Source: Salidesulfovibrio onnuriiensis (GTDB lineage: Bacteria > Desulfobacterota > Desulfovibrionia > Desulfovibrionales > Desulfovibrionaceae). From it: DNA of 64,000 nucleotides. The stretch is from assembly GCF_008001235.1 (NCBI RefSeq), contig NZ_CP040751.1:3413501-3477500 (forward strand), given 5' to 3'. The notes below the pieces were generated by a model. That model made no database searches. It was given only the letters and a program-made list of their open reading frames with translations, and was not told the DNA's origin. The translations under genes were made by a program, and so were the position numbers. This document shows, in pieces, positions 1 to 64,000 of this stretch (the first letter of the stretch is position 1; the number at the start of each line of letters is the position of its first letter).

Positions 1-1353
1 GATGATGGTATCGCCCTGCTCGAAAGCGGGATGATTCTTGACGAACTCCTCGGCCCGCTCCTGATGGTTGCTGAGGCTTGTATCAGGCGCTCCCGGAATA
101 ACCCCCCACGACAAGTTACAGAAATGCCTTGCAATGCTGTCGGATGTCAAGGCGTATACGCTCTGCTTGGGACGGCAGGAGGAAAGGATGCGCGCGGTCG
201 CACCGGAAGTGGAGTGGCAAACCAGGCCCTTGGCGTCGGTCTTTCCGGCCAGCATGGCGGCCGCATAGGCCAGGTAGGTGGCCGGGTGCTCCAGGTCGCC
301 GGGATGCAGGGCCACTTCGTCCTGCTGCTCGAAATAGAACTGTTCGATCTCGTAGGCGATGGTGCGCATGAAATCGACAGCTTCATAAGGATAGCTGCCG
401 ATGGCTGTTTCCTCGGAAAGCATGATGCAGTCCGCGCCGTCCAGGATGGCGTTGGCCACGTCCGTGGTTTCCGCGCGGGTGGCCATGGGCGTCTTGACCA
501 TGGAGAGCAGCATCTGGGTGGCCACGATAACCGGCATGCCGCGCTTGTTGCACGCGCGGATGATGCGCTTCTGGGTGGCGGGCAGCTCGGCCAGGTTCAT
601 TTCCAGGCCCAGGTCGCCGCGGGCGACCATGACGCCGTCGGTTTCATCCAGGATGCTGTCCAGGTTGTCGATGGCGGCGGTGGTTTCCAGCTTGGTGATG
701 ATGGGCAGGCGGCGTCCGAGCTTGTCCATCTCGGCCTTGAGCACCTTCAGGTCGTCGGCGGTCTGGACGTAGCTCAGGGCCACGCAGTCCACGCCGAGGC
801 CCATGCCGAAGGCCAGGTCTTCCTTGTCCTTCTCGGTCATGGCGTCCAGCGGAGTGACCTTGCCCGGGAAAGCAATGCCCTTGCGGGGCGGCGCAATGCC
901 GGAGTTGATGGCGCGCAGGCGGACCAGGTGCTCGTTTTCACGCTTAATGGCCGTGAAACGGAGCATGCCGTCGGAAAGGGCCACGGAGTCGCCTTCCTTG
1001 ATAACCTCGATCAGCTCGGGCATGTCCAGGCAGATAAAGGCGTCGCCGCCCTTGTCGGCCATGGCGCTGGTGCCGAGCATGACTTCGTCGCCCTTGTTGA
1101 TGTCCAGGGTACCCTTGCCCACGTCGGACGTACGCACCTTGGGACCGGAAAGGTCCTGCAGGATGGTCAGGGTGTAGCCGGTTTCCTCTTCCAGCTTGCG
1201 GATGATCTTCACGCGTTCGCTGAAGAATTCCTTGTCGCCGTGGGAGAAGTTCAGGCGGAAAATCTTGGCGCCGGAATGCACCAACTTCCTGATCTGGTCT
1301 TCTTCCTGGGTTGCGGGCCCGATGGTCGCAACGATCTTGATATGTCTGTCCAT
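1..1353 (-). CDS. pyk: Pyruvate kinase (3' end outside window)
   Basis: Converts phosphoenolpyruvate and ADP to pyruvate and ATP, the last step of glycolysis, in the cytoplasm. The leftward frame is open from an ATG at 1351-1353 to the window edge, 451 codons without a stop. The N-terminus contains KIVATIGPAT and the middle contains MVARGDLGLEMN, the usual pyruvate kinase signatures; the GDxG region binds metal and substrate. Full-length enzymes are about 470-480 residues, so only the last few dozen codons are missing. A GGAGG ribosome site lies at 1364-1368. The gene is divergent from the dcw cluster and has its own promoter at 1483-1511. A long open frame on the opposite strand is only a shadow of this gene. 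Confidence 0.96.
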   Translation of the reverse strand, partial: MDRHIKIVATIGPATQEEDQIRKLVHSGAKIFRLNFSHGDKEFFSERVKIIRKLEEETGYTLTILQDLSGPKVRTSDVGKGTLDINKGDEVMLGTSAMADKGGDAFICLDMPELIEVIKEGDSVALSDGMLRFTAIKRENEHLVRLRAINSGIAPPRKGIAFPGKVTPLDAMTEKDKEDLAFGMGLGVDCVALSYVQTADDLKVLKAEMDKLGRRLPIITKLETTAAIDNLDSILDETDGVMVARGDLGLEMNLAELPATQKRIIRACNKRGMPVIVATQMLLSMVKTPMATRAETTDVANAILDGADCIMLSEETAIGSYPYEAVDFMRTIAYEIEQFYFEQQDEVALHPGDLEHPATYLAYAAAMLAGKTDAKGLVCHSTSGATARILSSCRPKQSVYALTSDSIARHFCNLSWGVIPGAPDTSLSNHQERAEEFVKNHPAFEQGDTII

Positions 1354-1482
1354 AAAAAATAATCCTCCGGAATGGAGCTGGCGCATTTGGGGGAGGCGCC
1401 GTAAGACGTTATTAAGCAACCAGCAACTACCTCATTGAAATTGCTGGCTTTCCATTCTCTCCCGAAGCATTACTACCCCGCG

Positions 1483-1511
1483 ATAGTAGGCACACAACCC
1501 CGAAAAAGCAA
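1483..1511 (-). promoter_or_regulatory. Sigma-70-type promoter of pyk
   Basis: Read on the minus strand, TTGCTT (1506-1511) and TACTAT (1483-1488) are separated by exactly 17 bases. This predicts a start near 1476 and a leader of about 120 nt before the pyk ATG. Confidence 0.6.
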
Positions 1512-1581
1512 CAGTATACTGATAATTTCCCCACCTATTTTACTCTTTTCTGGTTGACAAATGGGGGAATATCATTCACGT

Positions 1582-1640
1582 GTGGTAAAAAGTGGGACAA
1601 AGTAGAACATCTGGGTAAGAAAGTGGGACCACTTTACCAC
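1582..1640 (+). promoter_or_regulatory. Probable MraZ operator upstream of mraZ
   Basis: Three TGGG(A/T) boxes lie at 1593, 1612 and 1624, just before mraZ. They sit inside an inverted repeat, GTGGTAAA (1582-1589) with TTTACCAC (1633-1640), and a smaller palindrome AGTGG-GA-CCACT (1622-1633). MraZ is known to bind repeated TGGGN boxes in its own promoter and repress the cluster. A TTGACA lies at 1554-1559, but I see no good -10 at the right distance, so the exact promoter is unclear. Confidence 0.55.
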
Positions 1641-1652
1641 AAAGGGGAATGA

Positions 1653-2099
1653 ATGCGATTTCGCGGTCACGCACATAGGAGCCTCGACGACAAGGGTAGG
1701 CTCATATTGCCTCCGGACTTCAAGGACAAGATCCTTGCCGAAGTTCCGGACGGCAGGCTCGTGCTGACCATCTGGGAAAAGCATGTCATCGGAATATCCC
1801 CCGCCCAGTGGGACCGGCTGGAGGAAGAACTTGAGAAGATCAAGGCTCCCAGCCGCCAGATGCAGAACATCATCCGAATATTCTATTCCGGCTACGAGGA
1901 AGTGACTGTGGCCAAGAATGGCCGCATAGCCATCCCCGCCCACCTGAGAAAGAGCGGGAAGCTGGACAAGGATATAGTGGTGATGGGCGCGGGCAGGCGC
2001 TTCGAAATCTGGCCGGCGGAAAGCTTTGATGCTCTTCTCGAAGAAGATTACGACGTCTCGGACGAGCTGGCGGACAACAGCGTCAGCCTGCCGTTCTGA
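1653..2099 (+). CDS. mraZ: MraZ transcriptional regulator
   Basis: DNA-binding regulator that opens the dcw cluster and normally represses its own transcription. The 148-residue protein starts MRFRGHAHRSLDDKGRL and shows the two tandem SpoVT/AbrB-like half domains (about residues 5-50 and 75-120). The repeated core is seen in LDDKGRLILP and VAKNGRIAIP. Length fits the family (about 145-150). The ATG at 1653 follows an AAGGGG ribosome site. It is the first gene of a rightward run through ftsZ, and TGGG boxes consistent with autoregulation lie directly upstream. Confidence 0.95.
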   Translation: MRFRGHAHRSLDDKGRLILPPDFKDKILAEVPDGRLVLTIWEKHVIGISPAQWDRLEEELEKIKAPSRQMQNIIRIFYSGYEEVTVAKNGRIAIPAHLRKSGKLDKDIVVMGAGRRFEIWPAESFDALLEEDYDVSDELADNSVSLPF

Positions 2100-2113
2100 T
2101 CATGGGGAAGCCA

Positions 2114-3085
2114 ATGGCCGACCCGGCGTCGAAACACACAACGGTTCTTTTACAGGAAGTGGTGGAATGGCTCCGCCCCCAACCGGGAAAACGCTACATG
2201 GATGGCACTCTCGGCATGGGCGGACACAGCCTGGCGATTCTCGAAGCGGCCTTGGGCAAGGCCGACCTTCTCGGCTTAGACCGCGACGAGATAGCACTGG
2301 GGCTGGCGGCGCAGCGGCTGGAAAAACACAAGGGCCGCACGCATCTGTTCCACCTGCCCTTCAGCGAGTTCGAGGCCGCCCTGGACGAACTCGACTGGGA
2401 TGGGATTGACGGCGCGGTCCTGGACCTCGGCGTATCGTCCATGCAACTGGACGAAGCCGACAGGGGCTTCAGCTTCATGGCTGACGGCCCGCTGGACATG
2501 CGCATGGACTCCACGAGCGGACTTCGGCCCGCAAGCGAGCTGGTCAATACCATGAAACATGGGGAGCTGGCCCGGATCATCCGGGAGTACGGCGAAGACC
2601 CCATGGCGGGCAAGATAGCGGCGGCCATCCTGAGAGAACGGGAAAAGCAGGAAATCACGACCACGCTGCAATTGGCGGACATCGTGAAAAACGCCTACCC
2701 GCCCAAGATGCGGCGGCTGGCGCGGCTCCATCCCGCAACCCGTACCTTTCAGGGCCTCAGAATAGCGGTGAACAGGGAATTGGAGGAACTTGACACCTTC
2801 CTCTCCAACATCATCGGACGACTCAAACCGGGTGGCAGAGTGGCCATCATCTCGTTTCACTCCCTGGAAGACAGGGCCGTGAAGCGGGCCTTCAGGGAAG
2901 CGGCGAAAGCCTGCACCTGTCCGAGCCACCAAATGCATTGCACCTGCGACGGCGTCCCGAAACTCAAAGTGCTGACAAAGAAGCCTCAGCTACCCACCGA
3001 AGAGGAGATGCGGGTCAACCCGCGCTCCAGGGGCGCAAAGCTCCGGGTGGCGGAGAAGCTCAAACCGGATGGAGAACAGGCATGA
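2114..3085 (+). CDS. rsmH: 16S rRNA m4C1402 methyltransferase RsmH
   Basis: Methylates N4 of cytidine 1402 in 16S rRNA using S-adenosylmethionine. The 323-residue protein has the SAM-binding loop DGTLGMGGHS near residue 30, DLGVSSMQLD, and the family region ATRTFQGLRIAVN and IISFHSLEDR. I chose the ATG at 2114 because GGGGA at 2104-2108 is well placed for it and the protein then begins just before the conserved HTTVLLQEVV. An in-frame ATG at 2102 would add four residues and is the alternative. The stop overlaps the ftsL start at 3082, which implies coupled translation. Confidence 0.95.
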   Translation: MADPASKHTTVLLQEVVEWLRPQPGKRYMDGTLGMGGHSLAILEAALGKADLLGLDRDEIALGLAAQRLEKHKGRTHLFHLPFSEFEAALDELDWDGIDGAVLDLGVSSMQLDEADRGFSFMADGPLDMRMDSTSGLRPASELVNTMKHGELARIIREYGEDPMAGKIAAAILREREKQEITTTLQLADIVKNAYPPKMRRLARLHPATRTFQGLRIAVNRELEELDTFLSNIIGRLKPGGRVAIISFHSLEDRAVKRAFREAAKACTCPSHQMHCTCDGVPKLKVLTKKPQLPTEEEMRVNPRSRGAKLRVAEKLKPDGEQA

Positions 3086-3363
3086 GTTTGATCGACCGGA
3101 ATTGGTTGCCACTACTTCTCACCTCCCTGGCCCTGGCGCTGGGACTAGGACTGGCATCCGTCTGGTTGAACATCGAACGTCATGATCTGGCCTACGACCT
3201 CAGCAATCTCGAGGAGCAGCGCGACCGCAAGTCCGCCCTGCTCGTGAAGCTTGAGGTGGAGCGCGACAATCTGGCCTCTCCCTACCGGCTGCGCAAGCTG
3301 GCGGAGAAGTACGGCCTCGCCGTCGCCACCCCCGGGCAGATCCGCAACGTCGATGAACACTAG
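3082..3363 (+). CDS. ftsL: Cell division protein FtsL-like
   Basis: Small bitopic inner-membrane protein of the divisome that works with FtsB and FtsQ to recruit and activate FtsW and FtsI. The 93-residue protein has a short cytoplasmic tail, one membrane helix (about residues 8-27) and a charged coiled-coil-like stretch with heptad leucines (about 30-65). It ends in the RLRKLAEKYGLAVATPGQ region typical of FtsL-type proteins. Sequence conservation is weak in this family, so the call rests on topology, size and position between rsmH and ftsI. It overlaps rsmH by four bases. Confidence 0.85.
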   Translation: MSLIDRNWLPLLLTSLALALGLGLASVWLNIERHDLAYDLSNLEEQRDRKSALLVKLEVERDNLASPYRLRKLAEKYGLAVATPGQIRNVDEH

Positions 3364-3382
3364 TCAGTAGAGGATTTTCGCC

Positions 3383-5350
3383 ATGACCGGCAAGACCAAA
3401 CAAGGCAAGAAGGATTTCAGCAAGGCCAAGATCATTCTGGTAATGATCTTCTTCGGCCTTGCCCTTTGCGCGTTGTGGGTCCGGGCCGGCTGGGTCCAGC
3501 TGCACGAGGGTGAATGGCTGGAAAAGATGGCCGCCCGCCAGAACTTCACCGCCGAGCTCGAATTCGGCGAACGCGGCCGCATCCTGGACCGCAACGGCAA
3601 CATGCTGGCCACCAGCGTGGAAGCCAAGAGCGTCTACCTTGTTCCGCCCAAGGCAAAGCCCGCCGTGGACAAGGTGGCCGGGACGCTGAACCGCATCCTG
3701 GGGGTTTCCGCAGGCACGATGCGCGCACGCATCAATTCCGGGAAAAAATTCGTCTGGGTCAAGCGGCAGATCACGGACAAGCAAGCTTTGGCGATCAAAG
3801 AGGCGGACCTGCCTGGCGTCCACCTTTCCACTGAATATACGAGGCTTTACCCCAATGGGCATCTCGCCGGGCAGGTCCTTGGTTTCGTGGGAATCGACGG
3901 CAAGGGACTGGAAGGCATCGAAAAACAATTCAATGAGCGCATGACCCCGGGCAAGGCCCGCTTCGTGGTCCAGCGCGACGCCAGGGGACGCAAGCTCTAT
4001 CTCGACTCCCAGGGCCGCGAGGTGAACATCGACGGCAAGGACGTCCACCTGACCATCGACGCCCACATCCAGAACGCCGCGGAACAGGCCCTGGCCGCCT
4101 CCGTGGAAAAATACCACGGCACCGCAGGGCTGGTCATCGCCGTGGAGGTGAAGAGCGGCGACATCCTGGCCATGGCCAACTACCCCTTCTTCAACCCCAA
4201 CGTCTACGGCCGCACCAAGGCGTCGGTCCGCCGCAACCGCGCGGCCACGGACGTCTACGAACCCGGCTCCAGCCTCAAGCCCCTGCTCATCGGCGCGGCC
4301 CTGCAGGAAGGCGTGGTGGACCCGGACAAGCTCTATTTCTGCGAGAACGGACGCTGGCGCATCGGCCGCAAGACCATCAAGGACACCCACCCGGCGGCAT
4401 GGCAGCCCGTACGCAAGATCCTGCGCTACTCCAGCAACATCGGCATGGCCAAGATCGCCATGGACCTGGGCGCGGGCAAATATCACGAATATCTTTCCAA
4501 GCTCGGCTTCGGGCACGAAACCGGCATCCGGATTCCGGCCGAGCGCTCCGGCATCGTTCATCCGCCCGAAAAGTGGCGCAAGCTCGACCTGGCGGCCATC
4601 AGCTTCGGCCAGGCCATCGGCGTCACGGGCCTGCAGCTGGCCAAGTCATTTCTCTGCCTGGCCAACGGCGGGGTCATGAAGGATCTGCGCCTGGTCAAAG
4701 ATCCCGGGAAGACTCAGGAAACCACCCAGCCCGTGCGCGTGTTCAGCGAGGAAGTCACCGACACCGTGCTTGCGCTCATGGAAGAAGTGGTGCAAATGGA
4801 CGGCACCGGACGCAAGGCACGAATTCAGGGAATCACCGTGGCAGGCAAGACCGGCACCGCGCAGAAGGCGGCCGTCGGCGGCTACGGCACCAAATATCTC
4901 TCCTCCTTCGTGGGACTCGTTCCCGGGGACAAGCCCGAATACCTCGTCATCTGCATGGTGGATGAACCCACCAAGAACGATTACGGCGGAACCGTGGCGG
5001 CCCCGGTGGTCCGCGAAGTCATGATCGACACCTTGGCCTACAACGGCATGCTGCCCGACGCGGCAGGCGAAGCCCTGGCCGAGGAAAACACCGTGCACGA
5101 CATCGACAGTACGGAGCTGGCCCAGACCCTGGCTCCGACCCCGGCTTTCGACGCCGGAAACACCGTTCCGAACATCAAGGGAATGCCCGTACGGCGCGCC
5201 CTCGAACTTTTAGTGAAAAAAGGGATTGTTCCGGTCCTCAAGGGAGACGGCATGACCGTCACCGGCCAAAAACCCGCTCCCGGCTCACCGTGGCCGGAAG
5301 AACAACAGACGGAGGGGAAGAACGATGTTTTTGTTCTCTGGCTCTCCTAG
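3383..5350 (+). CDS. ftsI: Peptidoglycan transpeptidase FtsI (PBP3) with C-terminal PASTA domain
   Basis: Class B penicillin-binding protein that crosslinks septal peptidoglycan in the periplasm. It has a short cytoplasmic tail, one membrane helix (about 15-38), a dimerisation domain, and a transpeptidase domain with all three catalytic motifs: SSLK with nucleophile Ser296, SSN (350-352) and KTGT (489-492). At 655 residues it is longer than Escherichia coli FtsI (588). The extra C-terminal part contains TVPNIKGMPVRRALELL, which looks like a PASTA domain, a beta-lactam/muropeptide-binding fold better known from Gram-positive PBP2x. It lies between ftsL and murE; the murE upstream start codons overlap its end. 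Confidence 0.95.
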   Translation: MTGKTKQGKKDFSKAKIILVMIFFGLALCALWVRAGWVQLHEGEWLEKMAARQNFTAELEFGERGRILDRNGNMLATSVEAKSVYLVPPKAKPAVDKVAGTLNRILGVSAGTMRARINSGKKFVWVKRQITDKQALAIKEADLPGVHLSTEYTRLYPNGHLAGQVLGFVGIDGKGLEGIEKQFNERMTPGKARFVVQRDARGRKLYLDSQGREVNIDGKDVHLTIDAHIQNAAEQALAASVEKYHGTAGLVIAVEVKSGDILAMANYPFFNPNVYGRTKASVRRNRAATDVYEPGSSLKPLLIGAALQEGVVDPDKLYFCENGRWRIGRKTIKDTHPAAWQPVRKILRYSSNIGMAKIAMDLGAGKYHEYLSKLGFGHETGIRIPAERSGIVHPPEKWRKLDLAAISFGQAIGVTGLQLAKSFLCLANGGVMKDLRLVKDPGKTQETTQPVRVFSEEVTDTVLALMEEVVQMDGTGRKARIQGITVAGKTGTAQKAAVGGYGTKYLSSFVGLVPGDKPEYLVICMVDEPTKNDYGGTVAAPVVREVMIDTLAYNGMLPDAAGEALAEENTVHDIDSTELAQTLAPTPAFDAGNTVPNIKGMPVRRALELLVKKGIVPVLKGDGMTVTGQKPAPGSPWPEEQQTEGKNDVFVLWLS

Positions 5351-5363
5351 CAGGAAAAAGACA

Positions 5364-6848
5364 ATGACTCGTGGCGCAATGGAATTCAAGGAACTGGTCA
5401 AACTGGTGCGCGAAGGCCTCATGGTCCGCACCGATTCGCGCCAGGTACAGGAGGGGGAATGCTTCGTGGCCATGCCCGGCACGGCCGTGCGCGGCATCGA
5501 CTACATCCCCATGGCCCTGCAGAAGGGCGCCAAATACATAGTGGCCCCGGAGGATTCCCGGGACCTGGTGGCCCCGGTGGCCGAGGATGAAGCCGTTGTC
5601 TGCTACGTGGGCAACACGGCCAAGGCGTTGGGCGAACTGGCCCGCGCCTACTTCAAGACCGACGAGTTGGACATGAAGCTGGTGGCCATCACCGGCACCA
5701 ACGGCAAGACCACCACCAGCTACATCATCGAGCACCTGCTCTCGGCTGCGGGCCGCAAGGTGGGCGTGCTGGGAACGGTCACCTACCGCTGGCCCGGCTT
5801 TTCCATCGACGCCAAGCTGACCACCCCGGACTGCTGGATGATCCACGAGCTGCTGGCCAACATGGCCAAGGCCGACGTGGACGCCGTGGTCATGGAGGTT
5901 TCCTCCCACGCCCTGGACCAGTACCGCGTGGCCGGGCTGGACTTCGACGTGGCCGTGATCTCCAACCTGACCCAGGACCACCTGGACTACCACGGCGACA
6001 TGGAGACCTACTTCCGGGCCAAGGCAAAACTTTTCACGGAATATCCGCACCTGGACAAGTGCTGCGTCATCAACTTCGACGACCCGTACTGCCGCAGACT
6101 CCTGAACGAATGCGAAGTGGCCATCGGCTACGGCTTCGGCGATCCGGGCAGCTCGGACAAGTCCACCCTGCGCGGCCGCATCCTTTCCAACGACCGCAAC
6201 GGCCTGAAACTGGAATGCGGCTTCAAGGGCAAGACCTGGGAAATCGAATCCGGGCTCATCGGCCAGCACAACGCCATGAACCTGCTGGCCGCCCAGGCCG
6301 TGGGCCTGTGCATCGGCCTGAACTGCAAGGACATGCGCTCGCTGAGCGAATTCAAGGGCGTTCCGGGCAGGCTGGAACGGGTCGAGAACGAACTCGGCCT
6401 GCATGTCTTCGTGGACTACGCCCACACCCCGGACGCGCTGGTCAACGTGCAAAAGGCGCTCAAGAGCCTCGATTTCGACCGGCTCATCACCGTGTTCGGC
6501 TGCGGCGGCAACCGCGACCGCACCAAGCGGCCGGTCATGGGACGCGCAGTGGCCGAATACGCGGACGTGGCCGTGCTGACCTCGGACAACCCCCGCGACG
6601 AGGAACCGCTGGCCATCATGGACGACGCCCGCCCGGGCCTCAAAAACGCCGCCAGGGTCATGGAAAACCAGGACCGCCAGGAGGCCATCACCATGGCCGT
6701 GCGCGAAATGACCGAGGGCGACGCCCTGCTCGTGGCCGGCAAGGGGCACGAGGACTACCAGGTGCTCAAGGACGTGACCCTGCACTTCTCCGATGTGGAG
6801 GCCGTGCAGAAGGCCGTCGACATCGTCAAGGGAGAACGGAACAAGTGA
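5364..6848 (+). CDS. murE: UDP-MurNAc-L-Ala-D-Glu--meso-diaminopimelate ligase
   Basis: Cytoplasmic ATP-dependent ligase adding the third residue of the murein stem peptide. It has the Mur ligase P-loop GTNGKTTT (about 111-118), the central domain, and the DNPR motif (about 408-411), which marks the meso-diaminopimelate enzymes rather than the lysine type. I chose ATG 5364 because AGGA at 5352-5355 gives eight-base spacing; 494 residues fits the family. In-frame ATGs at 5325 (overlapping ftsI) and 5379 are alternatives. The last codons run into murF as GTGA, a four-base overlap. Confidence 0.95.
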   Translation: MTRGAMEFKELVKLVREGLMVRTDSRQVQEGECFVAMPGTAVRGIDYIPMALQKGAKYIVAPEDSRDLVAPVAEDEAVVCYVGNTAKALGELARAYFKTDELDMKLVAITGTNGKTTTSYIIEHLLSAAGRKVGVLGTVTYRWPGFSIDAKLTTPDCWMIHELLANMAKADVDAVVMEVSSHALDQYRVAGLDFDVAVISNLTQDHLDYHGDMETYFRAKAKLFTEYPHLDKCCVINFDDPYCRRLLNECEVAIGYGFGDPGSSDKSTLRGRILSNDRNGLKLECGFKGKTWEIESGLIGQHNAMNLLAAQAVGLCIGLNCKDMRSLSEFKGVPGRLERVENELGLHVFVDYAHTPDALVNVQKALKSLDFDRLITVFGCGGNRDRTKRPVMGRAVAEYADVAVLTSDNPRDEEPLAIMDDARPGLKNAARVMENQDRQEAITMAVREMTEGDALLVAGKGHEDYQVLKDVTLHFSDVEAVQKAVDIVKGERNK

Positions 6849-8227
6849 TCATGACCCTGGCCGACATACAGCGCTGCCTCACGGGCATGGCCGACAGCGG
6901 CATGGAAGGCATCCAGGTGCACGCCGTGCGCACGGACAGCCGCGCGGTCACCAGCGGCGACCTCTACATCTGCATCGAAGGCGAACGCTTCGACGGGCAC
7001 GAATTCGCGGCACAGGCCGCCAAGGCCGGAGCCTGCGGCATCGTATCCTCCAAGATCCTGGATCCGTCCATCGAGGAAGCCGGCGTGCCCGTGTTCATGG
7101 TCCGCGACACCACCGTGGCCCTGGGCCAGCTGGCCGCCTGTTACCGTTCCCTGTGCGGGGCCAAGCTCATCGCCATCACCGGCACCGCCGGCAAGACCAC
7201 GGTCAAGGAACTCCTGGCCGAGGTCTGCTCCGCCCGCTTCGACGTGGCCAAGAACTACCGGAATTTCAACAACCAGATCGGGCTGCCCGTCTCCATGCTC
7301 CAGGCCGGCGAAAAGCAGGACCTGTGGATCATGGAATGCGGCATCAGCCTGGCGAGCGACATGGCCGAGCTCGGCCCCATCGCCTGCCCGGACGTGGCCG
7401 TGATCACCAACATCGGCCCCGGCCACCTGCAGGGGCTGGGCGACATCGAGGGCGTGGCCAAGGCCAAGGCCTCCCTGCTGCGCTATCTCCAGCCCGGCGG
7501 CGTGGCCGTGGTCAGCATGGACTACCCCCAGCTCTGGAAGGCGGCCACCGAGATCTGCCCCGAGCCCGTGGGCTTTTCCACCATGAACGAGAAGGCCTCC
7601 TTCTTCTGCCTGTTCCTGGGTCCCAGCCAGTTCGGCTCCGGCCGGTTCCTGCTGCGCACCCCCAAGGGCGAGGTGGAATTCGAAGCCCCGTTCTGCGGCG
7701 AACATTTCGCGGAAAACCTGGCCGCCGTGGCCGCCGCGGCGCATACCGTGGGCCTGGGCCCGCAGCACGTGGTGGACGGCGCTTCCCGCTTCTGCGCGGA
7801 CAACCAGCGTTTCTGCCAGCGTCCGGTGGGAAACATCACCCTCATCGACGACACCTACAACGCCAATCCCCTGTCCATGAAGCGCTCCATCGAGACCGCC
7901 AAGTGCATTGCCGGGGAAAGGCCGCTCATCCTGCTGCTGGCCGACATGCTCGAACTGGGCAGCGAGGCCGCCAAGCGCCACAGGGAACTGGGCGAGGTGC
8001 TGGCCCTGGTCAAACCCGACGCCGTGTACTGGAAGGGCGAGCACATGGACGACGTGCGCGCGGCCTATCCGGACGTGGTGGAGCTCAAGGCCCCCGAGGC
8101 CTTTGCCCGGGACTGGAAAGGCATGAACATTCATGACGCCGTGGTGCTGCTCAAGGGCTCCCGGTCCATGAAAATGGAAAAATACACCCAGGCACTCAAG
8201 GAAACCCTTGAAGGAGCTGCATCGTGA
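6845..8227 (+). CDS. murF: UDP-MurNAc-tripeptide--D-Ala-D-Ala ligase
   Basis: Completes the UDP-MurNAc-pentapeptide by adding D-alanyl-D-alanine, using ATP. It has the Mur ligase P-loop GTAGKTT (about 113-119), the [11 protein letters not shown] region and the C-terminal DDTYNANP motif, all characteristic of MurF. I chose the GTG at 6845, which overlaps the murE stop as GTGA and has AGGGAG ten bases upstream; ATG 6851 is the alternative. The frame is open much further upstream, but that part is only a shadow of murE. About 460 residues, normal for MurF. Confidence 0.94.
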
Positions 8228-9300
8228 TCTATCATCTGCTCTACCCCCTGAGCGCTGATGTCGGCGTCTTCAACGTGTTCCGGTACATCACGTTCCGGTC
8301 CATCTGGGCGCTGCTCACGGCACTCATCATCAGCATCCTCTTCGGACCGGCCATGATCCGCTGGCTCAAGAAGCTCAAGTTCGGCCAGTACATCCGCGAA
8401 GACGGTCCCGCGCACCAGCAGAAACAGGGCACCCCCACCATGGGCGGGCTCATGATCCTGACCAGCGTGCTGGTGAGCTGCCTGCTCTGGGGCGACCTGA
8501 CCAACCACTACGTGCTGCTGACCATGTTCGTGTTCGCGGGATTCGGCGTGGTGGGCTTTGCGGACGACTACATCAAGGTGGTCAAGAAGCAGAACCTGGG
8601 ACTTTCCTCCAAGGCCAAGTTCCTGGGCCAGCTGCTGGTGGCCGCCGCGGCCATCGCCGTGCTCATCCAGGAGCCCAACTACTCCACCATGCTTTCGGTT
8701 CCCTTCTTCAAGAAGATACTGCCCGACCTGGGCTGGTTCTACCTGCCCTTCGCCCTGCTGGTGCTCGTGGGCTCCAGCAACGCCGTGAACCTCACGGACG
8801 GCCTGGACGGCCTGGCCATCGGTCCCATGGTGGTGGCCATGGCCTGCTTCGCCATCTTCACCTACGCCTCGGGGCACGCGGGCATCGCCGAATACCTGTC
8901 CATCCAGAACCTGCCGGGCATCGGCGAGGTCACGGTCTTCTGCGGGGCCATGGTGGGCGCGGGCCTCGGCTTCCTGTGGTTCAACGCCTATCCGGCCCAG
9001 GTGTTCATGGGCGACACCGGCTCCCTGGCCCTGGGCGGCGCGCTCGGCTTCACGGCCGTGCTGGCCAAGCAGGAGCTGCTCCTGGTCATCGTGGGCGGGG
9101 TCTTCGTCTTCGAAACCCTCTCGGTGATCCTCCAGGTGGGCTACTTCAAGATGACCGGCGGCAAGCGCATCTTCCGCATGGCGCCGCTGCATCACCATTT
9201 CGAACTCAAGGGGATCCCGGAATCCAAGATCATCATCCGGTTCTGGATCCTTTCCATACTCATGGCGCTCATGGCGCTTTCAACCCTGAAGCTGCGGTAG
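8224..9300 (+). CDS. mraY: Phospho-MurNAc-pentapeptide translocase MraY
   Basis: Transfers phospho-MurNAc-pentapeptide from UDP to undecaprenyl phosphate, forming lipid I at the inner membrane. The 358-residue protein has about ten hydrophobic helices, the FADDYIKV aspartate pair, the [10 protein letters not shown] motif, and a C-terminal [12 protein letters not shown] histidine cluster that is a MraY hallmark. The start is a GTG overlapping the murF stop by four bases. It is co-translated with the mur genes that make its substrate. Confidence 0.97.
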
Positions 9301-9310
9301 GTACCACGGA

Positions 9311-10618
9311 ATGATGACTCAATTCGTCAGGGAATTCGCCCAGAAGCACAATCTGCACGGCAGGCGCACCGTGGTGGTGGGGGCCGGAAAGTCCGGCATT
9401 GCCGCCGCCCGGCTGCTGCACGCCCTGGGTGCGAAGGTCCGCTTGGTGGATGCCAGCGAATCCCTGCCCGCCGAAACCGTGGCCGAAGTGGAAAAGGTGG
9501 CCGAACTCCAGACCGGTCCCCACAGCAGGGAACAGTTCGCGGACGCTGACCTGGTGGTCATGTCCCCGGGCGTGCCCGCCAAGAAGCTGACTCCCTATTT
9601 CGGCGACCTGCCGGCCCGCAAGATCGTGGCCGAGCTGGAATTCGCCTCCTGGTTCATCCAGGCCCCGATCATCGCCATCACCGGGTCCAACGGCAAGACC
9701 ACGACCACCACGCTCATCGGAGAACTGCTGGAGAAATCCGGCAAGAACGTGTTCGTGGGCGGCAACATCGGCACCCCGCTGTGCGAATACCTGCTGAACA
9801 TGGACCGGGCAGACGTCATCGTGCTCGAAGTCTCCAGCTTCCAGCTCCAGAACTGCCGCCTGTTCCACCCGGACGTGGCCGTGTTCCTGAACATCGCCCC
9901 CAACCACCTGGACTACCACGAGGACATGGAGGAATACCTGGAGGCCAAGCTGCAGCTCTTTTCCCAGCAGACCCCGGAAGACCTGGCCGTGGTGCACGAA
10001 AGCCTCCGGCCCCTCATCGGCGAACGGAAGTTCACCGAGGCCGAGGTGGTCTGGTATTCCTCGGCAAAGCGCTTCGACGCCCCGCACCTGCCTGGCGAAC
10101 ACAACCGGGCCAATGTCCAGGCCGCGTGGCAGGCCGTGAAGCGCTTCGGCGTCAAACCCCGGGAGGCCGAAAAAATCATCAGCGAATTCAGGCCGCTGGA
10201 ACACCGCCTGGAAAACATCGGCCAAAAAAACGGTGTGAGCTTCATCAACGACTCCAAGGCAACCACCTTGGAGGCCGTGGCCGCCGCCGTGAAGAGCTTC
10301 GGCAAGAGCCCGGTACGCCTGCTCATGGGCGGCAAGTTCAAGGGCGGAGACGTGGCCGAGCTGGCCCGCCAGATGGAAGGCCGCGTGGCCCAGGTGGGCC
10401 TGTACGGCGCGAGCCGCGAGATATTCGAGGGCCCGCTCAAGAAGTATTTCCCGGTGTCCTGGGACGAGACCCTGGAACAGGCCGCAAAACGGCTCTTCAC
10501 GCACGCCAGGACCGGCGATGTGATCCTGCTCTCCCCCGGCACCTCCAGCTTTGACCAGTACCCCAACTACAAGGAACGGGGCGGCGACTTCAAACGCATT
10601 TTCGGAGAACTGAAGTAA
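9311..10618 (+). CDS. murD: UDP-MurNAc-L-alanine--D-glutamate ligase
   Basis: Adds D-glutamate to UDP-MurNAc-L-alanine in the cytoplasm. It has an N-terminal nucleotide-binding fold (VVVGAGKSGIAAARLL, about 21-36), the P-loop GSNGKTTTTT (about 125-134), and the C-terminal HRLENIG and NDSKATT region. Length is 435 residues, normal for the family. Two adjacent ATGs (9311 and 9314) are possible starts. The stop TAA shares its last base with the ftsW start. Confidence 0.96.
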   Translation: MMTQFVREFAQKHNLHGRRTVVVGAGKSGIAAARLLHALGAKVRLVDASESLPAETVAEVEKVAELQTGPHSREQFADADLVVMSPGVPAKKLTPYFGDLPARKIVAELEFASWFIQAPIIAITGSNGKTTTTTLIGELLEKSGKNVFVGGNIGTPLCEYLLNMDRADVIVLEVSSFQLQNCRLFHPDVAVFLNIAPNHLDYHEDMEEYLEAKLQLFSQQTPEDLAVVHESLRPLIGERKFTEAEVVWYSSAKRFDAPHLPGEHNRANVQAAWQAVKRFGVKPREAEKIISEFRPLEHRLENIGQKNGVSFINDSKATTLEAVAAAVKSFGKSPVRLLMGGKFKGGDVAELARQMEGRVAQVGLYGASREIFEGPLKKYFPVSWDETLEQAAKRLFTHARTGDVILLSPGTSSFDQYPNYKERGGDFKRIFGELK

Positions 10619-11763
10619 TGAACCGCAACTCTCGGCATAAGCCCAAACTGCAGACGGCGCAGGCCGCTCAAGCCATCGGCCGCATGGACCACTGGCTCTT
10701 GCTCGCCACCCTGCTGCTGGCCGGTTTCGGGCTGATCATGGTGCTCTCCTCCAGCGGCATCATGGCCGAGCGCTTTTACAGCGACAAATACCACTTCTTC
10801 AAAAAGCAGTGCGTGTTCGCCGCCGCGGGCCTGACCGTCATGTTCGTGGCCTCGCGCCTCCCCCGCCGCTACATCTACGGCATGACCTATCTCTGGCTGT
10901 TCATCGTGCTGGCCCTGCTGGTGCTCTGCGGGCTCACCCCCCTGGGCGTGCGCGTGGGCGGCGCCTCCCGCTGGATCTCCCTCGGGGCCTTCAACATCCA
11001 GCCCCTGGAGCTGGCCAAGCCCGCACTGGTCGTCTACCTGGCCTATTTCTTCGCCAAGCAGCAGGACAACGTGAAGCATTTTTCCATCGGCTTCATACCG
11101 CCATTCGCGGTCACGGGCCTGCTCTGCGGCCTGCTCATGCTCCAGCCGGACTTCGGCGGGGCCGTGTTCCTGTCCGCCATTCTCTTCTTCATGTGTGCAG
11201 TTGGTGGCACAAGATTGTCATACCTTTTTACAGCGGGCATCTTCGGCGGGTTCCTCGGCTGGAAGCTCATCGCATCCTCGCCGTACCGCTTCAAGCGCTG
11301 GACCGCGTTCCTCGATCCGTTCGCCAGCGCACAGAACGAAGGGTACCAGCTGGTTCAGTCCCTGTATGCCTTCGGCTCGGGCAAGACCTTCGGCACCGGC
11401 CTGGGCGCGGGCAAACAGAAGCTCTTTTTCCTGCCCGAAGCGCACAACGACTTCATCATGGCCGTGGTGGGCGAGGAACTGGGATTCGTGGGCATGAGCC
11501 TCTTCTTCATTCTCATCGCCTTTTTCCTGCATAGGGCCTTCCGCGTGGCCATCCAACAGGAGGATCTCCAGGACCGGTTCACGGCCTTCGGCATGACCCT
11601 GGTGCTGGCCCTGGGCTTCGTGCTCAACCTGGCGGTGGTGCTGGGCACCGTGCCGCCCAAGGGCGTGGCCATGCCCTTCATGAGCTACGGCGGTTCCAAC
11701 CTGCTGGCCTCGTTCATCTGCGCGGGCGTGCTGCTGAACATTTCCCGGGGAGGCGGCCGATGA
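10618..11763 (+). CDS. ftsW: Peptidoglycan glycosyltransferase FtsW
   Basis: SEDS-family membrane polymerase that builds septal glycan strands from lipid II together with FtsI. The 381-residue protein has a short basic cytoplasmic N-terminus and about ten membrane helices. Family-specific stretches are GGASRWISLGAFNIQPLELAK, PDFGGA, and the C-terminal VPPKGVAMPFMSYGGSN. It overlaps murD by one base and murG by four (ATGA). Confidence 0.95.
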   Translation: MNRNSRHKPKLQTAQAAQAIGRMDHWLLLATLLLAGFGLIMVLSSSGIMAERFYSDKYHFFKKQCVFAAAGLTVMFVASRLPRRYIYGMTYLWLFIVLALLVLCGLTPLGVRVGGASRWISLGAFNIQPLELAKPALVVYLAYFFAKQQDNVKHFSIGFIPPFAVTGLLCGLLMLQPDFGGAVFLSAILFFMCAVGGTRLSYLFTAGIFGGFLGWKLIASSPYRFKRWTAFLDPFASAQNEGYQLVQSLYAFGSGKTFGTGLGAGKQKLFFLPEAHNDFIMAVVGEELGFVGMSLFFILIAFFLHRAFRVAIQQEDLQDRFTAFGMTLVLALGFVLNLAVVLGTVPPKGVAMPFMSYGGSNLLASFICAGVLLNISRGGGR

Positions 11764-12833
11764 AACTGGATCGTGTCGTGCTCACCACCGGCGGCACAGC
11801 GGGCCACATCTTCCCGGCCCTGGCCGTGGCCGACGAGCTGCGCTCCCGCAACCCCGAGTGCGCCATCCTCTTCCTGGGCGGCAACGGCCCGGAAGGCGCG
11901 CTGGCCCACAAGCACGGCCTGGAATTCCGCGAGCTTCCGGCCAAGGGCATCATGGGCAAGGGCCTGGGCGCGAAGATCAACGGCGTGCTGCAGGTCTTCC
12001 GGGGCATTCTGAAGGCTCGCGGGGAACTGAAGAATTTCAAGCCGCAGGTGGTGGCCGGTTTCGGCGGCTACGCCGGATTCAGCCCGGTGATCGCGGCAAC
12101 CATGCAGGGCATCCCCAGCGCCGTGCACGAGCAGAACTCGGTGCCGGGCGTGACCAACCGCCTGCTGGGCAAACGCGTGGACCGCGTGTTCCTGTCCTTC
12201 GAGGACACCACGGGCGGGTTCCCCGCGGCAAAGACGCAGCGCACGGGCAACCCGGTGCGCAAGGAAATTTTCGAGGCGCGCGGAAAGGCCGGGGCAGGCA
12301 GGAACCTGCTCATCTTGGGTGGAAGCCAGGGAGCCAAGGCCATCAACGACGCCGTCATCGACATGCTGCCGGGCCTCATGGAGCGGGGAATCACCCTGCT
12401 GCACCAGGCCGGAAGCGCGGACAAGGACCGCGTTCGGCGGGCATACGAACAGGCCGGGGCAAACCCGGCGCAGGTAAAAGGATTCATGGAAGACATGGGC
12501 GCTGCCTACGCCTGGGCCGACCTGGCCATCTGCCGCAGCGGCGCGTCCACGGTCTTTGAAATAGCGGCGGCAGGGGTGCCGGCCATCTTCGTGCCCTTCC
12601 CCTTCGCCACCCACGACCACCAGACAATGAACGCCAGGGCCATGGAGCAGGCCGGCGCGGCAAGGCTCGTCCCCCAGGGAGAGATCGCCGGGCTGGCGAA
12701 TATGGTGCGGGACCTCATGGAGTCCCCGGAAACGCTCCGGACCATGGCGGAAAAAGCGGCCTCGAACGCTGCGCCCCGTGCGGCGGCAGCCATCGCCGAC
12801 GGGCTCGAACAGCTCGCGGAAAAGACCGCATAA
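11760..12833 (+). CDS. murG: UDP-GlcNAc:lipid I N-acetylglucosaminyltransferase MurG
   Basis: Peripheral membrane enzyme that converts lipid I to lipid II. The 357-residue GT-B protein has the N-terminal glycine loop [16 protein letters not shown] (about 10-25), [11 protein letters not shown] and HEQNSVPG. In the C-terminal domain it has [11 protein letters not shown], plus the donor-binding [19 protein letters not shown] and FATHDHQ regions. Length and motifs are standard. It overlaps ftsW and is followed after 14 bases by murC. Confidence 0.96.
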
Positions 12834-12847
12834 GGAAGGATTTCGAT

Positions 12848-14296
<1,449 letters not shown>

Positions 14297-14306
14297 GGAT
14301 ACGACC

Positions 14307-15188
14307 ATGGCCCTTGAATTCAGAAAGAACCCGAGCCTCCGGGAATTGACCACGCTCGAACTCGGCGGCACCGCCGAGCTGGAGGTCACGGTCCGCCAGG
14401 AAGGCGATCTCGACGAACTGGCCGAGTTCATTCTGTCCGAGCAGCTCCGCCCCCTGGTCATCGGCTGGGGAAGCAACATGCTCTTTTCCGACGGGCACCA
14501 CGACCTGGCGCTCATCAGGATGGAGGGGGCCGCCGCGCCCGACCGCGTGGAGCACGAAGGCGAGACCCTGATCTTCCGCGCCGGTGCGGGCATGCGCCTT
14601 CCCGGCGTACTGGGATGGGCCCAGAAGGCCGGACTCACGGGCATGGAAAACCTGGCCGGAATCCCCGGTTCCGTAGGCGGAGCCGTGGCCATGAACGCGG
14701 GATCCTATGGCACGGAGATCAAGGACATCGTGCGCAGGGTTCGGCTCTGGACCCCGGCGCAGGGCCTGTTCTGGAAAGATGTGGACCAATGCAGTTGGGG
14801 CTACCGCCACTTCGACCCCGCCATCGGCTTCCCCAAATGCCTCATCTGGGAAGTGGAGATGGCGCTCAGGGAGTCGGACCCCAAGACGGTCAAGAAGAAC
14901 ACCCTGAACACGTACGAAAAGAAAAAAGGCACGCAGCCCGTCACCGCCAAGAGCGCGGGGTGCGTGTTCAAGAACCCCGAAGGGGAAAGCGCGGGCAGGC
15001 TCCTGGACAGGGCCGGATTCCGGGGACGGGGCGTGGGCAACATGGCCTTTTCCGAAATGCACGCCAACTTCCTGGTCAACCTGGGAGGCGGCGCCAGCGC
15101 CGAGGCGCTGGAACTGATCGACCAGGCCCGAAAGGCAGTGAACGAACAATTCGGCATCAACCTTGAGACGGAGGTCATCTGCATATGA
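14307..15188 (+). CDS. murB: UDP-N-acetylenolpyruvoylglucosamine reductase MurB
   Basis: FAD-dependent enzyme that reduces UDP-GlcNAc-enolpyruvate to UDP-MurNAc. The 293-residue protein has the FAD-binding PLVIGWGSNMLFSD and GIPGSVGGAVAMNAGSYG regions and a C-terminal substrate domain. At the position of the usual catalytic serine (SAGS in many enzymes) it reads KSAGCVFKNP, so cysteine probably acts as the proton donor. As far as I recall, some bacterial MurB proteins share this. Placing murB between murC and ftsQ is a common dcw arrangement. Its stop overlaps the ftsQ start. Confidence 0.95.
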   Translation: MALEFRKNPSLRELTTLELGGTAELEVTVRQEGDLDELAEFILSEQLRPLVIGWGSNMLFSDGHHDLALIRMEGAAAPDRVEHEGETLIFRAGAGMRLPGVLGWAQKAGLTGMENLAGIPGSVGGAVAMNAGSYGTEIKDIVRRVRLWTPAQGLFWKDVDQCSWGYRHFDPAIGFPKCLIWEVEMALRESDPKTVKKNTLNTYEKKKGTQPVTAKSAGCVFKNPEGESAGRLLDRAGFRGRGVGNMAFSEMHANFLVNLGGGASAEALELIDQARKAVNEQFGINLETEVICI

Positions 15189-16045
15189 GTACCCTGGCCG
15201 TCAACAAGGGAAGCAAGCTCAAGCTGGGCGCCAACAAGCACAAGAGCAACCGGTTCCGCAAGGCCGCGCGCAAACCCGCGCGCCACACCCACGGCGAGAG
15301 CATCATGGGCTTCATCACCCGGGTCTTCATGGCCATGATCGCCATGGGCCTGCTTATCGTGCTGGGCATCGCCCTGCTCTATGGCTACCGCTGGATCACG
15401 GCCCACCCCTCGCTGGCGCTCAAGGATATTTCCGTGGCCGGAAACAGCCACCTGAGCAACGGCGACGTGCTGGAGCTGGCCGAGATCAAGCTGGGCCAGA
15501 ACAGCCTGGACCTCAATCTCACGGAAGTGGAGAACGCGGTCTCGGCCAACCCCTGGGTGTCCTCGGCGGCCATCCGCCGGGAACTGCCGGGTAGGCTGGT
15601 CATCTCCATCCAGGAACGCGTGCCGGAATTCTGGACGCGCCAGGGCAGCGGGCTCTACTACGCGGACAAGGACGGACGCGTCATCGCCCCCATGCACCCG
15701 GGCGAGACCGCATCCCTGCCCATCCTGGACATCGGGGACGGCATGTACCCGGGCGACACCCGGCTTTCGGAACTGCTGGGCATGATCCGAGGCCCGGAAA
15801 CCCCGTTTGACATGGGCCAGGTGGCCTGGGTCAAGGTCCTGGGCTCCCGGCAGGTGGAAATATTTCTCGACGGACAAAAACTGGCCCTGCGCATGGATCT
15901 TTCCGGCTGGCAGGAACAGTTCAAGAGAATAAAGGCCGTGTGGAGCGATCTGGCGCGGCGCGGCGAATTCGCCGACGCAGCCATGATATCGGCCACCGGC
16001 GACAAGGTTTGGGTAACGAGGCGCGGCCAGGGAACCGCGTCGTAA
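15185..16045 (+). CDS. ftsQ: Cell division protein FtsQ
   Basis: Bitopic divisome protein linking FtsA/FtsZ-side and periplasmic septal enzymes through FtsB and FtsL. It has a basic cytoplasmic tail (about 1-40), one membrane helix (about 43-67), a periplasmic POTRA domain beginning LALKDISVAGNSHLSNGDVL (about 77-150), and the FtsQ beta domain behind it. It is 286 residues, within the family range. Position between murB and ftsA supports the call, as sequence conservation is low outside POTRA. It overlaps murB by four bases. Confidence 0.92.
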   Translation: MSTLAVNKGSKLKLGANKHKSNRFRKAARKPARHTHGESIMGFITRVFMAMIAMGLLIVLGIALLYGYRWITAHPSLALKDISVAGNSHLSNGDVLELAEIKLGQNSLDLNLTEVENAVSANPWVSSAAIRRELPGRLVISIQERVPEFWTRQGSGLYYADKDGRVIAPMHPGETASLPILDIGDGMYPGDTRLSELLGMIRGPETPFDMGQVAWVKVLGSRQVEIFLDGQKLALRMDLSGWQEQFKRIKAVWSDLARRGEFADAAMISATGDKVWVTRRGQGTAS

Positions 16046-16079
16046 TATAACGATGACAGGGAACTAAGGAGTATCTTTC

Positions 16080-17324
16080 ATGGCCAAAAACGATCTCATC
16101 GTCGGCCTTGACGTCGGAACCACGAAAATTTGCGTGGTGGTCGGCGAAGTCACCGAAGAAGGCGGCGTCGACGTCATTGGTCTCGGCACCAGCCCCTCCA
16201 CGGGACTGCGCCGCGGCGTCGTGGTCAACATCGAAAAAACGGTCCAGTGCGTGAAAAAGGCGCTGGAGGACGCGGAACTCATGGCGGGCTGCGACATCCG
16301 CAGCGTCTACGCGGGTATCGCGGGCAGCCATATCCAGGGCTTCAACAGCCACGGGGTCATCGCGGTCAAGGGCGGCGAAGTGACCCAGCGCGATGTGGAC
16401 AGGGTTATCGAGGCCGCCAAGGCCATCGCCATCCCCATGGACCGCGAAGTGCTGCACACCCTGCCCCAGGAATTCATCGTGGACGACCAGCGAGGCATCG
16501 CCGATCCCCTGGGCATGGCCGGGGTGCGCCTGGAAGTAAAGGTGCACATCGTCACCGGCGCCGTCACCTCCGCGCAGAATATCATCCGGTCCTGCAACCG
16601 CTCCGGCCTGGACGTTTCCAACATCGTCCTGGAATCGCTGGCCTCCAGCAAGGCCGTGCTCTCCCCCGAGGAACGGGAGATCGGCGTGGCCCTGGTGGAC
16701 ATCGGTGGCGGCACCACGGACCTGGCAATCTTCTCCAAGGACAGCATCAAGCACACCTCGGTGCTGGCGCTCGGCGGTCACAACCTGACCAACGACATCG
16801 CCTACGGCCTGCGGACCCCCATGGTCTCGGCCGAACAGATCAAGATCGACCACGGCTGCGCCATGGCCGACCTGATCACCACCGACGAGATCATCGAGGT
16901 GCCCAGCGTGGGCGGGCGCGAATCCCGCACCATGAGCAAGCGCGTGCTGGCCGAGATCTGCGAGCCCCGCTGCGAGGAAATCCTGGCCCTGGTGGACCAG
17001 GAACTGATCAAGTCCGGATTCAAGAACCTGATTGCCGCAGGCGTCGTGCTCACGGGCGGGACCTGCCTCATCGACGGCATCCAGGAACTCGCGGAACAGA
17101 TTTTCGACCTCCCCGTACGCATCGGCTCCCCCACCGGCGTGGGCGGCCTGAGCTCGGAGGTCAACAGTCCCATGTATGCGACGGCCGTCGGCCTGCTCAT
17201 GCACGGCGCGGAAGAGGAAGGCGGCTCCGGCGCGACCCGCCAGAAGGCTTTCCGCGTCCGGGACGATTCACCTTTTGACCGCATTCTGGGCAGGATGCGG
17301 AAATGGTTTACTGACATTGCCTAA
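16080..17324 (+). CDS. ftsA: Cell division protein FtsA
   Basis: Actin-like ATPase that tethers FtsZ filaments to the inner membrane. The 414-residue protein has the phosphate-1 motif VGLDVGTTKICVVVGE near the N-terminus and the FtsA-specific 1C region. The phosphate-2 motif is LVDIGGGTTDLAIF, followed by the adenosine loop VLTGGTCLIDGI. The C-terminus DRILGRMRKWFTDIA is an amphipathic membrane-targeting helix. AAGGAG lies seven to eight bases before the ATG. ftsZ follows after 26 bases. Confidence 0.97.
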   Translation: MAKNDLIVGLDVGTTKICVVVGEVTEEGGVDVIGLGTSPSTGLRRGVVVNIEKTVQCVKKALEDAELMAGCDIRSVYAGIAGSHIQGFNSHGVIAVKGGEVTQRDVDRVIEAAKAIAIPMDREVLHTLPQEFIVDDQRGIADPLGMAGVRLEVKVHIVTGAVTSAQNIIRSCNRSGLDVSNIVLESLASSKAVLSPEEREIGVALVDIGGGTTDLAIFSKDSIKHTSVLALGGHNLTNDIAYGLRTPMVSAEQIKIDHGCAMADLITTDEIIEVPSVGGRESRTMSKRVLAEICEPRCEEILALVDQELIKSGFKNLIAAGVVLTGGTCLIDGIQELAEQIFDLPVRIGSPTGVGGLSSEVNSPMYATAVGLLMHGAEEEGGSGATRQKAFRVRDDSPFDRILGRMRKWFTDIA

Positions 17325-17350
17325 CCTTTGACAGGGAACAGGAGGAAGGA

Positions 17351-18625
17351 ATGGAATTCTTCGAAATCGAACATGACACCAGCGCGAAGATCAAAGTGGT
17401 CGGCTGCGGTGGCGGCGGAGGAAACGCGGTCAACAACATGATCATGTCGTCCATGAAGGGCGTGCAGTTCATCGTTGCCAACACCGACGCGCAGGACATT
17501 CACAAGTCGCTCGCCGACAACAAGATCCAGATGGGCGAACAGCTCACCAAGGGTCTTGGCGCGGGTGCCAACCCGGAAGTGGGCGCCAACGCGGCCATGG
17601 AATCCGAGGCCGTCATCCGCGAGGCCCTGGAAGGCGCGGACATGGTCTTCATCACCGCGGGCATGGGCGGCGGCACCGGCACGGGCTCGGCCCCGGTTGT
17701 GGCCCGCATCGCCAAGGAGCTGGGCGCGCTCACCGTGGGCGTGGTCACCAAGCCCTTCTACTTCGAGGGCAAGCGCCGCCTGCAGCAGGCTTCCGAAGGC
17801 ACCAAGGCCCTGGCCGACGTGGTGGACTCCATCATCACCATCCCCAACGACCGCCTGCTCCAGCTGGCCGCCAAAAAGGCGTCCTTCGCGGACATGCTCA
17901 AGAAGGCCGACGAGGTCCTCTACTACGCGGTCAAGGGCATCGCCGACCTGATCACCGTGCACGGCCTCATCAACCTCGACTTCGCGGACGTGAAGGCGGT
18001 CATGGGCTCCTCGGGCATGGCGCTCATGGGCACCGGCATCGCCTCCGGCGAAGGACGCGCCAAGGAAGCGGCCATGAAGGCCATCACCAGCCCGCTGCTG
18101 GAAGACGTGTCCATCGAGGGCGCACGCGGCGTGCTCATCAACATCACCTGTGGCCCGGACATGCTCATCGACGAGGTATCCGAAGCCGCGGACATCATCT
18201 ACAAAGAGGCCCACGACGAAGCCGAAATTTTCTTCGGAACCGTCTTCGATCCCGATGCGGGCGACGAAATGCGCATCACGGTCATCGCCACCGGCATCCA
18301 GCAGGCAATGGAAGAGCCGGAACCCGCGCTTTCCCGCGCCGAACAGCAGAAGCTCATGCTGCTCGGACCCCGGGGCGTGAAGCGCAAGGCCGCCGCCGAA
18401 GGCGAAGCCAAGCCCATGCGCGATGGCCACCGCCGCATCGTCGAAGGCAACATGAACATCCCCACCTACCTGCGCAAGCAGGGCGGACTGACCAACATCG
18501 ACCAGGAGCCCATGGTGGAGCCCCAGATGTCCAGCCGCGCCGTTGCCGGACCGGGCGAGGAGGAGTTCATCTTCGAAGAGGATAATTTCGACGTTCCCGC
18601 GTTCATTCGCAAGAACTGCGACTAG
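17351..18625 (+). CDS. ftsZ: Cell division GTPase FtsZ
   Basis: Tubulin-like GTPase that forms the division ring. It has the glycine-rich VVGCGGGGGNAVNNM (about 16-30), the tubulin signature GGGTGTG (about 106-112), and the catalytic T7 loop NLDFADVKAVM. A linker of about 80 residues leads to the C-terminal peptide DVPAFIRKN, which binds FtsA. It is 424 residues, slightly longer than the Escherichia coli protein because of the linker. A strong GGAGGAAGG ribosome site precedes the ATG. It is the last gene of the dcw cluster. Confidence 0.98.
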   Translation: MEFFEIEHDTSAKIKVVGCGGGGGNAVNNMIMSSMKGVQFIVANTDAQDIHKSLADNKIQMGEQLTKGLGAGANPEVGANAAMESEAVIREALEGADMVFITAGMGGGTGTGSAPVVARIAKELGALTVGVVTKPFYFEGKRRLQQASEGTKALADVVDSIITIPNDRLLQLAAKKASFADMLKKADEVLYYAVKGIADLITVHGLINLDFADVKAVMGSSGMALMGTGIASGEGRAKEAAMKAITSPLLEDVSIEGARGVLINITCGPDMLIDEVSEAADIIYKEAHDEAEIFFGTVFDPDAGDEMRITVIATGIQQAMEEPEPALSRAEQQKLMLLGPRGVKRKAAAEGEAKPMRDGHRRIVEGNMNIPTYLRKQGGLTNIDQEPMVEPQMSSRAVAGPGEEEFIFEEDNFDVPAFIRKNCD

Positions 18626-18687
18626 GACCGGAAACGTGAAACTGCCATCCACGCCTCGGCGCGCAAGGTTGAGGAGCCATTGCTGAC

Positions 18688-20346
18688 GTGAAGCGCCCGC
18701 TGTTTTACGGCCGGAAGGAGCCCGAGGTTCCTGATCCCGGTGGTCGTCTGCCCACGGCCCTGGTGATTCCCGGCGGCGAGGGCATGGCAGTATCCACACT
18801 AGGCTGGCAGGCGGTTTACCGCCATCTTGCACAGGCACCGCAACTCGCTGTGGAGCGGGTCTTCCCGGACAAGCTTGGTCGGGGAGACAGCGGCGGCCCC
18901 CCTGTGACAAGGGAAAGCCAAAGCCCGTTATCCTCATTCCCTGTCATCGCCCTGAGCGTCACTTACGAGGAGGACTACCTTCTCCTTGTAAGGACGCTCG
19001 GGGCAGCGGGTATCCCTCCCCTGGCAGCGGACCGCGAGGGATTCCCCCTGATCATGGCGGGAGGGCCACCGGCCTTTCTGAACCCGGCGCCCATCGCGCC
19101 CTTTGTGGACCTCTTCTGGGTGGGCGAAGCCGACGACAGCTTTCTGCCCCTGTTCCTGGAGCTCAAGGAACACATCTACAAGGGCGGCACTAAGGAAGAA
19201 TTTCTGGAAGCGGTCAAGGACCGGCCCGGCCTTCTCGTGCCCGGCAGGACAACGGGTCCGGTCAAGCGGCTGGTCACCAGCCGGGACAAGATCCTGCACG
19301 ACCCGGCCTTTTCCTGCTTCATCTCCAGCAAGGCCACCTTCAAGGACACCCTGCTCATCGAGGTCAACCGGGGCTGCCCCTACGGCTGCCGCTTCTGCGC
19401 GGCCGGGTACATCTACCGCCCTCCCCGCCACGTGGAGGTGGAGCAGATGAAGGAGCTGGTGGAATACACCCAGCCCATGAAAGTCGGTCTGGTGGGCACG
19501 GCCCTCACGGACTGGCCCGACCTGCTGCCGTTCCTGACCTGGCTCCACGAACGCAAGACAAAATTTTCCCTGTCCTCCATGCGCGCGGACGGCATCACCG
19601 AGGAACTGCTCGTATTCCTGCGCAAGTGCGGCATCCGCACCATCACCCTGGCCCTGGAGGGGGCCAGCCAGCGGCTGCGCGACATGGCCAGCAAGAAGCT
19701 GGACGTTGAGGATTTCCTCAAGGCCGTGCGCCTGTGCGCCCGGTATGGGGTCAACCACCTCAAGATGTATCTCATCGCGGGCTGGCCCGGCGAAACCGAC
19801 CAGGACTACGAGGAGCTGCGCGAACTCATCGGCGAGGTGGTGCGCATCCGCTCCGAGGAGCCGGGTGGCAAGAAGAAAAGTTTCATGCGCATCACCATCG
19901 GAGTGAGCACCCTGGTGCCCAAGCCCTTCACGCCGTTCCAGTGGGCACCCATGGCGGGCGAGGAGGAGCAGACCCGCAGGCTCAAGGGCGTGGCCAAGAT
20001 GGTCAAGCAATACAAAGGGGTGAGCCTGCACCACGACTCGGCCTGGCAGGCACGGCTCCAGGGGCTGCTGGCCCGGGGCGACGAAAAGGTGGCCCGGTTC
20101 ATCCAGCTTGCGGCCGAGCATGGCGGCTGGAAAAAGGCCTTCCGGCAATGGGACGGCGATCCCGGCTGGTACATCGACCGCGAGCGCGGCGAAGACGAGT
20201 CCTTCCCCTGGGAAATCATCGATATCGGGGTCAAGCGCGAATACCTCTACAAGGAATGGGAGCGCGCCAAGGAGGCCAGGGTTTCCCCGGGCTGTTCGCA
20301 AAAGGACTGCCCCGAGTGCCGCAGGTGCGGCATGGAGGAATTCTGA
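18688..20346 (+). CDS. Radical SAM protein, uncharacterised, with B12-binding-like N-terminus
   Basis: Probable iron-sulfur enzyme that cleaves S-adenosylmethionine to a radical; the substrate is unknown. The cluster motif is C230-PYG-C234-RF-C237 (CxxxCxxC). The region before it (VTYEEDYLLLVRTLGAAGIP, IMAGGPPAFLNP) resembles the N-terminal domain of the radical SAM family that in other bacteria is fused to or sits beside DUF2344. The C-terminus carries a further cysteine cluster (CSQKDCPECRRC) that could hold an extra metal centre. The start is a GTG behind GAGGAG. It follows ftsZ by 62 bases, so it may be transcribed with it. Confidence 0.75.
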   Translation: MKRPLFYGRKEPEVPDPGGRLPTALVIPGGEGMAVSTLGWQAVYRHLAQAPQLAVERVFPDKLGRGDSGGPPVTRESQSPLSSFPVIALSVTYEEDYLLLVRTLGAAGIPPLAADREGFPLIMAGGPPAFLNPAPIAPFVDLFWVGEADDSFLPLFLELKEHIYKGGTKEEFLEAVKDRPGLLVPGRTTGPVKRLVTSRDKILHDPAFSCFISSKATFKDTLLIEVNRGCPYGCRFCAAGYIYRPPRHVEVEQMKELVEYTQPMKVGLVGTALTDWPDLLPFLTWLHERKTKFSLSSMRADGITEELLVFLRKCGIRTITLALEGASQRLRDMASKKLDVEDFLKAVRLCARYGVNHLKMYLIAGWPGETDQDYEELRELIGEVVRIRSEEPGGKKKSFMRITIGVSTLVPKPFTPFQWAPMAGEEEQTRRLKGVAKMVKQYKGVSLHHDSAWQARLQGLLARGDEKVARFIQLAAEHGGWKKAFRQWDGDPGWYIDRERGEDESFPWEIIDIGVKREYLYKEWERAKEARVSPGCSQKDCPECRRCGMEEF

Positions 20347-20388
20347 ACGGATCTTCCGGGCTGAACAGCCCTGTTCCCGGAACACACG

Positions 20389-20418
20389 CCCCCCGGTCAA
20401 ATGATCGGGGGGCTTTTT
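20389..20418 (+). terminator. Rho-independent terminator after the radical SAM gene
   Basis: A 10-bp stem with one G-T pair (CCCCCCGGTC, AAAT loop, then GATCGGGGGG) is followed by CTTTTTCT. Confidence 0.85.
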
Positions 20419-20512
20419 CTCCCCCCATACCGCAGCGAATAGTTTATATTATCATACCTACGAATAAGCACGTGTACTATCGTATATTCGATTTTAGACG
20501 CGGAGGTATGCA

Positions 20513-21553
20513 ATGAAACGAATAGCAATCTGCTGTGACGGCACGTGGAACTCGCCGGACGAAACCGCGGACGGCGTGAATCTGGCCACAAACGTGGTCA
20601 AGCTGGCCGAGGCGGTCAAGAAGACCGGCAAGGACAAGGTCCGCCAGTCCATGTATTACGATCCGGGCGTGGGTTCGGGCGGAAGCTGGCTGAAGCGTTG
20701 CTTTGACGGCGCAACCGGAACCGGCATCTCCAGGAACATCAAGGAGGCCTACACCTACCTCATCAATACGTACAAAACGGGCGACGAACTCTTTCTGTTC
20801 GGCTTCAGCCGCGGGGCCTACACCGTGCGCAGCCTGGCCGGGCTGATCCGCAACAGCGGCCTGCTTCGTCCGGACACCGCGCACATGACGGACAAGGCCT
20901 ACGATCTCTACCGGTCCGGCAGCAAGTCCGCCCATCCCAAATCCAAGGAAGCGACCCTCTTCCGGCGCACCTATGCGCTTTCGGACATCGTTCCCATCAA
21001 GTTCATCGGGGTCTGGGACACAGTGGGTTCACTGGGCAACCCGCTCTTCCTGGGCAGCTACCTCAGCCGCATGAACCGATTCCACGACACGGGACTGAGC
21101 TCCACCATAGAAAACGCGTACCAGGCGCTGGCCATCGACGAAAAACGCAAGCTCTTCGAGGCGACCCTCTGGCATCAGAAGCCGGGCATGGCGAATCAGG
21201 TGCTGGAGCAGGTCTGGTTCAAGGGGGTGCACTCCAACGTGGGCGGCGGCTATCCGCGCACCGGCCTTTCGGATATCGCCCTGCAATGGCTGGCGGACAA
21301 GGCGGCCAAGCACGGCCTGGACCTCAAGCCCATCAGCACCTCTCCCGCGCCCGACGAGGAACGGGAAGAATCCTGGAACGGCATGTACAAGGCCTTCAAG
21401 CCCTTCTACCGCCCCATGGGCAAGACATACAGCCAGGGAGCGACCAACGAGGCCATCCACCAGACCGTGGCCGACCTGTACAAGGCCGGCTACCGTCCCA
21501 AGAATCTCGTGGAATACATGGAAGCAAAGACAAAACCGAAGATCGTGAAGTAG
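20513..21553 (+). CDS. DUF2235 family alpha/beta hydrolase
   Basis: Putative serine hydrolase. The 346-residue protein begins KRIAICCDGTWNSP and has the nucleophile elbow GFSRGA with Ser99; both are hallmarks of DUF2235. Members include phospholipase effectors of type VI secretion systems, but no secretion genes are visible here, so a housekeeping or defence role is equally possible. It has no signal peptide. GGAGGT lies just before the ATG. The upstream 100 bases are much more AT-rich than the surroundings. It stands alone between two terminators, which fits a separately acquired gene. Confidence 0.8.
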   Translation: MKRIAICCDGTWNSPDETADGVNLATNVVKLAEAVKKTGKDKVRQSMYYDPGVGSGGSWLKRCFDGATGTGISRNIKEAYTYLINTYKTGDELFLFGFSRGAYTVRSLAGLIRNSGLLRPDTAHMTDKAYDLYRSGSKSAHPKSKEATLFRRTYALSDIVPIKFIGVWDTVGSLGNPLFLGSYLSRMNRFHDTGLSSTIENAYQALAIDEKRKLFEATLWHQKPGMANQVLEQVWFKGVHSNVGGGYPRTGLSDIALQWLADKAAKHGLDLKPISTSPAPDEEREESWNGMYKAFKPFYRPMGKTYSQGATNEAIHQTVADLYKAGYRPKNLVEYMEAKTKPKIVK

Positions 21554-21586
21554 AACATTGGAAAAGTGTTTTCCTTCCCGGAAACG

Positions 21587-21613
21587 AAAAGGGAGCCGTT
21601 CGGCTCCCTTTTT
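21587..21613. terminator. Bidirectional terminator between the DUF2235 gene and fmdB
   Basis: AAGGGAGCCG pairs with CGGCTCCCTT across a two-base loop, with T runs on both sides. It serves two convergent genes. Confidence 0.85.
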
Positions 21614-21646
21614 CCGTCTGCCCGACCGGGCAGCACGTTAAAATCC

Positions 21647-21865
21647 TCATCCGCCTCCGGCGCTGCCGCAACCGCCGCCCGGAGGCATGGGCGGTAGCCC
21701 GAAATCGCCTTTGGACGCCCCGCCCGTGCCGGACTTGCACGCGGACATGAGCTTTTCGGTTTTGGGAGAGCCGCACCGGGGACATTCGGGATTCTCACCC
21801 CGGCTGGACACCAGCTCCTCAAACTCCGCACCGCACTCGCGGCACTTGTATTCATAGATGGGCAT
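21647..21865 (-). CDS. FmdB-family zinc-ribbon protein
   Basis: Small protein of unknown function with a FmdB regulatory-type zinc ribbon. It begins MPIYEYKCRECGAEFEEL and has a second CPRCG knuckle, so four cysteines in two CxxC pairs can bind zinc. The C-terminus is glycine/proline-rich (PPMPPGGGCGSAGGG). It is 72 residues, standard length. I placed the start at 21865, where GGAGG precedes the canonical MPIYEY; an open frame continues upstream without family similarity. A second family member begins at 63954. Confidence 0.88.
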   Translation of the reverse strand: MPIYEYKCRECGAEFEELVSSRGENPECPRCGSPKTEKLMSACKSGTGGASKGDFGLPPMPPGGGCGSAGGG

Positions 21866-21916
21866 ATTTAATTCCTCCATGATCCATAGACGACACCCAC
21901 AAAAAGAGGATGAACA

Positions 21917-22011
21917 TTGCACGCCGCTTGTCAAGTGCAAGCAACTTGCACAAGTTGGTACTTTTTTGTGCAAATTAATGCGCAATAATTTGCACACCAA
22001 TTCTATTGGTG
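21917..22011. promoter_or_regulatory. Cluster of dyad elements between fmdB and zraP
   Basis: Three inverted repeats lie in tandem: GTGCAAG-3-CTTGCAC (21935-21951), TGTGCAAATTA-8-TAATTTGCACA (21967-21996) and CACCAAT-3-ATTGGTG (21995-22011). Another TTGCAC lies at 21917. They end about 50 bp before the sigma-54 promoter, where an enhancer for the ZraR-type activator would be expected. The binding protein is not known from sequence. Confidence 0.6.
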
Positions 22012-22056
22012 AACTGCACATATTCTCGTTACATACTGATTTTACAGACTCTTTAT

Positions 22057-22076
22057 TTTTGGCACGCCCCGTGCTT
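22057..22076 (+). promoter_or_regulatory. Sigma-54 promoter of zraP
   Basis: TTGGCACG (-24 element, GG at 22061-22062) and GTGCTT (-12 element, GC at 22073-22074) have the required ten bases between GG and GC. This predicts a start near 22086, 60 bp before the zraP ATG. It matches the sigma-54-type activator encoded downstream. Confidence 0.82.
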
Positions 22077-22145
22077 TAGGTGAACCCGAGTACGCGAACA
22101 GGGACTTTCCCTGGAAGAGTCTCCACCCCGATGGAGGGAAAAGAA

Positions 22146-22628
22146 ATGACCAAGAAGACAATCATCATTCCGGCGCTGAGCATCGTGGCCCTGCTGGCCA
22201 TGGCAGCCATGTCTTTCGCGGGTCCCGGCTACAACCAGGGACGCGGCGGATGCGGATACGCCAATGGTGGGTTTGCCTTCTACGACAACCTGACGCCCGA
22301 AAAGCAAAAAGCCGTGGACGTCATCGTGGATAAATACCGCACCCAGCAGCAGGATCTGCGCGACCAGCTGTGGGCCAAACAGGCCACCCTGGAAGCCATG
22401 ATCAATGGCGGCAACGCGGATGAGGCCAAGATCACCAAACTGATCGGCCAGATGCGCGATATCCGCACCAAGATGGGGGCAAACCGCGACGCCATGCGTG
22501 CGGAACTTGAAAAGGAAACCGGCATTGTCCTGCCGAACCGCGGCTGCGGCCGCGGCGGATTCGGCCCTGGTACCTGCTACGACAATGATGGGCAGGGACG
22601 TGGCCAAGGCAACGGACAACGCTGGTAG
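22146..22628 (+). CDS. zraP: ZraP-like periplasmic zinc-resistance/chaperone protein
   Basis: Periplasmic zinc-binding chaperone of the CpxP/ZraP superfamily. The 160-residue protein has a signal peptide (MTKKTIIIPALSIVALLAMA, cleavage probably near AMSFA-GPG). An LTPEKQKAVDVIVDKYR helical core follows, then long charged helices, and a glycine/cysteine-rich tail (RGCGRGGFGPGTC) that could bind metal. ATG 22146 has GGAGGG seven bases upstream; in-frame starts further up lack a signal-peptide arrangement. It sits directly behind a sigma-54 promoter and ahead of DUF4405 and ZraS/ZraR genes, so it is probably their output. Confidence 0.85.
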   Translation: MTKKTIIIPALSIVALLAMAAMSFAGPGYNQGRGGCGYANGGFAFYDNLTPEKQKAVDVIVDKYRTQQQDLRDQLWAKQATLEAMINGGNADEAKITKLIGQMRDIRTKMGANRDAMRAELEKETGIVLPNRGCGRGGFGPGTCYDNDGQGRGQGNGQRW

Positions 22629-22787
22629 ACAATACGATTTCGTTAACCCGGAAAGCAGGAATGATTCGGGGCGGTCGGGATTGGCTCGATCGTCCCGTTT
22701 CTCCGTAAAAACGGTCCGTTCTATCATTGCGGCGCTTTTCCCGGGCGTGATAACCGGAAGGAAACAAACTTCGACAGGAGCAATCCC

Positions 22788-23612
22788 ATGACCAGGAAGA
22801 TAACCTCCCTGACAAGCCTGCTTTCCTTCATCGTAACGCTCGTCACCAGCGTGGTGCTCTACATCACCCCCCACGGCCGGGTGGCCTACTGGTCGGACTG
22901 GACCTTCTGGGGCCTGTCCAAGACCCAGTGGGGCGACATCCACATCACCGTGGGCCTGCTGTTCCTCCTGGCCTCCCTCTGGCACATCTGGCTGAACTGG
23001 AAGCCCATCACCACCTACATGAAAAACAAGGCCCGCGACCTGGTGGTCTTCACCAGGCCCATGCTGGTCAGCGTGGTCCTGACACTGGCCGTGCTCGTGG
23101 GCACGCTGCTCCACCTGCCGCCCATGCAGCAGGTGCTCGATCTTGCCGAGCACATCAAGGAAGTCCAAACCGCCACCTACGGCAATCCGCCATACGGCCA
23201 CGCCGAGCTGAGCAAGCTCAACAAGTTCTGCTCGTACATGGGCTTTGATGTGGACGCGGCCCTGGCCGCCCTCCGCGAGGCCGGGTACACCGAAAGGCTG
23301 GCCCCGGACACCGTGCTGGTGGAGCTGGCCCACGCCAACGGAGCCACCCCGCAACAGGTCTATATCGTCATGCGCGACGCCCTGGCCGGGAAGGATCCCT
23401 TTGCCGCGCTGCCGGCCAACCCGCCCGAGGGCCTGGGCAAGATGAAGCTGGCGGACATCTGCGCGAATTTCGGCCTGCCCGTGAACGAGGCGTTGCACAA
23501 GCTCACGTCCGGTGGCATGAAGGCCGCTGCGGACATGACTCTCAAGCAGATCGCAGCCGAAAACGGCGTTACCCCCCGCGACATCTACCAGTTGCTCATG
23601 AAAACGGAATAG
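22788..23612 (+). CDS. DUF4405 membrane protein with helical C-terminal domain
   Basis: Function unknown. The N-terminal third has three membrane helices (about 8-28, 51-71, 89-111) with histidines in or near the second (HITVGLL, WHIWLNW), typical of DUF4405 and possibly heme-binding. The remaining 160 residues are soluble, with repeated short helical motifs (KLNKFCSYMGFDVDAALAAL, KLADICANFGLPVNEALHKL) that look like two or three copies of one unit. It lies between zraP and zraS, four bases from the latter, so it is probably part of the same envelope-stress response. Confidence 0.75.
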   Translation: MTRKITSLTSLLSFIVTLVTSVVLYITPHGRVAYWSDWTFWGLSKTQWGDIHITVGLLFLLASLWHIWLNWKPITTYMKNKARDLVVFTRPMLVSVVLTLAVLVGTLLHLPPMQQVLDLAEHIKEVQTATYGNPPYGHAELSKLNKFCSYMGFDVDAALAALREAGYTERLAPDTVLVELAHANGATPQQVYIVMRDALAGKDPFAALPANPPEGLGKMKLADICANFGLPVNEALHKLTSGGMKAAADMTLKQIAAENGVTPRDIYQLLMKTE

Positions 23613-23615
23613 AGA

Positions 23616-25463
23616 ATGGAAATACACTCCCGGAAAGACAGCGAACAAGGCCCGGTCGTCGCCCTGGTGCTCGCCCTCATCGTGCTCGGCGTGGGCAGCC
23701 TGTTCCTGACCTGGAAAAGCATTGCCCGCCAGCGCGCCCTGGTGGAAAACAACCTGTTCCTGTCCGGCGGTTCCATCGCCCGGGGCGTGGAATCCAACCT
23801 CATGCGCATCGTGCGCAGCATGGGCGGCAACCGCGCGGTATTTCCCATGTTTCCCACTCTGTCCCGCGACCTGTTCCAGGAGCTGGCCCAGTCCGACGAT
23901 TTCCTGTTCATCGCCATCTATGATGAAGACGGCGGCGTGCTGGTGACTTCGGAACAAGAGGGAAACACCCCGAAAATAGATTTCAGCCACACCCACGAGA
24001 CCGTGCTCAACTCCGGCCAGACCTGGCACTTCATGAGCACCATCAACAAACGGGAAATCCTGATTTCGGGCCTGCGCCTGCGGCCGGGCATCGCCGCCCT
24101 GGTGGGCGCGAAAGCCACGCCGGCCGCATCCCCGGTCCAGGACAACTTCCAGGGGCCCACCCTGCAGGCGGCTCCCCCGCCGCCGCCCGGAGCGGAGCCT
24201 TCGGAGATGCGCATCCCGCAGGACGCTCCCCAGGCCCAGATGCAGAACAAGGCCTACCTGGTCATCGGTCTCAATGCGGACAAGCACCTGGCCCAGTTCA
24301 AGCAGTACCGCCGCGCGGCCATGCTCCAGACCGGCTACGTGTTCCTGGCCGCAGTGGTGCTCTGGTCCCTGGCCTTCGCCTATCTGCGGCGGCGCGACCA
24401 GGGCAAGCGCCTGGTGCGGCTGGAGCAGTTCCAGAACCGGCTGCTGGACAACATGCCCGACGGGCTGGTCAACCTGAGCCAGGATGGGCAGATCCTGGCC
24501 GCCAACGGATCGGCCAAGAAATTCCTCGCAGATCCCGACGAGGACGCGCCGCAGGAGCTGGTGGGCCGCTATTGGGACGACTTCCCCTTCGGCAGCCCGG
24601 AGGGCGACCACAAAAGCGGCGATTTCGGCTGGCAGCAGCACGACTTTCACGGCCGCCAGCTGGAGATCCTGTCCGTGCCCTTCCCCGAAGGCGATGAGAA
24701 CGCCCCGGAACTGGGCCTGCGCCTCATCCTCCTGCGCGACCGCACCCGCATCCGCAGCCTGGAGGAAGACCTGAACGAGGCGCGCAGGCTGGCCGCCATC
24801 GGTTCGCTGGCCGCGGGCGTGGCCCACGAGGTGCGCAACCCGTTGAGCTCCCTGCGCGGCTTTGCCCAGTTCTTCGCCACCAAGCTCAAGGGCCAGGAGC
24901 CGTTCGAATCCTACGCAACCACCATGGTGCAGGAGTCGGACCGCCTCAACCGAGTGGTCACGGACCTGCTCTACCTGGCGCGCCCACGCGAGCTGGCCCC
25001 CCAGAAGGTGGAGCTGGCCGAGGTGGCGGACACCCTCAAGAAGCTCATGCGCTTCGACATGCAGCACCGCAAGGTGGAGCCGCACTTCGACTTCGAGGCG
25101 CCCTCCATCTGGGCCGACCCGGACGCCTTGCGCCAGGTGCTGCTGAACCTCATCGCCAACAGCCTGGACGCCCTGAGCGAGGACCAGGAAGGCGGCAGCA
25201 TCGAGCTGCTCTCCCGCCCGGACCATGGAGGCGTCTGGGTTTCCGTGCACGACAACGGCACGGGGATGGCCGAGGATATCCGCGCCCAGGCGCTGGAGCC
25301 CTTCTTCACCGGCAAGACCACGGGCACGGGCCTGGGGCTGGCCATCGTGCACAACATCATGCGCGCCCACAAAGGCCAGGTGCACATAGACTCGGACCCG
25401 GGGCAGGGCACGACCATCCGACTGTATTTCCCCAATCCTGCTGAATCCCAAGAACAGGCGTAA
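23616..25463 (+). CDS. zraS: ZraS-like membrane sensor histidine kinase
   Basis: Sensor of a two-component system. It has TM1 (about 13-32), a periplasmic domain of about 200 residues, and TM2 (about 237-256). A PAS-like domain follows, then HisKA with the phosphorylated histidine in GVAHEVRNPL (His404) and HATPase_c with DNGTGM and GTGLGLAI. A proline-rich low-complexity insert (AAPPPPPGAEPS) lies in the periplasmic part. At 615 residues it is longer than Escherichia coli ZraS (about 460). It is directly followed by its regulator. Confidence 0.88.
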   Translation: MEIHSRKDSEQGPVVALVLALIVLGVGSLFLTWKSIARQRALVENNLFLSGGSIARGVESNLMRIVRSMGGNRAVFPMFPTLSRDLFQELAQSDDFLFIAIYDEDGGVLVTSEQEGNTPKIDFSHTHETVLNSGQTWHFMSTINKREILISGLRLRPGIAALVGAKATPAASPVQDNFQGPTLQAAPPPPPGAEPSEMRIPQDAPQAQMQNKAYLVIGLNADKHLAQFKQYRRAAMLQTGYVFLAAVVLWSLAFAYLRRRDQGKRLVRLEQFQNRLLDNMPDGLVNLSQDGQILAANGSAKKFLADPDEDAPQELVGRYWDDFPFGSPEGDHKSGDFGWQQHDFHGRQLEILSVPFPEGDENAPELGLRLILLRDRTRIRSLEEDLNEARRLAAIGSLAAGVAHEVRNPLSSLRGFAQFFATKLKGQEPFESYATTMVQESDRLNRVVTDLLYLARPRELAPQKVELAEVADTLKKLMRFDMQHRKVEPHFDFEAPSIWADPDALRQVLLNLIANSLDALSEDQEGGSIELLSRPDHGGVWVSVHDNGTGMAEDIRAQALEPFFTGKTTGTGLGLAIVHNIMRAHKGQVHIDSDPGQGTTIRLYFPNPAESQEQA

Positions 25464-25467
25464 CCAA

Positions 25468-26871
25468 ATGACAGACAAGACAATTCTCATTGTAGACGAC
25501 GAACCCGGGCACCGAATGATGGTCCGGGCCGTGCTGGAAGACGCGGATTGGCGCGTCATGGAGGCGGACTCCGGTGAAAACGCGCTGGACCTGCTGGCCC
25601 AGGAATCCATGGAAGCGGACCTGGGACTCGCCACGGCCCCGGACGTGGCCCTGGTGGACATGAAGATGCCGGGCATGGACGGCCTGGAACTGCTGCGCGA
25701 GCTGCAGGCCCGCAGGCCCGGCCTGCCCGTGGTGCTGCTCACGGCCTTCGGCAGCGTGGGCTCGGCCGTGGACGCCATGAAAAAGGGCGCCTTCGACTAC
25801 CTGACCAAGCCCGCGGACAACGAGGAGCTCAAGGCCGTGGTCAGCAAGGCGCGCGAATACCGCCTACTGCTTCAGGAGAACGCGCGGCTGCGCGAGGAAG
25901 TGGACGGCGCACACGTGGAATTCATCGGAGCCAGCTCCGGCGTGCAGCACGTGCGCGACCTCATCAATCAGGCCGGTCCCGCCGAGGCGACCGTGCTCAT
26001 CCTCGGGGAATCCGGCACGGGTAAGGAACTGGTGGCCGAAGGCCTGCACCGGGCCAGCAACCGCGCGAACCGGCCGCTCATCAAGGTCAACTGCGCGGCC
26101 CTGCCCGACGATCTCCTGGAATCCGAACTCTTCGGTTATGAAAAGGGAGCCTTCACCGGCGCCATCAAGGACAAGCCCGGCCGCTTCCAGCTGGCCAACG
26201 GCGGCACCCTGTTTCTGGACGAGATAGGGGAGATGCCCGGCGCACTCCAGGCCAAGCTGCTGCGCGCGCTCCAGGAAAAGATCGTGGAGCCCCTGGGCAG
26301 CGTCAAGCCCGTGCACACGGACGTGCGCATCATCGCGGCCACCAACCGGGACCTGAAAAAGGAAGTGGAGGCGGGCCGCTTCCGCGAGGACCTCTTCTAT
26401 CGCCTGGCCGTTCTGGAGATCAGGATTCCGCCGCTGCGCAACCGCCGCGAGGACCTGCCCCTGCTGGTGAGCTTCCTGCTACGCAAGCTGGGCAACAAGA
26501 ACAACAAGGCCATCCGCACCGTGACCCCGGCCTTCCTGGACGCCCTGTCCCACTACGACTGGCCCGGCAACGTGCGCGAACTGGAGAACGTGTTGGAGAG
26601 AGCACTGATCCTTTCGCGCTCGGACGCGCTGAGCCCGGAACTGCTGCCGCCCCAATTCCACGGCGTGGATCCGGACTACCAGGCCCAGGTCGAGGAACAC
26701 GGCATCAACGCCTACAGCCCGGCATCCCTGGAGGAGGCCGAGAAGATGGCCATCATCCGGGCACTGGAGGAAAACGGCGGCCACCGGGAACGCACGGCTG
26801 AAGCCCTGGGCATCAGCAGGCGCACCCTGCAATACAAGCTCAAGAAGTTCGGCCTGACCAGGCGGCAATAG
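25468..26871 (+). CDS. zraR: ZraR-like sigma-54-dependent response regulator
   Basis: NtrC-family activator: receiver domain with phosphoacceptor Asp64 (LVDMKMPG), AAA+ domain with Walker A GESGTGKE (180-187) and the sigma-54 contact loop GAFTGA (227-232), and a C-terminal Fis-type helix-turn-helix (RTAEALGISRRTLQYKL). It is 467 residues, standard. Cognate kinase is the gene just upstream. The sigma-54 promoter before zraP is its most likely target. Confidence 0.92.
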   Translation: MTDKTILIVDDEPGHRMMVRAVLEDADWRVMEADSGENALDLLAQESMEADLGLATAPDVALVDMKMPGMDGLELLRELQARRPGLPVVLLTAFGSVGSAVDAMKKGAFDYLTKPADNEELKAVVSKAREYRLLLQENARLREEVDGAHVEFIGASSGVQHVRDLINQAGPAEATVLILGESGTGKELVAEGLHRASNRANRPLIKVNCAALPDDLLESELFGYEKGAFTGAIKDKPGRFQLANGGTLFLDEIGEMPGALQAKLLRALQEKIVEPLGSVKPVHTDVRIIAATNRDLKKEVEAGRFREDLFYRLAVLEIRIPPLRNRREDLPLLVSFLLRKLGNKNNKAIRTVTPAFLDALSHYDWPGNVRELENVLERALILSRSDALSPELLPPQFHGVDPDYQAQVEEHGINAYSPASLEEAEKMAIIRALEENGGHRERTAEALGISRRTLQYKLKKFGLTRRQ

Positions 26872-26897
26872 TCCATTCGGGGTGAGATACCGAATTT

Positions 26898-26935
26898 GGC
26901 CCGCATGCGGAAAATCGTGTGCGGGCCTGTTTTTT
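26898..26935 (+). terminator. Terminator after zraR
   Basis: GGCCCGCA pairs with TGCGGGCC across a 14-base loop and is followed by TGTTTTTT. Confidence 0.8.
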
Positions 26936-27042
26936 GGCCCGCCAGAGTATAATTTCGGGCCCCGGCGTATAACCGCCTTCCTTTGGATGGTTTTTTTTCG
27001 TATGCTCTGATCCTAAAGCCAAAAATTCCAAGGAATCTACAT

Positions 27043-28107
27043 ATGCCGCACGAAATCCAGCCCGCCGTCAACATCGCCGAAATAGCGCCTGAAGTGCGCG
27101 AACGGGCCAAGGCCCTCATGACCAAGCGCTTCAAGTACATCATGAACCGCGACGACACCTTCAAGGCCCTGGCCCACATGGGCCTGGAGCGGACCATGCT
27201 GGATATGGCCGCGGATCCGGGCGGATTCGTCCCCGGCCCCATCCACGGGACGGACGGCTCGGGCGAACTCCTGGACCCCCTGGACATCCTGCGCAAGGAA
27301 CTCCAGCTCCCTGCCCTGCCCCAGGTCTTCCTGGAACTGCAGCAGGCCATCAACGCCCCGCACACGTCCTCGGACGATCTGGCCAAGATCATCAGCCAGG
27401 ACCCAAGCCTGACCGCCTTCCTGCTGCGCATGGTCAACTCGGCCTTCTACAGCCTGCCCATCCAGATAGACACCATCACCCGGGCCGTCACCGTGGTGGG
27501 AGTGAACCAGCTCACCACCCTGGCCGTGGGCACCTCGGTGCTCAGCCTGTTCAAGGACATCCCGCCCGAGATGATCGACATGGAGCGCTTCTGGATGCAC
27601 TCCATCGGCGTGGGCATCATCGCCCGCAAGCTCTGCCGGCTCACGGGCCAGGGCGACCCGGAGCGCAGCTTCGTGGCCGGGCTGCTGCACGACATCGGCC
27701 AGCTGGTGCTGCTCAAGGCCGTCCCCGAACGCCAGGGCGCGGTCATCAAGCACGGCCGCGCCGAGCAGAAGCTGCTTTTTGAAACGGAAAAGGAGATGCT
27801 GGGATTCGACCACGCCACCCTGGGCGGCATGCTGCTGCGCAAGTGGAATTTCCCCTACGTGCTGGTTTCGGCGGTGCTGGAACACCACCAGCCCAAGCGC
27901 AACCAGAAGGAGGCCGAACCCAAGCTGGTGCATTGCGCCGAAACCATCGCCACGGGCCTGGGCATCGGCTCCAGCGGCGAGTTCTTCACCCAGCCGCCGG
28001 ACAGGGCGGTCTGGGATTCCCTGAGCCTGACCCCGGACAAGCTGGAGAACATGATCCAGGATCTGGACCAGGAACTGGAAGAGGCTTTCAGCATCCTGGT
28101 CGCCTAG
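27043..28107 (+). CDS. HDOD domain protein
   Basis: Probable signalling or regulatory protein. The 354-residue sequence has an N-terminal region of about 80 residues of unknown fold and a complete HDOD domain (about 85-290). Recognisable blocks are LPALPQVFLELQ, AFLLRMVNSAFYSLP, ITRAVTVVGVNQL and FVAGLLHDIGQLVL. HDOD domains resemble HD phosphohydrolases but usually lack the full metal site; a partial HD (LLHDIG) is kept here. I chose ATG 27043 with AAGGAA upstream. It is transcribed alone behind the zraR terminator. Confidence 0.82.
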   Translation: MPHEIQPAVNIAEIAPEVRERAKALMTKRFKYIMNRDDTFKALAHMGLERTMLDMAADPGGFVPGPIHGTDGSGELLDPLDILRKELQLPALPQVFLELQQAINAPHTSSDDLAKIISQDPSLTAFLLRMVNSAFYSLPIQIDTITRAVTVVGVNQLTTLAVGTSVLSLFKDIPPEMIDMERFWMHSIGVGIIARKLCRLTGQGDPERSFVAGLLHDIGQLVLLKAVPERQGAVIKHGRAEQKLLFETEKEMLGFDHATLGGMLLRKWNFPYVLVSAVLEHHQPKRNQKEAEPKLVHCAETIATGLGIGSSGEFFTQPPDRAVWDSLSLTPDKLENMIQDLDQELEEAFSILVA

Positions 28108-28189
28108 CAGGCCGTTCCAGCACGGCCCCGGACCTTTCCGCCCCCCTGCCGCGCCGCTTCCCGAAGGGCCTTTGCCCGGGCGGGCGTGA

Positions 28190-28218
28190 TTGACACCTCC
28201 AGTCAAAGTGCCTATTTC
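28190..28218 (+). promoter_or_regulatory. Sigma-70-type promoter of the NifU-like gene
   Basis: TTGACA (28190-28195) and TATTTC (28213-28218) are 17 bases apart, placing the start about 33 bp before the ATG at 28258. Confidence 0.55.
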
Positions 28219-28257
28219 AGCAGCACGCAAACAATATTATCCCTATGGAGTTGTGCA

Positions 28258-28488
28258 ATGAGTGAAATGCGCGAAAAGGTGGAAGCTGTTCTGGACAAGG
28301 TCCGTCCCATGCTGCAGGCGGACGGCGGCGACGTGGAACTGGTGGAGATCACCGAGAACAACATCGTCAAGGTCCGGCTCCAGGGCGCCTGCAAGGGATG
28401 CCCCATGTCCCAGATGACCCTGAAGAACGGCATCGAGCGCACGGTGCTCAAGCTGCTGCCCGAAGTGAAGGGCGTTGAAGCCGTATAA
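28258..28488 (+). CDS. NifU C-terminal domain-like iron-sulfur scaffold
   Basis: Small iron-sulfur cluster scaffold or carrier (Nfu type). The 76-residue protein shows VRPMLQADGGDVELVEI and the cluster-binding pair in GACKGCPMSQMTL (CxxC). There is no N-terminal IscU-like domain, so it is the stand-alone form. The ATG at 28258 has GGAG seven bases upstream. It has its own promoter, and gltX follows about 175 bases later. Confidence 0.88.
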   Translation: MSEMREKVEAVLDKVRPMLQADGGDVELVEITENNIVKVRLQGACKGCPMSQMTLKNGIERTVLKLLPEVKGVEAV

Positions 28489-28579
28489 ACTCGATAACAG
28501 CATACACTTCATAGAAAGAATCAATACTCAAGGCTGATCAAGAGGTTCGAAGGCGTGGCGCGAAAAGAACCAAACCGGA

Positions 28580-28598
28580 GCGCACTCCCGCAGTGCGC
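28580..28598 (+). other. Hairpin upstream of gltX
   Basis: GCGCACT pairs with AGTGCGC around a CCCGC loop. A T run follows only after about ten bases (near 28611), so it is either a weak terminator for the preceding gene or a leader structure of gltX. Confidence 0.4.
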
Positions 28599-28664
28599 GA
28601 GGATTTGGCCTTTTTGATGCGGTGCCGCAATCGGGCCTTTTTCAACGGCCTCCAGGAGAAAGAC

Positions 28665-30071
28665 ATGTCCAAAACCGTTTCCAGATTCGCCCCGAGCCCC
28701 ACGGGCTTCCTGCATATCGGCGGAGCACGGACCGCCCTGTTCGCATGGCTGCTGGCCAGGAGCGAGGGCGGCGAATTCGTGCTGCGCATCGAGGACACCG
28801 ACCGCGAACGCAGCACCCAGGAAGCCATCGACGCCATCATCGACGCCATGGCCTGGCTGGGCCTGGAGCACGACGGCGAAATCGTCTTCCAGAGCGGGAA
28901 CGCTGACCGCCACAACGAGGTCATCGACCAGCTCATCGCCAACGGCCACGCCTACTACTGCGACTGTACCAAGGAGCAGGTGGACGCCATGCGCGAACTG
29001 GCCATGAAGGAAGGCCGCAAGCCCAAGTACGACGGCACCTGCCGCGGCAAGAACCTGGGCCCCGGCGAGGGCCGCGTGGTGCGCCTCAGGGTTCCCGAAA
29101 GCGGTTCCACCGGCTTCAACGACATGGTCAAGGGCCCCATCAGCGTGGAAAACGTCGAGCTGGATGACATGATCCTGCGCCGCTCCGACGGCACCCCGAC
29201 CTACAACCTGGCCGTGGTGGTGGACGACCACGACATGGGCGTGACCAAGGTGCTGCGCGGCGACGACCACGTGAACAACACCCCGCGCCAGATCCTCATC
29301 TATCAGGCCATGGGCTGGGAAATCCCCCGCTTCGGCCATGTGCCCATGATCCTCGGCCCGGACAAGAAAAAGCTTTCCAAGCGCCACGGCGCGCTTTCGG
29401 TCATGGAATACGAAAAGATGGGCTACCTGCCCGAGGCGGTCATCAACTACCTGGTGCGTCTGGGCTGGTCCCATGGCGACCAGGAACTGTTCACCCGCGA
29501 GGAGCTCGTCGAGCACTTCAGCACGGACGGGCTGGGCAACTCGCCTTCCGTGTTCGACCTGACCAAGTTCGAGTGGGTCAACAGCCAGTACATGCAGCAG
29601 GCGGACCCTGAGCGCATCGCCGACATGGTCATGGACTTCCTGGAACGGGAAGTGGGCGCGGAGGAAGCCGCCAAGGTGGAACGCGACTACGTGGCCAGGG
29701 TGGTCCCCCTGCTCCAGCCCCGCGCCAAGTCCATCGTGGACATGGTGGAGCAGGCCCGCGTGTTTCTGGTGGACGTCAGCCACCTGCAGTACGACGAGGC
29801 GGCCGTCAAGAAGTTCCTGACCCCGGAGGCCAAGGCCATGCTTGAGGAGCTGCTGGAACGCTTCGAGGCAGTGGAGGAACTCACCCACGACTCGGTCGAG
29901 GAAGTCCTCAAGGGCTACGTCAACGAAAAGGGCCTCAAATTCAAGGACGTGGGTCAGCCGGTGCGCACCGCTGTTTCGGGCGGCGCCCCCAGCCCGGGCC
30001 TCTACGACATGCTGCCCGTGCTCGGCAAGGAACAGACCGTGGCCCGCATCAGGCGCGCCATCGAACTGTAG
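28665..30071 (+). CDS. gltX: Glutamyl-tRNA synthetase
   Basis: Class I aminoacyl-tRNA synthetase charging tRNA-Glu. It has the HIGH-type motif in FAPSPTGFLHIGGARTAL near the N-terminus and the KLSKRHG form of the KMSKS motif in the second half. The anticodon-binding C-terminal domain follows. It is 468 residues, normal. ATG 28665 has CAGGAG upstream and gives the canonical MSKTVSRFAPSPTG start. It ends at a strong terminator. Confidence 0.96.
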   Translation: MSKTVSRFAPSPTGFLHIGGARTALFAWLLARSEGGEFVLRIEDTDRERSTQEAIDAIIDAMAWLGLEHDGEIVFQSGNADRHNEVIDQLIANGHAYYCDCTKEQVDAMRELAMKEGRKPKYDGTCRGKNLGPGEGRVVRLRVPESGSTGFNDMVKGPISVENVELDDMILRRSDGTPTYNLAVVVDDHDMGVTKVLRGDDHVNNTPRQILIYQAMGWEIPRFGHVPMILGPDKKKLSKRHGALSVMEYEKMGYLPEAVINYLVRLGWSHGDQELFTREELVEHFSTDGLGNSPSVFDLTKFEWVNSQYMQQADPERIADMVMDFLEREVGAEEAAKVERDYVARVVPLLQPRAKSIVDMVEQARVFLVDVSHLQYDEAAVKKFLTPEAKAMLEELLERFEAVEELTHDSVEEVLKGYVNEKGLKFKDVGQPVRTAVSGGAPSPGLYDMLPVLGKEQTVARIRRAIEL

Positions 30072-30109
30072 TTCCACCCCGTCCGGGCCGTCAGTCCCGT
30101 AAATATCAG

Positions 30110-30145
30110 ACCGGAAGTGTTCGCCGAGCACTTCCGGTTCTTTTT
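30110..30145 (+). terminator. Terminator after gltX
   Basis: ACCGGAAGTG pairs with CACTTCCGGT and is followed by TCTTTTTG. Confidence 0.9.
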
Positions 30146-30242
30146 GTCCTTTGATCTCAAAGAGCTCCAAAAGCACAAACGGACATATAATTATCTGATA
30201 TCGCGATCAAAAATTTAAATGTGAAAAAAATAACAAATTGTC

Positions 30243-30258
30243 TTGATTAATCAATCAA
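30243..30258. promoter_or_regulatory. TTGAT/ATCAA repeat upstream of the alcohol dehydrogenase
   Basis: TTGATTAATCAATCAA contains the perfect 12-bp palindrome TTGATTAATCAA. The half sites resemble FNR-type boxes but the spacing (2 or 6 instead of 4) is wrong, so it is only a possible operator. The surrounding 30180-30260 is AT-rich. Confidence 0.3.
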
Positions 30259-30334
30259 AGGGTGCAAATGGTGAATCAGGAGAAGATGAAATTTTTCTCC
30301 ATCCAGTATTCACACGGAACCAAAGGAGTCCGAC

Positions 30335-31534
30335 ATGTGGGAACGCAATACTGACATACACCGCATTTGCGAAATACGAGTCGCCTCGAGAATCTACTTC
30401 GGCTGCGGAGCCATCGCCAAGATGCGCGACATCGCCGGGGAGATGAAGCAGCGGGGCATGAACACCGTGCTGTGCATAACCGGCAGGAACGCCTACCGGG
30501 CCACCGGAGCCTGGGATGTGGTCACCGCCGCCCTGGGCGAACAGGGCCTGGACATCGCGCACTACGACGGCGCCACCCCGAACCCCACCGTGGATCAGGT
30601 AAACGAGGCTGCGGCTCTCGGCCGCGAGGCCGGCGCCCAGGTCGTCCTGGCCATCGGCGGCGGCAGCCCCATCGACACGGGCAAGAGCGCCGCCATCCTG
30701 CTCGCCAATCCCGGAAGAAGCGCACAGCAGCTCTACCGGGGCGAATTCGCGCCCACCGAAGCCCTGCCCCTGGTGGCCATCAACCTCACCCACGGCACGG
30801 GAACCGAGGCCAACCGCTTTGCCGTGGCCACGGACCTCGAAACCCAGCACAAGCCGGCCATCGCCTACGACTGCATCTATCCCTGGATCTCCATTGACGA
30901 CCCGGCGCTGATGACCAGCCTTTCCCGGCATCAGACCCTGGCCACGTCCGTGGATGCGGTCAACCACGTCATCGAGGCGGCCACGACCATTGCGGCGTCG
31001 CCCTTCTCCATACTCACGGCCCGGGAAACCATCCGGCTGGTGGCGGAACACCTGCCCGCCGCGCTCGAGGATCCCGAGGACCTCCAGGCCAGGTACTGGC
31101 TGCTCTACGCCTCCATGCTGGCTGGCACCTCGTTCGACAACGGCCTGCTGCACTTCACCCACGCCCTGGAGCATCCGCTCAGCGCGGTCCGGCCCGAGCT
31201 CTCGCACGGCATAGGACTCGGCGTGCTGCTGCCCTCCATCATCAAGGTCATCTACCCCGATTGCGCCGAAGTCCTGGCCGACATCCTGGCCCCCATCGCC
31301 GGGGACCTTTCCGGCACACCGGACGAAGCTGACGCAGCGGCGCTCGGCGTGCAGTCCTGGCTGGAATCCATCGGCCTGACCGAACGCCTCGGCGACATCG
31401 GCTTCAGCCAGGACCAGGTCCCGCAACTGACGCGGCTTGCCTTCGACACCCCGTCCCTGGGCACCCTGCTGGGTTGCGCGCCGGTCCCGGCCACGGAATC
31501 CGTGGTCGGTGAAATATACTCAAGCTCCTTCTAA
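30335..31534 (+). CDS. Iron-containing (group III) alcohol dehydrogenase
   Basis: NAD(P)-dependent alcohol/aldehyde oxidoreductase. The 399-residue protein has the nucleotide-binding AIGGGSPIDTGKSAAIL and metal-ligand regions SVDAVNHVIEA, HFTHALEHPLS and LSHGIGLGVLLP, where Asp and three His normally bind Fe2+. In sulfate reducers such enzymes oxidise ethanol or other alcohols as electron donors; the substrate cannot be read from sequence. AAAGGAG precedes the ATG. It is a single-gene unit. Confidence 0.9.
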   Translation: MWERNTDIHRICEIRVASRIYFGCGAIAKMRDIAGEMKQRGMNTVLCITGRNAYRATGAWDVVTAALGEQGLDIAHYDGATPNPTVDQVNEAAALGREAGAQVVLAIGGGSPIDTGKSAAILLANPGRSAQQLYRGEFAPTEALPLVAINLTHGTGTEANRFAVATDLETQHKPAIAYDCIYPWISIDDPALMTSLSRHQTLATSVDAVNHVIEAATTIAASPFSILTARETIRLVAEHLPAALEDPEDLQARYWLLYASMLAGTSFDNGLLHFTHALEHPLSAVRPELSHGIGLGVLLPSIIKVIYPDCAEVLADILAPIAGDLSGTPDEADAAALGVQSWLESIGLTERLGDIGFSQDQVPQLTRLAFDTPSLGTLLGCAPVPATESVVGEIYSSSF

Positions 31535-31585
31535 CACGCCGGAAACGGGGTCGACGCAGCCGTCCCCCCGCTCCGGAAGTCTCAG

Positions 31586-31618
31586 GGCCCCGACTTCGGT
31601 CGGGGCCTCATTGTTTCC
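31586..31618 (+). terminator. Terminator after the alcohol dehydrogenase gene
   Basis: GGCCCCGAC, a TTCG tetraloop and GTCGGGGCC make a 9-bp stem. The following TCATTGTTTCC is only a weak T tract. Confidence 0.65.
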
Positions 31619-31852
31619 GCGCTCCGCCAGCCGATTACAAGTCGGATCCGGGGCGTATAAACAAACGACTAGAACGCCACTCTCAAGGGCATGACCAAAC
31701 ACCCAGCGTGAAAAAAAATTTTATCTGTGCGCATTCCAAGAAAGGCTCAAGTGCAAGAAGCCAGAAAAATCCAAGGCCGACGTGTACAATGAAGTACACG
31801 AGGACTCGGATTTTTTGCAGCGACACAGCAATTGACCTTTATCGGCATGCGC

Positions 31853-31883
31853 AAAAAGCAAGGCCCCCAGAACAGGGGGCCTT
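31853..31883 (-). terminator. Leftward terminator with no assigned gene
   Basis: On the minus strand AAGGCCCCC, a six-base loop and GGGGGCCTT are followed by GCTTTTTG. rpmB already has its own terminator upstream, so this one probably ends a separate short leftward transcript. Confidence 0.7.
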
Positions 31884-32049
31884 GGCGGAGGAAGGAGAGG
31901 TGTCTACTGATGCTGTCTTGCGGTGCGGAGACTTTGCGCTATGTGCTCCACGAAGACAAAACAGGAAAAGCACAGCCCGTGCCAGGAAGGCACGAGACTG
32001 TTTTTTCAGGTAGTTAAGTGAAACCCTCTTCACAGGGAGGGAATTATTT

Positions 32050-32109
32050 GTGCAAAATAGAGAAATTCTATGTGCAACTGCACTTAATTTACGTGCAAAT
32101 ATGTGCAAG
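32050..32109. repeat. Four helically phased GTGCAA repeats
   Basis: GTGCAA occurs at 32050, 32072, 32093 and 32103, spaced 22, 21 and 10 bases, close to whole helical turns. One copy is part of GTGCA-AC-TGCAC. The same hexamer forms the dyads upstream of zraP. Confidence 0.55.
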
Positions 32110-32119
32110 TACGGAACGC

Positions 32120-32145
32120 AAAAAAGCCGCCGGTAAACCGACGGC
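32120..32145 (-). terminator. Terminator of rpmB
   Basis: On the minus strand GCCGTCGGT pairs with ACCGGCGGC (one mismatch) and is followed by TTTTTT. Confidence 0.8.
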
Positions 32146-32183
32146 CTTTCAGACACCCGGGGTGTCCGGAAAATTGTCCGTAG

Positions 32184-32396
32184 CTATTCGGCCTTGGCCT
32201 TGGCTACAGGCTTGACCACAGCGCCGTTGCGGATGCAACGGGTGCAGGCCTTGATGGTGGTAACCTGGCCGGAAGGCAGCTGGTGGCGGACCTTCTGCAG
32301 GTTGGGCATGAAGCGACGGCGGGTCTTGATGTGAGAGTGGGACACGTTGTTACCCGTGGCCGGACCTTTACCGCATATATCGCAAACTTGGGACAT
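32184..32396 (-). CDS. rpmB: 50S ribosomal protein L28
   Basis: Large-subunit ribosomal protein. The 70-residue sequence begins [22 protein letters not shown] and has [13 protein letters not shown] and the second pair ACTRCIRNG, so it is the zinc-binding form with two CxxC pairs. It is divergent from the DUF177-rpmF operon, an arrangement I recall from Desulfovibrio genomes, and has its own terminator. Confidence 0.97.
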
Positions 32397-32527
32397 GGCG
32401 ACCTCCTCGCGTATTAAACCGAAATGTTTTGCTTTTCTTATTTCTGCCGTTCAGGATGGGGAAGTCCCTCCCAACGGCGGAGGAGTTTCTTTAGCCCCTC
32501 GGAACTTAAAAGGCAAGGGTTTTTTTC

Positions 32528-32555
32528 TTGACAAGAGAAAAAGTTCCCATATAGG
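32528..32555 (+). promoter_or_regulatory. Promoter of the DUF177-rpmF-plsX-fab operon
   Basis: TTGACA (32528-32533) and TATAGG (32550-32555) are separated by 16 bases, about 45 bp before the DUF177 start. Confidence 0.6.
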
Positions 32556-32602
32556 AATCTCCGGTTGCCCGTGACGGGCAGGAAAACCATGGAGCGATTT
32601 CA

Positions 32603-33136
32603 ATGTCCGAACTCTGGATTGCACTGAGCGATATCCCGGCGGATGGCCGGGAATTTTCTTTTGCGGATCAGTCCATCTGGCAAGCCAGATGGAAGGAGTT
32701 CGGTATTGCCGCATCTCCAGGCGAACGCGACCTTGTGGCCGAAGTGACCATTCTGCCGCAGGGGGAAAACGCCGCCCTGGTGCGCGGCACCCTGAAGGGT
32801 TCCGTGAGCATGCCCTGCGACCGCTGCGCAGCGCCGCACGAGATTGATGTGGATATCGACTTTGATATCTATGAGGAATTGACTGCGGATGTAGACGAAG
32901 TGGAAGCCGAGGAAACCCGGATCCGCAAGAACGACTACGGAGTCGTCGAGCTGGACATGGGGGCGCTGCTCTGGGAAGAGCTGGCCCTGGCCCTGCCCGT
33001 GAAGCCGTTGTGCCGCGAGGATTGCAAGGGCCTGTGCCCCGGCTGCGGCCGCGACCTCAACACAGAGGAATGCGCCTGCGACCGGGATGATGGCGATCCA
33101 AGGCTTGCAGTCTTCCGCGATTTGAAGATAAAGTAG
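32603..33136 (+). CDS. YceD/DUF177 family protein
   Basis: Protein conserved next to rpmF in most bacteria and thought to be linked to 23S rRNA accumulation. The 177-residue sequence has the MPCDRCAAPHEIDVDIDFD segment in the middle and a C-terminal cysteine cluster (CREDCKGLCPGCGRDLNTEE), typical of the family and probably metal-binding. It is the first gene of the fatty-acid operon. Confidence 0.88.
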   Translation: MSELWIALSDIPADGREFSFADQSIWQARWKEFGIAASPGERDLVAEVTILPQGENAALVRGTLKGSVSMPCDRCAAPHEIDVDIDFDIYEELTADVDEVEAEETRIRKNDYGVVELDMGALLWEELALALPVKPLCREDCKGLCPGCGRDLNTEECACDRDDGDPRLAVFRDLKIK

Positions 33137-33206
33137 CGCCCCGCGGCCGAGAGGCCCGGCAAATTTACAGACAATATGTGGGATTCGTTCCCAGAGGAGA
33201 TGTATC

Positions 33207-33383
33207 ATGGCAGTCCCCAAGAAAAAGACTTCCCGTTCCCGCAAAGGCATGCGCCGCGCACACGACCAGATCGCCACCCCCAACGTGGTGTACTGCGAGT
33301 GCGGCGAACCCATGCTGCCCCATCGCGCCTGCGATTCCTGCGGCAGCTACAAGGGCCGTCAGGCTCTGAACAAAGATGCCTAG
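33207..33383 (+). CDS. rpmF: 50S ribosomal protein L32
   Basis: Large-subunit ribosomal protein of 58 residues, easily missed because of its size. It begins MAVPKKKTSRSRKGMRRAHD and has the zinc pair CECGEPMLPHRACDSCG. AGAGGAG lies ahead of the ATG at 33207. Its last eight bases overlap the plsX start, so the two are translationally coupled. The DUF177-rpmF-plsX order is widely conserved. Confidence 0.96.
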   Translation: MAVPKKKTSRSRKGMRRAHDQIATPNVVYCECGEPMLPHRACDSCGSYKGRQALNKDA

Positions 33384-34425
33384 CAAACAACCGCGTATAG
33401 CTGTTGATGCAATGGGGGGGGATTTTGGCCCCCATATTGTCGTGCCGGCCGCCATTGATGCGGCGCGGCACGGCATTGCCATTGCTCTCGTGGGTGACGA
33501 GGCCAGGATTCAGGCGGAGCTCTCCCGGCTCGACACCGCGGGTCTGGACATCGAGATTGTCCCGGCCAGCCAGGTTGTCGAGATGGAAGACAAGCCTGCC
33601 GACGCCTTGCGCCGCAAAAAGGACTCCTCCATTCAGGTGGCTTGCCGCTACGTGAAGGAGGGTCATGCCGACGGCGTGGTCAGCGCGGGCAATTCCGGGG
33701 CCACCGTGGCCTGCGGAATGTTCATCCTTGGCCGCATCAAGGGCGTGCAGCGCCCTGCCCTGGCAGGCGTCCTGCCCACGGAAAAAAAGCCCTGCGTTCT
33801 CATCGACGTGGGCGCCAACGTGGATTCCCGCCCGGAGCACCTGCTCCAGTTCGGGCTCATGGCCGACGTCCTGGCCCGCTGCGTGCTGGGCTTTGAAAAG
33901 CCCTCGGTAGGCATCCTCTCCATCGGGGAGGAGGAAGGCAAGGGCAACGCCACGGTCAAGGAAGCGTTCGACCTTTTCCGGGATTCACAACTCAATTTCA
34001 TCGGCAACGTCGAAGGTCGCGACATATTCACGGGCGACGTGGATGTGGTGGTTTGCGACGGCTTTGTCGGTAACATCGCACTCAAGCTTTCCGAAGGGCT
34101 GGCGCATTCCATGGGTAAGATCATGAAGCGCGAGCTGAAAAGCAGCTGGCTCTCCAAGCTGGGGGCCCTGCTCTCCTTCCGTGCGTTCCGCCGCTTCAAG
34201 AAGGTGGTGGACTACGCCGAATACGGGGGAGCCCCGCTGCTGGGCCTCAAGGGCATTGCCGTGGTCTGCCACGGCAAGAGCAACCCCAAGGCCATGACAA
34301 ATGCCATTCTCGTGGCGGCGCGTTACGTGAGCAACAAGGCCCACGAACATCTCGCCACGGAGCTTGAGACTCACCGAGCCCTGTCCGAAAAGGCCGCCAG
34401 CACGGAAAAGTCCTCGGCCGCCTGA
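33376..34425 (+). CDS. plsX: Phosphate acyltransferase PlsX
   Basis: Makes acyl-phosphate from acyl-ACP for phospholipid synthesis at the inner face of the membrane. The 349-residue protein starts RIAVDAMGGDFGPHIVVPAA and has VSAGNSGATVACGMF, LIDVGANVDSRPEHLLQF and NFIGNVEGRDI, all family markers. The start lies inside rpmF. It begins the lipid-synthesis part of the operon. Confidence 0.96.
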   Translation: MPSKQPRIAVDAMGGDFGPHIVVPAAIDAARHGIAIALVGDEARIQAELSRLDTAGLDIEIVPASQVVEMEDKPADALRRKKDSSIQVACRYVKEGHADGVVSAGNSGATVACGMFILGRIKGVQRPALAGVLPTEKKPCVLIDVGANVDSRPEHLLQFGLMADVLARCVLGFEKPSVGILSIGEEEGKGNATVKEAFDLFRDSQLNFIGNVEGRDIFTGDVDVVVCDGFVGNIALKLSEGLAHSMGKIMKRELKSSWLSKLGALLSFRAFRRFKKVVDYAEYGGAPLLGLKGIAVVCHGKSNPKAMTNAILVAARYVSNKAHEHLATELETHRALSEKAASTEKSSAA

Positions 34426-34451
34426 TCCGGGACGGGCACAACCCCACCCGA

Positions 34452-35438
34452 ATGATGAACAACGACATCGTGATCCGCGGTTTCGGCCGCTACGCACCCG
34501 AGAATGTTCTGACCAACGCCGACCTCGAAAAGATGGTCGACACCTCCGACGAATGGATCGTCACCCGTACCGGGGTCAAGGAACGACGTATCGTTTCCGA
34601 GGGCCAGTTCACCAGCGACCTGGCCACCGAGGCGGCCAGGATGGCGCTGAAGAACGCCGGAATGGAAGCCGACGAAATCACCCATATCATTGTCGGGACC
34701 TTTACCCCGGACCACCTGGTTCCCTCCTGCGCCTGTTCCGTGGAGCAGAAGCTGGGCATCAAGGAAAAGGCGGCCTTCGACATCGCCGCCGCCTGCTCCG
34801 GATTCCTCTATGCACTGGAAATGGGCCGCGCCCTGCTGACCCTGCACCCCGAAGCCAAGATCCTGGCCATCGGCGCTGAAGTGGTCACCCACCGCGTCAA
34901 CTTCACGGACCGCACCACCTGCGTGCTGTTCGGCGACGGCGCGGGAGCCGCGGTGCTCACCAAGGGCGGCCAGGGCCCCAAGCTCATGGACGTGAAACTG
35001 GCCACTGACGGCAACCTGGGCTCCCTGCTCACGGTTTCCGGCGGCGGCTGCGCCTCCACCTACAAGCCGGGCGACACCATCCGCGACGATTATTTCGTAA
35101 TGCTTCAGGGGCGCGAGGTCTTCAAGCATGCGGTGCGCTCCATGACCTCCATCTGCAACGAAATTCTGGAGGCCAACGGGCTGACCAACAAGGACGTGGA
35201 CGTGCTGCTGCCCCACCAGGCGAACTGGCGCATCATCGATGCCGTGGGCCGCAAGTTCGAAATCGAACCCGAAAAGGTCTATTCCAATGTGGACCGTTTC
35301 GGGAACACCTCGGCGGCCTCGGTTCCACTGGCCCTGTCCGAGGCCGTGGACACCGGATTCATCAAGGACGGCGACCTGGTGATGCTGACCTCCTTCGGCG
35401 GCGGTTTCACCTGGGCATCGGCCTTGCTGCAATTTTAA
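34452..35438 (+). CDS. fabH: Beta-ketoacyl-ACP synthase III
   Basis: Starts fatty-acid chains by condensing acyl-CoA with malonyl-ACP. The catalytic triad is visible as Cys115 (AAACSGF), His (LLPHQANWRI) and Asn (FGNTSAAS). It is 328 residues. Two ATGs (34452 and 34455) are adjacent. It is 26 bases downstream of plsX. Confidence 0.96.
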   Translation: MMNNDIVIRGFGRYAPENVLTNADLEKMVDTSDEWIVTRTGVKERRIVSEGQFTSDLATEAARMALKNAGMEADEITHIIVGTFTPDHLVPSCACSVEQKLGIKEKAAFDIAAACSGFLYALEMGRALLTLHPEAKILAIGAEVVTHRVNFTDRTTCVLFGDGAGAAVLTKGGQGPKLMDVKLATDGNLGSLLTVSGGGCASTYKPGDTIRDDYFVMLQGREVFKHAVRSMTSICNEILEANGLTNKDVDVLLPHQANWRIIDAVGRKFEIEPEKVYSNVDRFGNTSAASVPLALSEAVDTGFIKDGDLVMLTSFGGGFTWASALLQF

Positions 35439-35469
35439 CACAAATTTAAAACAGCCATTTGCCACAGGT

Positions 35470-35498
35470 TTGCAGTAAAGAGCGGATTGGTATATTGG
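35470..35498 (+). promoter_or_regulatory. Possible internal promoter before fabG
   Basis: TTGCAG (35470-35475) and TATTGG (35493-35498) are 17 bases apart in the 102-bp fabH-fabG gap. Confidence 0.35.
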
Positions 35499-35540
35499 AT
35501 TCGATCAACTGCTCAAACCACAGCAAGAGGATTGTAACGA

Positions 35541-36284
35541 ATGAGTGATCTTCCCAAAGTTGCGTTCGTCACCGGCGGTTCCCGCGGGATCGGCCGTTCG
35601 ATCGCAGAGCGGTTGGCAAGCGACGGTTTCGAGGTCTGGTTCACCTATGTGAGCCGCCCCGAAAAAGCCGAAGAAGTCGTGGCCGCCATCGAAGCGAAGG
35701 GCGGCAGGGCCAAGGCCTTCAAGCTCGACTCCGCCGACCGTGACGCCATTGCCGCGTTCTTCAAGGACGAGGTCAAGGGCAAGGTTCATCTGGAAGTGCT
35801 GGTCAACAACGCGGGCATCACCCGCGACGGCCTGCTTATGCGCATGAAGGACGAGGACTGGGACAAGGTCATCGAGATCAACCTGACCGGCTGTTTCGCG
35901 TTCCAGCGCGAGGCTGCGAAGATCATGTCCAAGCAGCGCAGCGGCCGCATCGTGAACGTCACTTCCGTGGTGGGCCAGATGGGCAACGCCGGGCAGGCCA
36001 ACTACTGCGCCGCCAAGGCGGGCCTCATCGGCATGACCAAGTCCACCGCGCGCGAACTGGCCGGACGCGGCGTCACCGTCAATGCGGTGGCCCCGGGCTT
36101 CATCCAGACAGACATGACTGCGGAGCTCCCGGAAAAGGCCGTGGAGGCCATGCTTTCGCAGATCCCGTTGAACCGTCTCGGCGAATCCGAAGATATTGCC
36201 GCTGCCGTTTCCTATCTCGCCGGTCCCGGCGGTGGGTACGTCACGGGCCAGGTCCTGGCCGTGAACGGCGGCATGTACATGTAA
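35541..36284 (+). CDS. fabG: 3-oxoacyl-ACP reductase
   Basis: Reduces 3-oxoacyl-ACP with NADPH in chain elongation. It is a classical 247-residue short-chain dehydrogenase: cofactor loop [16 protein letters not shown], catalytic Ser (VNVTSVVG) and YxxxK (NYCAAKAG). The C-terminus [13 protein letters not shown] is typical of FabG. It lies between fabH and acpP. Confidence 0.95.
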
Positions 36285-36322
36285 CCAGAACACAAAAAAA
36301 CCACCTTATATTGGAGGGGAAA

Positions 36323-36556
36323 ATGTCCGACGTAGCATCCAAAGTGAAAGACATCATTGTTGACCAGCTCGGCGTGAGCGCTGATGAAGTTGTTGAAAAC
36401 GCAGCCTTTGTTGAAGACCTGGGCGCAGACTCCCTGGACCTGACCGAACTGATCATGGCCATGGAAGAAGAATTCGACATCGAAATCGATGACGAAGAAG
36501 CCCAGAAAATCCTCAAGGTCAGCGACGCCGTCAACTTCATCGAAAAGAACAAGTAG
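36323..36556 (+). CDS. acpP: Acyl carrier protein
   Basis: Carries growing acyl chains on a phosphopantetheine arm. The 77-residue acidic protein has the attachment serine in [14 protein letters not shown] 36323 follows a strong GGAGGGG. It lies between fabG and fabF, with a long hairpin right behind it. Confidence 0.98.
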
Positions 36557-36578
36557 TTCGGCTACAGCTACCGCGAAT

Positions 36579-36631
36579 GATAGTGAGCGTCTTATAACCC
36601 TCCCTGGGGCGTAAGACGCTCGTTTGCTATC
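36579..36631 (+). other. Long hairpin between acpP and fabF
   Basis: GAGCGTCTTA (36585-36594) pairs perfectly with TAAGACGCTC (36612-36621), and an outer GATAG/CTATC pairing extends it. There is no T tract, so it is more likely an RNA-processing or stability element than a terminator. Confidence 0.6.
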
Positions 36632-36660
36632 AAGAACCCCAACCAAGCGAGACAGGACGT

Positions 36661-37899
36661 ATGAACAGGGTTGTCGTTACCAGCGTTGCCGCCATCACCC
36701 CTCTTGGCAACGACGTGGAAACCAGCTGGCAGAACCTGCTGGCCGGGAAATCAGGCATCGTCCCCATCACCAAGTTCGACACCGAAGCCTACAACACCAA
36801 GATCGCGGGCGAAGTCAAAGATTTCGATCCCACGGCCTTCATCGATATGAAACAGGCCCGCCGCATGGAGACCTTCTGCCAGTACGCCGTGGCCTGCACC
36901 AAAATGCTCTTCGAATCCGCCGGATGGCGCATCCCCGAAGAGGAAAAGGCCGCCGCGGGCTGCGTCATCGGCGTGGGCCTGGGCGGGCTGGAAACCATTG
37001 AGACCACGCACAGCAAGCTGCTGGCAAAGGGACCGGGACGCATCTCGCCCTTCTTCATTCCCATTCTCATCGCCAACATGGCCGCCGGCCAGGTTTCCAT
37101 CGAGGCGGGAGCCATGGGCCCGAACCTGTGCACCACCACGGCCTGTGCATCCGGAACCCACGCCATCTATGCGGCGTTCTCCGACATCAAGCTCGGCCGC
37201 GTGGACACCATGATCTGCGGCGGCGCGGAATCCACCGTCACCCCGCTGGCCGTGGGCGGCTTCAACGCCATGAAGGCCCTTTCCACCCGCAACGACGAGC
37301 CGGAAAAGGCATCCCGTCCGTTCGACGCGGACCGCGACGGCTTTGTCATCGGCGAGGGCTGCGGCCTGCTGCTGCTGGAATCCCTGGAGCACGCCAAGGC
37401 GCGCGGCGCAAACATCCTCTGCGAGGTGGTCGGCGTGGGCGCTTCCGGCGACGCCTACCACATGACCGCACCGCCCGAGGACGGCTCCGGAATGGAGCTG
37501 GCCATGCGCGCGGCCATCCGCGAGGCGGGCATCGATCCCTCCGAGATCGACCACATCAACGCACACGGCACGTCCACCAAGCTGAACGACATGTGCGAAA
37601 CCAAGGCCATCAAGAACATCTTCGGCGACCGCGCCAAGGATATCGCCATCTGCGCCAACAAGTCGCAGATCGGGCACCTGCTCGGCGCAGCCGGCGGCGT
37701 GGAGGCCGTGTTCATGGCCAAGACCATTGCAGAGGGCGTCATTCCGGGCACCCTGAACCAGGAAAACCCGGATCCGGACTGCGACCTGGACTACTGCGCC
37801 AACGGACCGCGCAAGCAGCAGGTCAATTACGCTCTCAGCAACTCCTTCGGCTTCGGCGGCACCAACGGCTGTGTGCTGTTCAAGCGCTACGAAGACTAA
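36661..37899 (+). CDS. fabF: Beta-ketoacyl-ACP synthase II
   Basis: Elongating condensing enzyme of fatty-acid synthesis. The 412-residue thiolase-fold protein has the nucleophile cysteine in TTACASGTHAI, the two histidines in NAHGTSTKLND and QIGHLLGAAGG, and the C-terminal SFGFGGTNG. It ends the fatty-acid genes and is followed by a strong terminator. Confidence 0.96.
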   Translation: MNRVVVTSVAAITPLGNDVETSWQNLLAGKSGIVPITKFDTEAYNTKIAGEVKDFDPTAFIDMKQARRMETFCQYAVACTKMLFESAGWRIPEEEKAAAGCVIGVGLGGLETIETTHSKLLAKGPGRISPFFIPILIANMAAGQVSIEAGAMGPNLCTTTACASGTHAIYAAFSDIKLGRVDTMICGGAESTVTPLAVGGFNAMKALSTRNDEPEKASRPFDADRDGFVIGEGCGLLLLESLEHAKARGANILCEVVGVGASGDAYHMTAPPEDGSGMELAMRAAIREAGIDPSEIDHINAHGTSTKLNDMCETKAIKNIFGDRAKDIAICANKSQIGHLLGAAGGVEAVFMAKTIAEGVIPGTLNQENPDPDCDLDYCANGPRKQQVNYALSNSFGFGGTNGCVLFKRYED

Positions 37900-37916
37900 T
37901 TTGTCATGCAGACAAT

Positions 37917-37947
37917 AAAGGGGAGGCAATTTTGCCTCCCCTTTTTT
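37917..37947 (+). terminator. Terminator of the fatty-acid operon
   Basis: AAAGGGGAGGCA pairs with TGCCTCCCCTTT across a four-base loop and is followed by TTTTTT. Confidence 0.92.
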
Positions 37948-38155
37948 ATTTCGCCCACTAAACACTGATCCAGGCGCATAATTTTCCTTCATATTTTTCG
38001 CATCGCGCAACAATTTAGCTTTTGTTTATTCTTTCGCGCAGATCTGCTATGAGTGCCACATTCCGGTGGACGACTCCCGTTCAAAATACTAAGTAATGGG
38101 CCACTCCAGTCAAAAACAGTTTTTCTTCAAAACGTTCAAATAAAGGGGAACCATC

Positions 38156-39394
<1,239 letters not shown>

Positions 39395-39412
39395 ACATAG
39401 TTTTACGTGGTT

Positions 39413-39608
39413 GTTGCGAGGGGCTCCTTTTGAAAAAGGGCCCCCTCGCGCTCCCCACCAAAACTTTCCATCCAAAACGCCCGGCTGCTTGAAAAGCAGC
39501 CGGGCGTTTTGGTCACTGTGAGACCAAATCCGCACTCTCACGCCAGGGTTTGCAAAGGGGATTATCCCCTTTGCCGGGTGCAGGGCGGCGCCCTGCACGC
39601 CGGAGACA
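39413..39608. repeat. Array of four hairpins between glyA and the deaminase gene
   Basis: In order: GCGAGGGG/CCCCTCGC with an inner CCTTTT/AAAAGG pairing (about 39416-39450), the glyA terminator, AAAGGGGA-TTA-TCCCCTTT (about 39556-39574), and GTGCAGGGC/GCCCTGCAC (about 39580-39599). The outer hairpins have the look of a dispersed intergenic repeat; only one full copy is in this window. Confidence 0.55.
39474..39510 (+). terminator. Terminator after glyA
   Basis: A 17-bp stem beginning AAAACGCCCGGCTGC and ending GCAGCCGGGCGTTTT. Its core is nearly identical to the terminator at 44845-44880. Confidence 0.92.
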
Positions 39609-39720
39609 CCCCAACCGGGAAGGCATAACGTGAGTAGTTCCAATTCAAAAGCAACCATGCTAGGGATTTCCCCTGACACTGAAAAATCCCACCGGACGAA
39701 ACAAATCTGGAGAGAAATAC

Positions 39721-40185
39721 ATGCCGAACAGAATGCCCTGGCCCGAATACTTCATGAGCATCGCGCATCTGGTGGCGCAGCGCTCCACCTGCCTCCGCCG
39801 CGCGGTGGGGGCCATCGCAGTCAAGGACAAGCGCGTGGTGGCCACCGGCTACAACGGCGTACCGTCCCAGGTGCCCCACTGCGAGGAAGTGGGCTGCATC
39901 CGCGAAACCATGAACGTGCCGTCCGGCCAGCGCCACGAGCTGTGCCGCGGCCTGCACGCCGAGCAGAACGTGATCATCCAGGCCGCAACCCACGGCCTGT
40001 CCCTGCAGGGCTGCGACATATACTGCACCACCCAGCCCTGTCTGATCTGCACCAAGATGCTCATCAACGTGGGCGCACAAAACATTTACTACGCCGAACA
40101 CTATCCCGATGAACTGGCCGAAGCCATGCTGGCCGAAGCCGGAGTGCACCATGAGCTGCTGCAAGGCGATTTCCAGTCCAGATAA
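39721..40185 (+). CDS. Deoxycytidylate (dCMP) deaminase family protein
   Basis: Zinc-dependent cytidine/deoxycytidylate deaminase, probably converting dCMP to dUMP. The 154-residue protein has the zinc and proton-shuttle motif HAEQN and the CxxC-type PCLIC. The insert with CEEVGCIRE and RHELC is typical of dCMP deaminases. GGAGA precedes the ATG at 39721. It overlaps ribD by 35 bases. Confidence 0.88.
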
Positions 40186-41305
40186 ATTCATGTCCCGGGC
40201 CATGGAACTGGCCCGCCAGGGACGCGGCCCAACCGCGCCAAACCCATGCGTGGGCGCGGTGCTCGTGCACGACGGCTGCATTGTGGCCGAAGGATTCCAC
40301 ACGGCCTACGGCAAGCCGCACGCGGAACGCGAATGCCTGGCGCAGGCGCGGGAGAAGCGGATCTTCGAAAGCATCAATCCCGCCCAGTGCACCATGTACG
40401 TGACCCTGGAGCCCTGCAACCACCATGGCAAGACCCCGCCCTGTTCCGAAGCCATCATCGAGGCGGGCGTCGGCAAGGTGGTCATCGGCGCCATGGACCA
40501 GAACCCCAAGGCCGCTGGCGGCGCACAACGGCTGCGCGAGGCGGGCATCGAGGTGCAGGCAGGCGTCATGGAGCGGGAATGCAAGGATCTCATCGCGGAT
40601 TTCCTGACCTGGCAGCAGACCGGACGCACCTACAACATCCTGAAGATGGCCGCCACCCTGGACGGCAAGATCGCCTCGGCGCAGAAGAAGCCTGAGGCGG
40701 TGTCCGGGCCGGAGTCCTTCGCCCGCGTGCACGAACTTCGCGCCCTGGCCGATGCGGTCATCGTGGGCGGTGGCACCTTTTACGCGGACAACCCCAGCCT
40801 GACCTGCCGCAAGCACGGCCTGCCCGAAAATTTCCGGCAGCCGCTGGCCGTGGTGGTCACCTCGCGGCTTCCCGAACCGGACGCGAACTTCACTCTGCTC
40901 CAGGACCGCCCGGAGCAAACCATGTTCTGGACCGACCAGGCCACGTCCGCGAGTGACCGGGCCCAGGCCTTGAAAGACATCGGCGTGCAGGTGGTGGGTT
41001 TGCCCGGCAAGGAACAGGGGCTGGACCTCGCGCCCGGCTTCGAACTCCTGCGCCGCGAGCACGGCTGCCACTATACCCTGTGCGAGGGCGGCGGCCACCT
41101 GGCCATGGCCCTGGCCGAACAACGGCTGGCCGATGAATTGGTGCACTTCGTGGCCCCGCGCATGCTGGGCGACGCCAGCGCCCCGGCCGCGTATTCGGGC
41201 CGCGGCAACGTGACCATGGCCGAAACCCTGGACTGGCGGATCGCCGGAGTGGAACGCACCGGCGCGGATGTCATGCTGACCCTGCTGCCGCTGAAATCCT
41301 CCTGA
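40151..41305 (+). CDS. ribD: Bifunctional diaminohydroxyphosphoribosylaminopyrimidine deaminase/reductase
   Basis: Second and third steps of riboflavin synthesis. The N-terminal deaminase has the zinc motifs HAERECL and [11 protein letters not shown]. The C-terminal half is the NADPH reductase ([29 protein letters not shown]). I chose ATG 40151 because GGAG is six bases upstream and the protein then starts just before [14 protein letters not shown] 40190 is the alternative. It is 384 residues. The next riboflavin gene, ribE, is displaced by three inserted genes. Confidence 0.92.
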
Positions 41306-41359
41306 ATTCAGGCTTTTATAATCGTTCACAGAGAGCAGTCCTTATGGTATATACAATCC

Positions 41360-42121
41360 ATGAGGGCTGTTTTTTTGCTGTGTGTCGGGCTGGCAGCAGC
41401 AATACTTCTTCATAGTGCCGCGCCGGCTCCCGCCCGGGCCATGGAGGCGGATGACCTGACCTACCTGACGAAGTCCTACTACCCGTACAACTTCATCAGG
41501 GACGAGCAGGTCGTGGGCATTTCCCCGGACATCATTCGCGAGATGTGGAAGGTCATGGGCGCAGAGGAGCAGCCGATCCACATCTACCCTTGGGCGCGCG
41601 CCTACGACATGGTCCAGAACGTTCCCAACACCGTGCTTTTCGGCATGGCCCGCACCCCCGAACGCGAACGGCTCTTCAAGTGGGTCGGTCCCATCACGGT
41701 CAACCGTTTCTCGCTCTTCAGCCGCAAGGGCAAGCATCGCACCCAGTGCTTCGACCCTGCCATGCTCCGGGGAGCCGACATCGGCACAGTACGCGACGAC
41801 GTGGCCGATCAGGCCCTTGCCGCTCTGAAAACGGGCGCGCGCATCCAGCGGGTTTCGGACGTGGAGATCAACCTCCGCAAGATCCTGGACCGCCGCATCG
41901 ACTACATGGCCCACGAGGAAGGCTGCATGCGCCTACTGCTCAAACGCCACTGCCAGGCCCAGGACACGCTGGTCCCGGTCATGCTCCTGCGCGAAATTCC
42001 CATATACGTTGCCGTAAGCCTCACGGTCCCCGACGAACTGGTGGAGCGTATGAACAAGGCCCTGAAACAAGTCCGCAACGCCCCCGTCTACGACCGCATT
42101 TTCCAGAAACACATGCAGTAA
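41360..42121 (+). CDS. Periplasmic solute-binding protein, type 2 fold
   Basis: Probable extracytoplasmic substrate-binding protein of the SBP_bac_3 type. The 253-residue protein has a signal peptide (about 1-27, ending PAPARA) and the domain I start LTYLTKSYYPYNF. Further family-like blocks are VGISPDIIREMWK, GMARTPERERLFKWVGP and a C-terminal helix LVERMNKALKQV. No permease or ATPase lies beside it, so it may act with a distant transporter or as a sensor. The start has no clear ribosome site. It separates ribD from ribE. Confidence 0.75.
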   Translation: MRAVFLLCVGLAAAILLHSAAPAPARAMEADDLTYLTKSYYPYNFIRDEQVVGISPDIIREMWKVMGAEEQPIHIYPWARAYDMVQNVPNTVLFGMARTPERERLFKWVGPITVNRFSLFSRKGKHRTQCFDPAMLRGADIGTVRDDVADQALAALKTGARIQRVSDVEINLRKILDRRIDYMAHEEGCMRLLLKRHCQAQDTLVPVMLLREIPIYVAVSLTVPDELVERMNKALKQVRNAPVYDRIFQKHMQ

Positions 42122-42187
42122 TTAATTTTTATCTCCATTGATTCAAATGAATTGCCGTCCCCTTCCGCCGAATATTGTTTTTCCATG

Positions 42188-42220
42188 TTGACAATACGAA
42201 CATGAATTCATATTCGTATT
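42188..42220 (+). promoter_or_regulatory. Promoter and 28-bp TetR-type operator
   Basis: TTGACA (42188-42193) is followed, 17 bases later, by TATTCG (42211-42216). Overlapping both is a dyad from 42193 to 42220 with outer arms AATACGAA/TTCGTATT and inner ATGAATTCAT on the same centre; 13 of 14 base pairs match. Binding here would block the promoter of the methyltransferase-TetR unit. Confidence 0.75.
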
Positions 42221-42244
42221 TTATCGACAACACTGGAGGCAACC

Positions 42245-42814
42245 ATGAAAGGATCATTTTTCAGAAGCACCACCCATGTCTGCGATTACAAGCACCAGCG
42301 CTCTTTCGACAATTGGCTCAGGGGGCTGCTGCATCCGCCGCAGGAGGTACTGGGCGGCTGGGTCAAGCCGGGCATGACCGTCATCGACGCGGGATGCGGC
42401 ATCGGCTACTTTTCCCTGGGAATGGCCGAAATCGTCGGCCCGGGCGGCAGGGTCGTGGCCGTGGACATGCAGGAAGGCGCACTGGCCAGGCTGGAGGAAC
42501 GCGCGGAAAAAGCCGGGCTCACCGCCATCATCGAAACCCACAAGTGCGAGGCCGACCAGTTGGGCCCGCTTCCCAAGGCGGATTTTGCCATGGCCTTCTG
42601 GATGGTGCACGAAACCCCGGATGCCGGAGCCTTTTTCCGCCAGCTCCATGCGGCCCTGAACAAGAGCGCATGCATGTTGTTCACCGAACCGCCCCTGCAC
42701 GTGAGCAAAAACCGGTTCCGGGAGGAAATAGCCATGGCCGAACAGGCGGGATTCCGGTTTCTGGGACAGCCCAAGATCCGCTTCTGCAACGCGGCCCTGT
42801 TCGAAAAGCAGTAA
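42245..42814 (+). CDS. SAM-dependent class I methyltransferase
   Basis: Methyltransferase of unknown substrate. The 189-residue protein has motif I VIDAGCGIGYFSLGMAEI (about 46-63), motif II VVAVDMQEGALARL and the motif IV-like ADFAMAFWMVHETPD. The fold resembles UbiE/arsenite-type enzymes, but arsenic-binding cysteines are not obvious. GGAGG precedes the ATG. It is followed 48 bases later by the TetR gene and controlled by a probable TetR operator. Confidence 0.82.
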   Translation: MKGSFFRSTTHVCDYKHQRSFDNWLRGLLHPPQEVLGGWVKPGMTVIDAGCGIGYFSLGMAEIVGPGGRVVAVDMQEGALARLEERAEKAGLTAIIETHKCEADQLGPLPKADFAMAFWMVHETPDAGAFFRQLHAALNKSACMLFTEPPLHVSKNRFREEIAMAEQAGFRFLGQPKIRFCNAALFEKQ

Positions 42815-42862
42815 CTTGATCCCGAAGTTCCGAAGCGGTACACCACTTCCTCAGGAGAAAAC

Positions 42863-43483
42863 ATGACCAGCACCGTTCGCACGCCGCAGCAAAAGCGCAG
42901 CATCGAAAAGAAACGCCGCATCATCGAGGCCGCTTCGGAACTCATCGGGCAAAAAGGGCTCGCCGGGACCACCATCAAGGACATTGCCACAGGCGCCGGG
43001 GTGGCCGTTGGCACCTTCTACAGCTACTTCAAGGACAAGGACGACCTGCTCCTGGACCTGCTTTCCTGGCACAAGGGAGACCTGGAGGAAACCATCTTCG
43101 AACGCTTTCACCAGCTGGACCTGGAAAGCATGACCGGCAGGGAGATCTGCCGCTGGTTCGTGGAGGCCTCCTACAAAAGCCACATCTATTCCGCGGAAAT
43201 GCACCGCCAGGCCCTGGCCCTGCGGCTCATGGACGAGGGCGCCAGGGTCTTGGCCATACAAACCGAACAATACGTGCTCCGCCAGACCGTGCGCATCTTC
43301 CAATCCCTGAAGGGCCGCCTGCGCATCACGGACCTGGAGGCCGCCGCCAGGGTTATCTCGGCGGCCATGGAGGAAGTGGTGCACAGCGAATGTTTCTTTG
43401 ACCAGACCGTAGAGCGGGAACGCACCTTTGGCGAACTGGCGGACATGCTCTGCCGGTATCTGTTCACGAACCCGGACGCCTGA
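42863..43483 (+). CDS. TetR-family transcriptional regulator
   Basis: Repressor with an N-terminal helix-turn-helix (about residues 18-64: IIEAASELIGQKGLAGTTIK, GVAVGTFYSYFKDKDDLL) and a ligand-binding C-terminal domain of about 140 residues without recognisable specificity. It is 206 residues, standard. It lies behind the methyltransferase gene, and the 28-bp dyad upstream of that gene is its likely operator, giving an autoregulated two-gene unit. Confidence 0.9.
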   Translation: MTSTVRTPQQKRSIEKKRRIIEAASELIGQKGLAGTTIKDIATGAGVAVGTFYSYFKDKDDLLLDLLSWHKGDLEETIFERFHQLDLESMTGREICRWFVEASYKSHIYSAEMHRQALALRLMDEGARVLAIQTEQYVLRQTVRIFQSLKGRLRITDLEAAARVISAAMEEVVHSECFFDQTVERERTFGELADMLCRYLFTNPDA

Positions 43484-43694
43484 GATTTACACCCGCGCAA
43501 GCTCCTGATACAGATCGGGCACATCGATTCAATGACTGCCGACTGACCATATTCGGCAGGCCGTTCAAAGAATGTGAGATGTAAGGAAGCGGAGAAAACA
43601 GGACGCGAAGTGTATTGTGCATACATGAGCGATCTGTTTTTGAAGACGGACGCAGCAGATCGCGTTTTAGGGGCGGCCGAAAACGAGGTTTTTT

Positions 43695-44354
43695 ATGTTC
43701 ACAGGATTGGTTTTGGGCATGGGCAGGGTTGAATCCGCCGACAACATGGGCGGCGAAACCCGTTTCGGCATCCGGGCGCTCTTCGACCTGGACAACATCG
43801 TGCTGGGTGAATCCATCGCGGTCAACGGCGTCTGCCTCACGGTGGAGACCTTCGGGGAACGCTGGTTCACGGCCTATGCAAGCGCCGAGAGCATGGGCGT
43901 CACCAACCTGGGCGGGCTCAAGACGGGCAGCATCTGCAACCTGGAGCGGGCCATGGCCGTGGGCGACCGCCTGGGCGGCCACATCGTCAGCGGCCACGTG
44001 GACTGCGTGGCGCAGGTCACGGAAGTCCGTCCCGCGGGCGAATCCAAGGCCTACCGCCTTTCCTTCCCGCAAAAACAGGGAAAATACGTCATCACCAAGG
44101 GCTCGGTAGCCCTGGACGGCATCAGCCTGACCGTCAACGCCTGCGGCAGGGACTGGCTCGAGGTGAACATCATTCCCGAAACCCAGAAGGCCACCACCAT
44201 CTCGGGTTGGGCGCCCGGCCGCAAGGTGAACATGGAAACCGACATCATCGGCAAGTACGTGGAGCGCATGATCGCCCCATGGACCGGGGCCGAAACCGGC
44301 GACGACAAGCCCTCGGGCCTGACCATGGAGTTTCTGGCCAAGCACGGTTTCTGA
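43695..44354 (+). CDS. ribE: Riboflavin synthase alpha chain
   Basis: Dismutates two lumazine molecules to riboflavin. The 219-residue protein starts MFTGLVLGMGRVE and has the two lumazine-binding repeats: ESIAVNGVCLTV with GGHIVSGHVD in the first, and GSVALDGISLTVN in the second. Gene symbol ribC is used in some species. The 210-bp region before it holds no FMN riboswitch that I can recognise. It ends at a terminator. Confidence 0.95.
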   Translation: MFTGLVLGMGRVESADNMGGETRFGIRALFDLDNIVLGESIAVNGVCLTVETFGERWFTAYASAESMGVTNLGGLKTGSICNLERAMAVGDRLGGHIVSGHVDCVAQVTEVRPAGESKAYRLSFPQKQGKYVITKGSVALDGISLTVNACGRDWLEVNIIPETQKATTISGWAPGRKVNMETDIIGKYVERMIAPWTGAETGDDKPSGLTMEFLAKHGF

Positions 44355-44375
44355 TCCGCGCAACAACGAATTCAC

Positions 44376-44399
44376 AAGCCCCTCCCCGAGGGGCTTTTT
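44376..44399 (+). terminator. Terminator after ribE
   Basis: AAGCCCCTC, CCC loop and GAGGGGCTT, followed by TTT. Confidence 0.88.
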
Positions 44400-44475
44400 C
44401 ATTGACCGTAAATTCAAATACCCATAACAATAGTCGGCAATCAGGTCTCTCAACCTTTCACTTGCGGGAGGAAGC

Positions 44476-44802
44476 ATGGAAGCTCTGCTTTATCTGGCCA
44501 TCGTCATCATCGTTTGCGTCGGCATGTGGAAAATGTTCGAAAAGGCCGGGGAACCCGGCTGGGCGGCGCTCATCCCCATCTACAACGTCTGGGTGCTAAC
44601 CCGCATCGGCGGCAAGCCCTGGTGGTGGATGCTGCTCTATCTCGTGCCGCTGCTCAACGCGGTCATGTTCTTCCTGCTGTACATGGCCATTGCAAGGCGC
44701 TTCGGCGAACCCGTCATCTACGCGGTGGGGCTTTTCTTCCTGCCCTTCATCTTCTTCCCCCTCCTCGGCTTCGGCAGGGCCCGGTACAGCGCGACGGCGT
44801 AA
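44476..44802 (+). CDS. Small DUF5684-like membrane protein
   Basis: Function unknown. The 108-residue protein has three hydrophobic helices (about 5-20, 49-70, 78-97) and the family-like segment KAGEPGWAALIPIYNVWVL, followed by GKPWWWMLLYLVPLLN. Such proteins are common as single genes. GGGAGG precedes the ATG. It has its own terminator and no functional link to the riboflavin genes around it. Confidence 0.72.
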   Translation: MEALLYLAIVIIVCVGMWKMFEKAGEPGWAALIPIYNVWVLTRIGGKPWWWMLLYLVPLLNAVMFFLLYMAIARRFGEPVIYAVGLFFLPFIFFPLLGFGRARYSATA

Positions 44803-44844
44803 ATTCGAATGTAAGGGACACTCCTCTTTCCAACCTATCGGCTG

Positions 44845-44880
44845 AAACGCCCGGCTGCCAAGCAGCCGGGCGTTTTCTTC
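44845..44880 (+). terminator. Terminator after the DUF5684 gene
   Basis: AAACGCCCGGCTGC, CAA loop and GCAGCCGGGCGTTT, followed by TCTTCTTC. Same core as the glyA terminator. Confidence 0.9.
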
Positions 44881-45064
44881 TTCTCGCCGACCAATGAGCA
44901 TACGCCCGGCCAAGGCATATCATCTCAATCCATTATTTTCCCCCACCCTCCCCTAAAGAAACCTTCAAAGCAGGCCGATACAGCAGGGGAAGAGGCGGAA
45001 TACACTCTTCCGCCGGAGAGCCGCACGGAAGCGGATTTCCAAGGGGAACAGGGAGATAAAAGAC

Positions 45065-45770
45065 ATGGCCACGGACGGCAATGTGCTTTTCACCATCATA
45101 ACGCCCAGCGTGGGGTGCAGGCCGCGCGCCCTGCAGTATGCAGTGGACAGCGTGGAAAAGGCTGCCCGGTTCGCAGGACTCGGCCCGAATCAGGTCGAGA
45201 TCCTCATCGGCTTCGACGGGGTCAAGGGCACGCCGCCCAAGTCCCCCCTGTCCATGCGCTGCATCAATTTCCCGCCCGACAACGACTGGGGCAACGGCAT
45301 CCGCAACATGCTGGTGAAGATCGCCCGGGGCCGCAAGCTCATCTTCCTGGACGACGACAACGTGCTCGTACATCAAGCACTTCGAGGCCGAAATGATCAT
45401 CGGCCGCATCGACACCCAGCTGGCATTCGACAAGCCCTACATTCCGGAAGACGACGAAGGATCGGTGGTGCGCCCCTGCAACATCGACCCGCTCTGCCTC
45501 TGCCTTTCCCGCGAGCTGGTGGTGGACCGCTGCAGCGGCTGGGGCTACCCGGGCAAATACGAGGCGGACTACCTGAACATCCTGGACTGGCACCGCCGCG
45601 CCCGAAGCGTGGTGGTCATGGACGACTACGTGGGCATCTACGACGCGGGCCGGAGCCTGGACCGCGCCGCCCTCTCCCGCCGCCAGATGAACCTGCTGGA
45701 CCGCCTTTCCGCGGAACGGGGCCAGCCCGTGCAGCAGGTCCGCAACAACGTGGTGGCCTTCAATTCCTGA
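45065..45770 (+). pseudogene. Glycosyltransferase-like gene with a frameshift
   Basis: The first 100 codons (TIITPSVGCRPRALQYAVDS, FDGVKG, KLIFLDDDNVL) look like the nucleotide-sugar-binding half of a family 2 glycosyltransferase, including the DDD metal motif. After GTGCTC at about 45362-45367 the frame must move by one base: the next frame reads YIKHFEAEMIIGRI and continues to 45770 with a sensible C-terminal half. Skipping one G near 45368 joins them into about 234 residues. It is either a real frameshift, a sequencing error or, less likely, programmed. GGGAGA precedes the ATG. Confidence 0.72.
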
Positions 45771-45799
45771 GTCTTCCAGGCATGCCGCCCGGCCCCCTC

Positions 45800-45839
45800 G
45801 ACACGCATTGCGCTTTGGCATAGCGTGTCTTTTCTTTTT
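45800..45839 (+). terminator. Terminator after the glycosyltransferase-like gene
   Basis: GACACGC pairs with GCGTGTC across a 16-base loop and is followed by TTTTCTTTTT. Confidence 0.7.
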
Positions 45840-45861
45840 GCACGCATCTCGAGGAGGGATC

Positions 45862-46434
45862 ATGGAACCCAACCGCTGCTCCTGGGCCAGGCACCCGCTG
45901 GAAATCGAATACCACGACAAGGAATGGGGCGTGCCCGTGCGCGACGACAACCGGCAATTCGAATTCCTGATGCTCGAATCGGCCCAGGCGGGCCTGAGCT
46001 GGCTGACCATCCTCAAGCGCAGGGAAGGCTACCGCGCGGCCTTTGCCGGGTTCGATCCGCACATCGTGGCCCGGTTCGATCAGGCCAGGATCGAAGAACT
46101 CCTGAGGGATGAACGCATCATCCGCAACCGCAGGAAGGTCGAGGCCGCCGTAAAGAACGCCCGGGCCTTCCTGGATATCCAGGAGCAGTTCGGCAGCTTC
46201 TGCAACTATATCTGGGAGTTCGTGGACGGCTCGCCCATCCAGAACACCTGGACCAAGCTGGAGGAACTGCCCCCGTCCACCCCGCTTTCCGAGGCCCTGG
46301 CCAAGGACCTGAAAAGGCGCGGCTTCGCCTTTCTGGGACCCACAACAATCTACGCCCACATGCAGGCCGCCGGACTGGTCAACGACCACCTGGTTTCCTG
46401 CCACCGCCACGAGGCCATCAGGGCCATGGCCTGA
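45862..46434 (+). CDS. tag: DNA-3-methyladenine glycosylase I
   Basis: Removes 3-methyladenine from alkylated DNA. The 190-residue protein has the zinc and substrate residues in CSWA, YHDKEWGVPV near the N-terminus, LESAQAGLSWLTIL, RNRRKVEAAVKNA, and the C-terminal GLVNDHLVSCHRH that completes the zinc site. ATG 45862 lies behind GAGGAGGG; the frame is open further upstream through a terminator, which I exclude. It is convergent with the cytochrome operon. Confidence 0.94.
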   Translation: MEPNRCSWARHPLEIEYHDKEWGVPVRDDNRQFEFLMLESAQAGLSWLTILKRREGYRAAFAGFDPHIVARFDQARIEELLRDERIIRNRRKVEAAVKNARAFLDIQEQFGSFCNYIWEFVDGSPIQNTWTKLEELPPSTPLSEALAKDLKRRGFAFLGPTTIYAHMQAAGLVNDHLVSCHRHEAIRAMA

Positions 46435-46475
46435 CGCAACGCAACAACCTGCAACACGCACCCGTCCGACATGAA

Positions 46476-46509
46476 AGAGCCGCCCGTTCCCAAGGGAACA
46501 GGCGGCTCT
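46476..46509. terminator. Bidirectional hairpin between tag and the cytochrome operon
   Basis: AGAGCCGCC-C-GTTCCC pairs with GGGAAC-A-GGCGGCTCT. T content behind it is low on both sides (CTCTTTC leftward), so it is a weaker terminator. Confidence 0.65.
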
Positions 46510-46531
46510 GTTTACGGTCTTGACGAAGCGG

Positions 46532-48676
46532 TCATTTTTCGGGCGTGTACCCCAGCGGCAGTTGCTTGAAGCGCCCGCCCGTGAGGATGGGATCGCCCTT
46601 GTACCCGAGGGCCTTGAAGTCAATGTAGTCGGTGACGCCCACCAGATCGCCCACATCGCGGCCCCGCTCCTGCAGCACCTTGAAGTCCATGCCCTGCTTC
46701 GCCAGATCGCGGAACTTCAGGTTCCGGCCGTCCTGGTGGCAGCGGTCGCAGGTCTTGTCCCCTTCGAGGCTGGAATGGCACTGCACGCAGGACAGCGCGT
46801 ATTCCTTGGGCATGACCTCGTGCTCGATGCGCCAGTACATGTTGGTGGCCACCCACAGGTATTCCCCGCTATAGGGCAGCTTGGCCTTTTTCATGCCTTC
46901 CTCGAAGGCCTTCTGCCAGTCCCTGACCTTCCAGTAGGCGCTCGTGTCATCCTTGCCGTAGGGATACAGGTGAGGAATGAGCAAGTAGCGGTACTTGGCG
47001 TCCGCGGGCTGGATGCCAGCCATGACCTTGAACGGCGTTATCTTGGACTTGGGATCCAGCATCTCGCCCACCGGGGCGGTGATGTTGGTGACGACCAGGG
47101 CGCGCTTCTGCTCTTCGGTCAGTTCCTCGCCGGGGGCGAATCCCCGGGCCGCTGGATTGACGGCGTCCCCGAGCAGCAGACGGGTCATGAACCCGTTGTA
47201 CCAGCGGTACTGGGGCTTGGCGGATTCCTTCCACTCGAAGGAACCCTTCTTCCAGTCGTAGTCGGGCTTGCCATACTTGCCCTTGCCCACCACGCGCTTG
47301 GTGTCCCCGGCCGTGGACCAGTCCCACCAGGTCTTGGTGGCGGCGCACTTGGAGTAAACCGGGGAGTGGCAGGTATTGCAGGCCAGGGTGGCGCAATGCT
47401 TGTCCAGGTGATGATCCAGCAAGGTATCCCCGTAATGGGGCTTGTCCGTATGGCAATCCTCGCAGGCGCGGGAGCCTTCGGCCACCGGGGCCGAGGTGCT
47501 GCGCCCGGATATCTTGTGGTTGCGGGTCTTGTGGCAGTCCACGCAGCTGAAGTCGTAGCCGCCCATGTGCACGTCGCAGGTGCGCTTGGGCCAGAACAGC
47601 TCCACGCTCATGTCCGCGTGCTTGACCGCGTCGCCCCCGCCGCCGCTGAAGTGGCATTCGCCGCAGGTCTTGCGGCTGGTGGGGCCAACGTTCTTGGCCA
47701 CGTAGGCCAGATCCACCCTGGGGTCGGGCATGCCCGCCTTGGGCGGTGCCTTCATGTAGCTGCCGGTCGTGTCGTGGCACACCAGGCAGTCGATATTCTC
47801 GGCCTTGGTGAAGTCAAAGGTGTCGTCCTTCCATCCGTATCCCGCGTGGCATGATGTGCAACGAGCCTCGTTGCTGATGGGGGATATTCAGAAATTGTTG
47901 AGCGTCGTGGTGCCCTTGCCGGACATGACGCTCTTTCTGTGTTCCACGGTGTAGGGCGACGGACCGCGCCAGAGCCAATGGGCCGTCTGCAGCATGTCGG
48001 AACCGGCCTGCTGGTGGCAGCGCAGACATTCCGCAGTAACCTCCGAAGGCTTGGGGTTCCCGGACAGCTGCACCAGTTCGGTATGGTTCACGGGCTTTTT
48101 GGCGTGACAGCCGTCACAGCTCACCGGCCCCTTCTTCATGTCCTCGTGACACCCCATGCACTGCATGTGGTATGCGGCCTTCAGGCCCACCCGTTCCTTT
48201 TCCTGCTTCCGGAAGGCCTCCTGGTGGCAGGTGCGGCAGGCCACGGTTTCCTCGGCCTTGGTGTCCGCGGGACGGTAATGGTGGCAGGCGGCGCAGTCCC
48301 CCTTCAGGGAGGCCGCATGCTTGGAGTGCATGAAACGCACCGGACCGTACTTATCCTCGAAGGTGTTCACGAACGGGCTCTCAAGCAGGAAGTAGCTGTG
48401 CTTGATGTCCTTGAGGCCCAGGCCCTGCGCGCGCAGGCGCTGCTGCCGCAGGGGCAGGTCCTCCCTGTACACTTCGGAAACATAGGGAACCTTTTTGCGG
48501 GCCAGTTCCAGGGCCTTGGCCTGATCCTCGGCCACCCAGCCGTCGGGCCGGGGGTTCCTGTCCGTGCGGACCTTTTCCACATCGGACGCCGCACCGGTCG
48601 CGCCCAGGCTCGGCCCAGCGGAAAGACCGGCCAGGAGAACGGCCGCCGCCAGCAGGATATGAACGTATCTGACCAT
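46532..48676 (-). CDS. Selenocysteine-containing 13-heme cytochrome c, c3-like domain fused to octaheme tetrathionate-reductase-type domain
   Basis: I read this as one 714-residue periplasmic cytochrome with an in-frame TGA (47888-47890) at residue 263 decoded as selenocysteine. It has a signal peptide (about 1-26). A tetraheme c3-like part has CxxCH at 128, 147, 173 and 187 and a ligand-like HSKH. The larger part has CxxCH at 217, 273, 297, 338, 378, 405, 433, 630 and 643, with TKTWWDWSTAGD and DYIDFKALGYKGDP as in octaheme tetrathionate-reductase-type cytochromes. The TGA follows NNF, where I recall a conserved Cys. Both halves share one frame. The second half has no start before a GTG inside a heme motif and no signal peptide. 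Alternatives are a nonsense mutation or sequencing error. AGGAGGTG precedes the ATG. Confidence 0.78.
47858..47874 (-). promoter_or_regulatory. Candidate bacterial SECIS hairpin
   Basis: On the minus strand GCAACGA, loop GGC and TCGTTGC form a perfect 7-bp stem beginning 13 nt after the TGA, so the apical loop starts 20 nt after it. The first two loop bases are G. This fits the known bacterial SECIS rule: loop 16-37 nt from UGA, G in the first two loop positions, stem of at least 4 bp. Confidence 0.72.
47888..47890 (-). other. In-frame TGA, proposed selenocysteine codon
   Basis: The codon lies between NNF (residues 260-262) and ISPISNEARCTSCH (264 onward). Reading continues for 451 codons to the next stop. 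Confidence 0.75.
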
Positions 48677-48678
48677 TG

Positions 48679-49836
48679 TTACACCTCCTGCCTTCTGGCG
48701 GAAAGTACCGGGAACCAGGTCACGAACAACCGGTACAGGAAGAAGATGGTAGCCACGGCTCCCGCCGTGACCAGGATCTCGCCGATGGCCGGGTAATAGG
48801 GCTCCGTGGCGTACGGGGCCTTGAAGGAGACCACGAACACGTTGAAGCGGTTGAGCATGACGCCCCCCACGATCATGAGCGCGGCCGCGAACAGCAACCG
48901 CCGCGAACGGCGGACCGTCCCGAACAGGAGCATGAACCAGGGAACGACGACCCCCAGCCCCATCTCCACCAGGAAGGAATTGCTCTGCGGCGAACCGTCC
49001 AGCAGGGTCGCATAGGCCCCCCGCATGATCAGGTCGCCCAGCTTGAGCGCCATGTACACGCCGAGCGTGAGAATGGTGAACCGGGAAAGCGGGCTGAGCA
49101 CGTTCATCTCCGATTCAAGCCTGAGCGAGGAAGTGGCTATGGTGGTTTCCGCAATGACCATGGGATAGCCCACGGCAAAGGCCGATGTAAGGAAAAGCAG
49201 CGGCAGCATGGGGGTATACCAGAGGGGCGAGACCTTGGTGGGCGCGATGACCAGCAGCGTGCCCAGGCTGGACTGGTGCATGCATGAAAGCACCACGCCC
49301 AGGATGATGAAGATCCACATGGTCTTGTCCAGGATGCGGTCGAGAAAGGCCAGCAGCGGGATGCGGCTGCCCAGGCGCTCCGCCAGCACCGGAATGAACT
49401 CGATCCACAGCACGGTCACGTAGGTCATGACGCACATGGCCACCTCGAACAGGGCCGAGGTGTGGTTCTGGTAGAAGATGGGTTTCCAGATGGCCCAGGA
49501 CCTGCCGATATCCACGAACACGGCGATGGCCACGAAGGTGTAGCCCAGGGCCGCGGTGAGCAGGGCGGGCCGGGTGACGGCCTCGTAGTAATGCCTCCCC
49601 AGGATATGGGCCAGGAAGGCGGTGGTGAACCCGCCCGCGGCCAGGGCCACGCCCGAGGCCACGTCCAGGCCGATCCATATGCCCCAGGGGTAATGGTTAT
49701 TCAGGTTGGTGACGCCCCCGAGCCCGAAGGTGTAGCGGAACACGAGGGTCAGGGCCCCGGCGGCCATGAAGGCCAGCATGACCAGGGTCCCGGGGGTCCA
49801 GAAAGGCGCTTTCACGGGCTTGGGATCATGCGTCAT
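48679..49836 (-). CDS. NrfD/HybB/DsrP-like integral membrane quinone-reacting subunit
   Basis: Polytopic inner-membrane protein expected to exchange electrons with the quinone pool. The 385-residue protein has about ten hydrophobic helices and family-typical [20 protein letters not shown] and [20 protein letters not shown] segments. MHQSSLGTL carries a histidine common in the DsrP/HybB branch. It lies between the iron-sulfur gene (11-base overlap) and the multiheme cytochrome gene (2-base gap). This is the pattern of Hmc/Nhc/Ohc-type transmembrane redox complexes of sulfate reducers. Confidence 0.88.
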
Positions 49837-50737
49837 GGTCGTCCTCCTTGCTCCGGGACCGCCTGGAAGTGAAGCCCATCAAGGCTCCCAGCGCCGCAAA
49901 AAGGGCGATGGGCGACCAGAGATAGCTGAACATGGTGCTCTGGATGGTTTCCGTGACCTTGGGCATGGGCTCCGTGGGCATTTCGTGGAATCCCACCTTG
50001 GCGAAGGAAACGCCCGAAAGATACAGCCAGCTCGTGCCCCCCACCTCGTTTTCGCCGTAGACATGGTCCACGTACTTGGCGGGGTCGTTGTCGATGCGGG
50101 CATGGGCCTGCCCGAGCAGGTCGTTGCGCCTGCCGAAGGTGATGGCCTCCACCGGGCAGATGGAGGCGCAGCCGGGCAGCTTGCCCTCCTGCTCCACCCG
50201 CTCGTAGCAAAAGGTGCACTTGCGCACCCTCGGCGTAATGGGCTCATGATACTCGTAGGCCGGGATCTCGAACGGGCATGCCGCCATGCAGTAGCGGCAG
50301 CCGATACATTTCTCCACGTCATAATGCACGGTGCCGTTTTCCTTCTTGGTCAGGGCTCCGGTGATGCATGCGGAAACACAGGCCGGGTCCTGGCAGTGCA
50401 TGCACTGGACCTTCACGAAGGTGGGCGCCAGCCTGTCGCGGTCGTCCAGCCGCCCCGTGTAATAGCGGTTGACCACCGTGTAGCTCCGGTGGTCGGGACG
50501 CCGCAGCCGGTCCATGACGGTCAGGTCGTCAAACGGCATTTCCGGTTCGGGCAGCTTGTTGACCTCGTTGCAGGCCTGCTCGCACTTGCGGCACCCCACG
50601 CAACGCGTCAGGTCCACAAGGCACCCGTAGGGGGCGGGAGGCGCTTTCGACTCCCAGGCCCGCGCATTGTCGGGAACTGCGGCGGCCGCCCCAAGGGCTC
50701 CGAGATTCCCCAAAAAAACCCTCCGAGACACTTTCAT
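49826..50737 (-). CDS. HybA-like periplasmic four-cluster ferredoxin subunit with membrane anchor
   Basis: Electron-transfer subunit. The 303-residue protein has a Tat-type leader ([20 protein letters not shown]) with an SRRVF motif and four groups of cysteines for [4Fe-4S] clusters ([45 protein letters not shown]...CASIC). A C-terminal membrane helix (about 270-290) anchors it. It closely fits HybA/DsrO-type proteins. As first gene of the leftward operon, it would pass electrons between the NrfD-like subunit and the cytochrome. GAGGAGGAA precedes the ATG. Confidence 0.9.
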
Positions 50738-50785
50738 ACGTTCCTCCTCGCTCGTTAATCCCCACAGGATACTATTCCAGTACGT

Positions 50786-50827
50786 TTCATAGCAGAATAG
50801 TGATGTTAGAGCATTGATTTATATCAA
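50786..50827 (-). promoter_or_regulatory. FNR-type box and promoter of the redox operon
   Basis: TTGAT-TTAT-ATCAA (50814-50827) is a perfect FNR-type dyad. On the minus strand a TATGAA (50786-50791) could be the -10, giving a start near 50779, so the box would be centred at about -41.5, the classical activating position. In this family the regulator could be FNR or another CRP/FNR protein. Confidence 0.62.
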
Positions 50828-51055
50828 CGCGCCCGATCCATCACGAAACAAAATAACCGCAAGCACCCTGCCACCGTTCCATGACACGCCTCTTCGAATT
50901 AACAATAATTACTTGATATATTTAAATAATTATGTGATCAAAATTCCAATTCACCATTATGGAGATTTCAGGTAAGTAGGGGGGTTCCATATTTATGGAC
51001 TGCCGGAAGCATTGTTCCGGCGGTTTCCCAGCTCTTTAAATGAGGTAACTGAATA
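50828..51055. other. AT-rich divergent region upstream of ribBA
   Basis: Noncoding. AT-rich between about 50897 and 50960, where the ribBA promoter probably lies. A hairpin GCCGGAA-6-TTCCGGC occupies 51002-51021 in the ribBA leader. I do not recognise an FMN riboswitch. Confidence 0.5.
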
Positions 51056-52273
<1,218 letters not shown>

Positions 52274-52305
52274 CGTCATACAAAACTGACGCGGAGGATA
52301 TTTCC

Positions 52306-52776
52306 ATGCTGCACGTGAAAACCATCGAAGGACAACTGGAAGCCAAGGGCCTGAAAGTGGGCCTCGTTGCCGGACGCTTCAACGACTTCATCGTCGACAA
52401 GCTCATCGGCGGCGCGGTCGACTACCTGACCCGTCACGGCATGGACCGTGAGTCCATCACCCTGGTCAAGGCCCCCGGCGCTTTCGAGCTGCCCATCGTG
52501 GCCAAAAAGATGGCCGAATCCAAAAAGTACGACGGCATCGTGGTGCTCGGCGCGGTGATTCGCGGCGCCACCCCGCACTTCGATTTCGTTTCCAACGAAT
52601 GCGCCAAGGGCATTGCCCAGGCCAGCCTGGAATCCGGCGTGCCCATGGGCTTCGGCGTGCTGACCTGCGACACCCTGGAACAGGCCATTGAACGCGCCGG
52701 TTCCAAGGCCGGCAACAAGGGCGTCGAAGCCGCTTCCGCCCTGCTGGAAACCATCCGCGTTCTGGAGCAACTGTAG
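52306..52776 (+). CDS. ribH: 6,7-dimethyl-8-ribityllumazine synthase
   Basis: Penultimate step of riboflavin synthesis; subunits usually form a 60-mer capsid. The 156-residue protein has [47 protein letters not shown] with the catalytic histidine, and [13 protein letters not shown]. nusB follows after 3 bases. Confidence 0.97.
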
Positions 52777-52779
52777 TTC

Positions 52780-53253
52780 ATGAAAGAAAAGAAAAAGGGC
52801 AACAGGCCCGGCATTCGCAGGGTGGGCCGCACCCTGGCCTTCCAGGTCCTCTACGGGCAGTCGTTCGTTGAGGCTTCGGACGAAAATTCCCTGGAAAAGG
52901 CATTCCTGGACAATCCCGCAGTGATCGACGAGGAGTCGGCCGCGGCCATCGACTTTGCCCAGGCTCTGGTGCTCGGCGTCGTTCGCGAACGCGCTGCAAT
53001 AGATGCAATCATCACCGACCACTCCCAGCACTGGAAGCTGGAGAGGATCGCCAAGGTGGAGCTGTCCATCCTGCGTCTCTCGGTCTACGAGATGACCAGG
53101 ACGGACATTCCGCTACGCGCTGCCATCAATGAAGCCATCGAGCTGTCCAAGACCTTCGGGGACGACAACTCGCGCGGCTTCATCAACGGCATCCTGGACG
53201 CGGTCGCCAAGGCCGTGAGCCGGGGCAATTTCGGAGTGGAAAAGCAATTCTAG
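52780..53253 (+). CDS. nusB: Transcription antitermination factor NusB
   Basis: Binds boxA RNA with NusE to support antitermination on rRNA operons. The 157-residue helical protein has RRVGRTLAFQVLYGQ near the start, WKLERIAKVELSILRLSVYEM and AINEAIELSKTFGDDNSRGFINGILD, all conserved NusB blocks. The ribH-nusB neighbourhood is widespread. Confidence 0.95.
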   Translation: MKEKKKGNRPGIRRVGRTLAFQVLYGQSFVEASDENSLEKAFLDNPAVIDEESAAAIDFAQALVLGVVRERAAIDAIITDHSQHWKLERIAKVELSILRLSVYEMTRTDIPLRAAINEAIELSKTFGDDNSRGFINGILDAVAKAVSRGNFGVEKQF

Positions 53254-53286
53254 ATCGGTGAACCCGTAATTCCCAAGGACTCATCA

Positions 53287-55788
53287 ATGGCCATCGGCAA
53301 ATATCAACCGGAAAAGATCGAAAAGAAATGGCAGGACATCTGGCAGGAATCCGGATGTTTCGAAGTGGAAGCCGACACGAGCCGGGACAAGTACTATGTC
53401 CTGGAGATGTTCCCCTACCCGTCGGGCAAGATCCACATGGGCCACGTGCGCAACTACTCCATCGGCGACGTGGTTGCCCGCTTCAAGTCCATGCAGGGCT
53501 TCAACGTGCTGCATCCCATGGGCTGGGACGCATTCGGCCTGCCTGCCGAAAACGCGGCCATCAAGCACAACACCCACCCCGCCAAATGGACCTACCAGAA
53601 CATCTCCGAGATGCGCGAACAGCTCAGGAGGCTCGGGTATTCCTATGACTGGCGGCGCGAAGTGGCCTCCTGCCGTCCGGAATACTACAAGTGGGAACAG
53701 ATCTTCTTCCTGAAATTCCTGGAAAAGGGCCTGGTCTACCGCAAGAATTCCCCGGTGAACTGGTGCCCGGGCTGCAACACCGTTCTGGCCAACGAGCAGG
53801 TGGAGGAAGGCCTGTGCTGGCGCTGCGACTCCGAAGTCGAGCAAAAAGACATGGAGCAGTGGTTCCTGCGCATCACCGACTATGCGGACGAGCTGCTGGC
53901 CGACCTGGACAGCCTGGACAAGGGCTGGCCCGAGCGCGTGCTGACCATGCAGCGCAACTGGATCGGCAAGAGCTACGGCGCGGAGCTGACCTTCCGCTTC
54001 AAGGGCCTGGACGAAACCGTGACCGTGTTCACCACCCGTCCTGACACCCTGTTCGGGGCCACCTTCATGAGCCTGGCCGCCGAGCATCCGCTGGTGGAAA
54101 AGCTCATCGAAAATTACGAAAAGGCCGACGAGGTGCGCGCCTTCTGCGACAAGGTCCGCAACATGGACCGCATCAAGCGCGGCGCCGACGACCTGGAAAA
54201 GGAAGGCGTCTTCACAGGCGCATACGTGGTCAACCCGGTCACGGGCAAGGACATGCCCGTGTACGTGGCCAACTTCGTGCTCATGGGCTACGGCACCGGC
54301 GCGGTCATGGCCGTACCGGCCCACGACCAGCGCGACTATGAATTCGCCTCCAAGTACGAGCTGCCCATGCAGGTGGTCATCAACACCCCGGAGCTGCACA
54401 AGGAAGGCAAGGTCCTCACCCTGGAAGACATGGACGCCGCCTACACCGACCCGGGCTTCCTGGTGAACTCCGGCCAGTTCGACGGCATGGACAACGAGTC
54501 CGCCAAGAAGGCCGTGGTGGAGCACCTGGACAAGGAAGGGCTGGGCACCATGGCGGTCAACTACCGCCTGCGCGACTGGAACGTCTCGCGCCAGCGCTTC
54601 TGGGGCGCCCCCATCCCGGTCATGTACTGTGATTCCTGCGGCGTGGTGCCCGTGCCCGAGCAGGACCTGCCGGTCACGCTGCCCGAGAACGCCCAGGTGC
54701 GCGAGGACGGCCGCTCCCCCCTGCCCATGATGGACGAGTTCGTGAACTGCACCTGCCCCAAATGCGGCGGCGCGGCGCGGCGCGAAACCGACACCCTGGA
54801 CACCTTCTTCGAGTCCAGCTGGTATTTCCTGCGCTACTGCGACCCGCGCAACACGGACGCCCCGTGGGACCGCGAAACCCAGGACTACTGGATGCAGGTG
54901 GACCAGTACATCGGCGGCATCGAGCACGCCATCCTGCACCTGCTCTACGCCCGATTCTTCACCAAGCTGCTGCGCGACTGCGGTTACGTCACCGCTGCCG
55001 AGCCCTTTGCCAACCTGCTGACCCAGGGCATGGTGCTCAAGGACGGGGCCAAGATGTCCAAGTCCAAGGGCAACGTGGTGGCTCCCAGCGAGATGATCAA
55101 GAAGTACGGCGCGGACGCCACCCGGCTGTTCATTCTCTTTGCGGCACCGCCCGCCAAGGAGCTGGAATGGTCGGACCGCGGCATTGAGGGAGCCTACCGC
55201 TTCATCAACCGCCTGTGGCGCCTGGCCGAGGAACTGGAAAAGGTGGTTTCCGCCGCCAAGCCGGTTTCCTACGGCGATCCCAAGTCCGAGGCCGCCAAGG
55301 CCCTGCGCCGCAAGGAGCACGACACCATCCGCCGCGCCACCCGCGATATCGAGAACGACTTCCAGTTCAACACGGTCATCGCGGCCATCATGGAACTGGT
55401 GAACGAGATCTACGGCTGCAAGGACGAGCTCAAGGGCTCCGAGCCCGGGTCGCTCTCCTCGGCCATGGCCACCACCCTGACCCTGCTCTCGCCCATTGCC
55501 CCGCACATCTGCGAGGAACTCTGGGAAACCATCGGCAACACCGAGCGCATGGTGGGCCAGCCCTGGCCCACGCACGACGAATCCGCCCTGGTGCTGGACG
55601 AGGTCACCGTGGTGGTCCAGGTCTGCGGCAAGGTGCGCGGCAAGATCACCGTGCCCAACAACGCCCCGCAGGCGGATGTGGAAAAGGCAGCCCTGGAACA
55701 GGAGAACGTGGCCAAGCACATTGAGGGCAAGACCCTGCGCAAGGTCATCGTCATTCCCAACAAGCTGGTCAACATCGTGGCCAACTAG
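53287..55788 (+). CDS. leuS: Leucyl-tRNA synthetase
   Basis: Class I synthetase with editing domain. The HIGH motif appears in [16 protein letters not shown] and the KMSKS motif in [10 protein letters not shown]. The CP1 editing domain ([28 protein letters not shown]) lies between. It is 833 residues, normal for bacterial LeuRS. It has its own terminator. Confidence 0.97.
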
Positions 55789-55808
55789 GGAACCCGAAAA
55801 CAAATGCA

Positions 55809-55845
55809 AAGCCCCGGCGTCCACGCGACGCCGGGGCTTCGTTTA
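55809..55845 (+). terminator. Terminator after leuS
   Basis: AAGCCCCGGCGTC and GACGCCGGGGCTT form a 13-bp stem with a five-base loop, followed by CGTTTA. Confidence 0.85.
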
Positions 55846-55915
55846 TGGCCGCTTGTTTACTAATCCCGCTTTTCCCTCTATTATCCGGCCTTGTCGAATA
55901 GCACCCGGAGATACA

Positions 55916-56410
55916 ATGAAACCGATGAAATATATCCCCCTCATTATCCTGCTTCTTTTCCTGACGGCCTGTGGCTACGGCTTCCCCTCCGGCGAAAGCA
56001 CCTCCCTGCCGCCCGAATACAGAACCCTGGCCATCAACAAGGTGGACCATCCCACCACCTTCCCCTGGATGGAGGCCCGGCTGCGGTCCCTGCTGCGCGA
56101 CGAACTGAATCGCCGCGCCTGGGCCTCCTGGGCGGACAAGGACAAGGCCAAGGCCTGGATCAATGTGGAGGTTTCCAAGTACACCCGCAAGGCCTCTGTC
56201 ACGGGTGACAAGGACGAGACCCTGCGCTCCTCGGCCACCATCACCATGCAGGCCACGGTTGTCTCGCGCGGCACCGGCCAGGTTCTCTGGAATTCCGGCA
56301 CGATTACCGCGGACTGGCCCTACTACACAGGGGAAGAGGAAGAAGCGGACAACGAGATCACGGAACGGGCCGTCCAGATCATGGTCGAACGCCTTTCCCG
56401 CAACTACTAG
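55916..56410 (+). CDS. lptE: LptE-like outer-membrane lipoprotein
   Basis: Probable plug protein of the lipopolysaccharide exporter LptD. The 164-residue protein has a lipoprotein signal with the lipobox LTAC (lipidated Cys near residue 19), then CGYGFPSG and PEYRTLAINKVDH, matching LptE/RlpB features. Its helical C-terminus ends AVQIMVERLSRNY. ATG 55916 follows GGAG; the open frame continues upstream only as a leuS shadow. The leuS-lptE-holA order is conserved in many proteobacteria. Confidence 0.85.
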   Translation: MKPMKYIPLIILLLFLTACGYGFPSGESTSLPPEYRTLAINKVDHPTTFPWMEARLRSLLRDELNRRAWASWADKDKAKAWINVEVSKYTRKASVTGDKDETLRSSATITMQATVVSRGTGQVLWNSGTITADWPYYTGEEEEADNEITERAVQIMVERLSRNY

Positions 56411-56421
56411 CCGAGGCAGCC

Positions 56422-57408
56422 ATGACCCGTCCCAAGTATTCCTTTCTGGTCTGCCCGGACCCGCAGCTCCTGAACAAGCATATCAACGACGCCCTGAACG
56501 CCTCCGGTGTTTCCGGCTGGGAACGCAAGGCCTTCTGGGGCGATGACGACGATCCTCTGCCCCAGGCCTTCTGGCAGGACCTGACCATCAAGGGACTCTT
56601 TTCCCAGCCCAAGGCCCTGGTGGTGCGCCGGGCGCACAACCTCAAGATGGAGCAGTGGAAAAAGCTCAACGAGGCCATGCGCGGGGTGGGTTCGGACATC
56701 TGGCCCTTCTTCTGCCTGGAAGGCCAGTGGAAGGGAACCAAGGCACCGGTTTCCGCCCATCTGGCCAAACTCGATTTCTACAAGCACGCCCAGAAAAGCG
56801 GCTGGAACTGGGAATTCGCGGGACTCAACGAAAGCACCCTGCGCGAGTTCGTGGCCAACTGGGCCCGGGAAAACCAGTTCACCCTGGACCGGGGCGTGCA
56901 CCAGGCCCTTGCAATGGCCCTGCCCACGGATGCGGTGGCCGCAAAACTGGAGCTGCAAAAGATTGAACTGGCCGTGGGCGACGGCCACCAGGTCACCCGC
57001 GAACACGCCGACCTGGTGGCGCCCACCGGGGAAATGGAATTTTTCGAGCTCATGGACTCCCTGGGCAAGCAGGGAGCCGAGGCCGCCGTGTGGAAGCGGG
57101 TCCTGGAGGACCACCTCAAGAAATCCCAGGACAAGATGATTTTCAACCTCATCGGCTACCTTGCCAGCCAGGCACGCATGTACTGGATGCTCATGAGCGG
57201 CGAGGAGGCCAAGGTCAAGGCCCACCCCTACGTCAAGAAGCTCAAGACCCCGGTGGCCAAGCGGCTGGGGCGCCATGGCGTCGCCCGCATGATCGACCTG
57301 GCCCTGGATGCGGAAATGAGTATCAAGACGGGCTCCCGCAATCCCGAGGAAGTGCTCGACTTCCTGGTGGCGGGCCTCATCCAGCTCTTCCGGCCCCAAA
57401 GGGCATAG
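56422..57408 (+). CDS. holA: DNA polymerase III delta subunit
   Basis: Clamp-loader subunit that opens the beta sliding clamp. The 328-residue protein is divergent but has the delta-type layout: N-terminal P-loop-less AAA+ domain (GLFSQPKALVVRRAHNL), helical lid, and the C-terminal collar domain (RMYWMLMSGEEAKVKAHPYVKKL). It lies 11 bases behind lptE, as in many bacteria. Confidence 0.85.
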   Translation: MTRPKYSFLVCPDPQLLNKHINDALNASGVSGWERKAFWGDDDDPLPQAFWQDLTIKGLFSQPKALVVRRAHNLKMEQWKKLNEAMRGVGSDIWPFFCLEGQWKGTKAPVSAHLAKLDFYKHAQKSGWNWEFAGLNESTLREFVANWARENQFTLDRGVHQALAMALPTDAVAAKLELQKIELAVGDGHQVTREHADLVAPTGEMEFFELMDSLGKQGAEAAVWKRVLEDHLKKSQDKMIFNLIGYLASQARMYWMLMSGEEAKVKAHPYVKKLKTPVAKRLGRHGVARMIDLALDAEMSIKTGSRNPEEVLDFLVAGLIQLFRPQRA

Positions 57409-57528
57409 ACGGCATGCAAAACAGGCTGGTTCCTTCGATGAAACGCGGCGAACATGTCCATTGCGGGCAGCCGTTGCATTAGAATCTCCCTTAAATCATA
57501 CCAAAGGGCTTGACCCCACCCCTATCCT

Positions 57529-58206
57529 ATGAGCGAGACACCCCACTACCTCGGACACCGGCAGCGGCTCAAGGAACGACTCATGCGCAACCCCAGGGAA
57601 CTGGCCGACTACGAGGTGTTGGAGCTGGTGCTGGCCTCGGTGCTGCCCCGGCGGGACACCAAGCCCCTGGCCAAGGAGCTGCTCACACGGTTCGGCTCCC
57701 TGCGCGGGGCGCTCTCCGCAGCCCCGGAACGGCTCGAGGAGGTCAAGGGAGTGGGGCCCGCGGTGGTGACGCACTGGCACCTGATGCAGGAAACCCACGC
57801 CCGTCTCAAGGAAGGGTGCATGGCCGAGATGGAGGTGCTTTCCACGGTGGAGGCGGTGGCGAACGCCGCCATGGCCCGCATCGGCGGCAAGACGCGGGAG
57901 GAATTCTGGGTGGCGCTGCTGGACGGCAGCAACCGGGTCATCGACTGGGAACGGATCAGTTCGGGAACCGTGGACAGGGTGGACGCCTACCCTCGGGAAA
58001 TGCTGGCCCTGGCGCTCAAGAAGCAGGCCCGGGCGCTGATCCTGGTACACAACCACCCGGGCGGCGACCCCACCCCCTCGGAGGAGGACCGCATCCTCAC
58101 CATGGGGGTAGCCAAGGTGGCCGGAACGCTGCAGATACTGGTGCGCGACCATGTGGTGGTTTCCGACAGGGGCTATTACAGCTTTCATGAGAACGGACTG
58201 CTCTAG
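57529..58206 (+). CDS. radC: RadC family JAB-domain protein
   Basis: Protein of uncertain role, historically linked to DNA repair. The 225-residue sequence has an N-terminal helix-hairpin-helix-like region (LEEVKGVGPAVV) and a C-terminal MPN/JAB domain with metal motif HNHPGGDPTPSEED. Length is normal. acyP follows after 11 bases. Confidence 0.93.
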   Translation: MSETPHYLGHRQRLKERLMRNPRELADYEVLELVLASVLPRRDTKPLAKELLTRFGSLRGALSAAPERLEEVKGVGPAVVTHWHLMQETHARLKEGCMAEMEVLSTVEAVANAAMARIGGKTREEFWVALLDGSNRVIDWERISSGTVDRVDAYPREMLALALKKQARALILVHNHPGGDPTPSEEDRILTMGVAKVAGTLQILVRDHVVVSDRGYYSFHENGLL

Positions 58207-58217
58207 GGGAAGAAGGT

Positions 58218-58490
58218 ATGAAGCAACTCCACGCCATCGTCAAAGGCAAGGTCCAGGGAGTCTGGTTCCGGGCCTGGACCCTGGATGTAGCCCGGGATCT
58301 GGGCCTCAAGGGCTGGGTGCGCAACATGCCCGAGGGCCACGTGGAAACGCTTGCCCAGGGCGACCAGGAAACCCTGGACCGTTTTCTGGAAAGCCTGCGG
58401 GACGGACCTCCCTTGGCCAGGGTTGTTGAAATCGACACGAATTGGGGCTCTGTAGAGGAAAATTTCACGAATTTCTCGGTAAAATATTGA
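58218..58490 (+). CDS. acyP: Acylphosphatase
   Basis: Hydrolyses acyl phosphates. The 90-residue protein has the phosphate-binding loop GKVQGVWFRAWT with the catalytic arginine and the family GWVRNMPEGHVETLAQG with the catalytic asparagine. Standard size. Confidence 0.94.
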   Translation: MKQLHAIVKGKVQGVWFRAWTLDVARDLGLKGWVRNMPEGHVETLAQGDQETLDRFLESLRDGPPLARVVEIDTNWGSVEENFTNFSVKY

Positions 58491-58510
58491 TTTTTCCAGG
58501 CGTGAACCCC

Positions 58511-58538
58511 TTGCCAACGACTTCAGACGTCTTATGTA
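58511..58538 (+). promoter_or_regulatory. Possible promoter of lon
   Basis: TTGCCA (58511-58516) and TATGTA (58533-58538) are 16 bases apart. No heat-shock (sigma-32) consensus is evident. Confidence 0.35.
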
Positions 58539-58581
58539 AGGTAATTCACTCCAATAATAGTATAAAACGAGGTGTTTCGCC

Positions 58582-61119
58582 TTGAAAAAAAAGAAAAAGA
58601 CTCCCATCAAGCCTCTCCGGATGCGCAAAAAGGCAACCCCGGCAAACATAAAAAAGAGGGAAGTCCAAAGTCCCGAAGTGGAAAAGACCAAGGCGGCCGC
58701 GCCCTCCCAGGGCCTGCCAGACCTCATCGAGGCCCTGACCGCAGGACCGGGCGGCGCCAGCCCCTTTTTCCACGACGGCGATGACGCCACCGGCGTGCAG
58801 GACCTGAATCTGCCGCCCGAGCTGCCCGTGCTGGCCGTGCGCGACATCGTGGTCTTCAACTACATGATCCTGCCCCTGTTCGTGGGCCGGGAAAAATCGG
58901 TCCAGGCCGTGGACGCGGCCCTTTCCGGCGACCGGTACATCCTGATCCTGACCCAGAAGGACGAGAGCGTGGACGACCCGGATGCGGACGACCTGTACCT
59001 GACCGGCACCATCGGCATGATCATGCGCATGCTCAAGATGCCCGACGGCAGGCTCAAGGTTCTGGTGCAGGGCCTGGCCCGCGCCAAGGTCCGCAAGTTC
59101 CTTTCCCACGAGCCCTACCACCTGGCCGAGGTGGAGCCCATCATGGAGCCCGAGGACCTGGAGCTCACCGCAGAGCACGAGGCGCTCATGCGCTCTTCCC
59201 GCGAGCAGAGCGAAAAGATCCTCAGCCTGCGCGGCATCTCCTCCTCGGACATCATGAGCGTGCTCAACAACGTCAACGAGCCCGGCAGGCTGGCGGACCT
59301 CATCGCCTCCAACCTGCGCATGAAGGTGGCCGAGGCGCAGAAGATCCTGGAATGCCCCGATCCGGTCGACCGCCTGGAGCTGGTCAACAAGCAGCTCGTG
59401 AAGGAAGTTGAAGTGGCCTCCATGCAGAACAAGATCCAGAGCATGGCCAAGGAAGGCATGGACAAGGCCCAGAAGGACTTCTTCCTGCGCGAGCAGCTCA
59501 AGGCCATCAAGCGTGAGCTGGGCGACGACCACGACGAGAACGAGGAGATCGAGGACTTCCGCAAGGCCATTGAATCCTCGGGCATGCCCAAGGACGTCAT
59601 GAAGGAGACCTTCAAACAGCTCCGCCGCCTGGAGGCCATGCACTCGGAATCCTCGGAAGCCACGGTCATCCGCACCTACCTGGACTGGATGACCGAACTG
59701 CCCTGGAAAAAACTTTCCCGCGACCGCCTGGACATCAAGAAGGCCAAGACCATCCTGGACGAGGATCACTACGACCTGGAAAAAGTCAAGGAGCGCATCC
59801 TCGAATACCTGAGCGTGCGCAAGCTCAACCCCAAGATGAAGGGGCCCATCCTCTGTTTCTCGGGCCCTCCTGGCGTGGGCAAGACCTCCCTGGGCCGCTC
59901 CATCGCGCGCAGCCTGGGCCGCAAGTTCCACCGCATGTCCCTGGGCGGCATGCGCGACGAGGCCGAAATCCGCGGCCACCGCAGGACCTACATCGGTTCC
60001 ATGCCCGGCCGCATCATCCAGGCCATCAAGCAGTGCGGCACGCGCAACCCGGTGATCATGCTGGACGAGATCGACAAGCTCGGCTCGGACTTCCGGGGCG
60101 ACCCGTCCTCGGCCCTGCTGGAGGTGCTGGATCCGGAACAGAACTACTCGTTCACCGACCACTACCTGAACGTGCCCTTTGACCTGTCCAAGGTCATGTT
60201 CATCTGTACGGCCAACATGCTGGAGACCATTCCCGGCCCCCTGCGCGACCGTATGGAGATCATCCGCATCCCCGGCTACACCGAGCACGAAAAGGTGGTC
60301 ATCACCCGGCGCTACATCATCCCGCGCCAGTGCGAGGAAAACGGACTCAAGGAAAAGGAACTGAATATCAGCGACAAGCTGGTGGCCAAGGTGGTGCGCG
60401 AATACACCCGCGAGGCCGGCCTGCGCAACGTGGAACGCGAGATCGGCACCCTGTGCCGCAAGATGGCCCGCCAAAAGGCCGAAGGCGAAAAGGGGCCGTT
60501 CAGCATCACGGCCAAGAACCTTTACAAGCTGCTCGGCCCGCCGCACTTCCTGGACGACGAAAAGGAAAAGGAACTGCCTCCGGGCGTGGCCGTGGGCCTT
60601 GCCTGGACCCCGGTGGGCGGGGAAACCCTACATGTGGAAGTGACCACCATGCCGGGCAAGGGCAAGCTGACGCTCACCGGCAAGCTGGGCGACGTCATGA
60701 AGGAATCGGCCCAGGCCGCCCTGTCCATTGCCCGCGCCCGCGCCGACGAGTACGGCATCGACCCGGCATTCTCGGAAAACATGGACATCCATGTGCATGT
60801 GCCCGCGGGCGCGACGCCCAAGGACGGCCCCTCGGCGGGCGTGACCCTGGTCACCGCGCTCATCTCGGCCCTTTCCGGAATCCCGGTGGACCCGGACGTG
60901 GCCATGACCGGCGAGATCAGCCTGCGCGGCCGTGTACTGCCCGTGGGCGGCATCAAGGAAAAGATCCTGGCCGCCGTCACCCGGGGCATGAAAAAGGTTC
61001 TCATCCCGGACCAGAACAAGAAGGATCTGGACGAGATCCCGGCCGAACTGCGCAAGAAGGTGGTCATCAAGACCATCAAGCATGTGAAGGAAGTCTGGCC
61101 GCTGGCCAAGGGAAAGTAA
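58582..61119 (+). CDS. lon: ATP-dependent Lon protease
   Basis: Cytoplasmic AAA+ serine protease for damaged and regulatory proteins. It has an N-terminal substrate domain (about 80-270), Walker [10 protein letters not shown], Walker B MLDEIDKL, and the Ser-Lys dyad Ser751 (DGPSAGV) and Lys794 (GGIKEK). The start is a TTG with GAGGTG seven bases upstream; the resulting 845 residues include a lysine-rich N-terminal extension of about 70 residues ([19 protein letters not shown]) not present in the usual 780-800-residue enzymes. ATG 58621 is an alternative start. It ends at a strong terminator. Confidence 0.95.
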
Positions 61120-61142
61120 CCCTTTCCTCCAGAAGAAGATCC

Positions 61143-61174
61143 AAGGCCGCGGGGTTCGCCCCGCGGCCTTTTTT
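61143..61174 (+). terminator. Terminator after lon
   Basis: AAGGCCGCGGGG, TTCG tetraloop, CCCCGCGGCCTT, then TTTT. Confidence 0.93.
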
Positions 61175-61279
61175 GCGCCTTCGCACCATTCCCCCTCCAA
61201 ACGGTAGGAGAATATCGACATTTCCCACGGAGTATGCCATAGCAACGAAACACCGAACAAATTCCGTGGGAGGAAACCT

Positions 61280-62071
61280 ATGAAACGCCTTTTGGCAGTT
61301 CTCTGCCTGTTCATCTGTATGACAGGCCAGGCCCTGGCAACCGATCTCGTCGCCACCTACAAATACGAGGACGGCAGCACCATGAAGCTGGCCGCGCGCG
61401 ACTCCAAACACGTGCGTATGGACACCGGCCCGGACAGCTACCTGTTGCTGGTGGGCGACAAGATGTATGCGGTTTCCCGCAGCGACGGCCAGTGGCAGGC
61501 CATGGACATGGACAAGATGTCCGGCATGATGGGCATGTTCGCCAGCTCCGGCTCCAGCGAGATCAAGGATCTTGAGGTCAAGTACGCCAAGACCGGCCGC
61601 AAGGAAAAGATCGCCGGATACACGGGCAAGGTCTACGACGTGGATGTCTACGAGGGTTCCAAGCTGGTGAGCCGCGACGAGGTGGTCATGAGCACCCACA
61701 ACGACCTCAAGCGCATCAACGACGCATGGACCGCCGTGGCCCTGCGCATGGGCAACATGATGGACAAGGAGACCGCCCAGTCCCTGCAGCGGACCTGCGA
61801 AGAAGCCCGCAAGGCGGGTTACGGCGGCGTGCTGCGCTACGGGTCGGAAATGACGCTGGCCAGCATGAAACGCACCGACCTGGGTTCCTCCTATTTCGAA
61901 CTGCCCTCCGGCACCACCCAGGTGGAAGGCCCGTCCCAGGCCCAGGGCGATGACACCCTGAAGCAGGACGCCAAGGACGTGGGGCAGGCGGCCAAGGACG
62001 AAGCCAAGCAGGCCACCATCGACGAAGTGCGCGAAGGTGTGCGGGACGTGTTCAACGGCCTCTTCAACTAG
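61280..62071 (+). CDS. DUF4412-like secreted protein
   Basis: Function unknown. The 263-residue protein has a signal peptide (MKRLLAVLCLFICMTGQALA). A beta-rich domain follows, with MKLAARDSKHVRMDTGP, LLLVGDKMYAVSR and EKIAGYTGKVYDVDVYEG, resembling DUF4412. The C-terminal tail of about 50 residues is charged and helical (KQDAKDVGQAAKDEAKQ). GGGAGG precedes the ATG. It forms a single-gene unit between two terminators. Confidence 0.7.
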   Translation: MKRLLAVLCLFICMTGQALATDLVATYKYEDGSTMKLAARDSKHVRMDTGPDSYLLLVGDKMYAVSRSDGQWQAMDMDKMSGMMGMFASSGSSEIKDLEVKYAKTGRKEKIAGYTGKVYDVDVYEGSKLVSRDEVVMSTHNDLKRINDAWTAVALRMGNMMDKETAQSLQRTCEEARKAGYGGVLRYGSEMTLASMKRTDLGSSYFELPSGTTQVEGPSQAQGDDTLKQDAKDVGQAAKDEAKQATIDEVREGVRDVFNGLFN

Positions 62072-62090
62072 CCCGGCTATATGGAAACAG

Positions 62091-62120
62091 GGCCGCTCCG
62101 GAAGGGGCGGCCTTTTTTTT
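62091..62120 (+). terminator. Terminator after the DUF4412-like gene
   Basis: GGCCGCTCC and GGGGCGGCC (one wobble pair) with a four-base loop, followed by eight T. Its T run overlaps the stop codon of the leftward gene at 62119. Confidence 0.88.
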
Positions 62121-62709
62121 ATCCCATCATGTGGAAGATGTGGGGAAGCGGGGCCAGGTTCTCGCTGGAATCCCGGCGCTGGCTGTCGGCGGCCCGTCCC
62201 TCGTAGGTGATGTTGTGGATCAGGTTGATCCTCTTGGGCTCGTTGAGCACCTGGCTTAATTCGTGGATCTCCAGAAGCACCATGTCCTGGTCGAACCCGT
62301 CCACGCCGTCCCAGCGGAAGGTGACCGAACCGATGCCCGTGGCCCGGCACACGCCGAGAATCTCCTTCTTGCGCAGCCGCTCGGTCATCTTGGAGAGGCG
62401 GATCTTGTGGCTTTCCTCCTCGATCCTCTCGAACTCCTGCGACACGCCGTCCAGAAAGACCTCGAAACAGAAATGCTTGCCGCCCAGGAGTACACCGGAC
62501 TTGGCATAGACCCTCGAAACCGCGCGCCCTGTCTTTTCCCTGACCTCCTGCCAGAGATCCCCGGAATCCTCATGCGAAGCCAGCTGACCGAGCATCCTGG
62601 CCCACCCCTTGGTGCCGTAAGCCTGCATACCCGCCTTGATCATGTGGCGATCCAGGTGGAGCAGGCCGACGGTGTAGAAATCACCAAGAAGAGATATTTC
62701 CAACTTCAT
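62119..62709 (-). CDS. Conserved hypothetical protein, cytoplasmic
   Basis: I do not recognise this 196-residue protein. It has no signal peptide or membrane helix. It begins MKLEISLLGDFYTVGLLHLD, has a charged helical middle (VSQEFERIEEESHKIRLSK) and a C-terminal half with VTFRWDGVDGFDQDMVLLEI. It follows the TPR gene by 35 bases in the same direction and probably forms a two-gene unit with it. Similar pairs may be confined to relatives of this organism. Confidence 0.72.
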   Translation of the reverse strand: MKLEISLLGDFYTVGLLHLDRHMIKAGMQAYGTKGWARMLGQLASHEDSGDLWQEVREKTGRAVSRVYAKSGVLLGGKHFCFEVFLDGVSQEFERIEEESHKIRLSKMTERLRKKEILGVCRATGIGSVTFRWDGVDGFDQDMVLLEIHELSQVLNEPKRINLIHNITYEGRAADSQRRDSSENLAPLPHIFHMMG

Positions 62710-62744
62710 CGAAATACTTGTTCCTTGTTCGTTAGCGAAAAAAG

Positions 62745-63692
62745 CTAGGTATCATCCTGATCGGGCTTTTCAATGATATTCGACCCGGCCGTCGTGACAA
62801 TCGAATCCGGCAGCCCGCCCAGGGCCTTGTACAGGCGCGTGGCCTCCAAGCCGACACCCTCGGGAACGGGCGGTTTTTCATACTTGGTCAGCAGGGCCTT
62901 GTCCCTGTACAGGGCGTCTATAAGCCGGCATAGGCCCAAGGCCGGGGTGAGATTGTCGTTAATTTCCAGAGCCGCCTTCAGGTTCTCAAAACATTTGTTC
63001 CAATCCCCCTGCTCGTAAAAGACGCGGGCCAGGTTGTAATAGAGGTGCTCGTCCTCATCGACGCAGAATTCCAGGGCACGGGCGTAATAGCGCGCCGCCT
63101 CGTTGAACATGCGCCCCTTACGCAGGGAGATGCCGAACTCGTTGAACAGGTGCTTGTGCTCCTCCTGGAAGGCGGCCTCCATGTTCACCAGCTGCTTGAA
63201 CACGGCCTGGGCATGGGAAATCTTCCTTAGCTCGGTGTATACGATACCGAGCCCGAAGATGGCCCGAACGTTTTCCTCGTCCACCTCAAGGGCCAGGGTG
63301 TACTGTTCTTCCGCGCCTTCCAGCTCGTCCTCGTGCCTCAGCGCATCCCCTTTATCCAGGGTATCGTGCAGATGACGCATGGCGGGCCCCACCTTGGCAA
63401 GGTGGATCTCGACCTCGGGAGCGTACTCCTGCATGAGCTGGTCAAAGGTGATGGATTCGGCCTTTCCCGTGGGAACGAAATGGGAATTGACTTTCTTGAT
63501 CTGGAAATCATCCTCTCCGGTCTGTTCCACATACCAGAGAATCTTGGATTTCTGCTTCTTGGCGGTGGTGCCTGAGCCTATTTTGATCTCGCGCACGGAC
63601 GAAAACACGCAGGAAAGAGGGTCCTTGTCGCTATCGACCCCTTTGCATGCAAATTCCTTGGCGGCATTGTTTCCGTGTTTTTCCGAAGGCAT
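62745..63692 (-). CDS. Tetratricopeptide-repeat protein
   Basis: Probable protein-interaction factor. The 315-residue protein has an N-terminal region of about 110 residues of unknown fold (IKIGSGTTAKKQKSKILWYV). Three to four TPR units follow (about 118-255), visible as AEEQYTLALEVDEENVRAIF, NEAARYYARALEFCVDEDEH and NKCFENLKAALEINDNLTPAL. No signal peptide. The ribosome site is weak. Confidence 0.8.
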   Translation of the reverse strand: MPSEKHGNNAAKEFACKGVDSDKDPLSCVFSSVREIKIGSGTTAKKQKSKILWYVEQTGEDDFQIKKVNSHFVPTGKAESITFDQLMQEYAPEVEIHLAKVGPAMRHLHDTLDKGDALRHEDELEGAEEQYTLALEVDEENVRAIFGLGIVYTELRKISHAQAVFKQLVNMEAAFQEEHKHLFNEFGISLRKGRMFNEAARYYARALEFCVDEDEHLYYNLARVFYEQGDWNKCFENLKAALEINDNLTPALGLCRLIDALYRDKALLTKYEKPPVPEGVGLEATRLYKALGGLPDSIVTTAGSNIIEKPDQDDT

Positions 63693-63953
63693 AACCCACC
63701 ACTAAGACATCGTATATACTTGGATTTTGCTGTTATAAAGGAAGAACGTCCATTTTGCCAGCATTAAACGGACATGAACGCACGCCAAAATATTGCTTCC
63801 GGCCCCACAGGGCTGGACATTGGCCGCCCAGGTCTTATCATGTCCCTTCCGGGCAACCCGCATCGTTGCCAGCAGGACGCTTTTCCGCTATGGAAAAGGC
63901 CCGTATACGGGTACGCCCCATACGGCCTGGAAAAAGAAATCGGGAGAATATGT

Positions 63954-64000
63954 ATGCCCATTTTTGAATACGTCTGTGAAAAGTGCGGAAACGAATTCGA
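63954..64000 (+). CDS. FmdB-family zinc-ribbon protein (5' end only)
   Basis: The first 15 codons, MPIFEYVCEKCGNEF, match the FmdB zinc ribbon, and GGGAGA lies eight bases before the ATG. The rest is outside the window. It would be a second paralogue of the gene at 21647. Confidence 0.85.
   Translation, partial: MPIFEYVCEKCGNEF

Follow-up and report, generated by a model that had tools for sequence, protein, structure and literature searches.

Whether the UGA codon that interrupts a multiheme cytochrome gene of Salidesulfovibrio onnuriiensis is a stop codon, an error or a codon for selenocysteine (Sec) was investigated in a 64,000-nucleotide stretch of contig NZ_CP040751.1, hereafter called the window. 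The results below make it highly probable that codon 263 would be read as Sec in a cytochrome with 13 hemes that belongs to the octaheme tetrathionate reductase (OTR) family, with the mechanism proposed in the last section.

The cytochrome gene and its in-frame UGA

The gene occupied 48676 to 46532 of the minus strand and consisted of 714 codons in one frame, with the TGA at 47890-47888 (codon 263) as the sole interruption. The frame was made up of 262 codons, this TGA, 451 codons and the terminal TGA at 46534-46532. The start codon ATG (48676-48674) was preceded by AGGAGG with 7 nt between them. The initial annotation had given this single-frame gene with correct coordinates and codon numbers, leaving the strand unstated. 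The features of the gene and its product were as follows.

46532..48676, minus strand: OTR-family 13-heme cytochrome gene of 714 codons with an in-frame TGA (profile, 1sp3 alignment, CxxCH count)
N-terminal end of the 714-codon product, minus strand: signal-like N-terminus (by eye)
Residues 108-191, minus strand: class III cytochrome c region with four CxxCH (profile match)
Residues about 198-636, minus strand: OTR domain with eight CxxCH (profile, alignment)
Residue 643, minus strand: 13th CxxCH (motif count)
47888..47890, minus strand: codon 263, an in-frame TGA predicted to encode selenocysteine (equivalent to Cys64 in the 1sp3 alignment)
47858..47874, minus strand: class I SECIS-type hairpin GCAACGA-GGC-UCGUUGC, starting 13 nt after the TGA

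Profile analysis assigned the cytochrome to the OTR family, TIGR04315, with 478.7 bits for the joined product (cut-off 375). The upstream half matched profile positions 3-64 (37.9 bits) and the downstream half matched positions 67-429 (419.5 bits); the two halves were thus consecutive pieces of one profile, which places the TGA inside one domain. The 13 CxxCH motifs started at residues 128, 147, 173, 187, 217, 273, 297, 338, 378, 405, 433, 630 and 643, those from 217 to 630 being the eight of the OTR domain. Alignment with the Shewanella OTR (1sp3) covered residues 210-635 (E 2e-110). Counted along this alignment, codon 263 was the equivalent of Cys64 and Lys352 the equivalent of Lys153, and the CxxCH of OTR heme II started at residue 273, ten residues past the TGA codon. 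In the Shewanella OTR, Lys153 is a ligand of heme II and Cys64 lies close by; these two residues were reportedly treated by Mowat et al. in 2004. Heme II is named as the catalytic heme in the available text of PMC4484225. An AlphaFold model (mean pLDDT 68.5) had values below 50 for residues 246-278 around the site and held no hemes, and was set aside as weak structural evidence.

If the UGA were a true stop, the downstream half would be made as a separate protein or never. Four database proteins of 424-425 aa (P0095, P0113, P0116 and P0118) start just after the site, as this explanation would have it. However, a stop at this codon would split the OTR domain between heme I and heme II, and the relatives with Cys at the site are one protein. 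As the initial annotation had argued, the downstream part is also ill-suited to stand alone, its earliest ATG, GTG or TTG being the GTG at 47782 within CLVCH, with no signal peptide ahead of it. Two separate products are therefore very improbable. The four short proteins begin with MNN or MQN before [IM]DCL, and they look like UGA forms that were cut by gene prediction.

Cysteine and UGA at codon 263 in relatives

In 168 aligned loci (family loci and named genomes, repeats included), the residue at position 263 was Cys in 141 and TGA in 27, and the equivalent of Lys352 was Lys in 168/168. The 288 genomes of the family contained 87 over-cut-off OTR matches, of which 70 were of the soluble type (the eight OTR motifs only) and 17 were of the fused type (OTR plus the N-terminal class III region). 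One TGA was found in 14 of the 70 soluble and 6 of the 17 fused OTRs, and all 20 were at this codon. Among these matches, 86 of the 87 were taken as loci (one in G267 was missing), together with the weaker L106 and L107; one source listing of relatives retained 80 of 110 rows.

In an even sample of 395 genomes of the phylum, 79 over-cut-off OTRs were found, and 31 of them, across 13 family codes, had one TGA. Besides the window's own gene, the 30 TGA-bearing OTRs of this sample all had the TGA at the codon-263 position. In the placement of 79 loci at this codon, 11 escaped automatic assignment; by their sequence context nine of these have C there and two (L255 and L256) have U, and all 11 stood outside the Cys/Sec counts. 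After removal of 11 repeats (ten loci present twice, and L071/L072, identical in sequence but from two genomes), 55 UGA and 174 Cys genes became 54 and 170 distinct ones, with one Thr locus counted apart. L059 and L108, and likewise L075 and L129, were identical over the 300 nt surrounding the site.

At this codon, TGA, TGC and TGT all occurred in the relatives. A nonsense mutation or a base-calling error, giving a decayed or misread TGC/TGT gene, would need a single base, since TGA is one base from either codon, and more relatives have Cys there than any other residue. However, 54 distinct sequences, drawn from many genomes, shared the TGA at this codon, and no other UGA was found within the matched domain of the 27 UGA loci of the 168-locus set or the 30 of the phylum sample. 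The codons of the downstream hairpin were also frozen, as described below, and the downstream half, far from degenerating, was intact here with its 419.5 bits and conserved in the relatives. Mutation or error is hardly credible as an explanation.

Among the 120 database homologues listed (of 3937), 105 had Cys at the site, nine Leu, one Ala and one Thr, and four started after it. The non-Cys rows were thus 11 of the 116 that span the site; with 829 to 795 bits they form a diverged part of the listed homologues. Locus L286 also had Thr. The conserved Cys named in the initial annotation held as Cys or TGA for 168/168 loci, but not for these 11 homologues or L286. The Leu, Ala and Thr forms suggest that a thiol or selenol is dispensable in some relatives. 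These homologues (P0106-P0108, P0110, P0111, P0114, P0117 and P0119-P0122) were of the fused type, and some were changed near the Lys motif.

S. onnuriiensis had a second OTR, L009 (G000:C1:3482033-3483463), about 4.5 kb past the end of the window. It was a soluble-type gene whose codon at the site was TGC, whereas TGA stood there in 11 further soluble-type members of its clade. Three OTR-like sequences below the family cut-off were also noted. L255 and L256, from other families, each had one UGA, in SYU-APPN or TYU-APPN, and perhaps represent another Sec subfamily; L257 (G330:C15:17216-18403) had an in-frame TAG inside the match.

The SECIS-type hairpin and the selenocysteine machinery

The hairpin was compared with the bSECIS rules as given in the available part of PMC13188914: a loop of 3-9 nt with G in the first two loop positions, located 16-37 nt after the UGA, a stem of 4-16 bp and an MFE of -7.5 kcal/mol or lower. 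The cytochrome hairpin, with a GGC loop 20 nt after the UGA, a stem of 7 bp and -9.0 kcal/mol, agreed with these rules. The same agreement was found in 54/54 distinct UGA-OTR genes and in 6/170 distinct Cys genes. The rules alone are weak proof, because 337 of the 1682 TGA trinucleotides of the window also conformed to them. The hairpin energy was no more than moderately better than that of shuffled sequences, with a z of -2.14 and 9 of 200 shuffles as good. A longer fold with an outer stem or longer flanks (z -1.12) was set aside as weak.

Conservation of the hairpin was more specific. The pattern TGA-N13-GCAACGAGNCTCGTTGC had 20 matches in the 288 family genomes, one in each of the 20 UGA-OTRs and none elsewhere; its reversed control had 0 matches in the same genomes. 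In these 20 genes the 13 spacer bases were variable and the hairpin was constant. They shared 127 invariant residues (Met and Trp excluded), of which 13 had a single codon throughout; the UGA together with hairpin codons 268-273, six in a row, accounted for seven of these 13. Such single-codon use across the hairpin codons is a signature of selection on the RNA.

Two classes of hairpin were distinguished among the 54 distinct UGA genes. Class I (GCAACGA-GGC-UCGUUGC, loop 20 nt after the UGA) was present in 25, both fused and soluble, one of them with the loop GUC. Class II (CUGGUGC-AGGU-GCACCAG and close variants, loop 24 nt after the UGA) was present in 29, three of them with the loop AGUU. 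In the class II gene L253, one C-G pair was replaced by U-A, with both sides changed.

The hairpin also left a mark on the protein. At x of the motif N-[E/W]-x-R-C before heme II, Pro was found in 122 of the 170 Cys genes, L009 included, and in 0 of the 54 UGA genes, where the residue was Cys in 29, Ala in 24 and Ser in one. The absence from 54/54 Sec forms of the Pro that is common in Cys forms suggests that the RNA hairpin dictates the protein sequence. The class II UGA genes (L145, L146, L171, L210 and others) read N-W-C-[RS]-C, which places an additional Cys eight positions past the predicted Sec; this Cys could be a redox partner or a mere by-product of the hairpin.

Two Cys genes, L061 and L084, kept SNEARC, with the Ala characteristic of class I UGA genes, together with 15/17 and 14/17 of the hairpin bases, respectively, and the differences were silent. 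L084 fell in a four-row clade (99% support) with three UGA genes. Judged by these remnants, both may once have been Sec genes. For a quick tree, 129 rows were used without the columns of the site and the hairpin; the repeats L108 and L129 were omitted and some distant Cys rows (130 and up) were thinned, with no other Sec row dropped. On this tree the Cys/Sec state needed six changes, five of them forced by starred branches, compared with a shuffled mean of 24. Cys and Sec thus appear to have switched at least five times, and the tree gives no direction of gain or loss.

The genome of S. onnuriiensis (one contig of 3,886,744 bases, completeness 100) was searched for the Sec machinery, and all of the components sought were present: tRNA-Sec with anticodon UCA (84.6 bits), and by profile SelA (615.6 bits), SelB (402.2 bits) and SelD (327.6 bits). 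A second over-cut-off tRNA-Sec match (48.3 bits) was rejected as a tRNA-Trp by ARAGORN. SelD had an in-frame TGA of its own, within KAAG-U-AAK. In this gene (L020, G000:C1:1015077-1016003), a hairpin of -14.3 kcal/mol after the TGA agreed with the bSECIS rules. SelB was over the cut-off in 17/17 other UGA-OTR genomes of the family; its presence is not discriminating, because 31 of the 33 tested genomes without a UGA-OTR had SelB too.

The UGA might instead be decoded as Trp, Cys or some other residue than Sec through near-cognate or tRNA-based suppression, with the hairpin acting as a stimulator of read-through; the bSECIS rules are loose, and residue 263 is a prediction from DNA. However, the full Sec machinery, the tRNA-Sec(UCA) and the UGA-bearing SelD in the same genome, the Cys at the site in most relatives, and the position and loop of the hairpin all speak for Sec, and there is only a slight chance of another amino acid. 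SelB-dependent insertion of Sec at codon 263 is very likely on these grounds.

Operon, proposed mechanism and related systems

Two genes upstream of the cytochrome gene were arranged with it as an operon.

48679..49836, minus strand: gene for an NrfD-family membrane subunit (HybB/HmcC-like), separated by 2 nt from the start of the cytochrome gene
49826..50737, minus strand: gene for a 4Fe-4S protein (HmcB/HybA-like), sharing 11 nt with the NrfD-family gene

The 4Fe-4S protein had a twin-arginine-like N-terminus (by eye). Among the 27 fused-type rows (L059 and L108 being one contig), the NrfD-type gene was found in 26 and the FeS gene in 25 within the fetched stretch; the stretch of L115 ended before both partner genes, and that of L010 ended before the FeS gene, which is present in the window. 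The FeS-NrfD-cytochrome operon is conserved in the fused type. Outside the fused-type rows, L118 and L131 also had an NrfD-type match, many of the remaining loci having short flanks.

A periplasmic-type FeS protein, an NrfD-type subunit and a multiheme cytochrome are also combined in the Hmc and Hyb complexes (HmcB/HmcC and HybA/HybB). However, the partner genes here were below the curated NCBIfam cut-offs (HmcB 350.9 bits of 420, HybA 257.2 of 263, HybB-type 328 of 450, HmcC 272 of 550), and the cytochrome was of the OTR type, with 66.2 bits of 400 for the 16-heme HmcA; the scores for HmcA, HmcB and HmcC thus gave no assignment to the Hmc complex. By description alone, the system may also be likened to the octaheme cytochrome (Ohc) complex OhcABB2C of a sulfate reducer, whose assumed partners in the available text of PMC6491731 are TpIc3/MQ. 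With the Shewanella oneidensis OTR (1sp3) the cytochrome shares the OTR domain, the eight heme motifs and the positions of Cys64 and Lys153, but it has UGA for the Cys64 codon, an extra N-terminal tetraheme region, a 13th heme motif and the operon with FeS and NrfD-type genes.

The following mechanism is proposed. UGA codon 263 would be translated as Sec, replacing the Cys found in most relatives; SelB carrying Sec-tRNA(UCA) would be recruited by the hairpin that begins 13 nt downstream of this codon, and translation would continue for 451 residues. After export and heme attachment, a selenolate would come to stand beside the catalytic heme II, whose CxxCH starts ten residues on, and the conserved Lys352; its position adjoining heme II is likely. 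As a more nucleophilic counterpart of Cys64, the selenolate would plausibly open an S-S bond in tetrathionate or a similar compound. Electrons would pass from menaquinol through the NrfD-type subunit, the 4Fe-4S protein and then the N-terminal tetraheme region; menaquinol is a plausible donor by analogy with the HybB/HmcC- and HmcB/HybA-type families.

The cytochrome may instead be a selenoprotein with a role other than polythionate reduction, namely nitrite or hydroxylamine reduction, detoxification, or the delivery of electrons into the menaquinone pool. According to the available text of PMC4484225, the Shewanella enzyme reduces nitrite and hydroxylamine besides tetrathionate, and in that of PMC6449678 both nitrite and tetrathionate are substrates of a homologue from a Beggiatoaceae. 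For the Ohc/Nhc complexes of sulfate reducers, the part of PMC6491731 that was available assumes type I cytochrome c3 and menaquinone as partners, which is the reverse direction. A selenol beside a heme would fit S-S chemistry best, but such another role is a serious contender that comes fairly close to an even chance. Returning to polythionate reduction, we tentatively suggest, as an idea that is rather doubtful at present, that much of the phylum's OTR respiration may run on heme-plus-selenium chemistry, in which the selenolate would attack the S-S bond of a polythionate or polysulfide and the Lys-ligated heme would reduce the Se-S adduct. To our knowledge, such a two-centre mechanism of selenolate and heme is known for no multiheme reductase.

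The initial annotation had called the cytochrome a probable new selenoprotein. The Sec reading is strongly supported by the site, the hairpin and the machinery, but the family is already on record: in the accessible part of the 2026 review PMC13188914, Table 1 has a line for a 'Tetrathionate reductase family octaheme c-type cytochrome', which is assigned to TIGR04315 with one Sec, carries the accession WP_331457571.1 and is marked as annotated in GenBank, with no motif. WP_331457571.1 shares the TIGR04315 model and the single Sec with the cytochrome, compared by a table entry that gives neither motif nor position. By this line of the table, the Sec form of TIGR04315 was already known as a kind. 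The same table lists ExtKL (NF040886), likewise a multiheme c-type cytochrome, as a selenoprotein; ExtKL is of a different family, and NF040886 was absent from the NCBIfam matches of our cytochrome at E 0.001. Beyond that single table line, no account of a Sec-OTR was found in the accessible portions of the open-access literature on octaheme and multiheme selenoproteins. The present analysis adds the position of the predicted Sec, the fused type and its operon, two classes of hairpin, the mark on the protein and the repeated switching in 13 family-level groups.

UGA forms are at risk of being split in annotation, so surveys of polythionate or nitrite reduction may undercount them. The natural exchange of Cys and Sec at a single codon, seen in two paralogues as well as in close relatives, provides matched enzyme pairs for testing the residue beside a multiheme catalytic site, and S. 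onnuriiensis itself carries a Cys copy alongside the UGA form.
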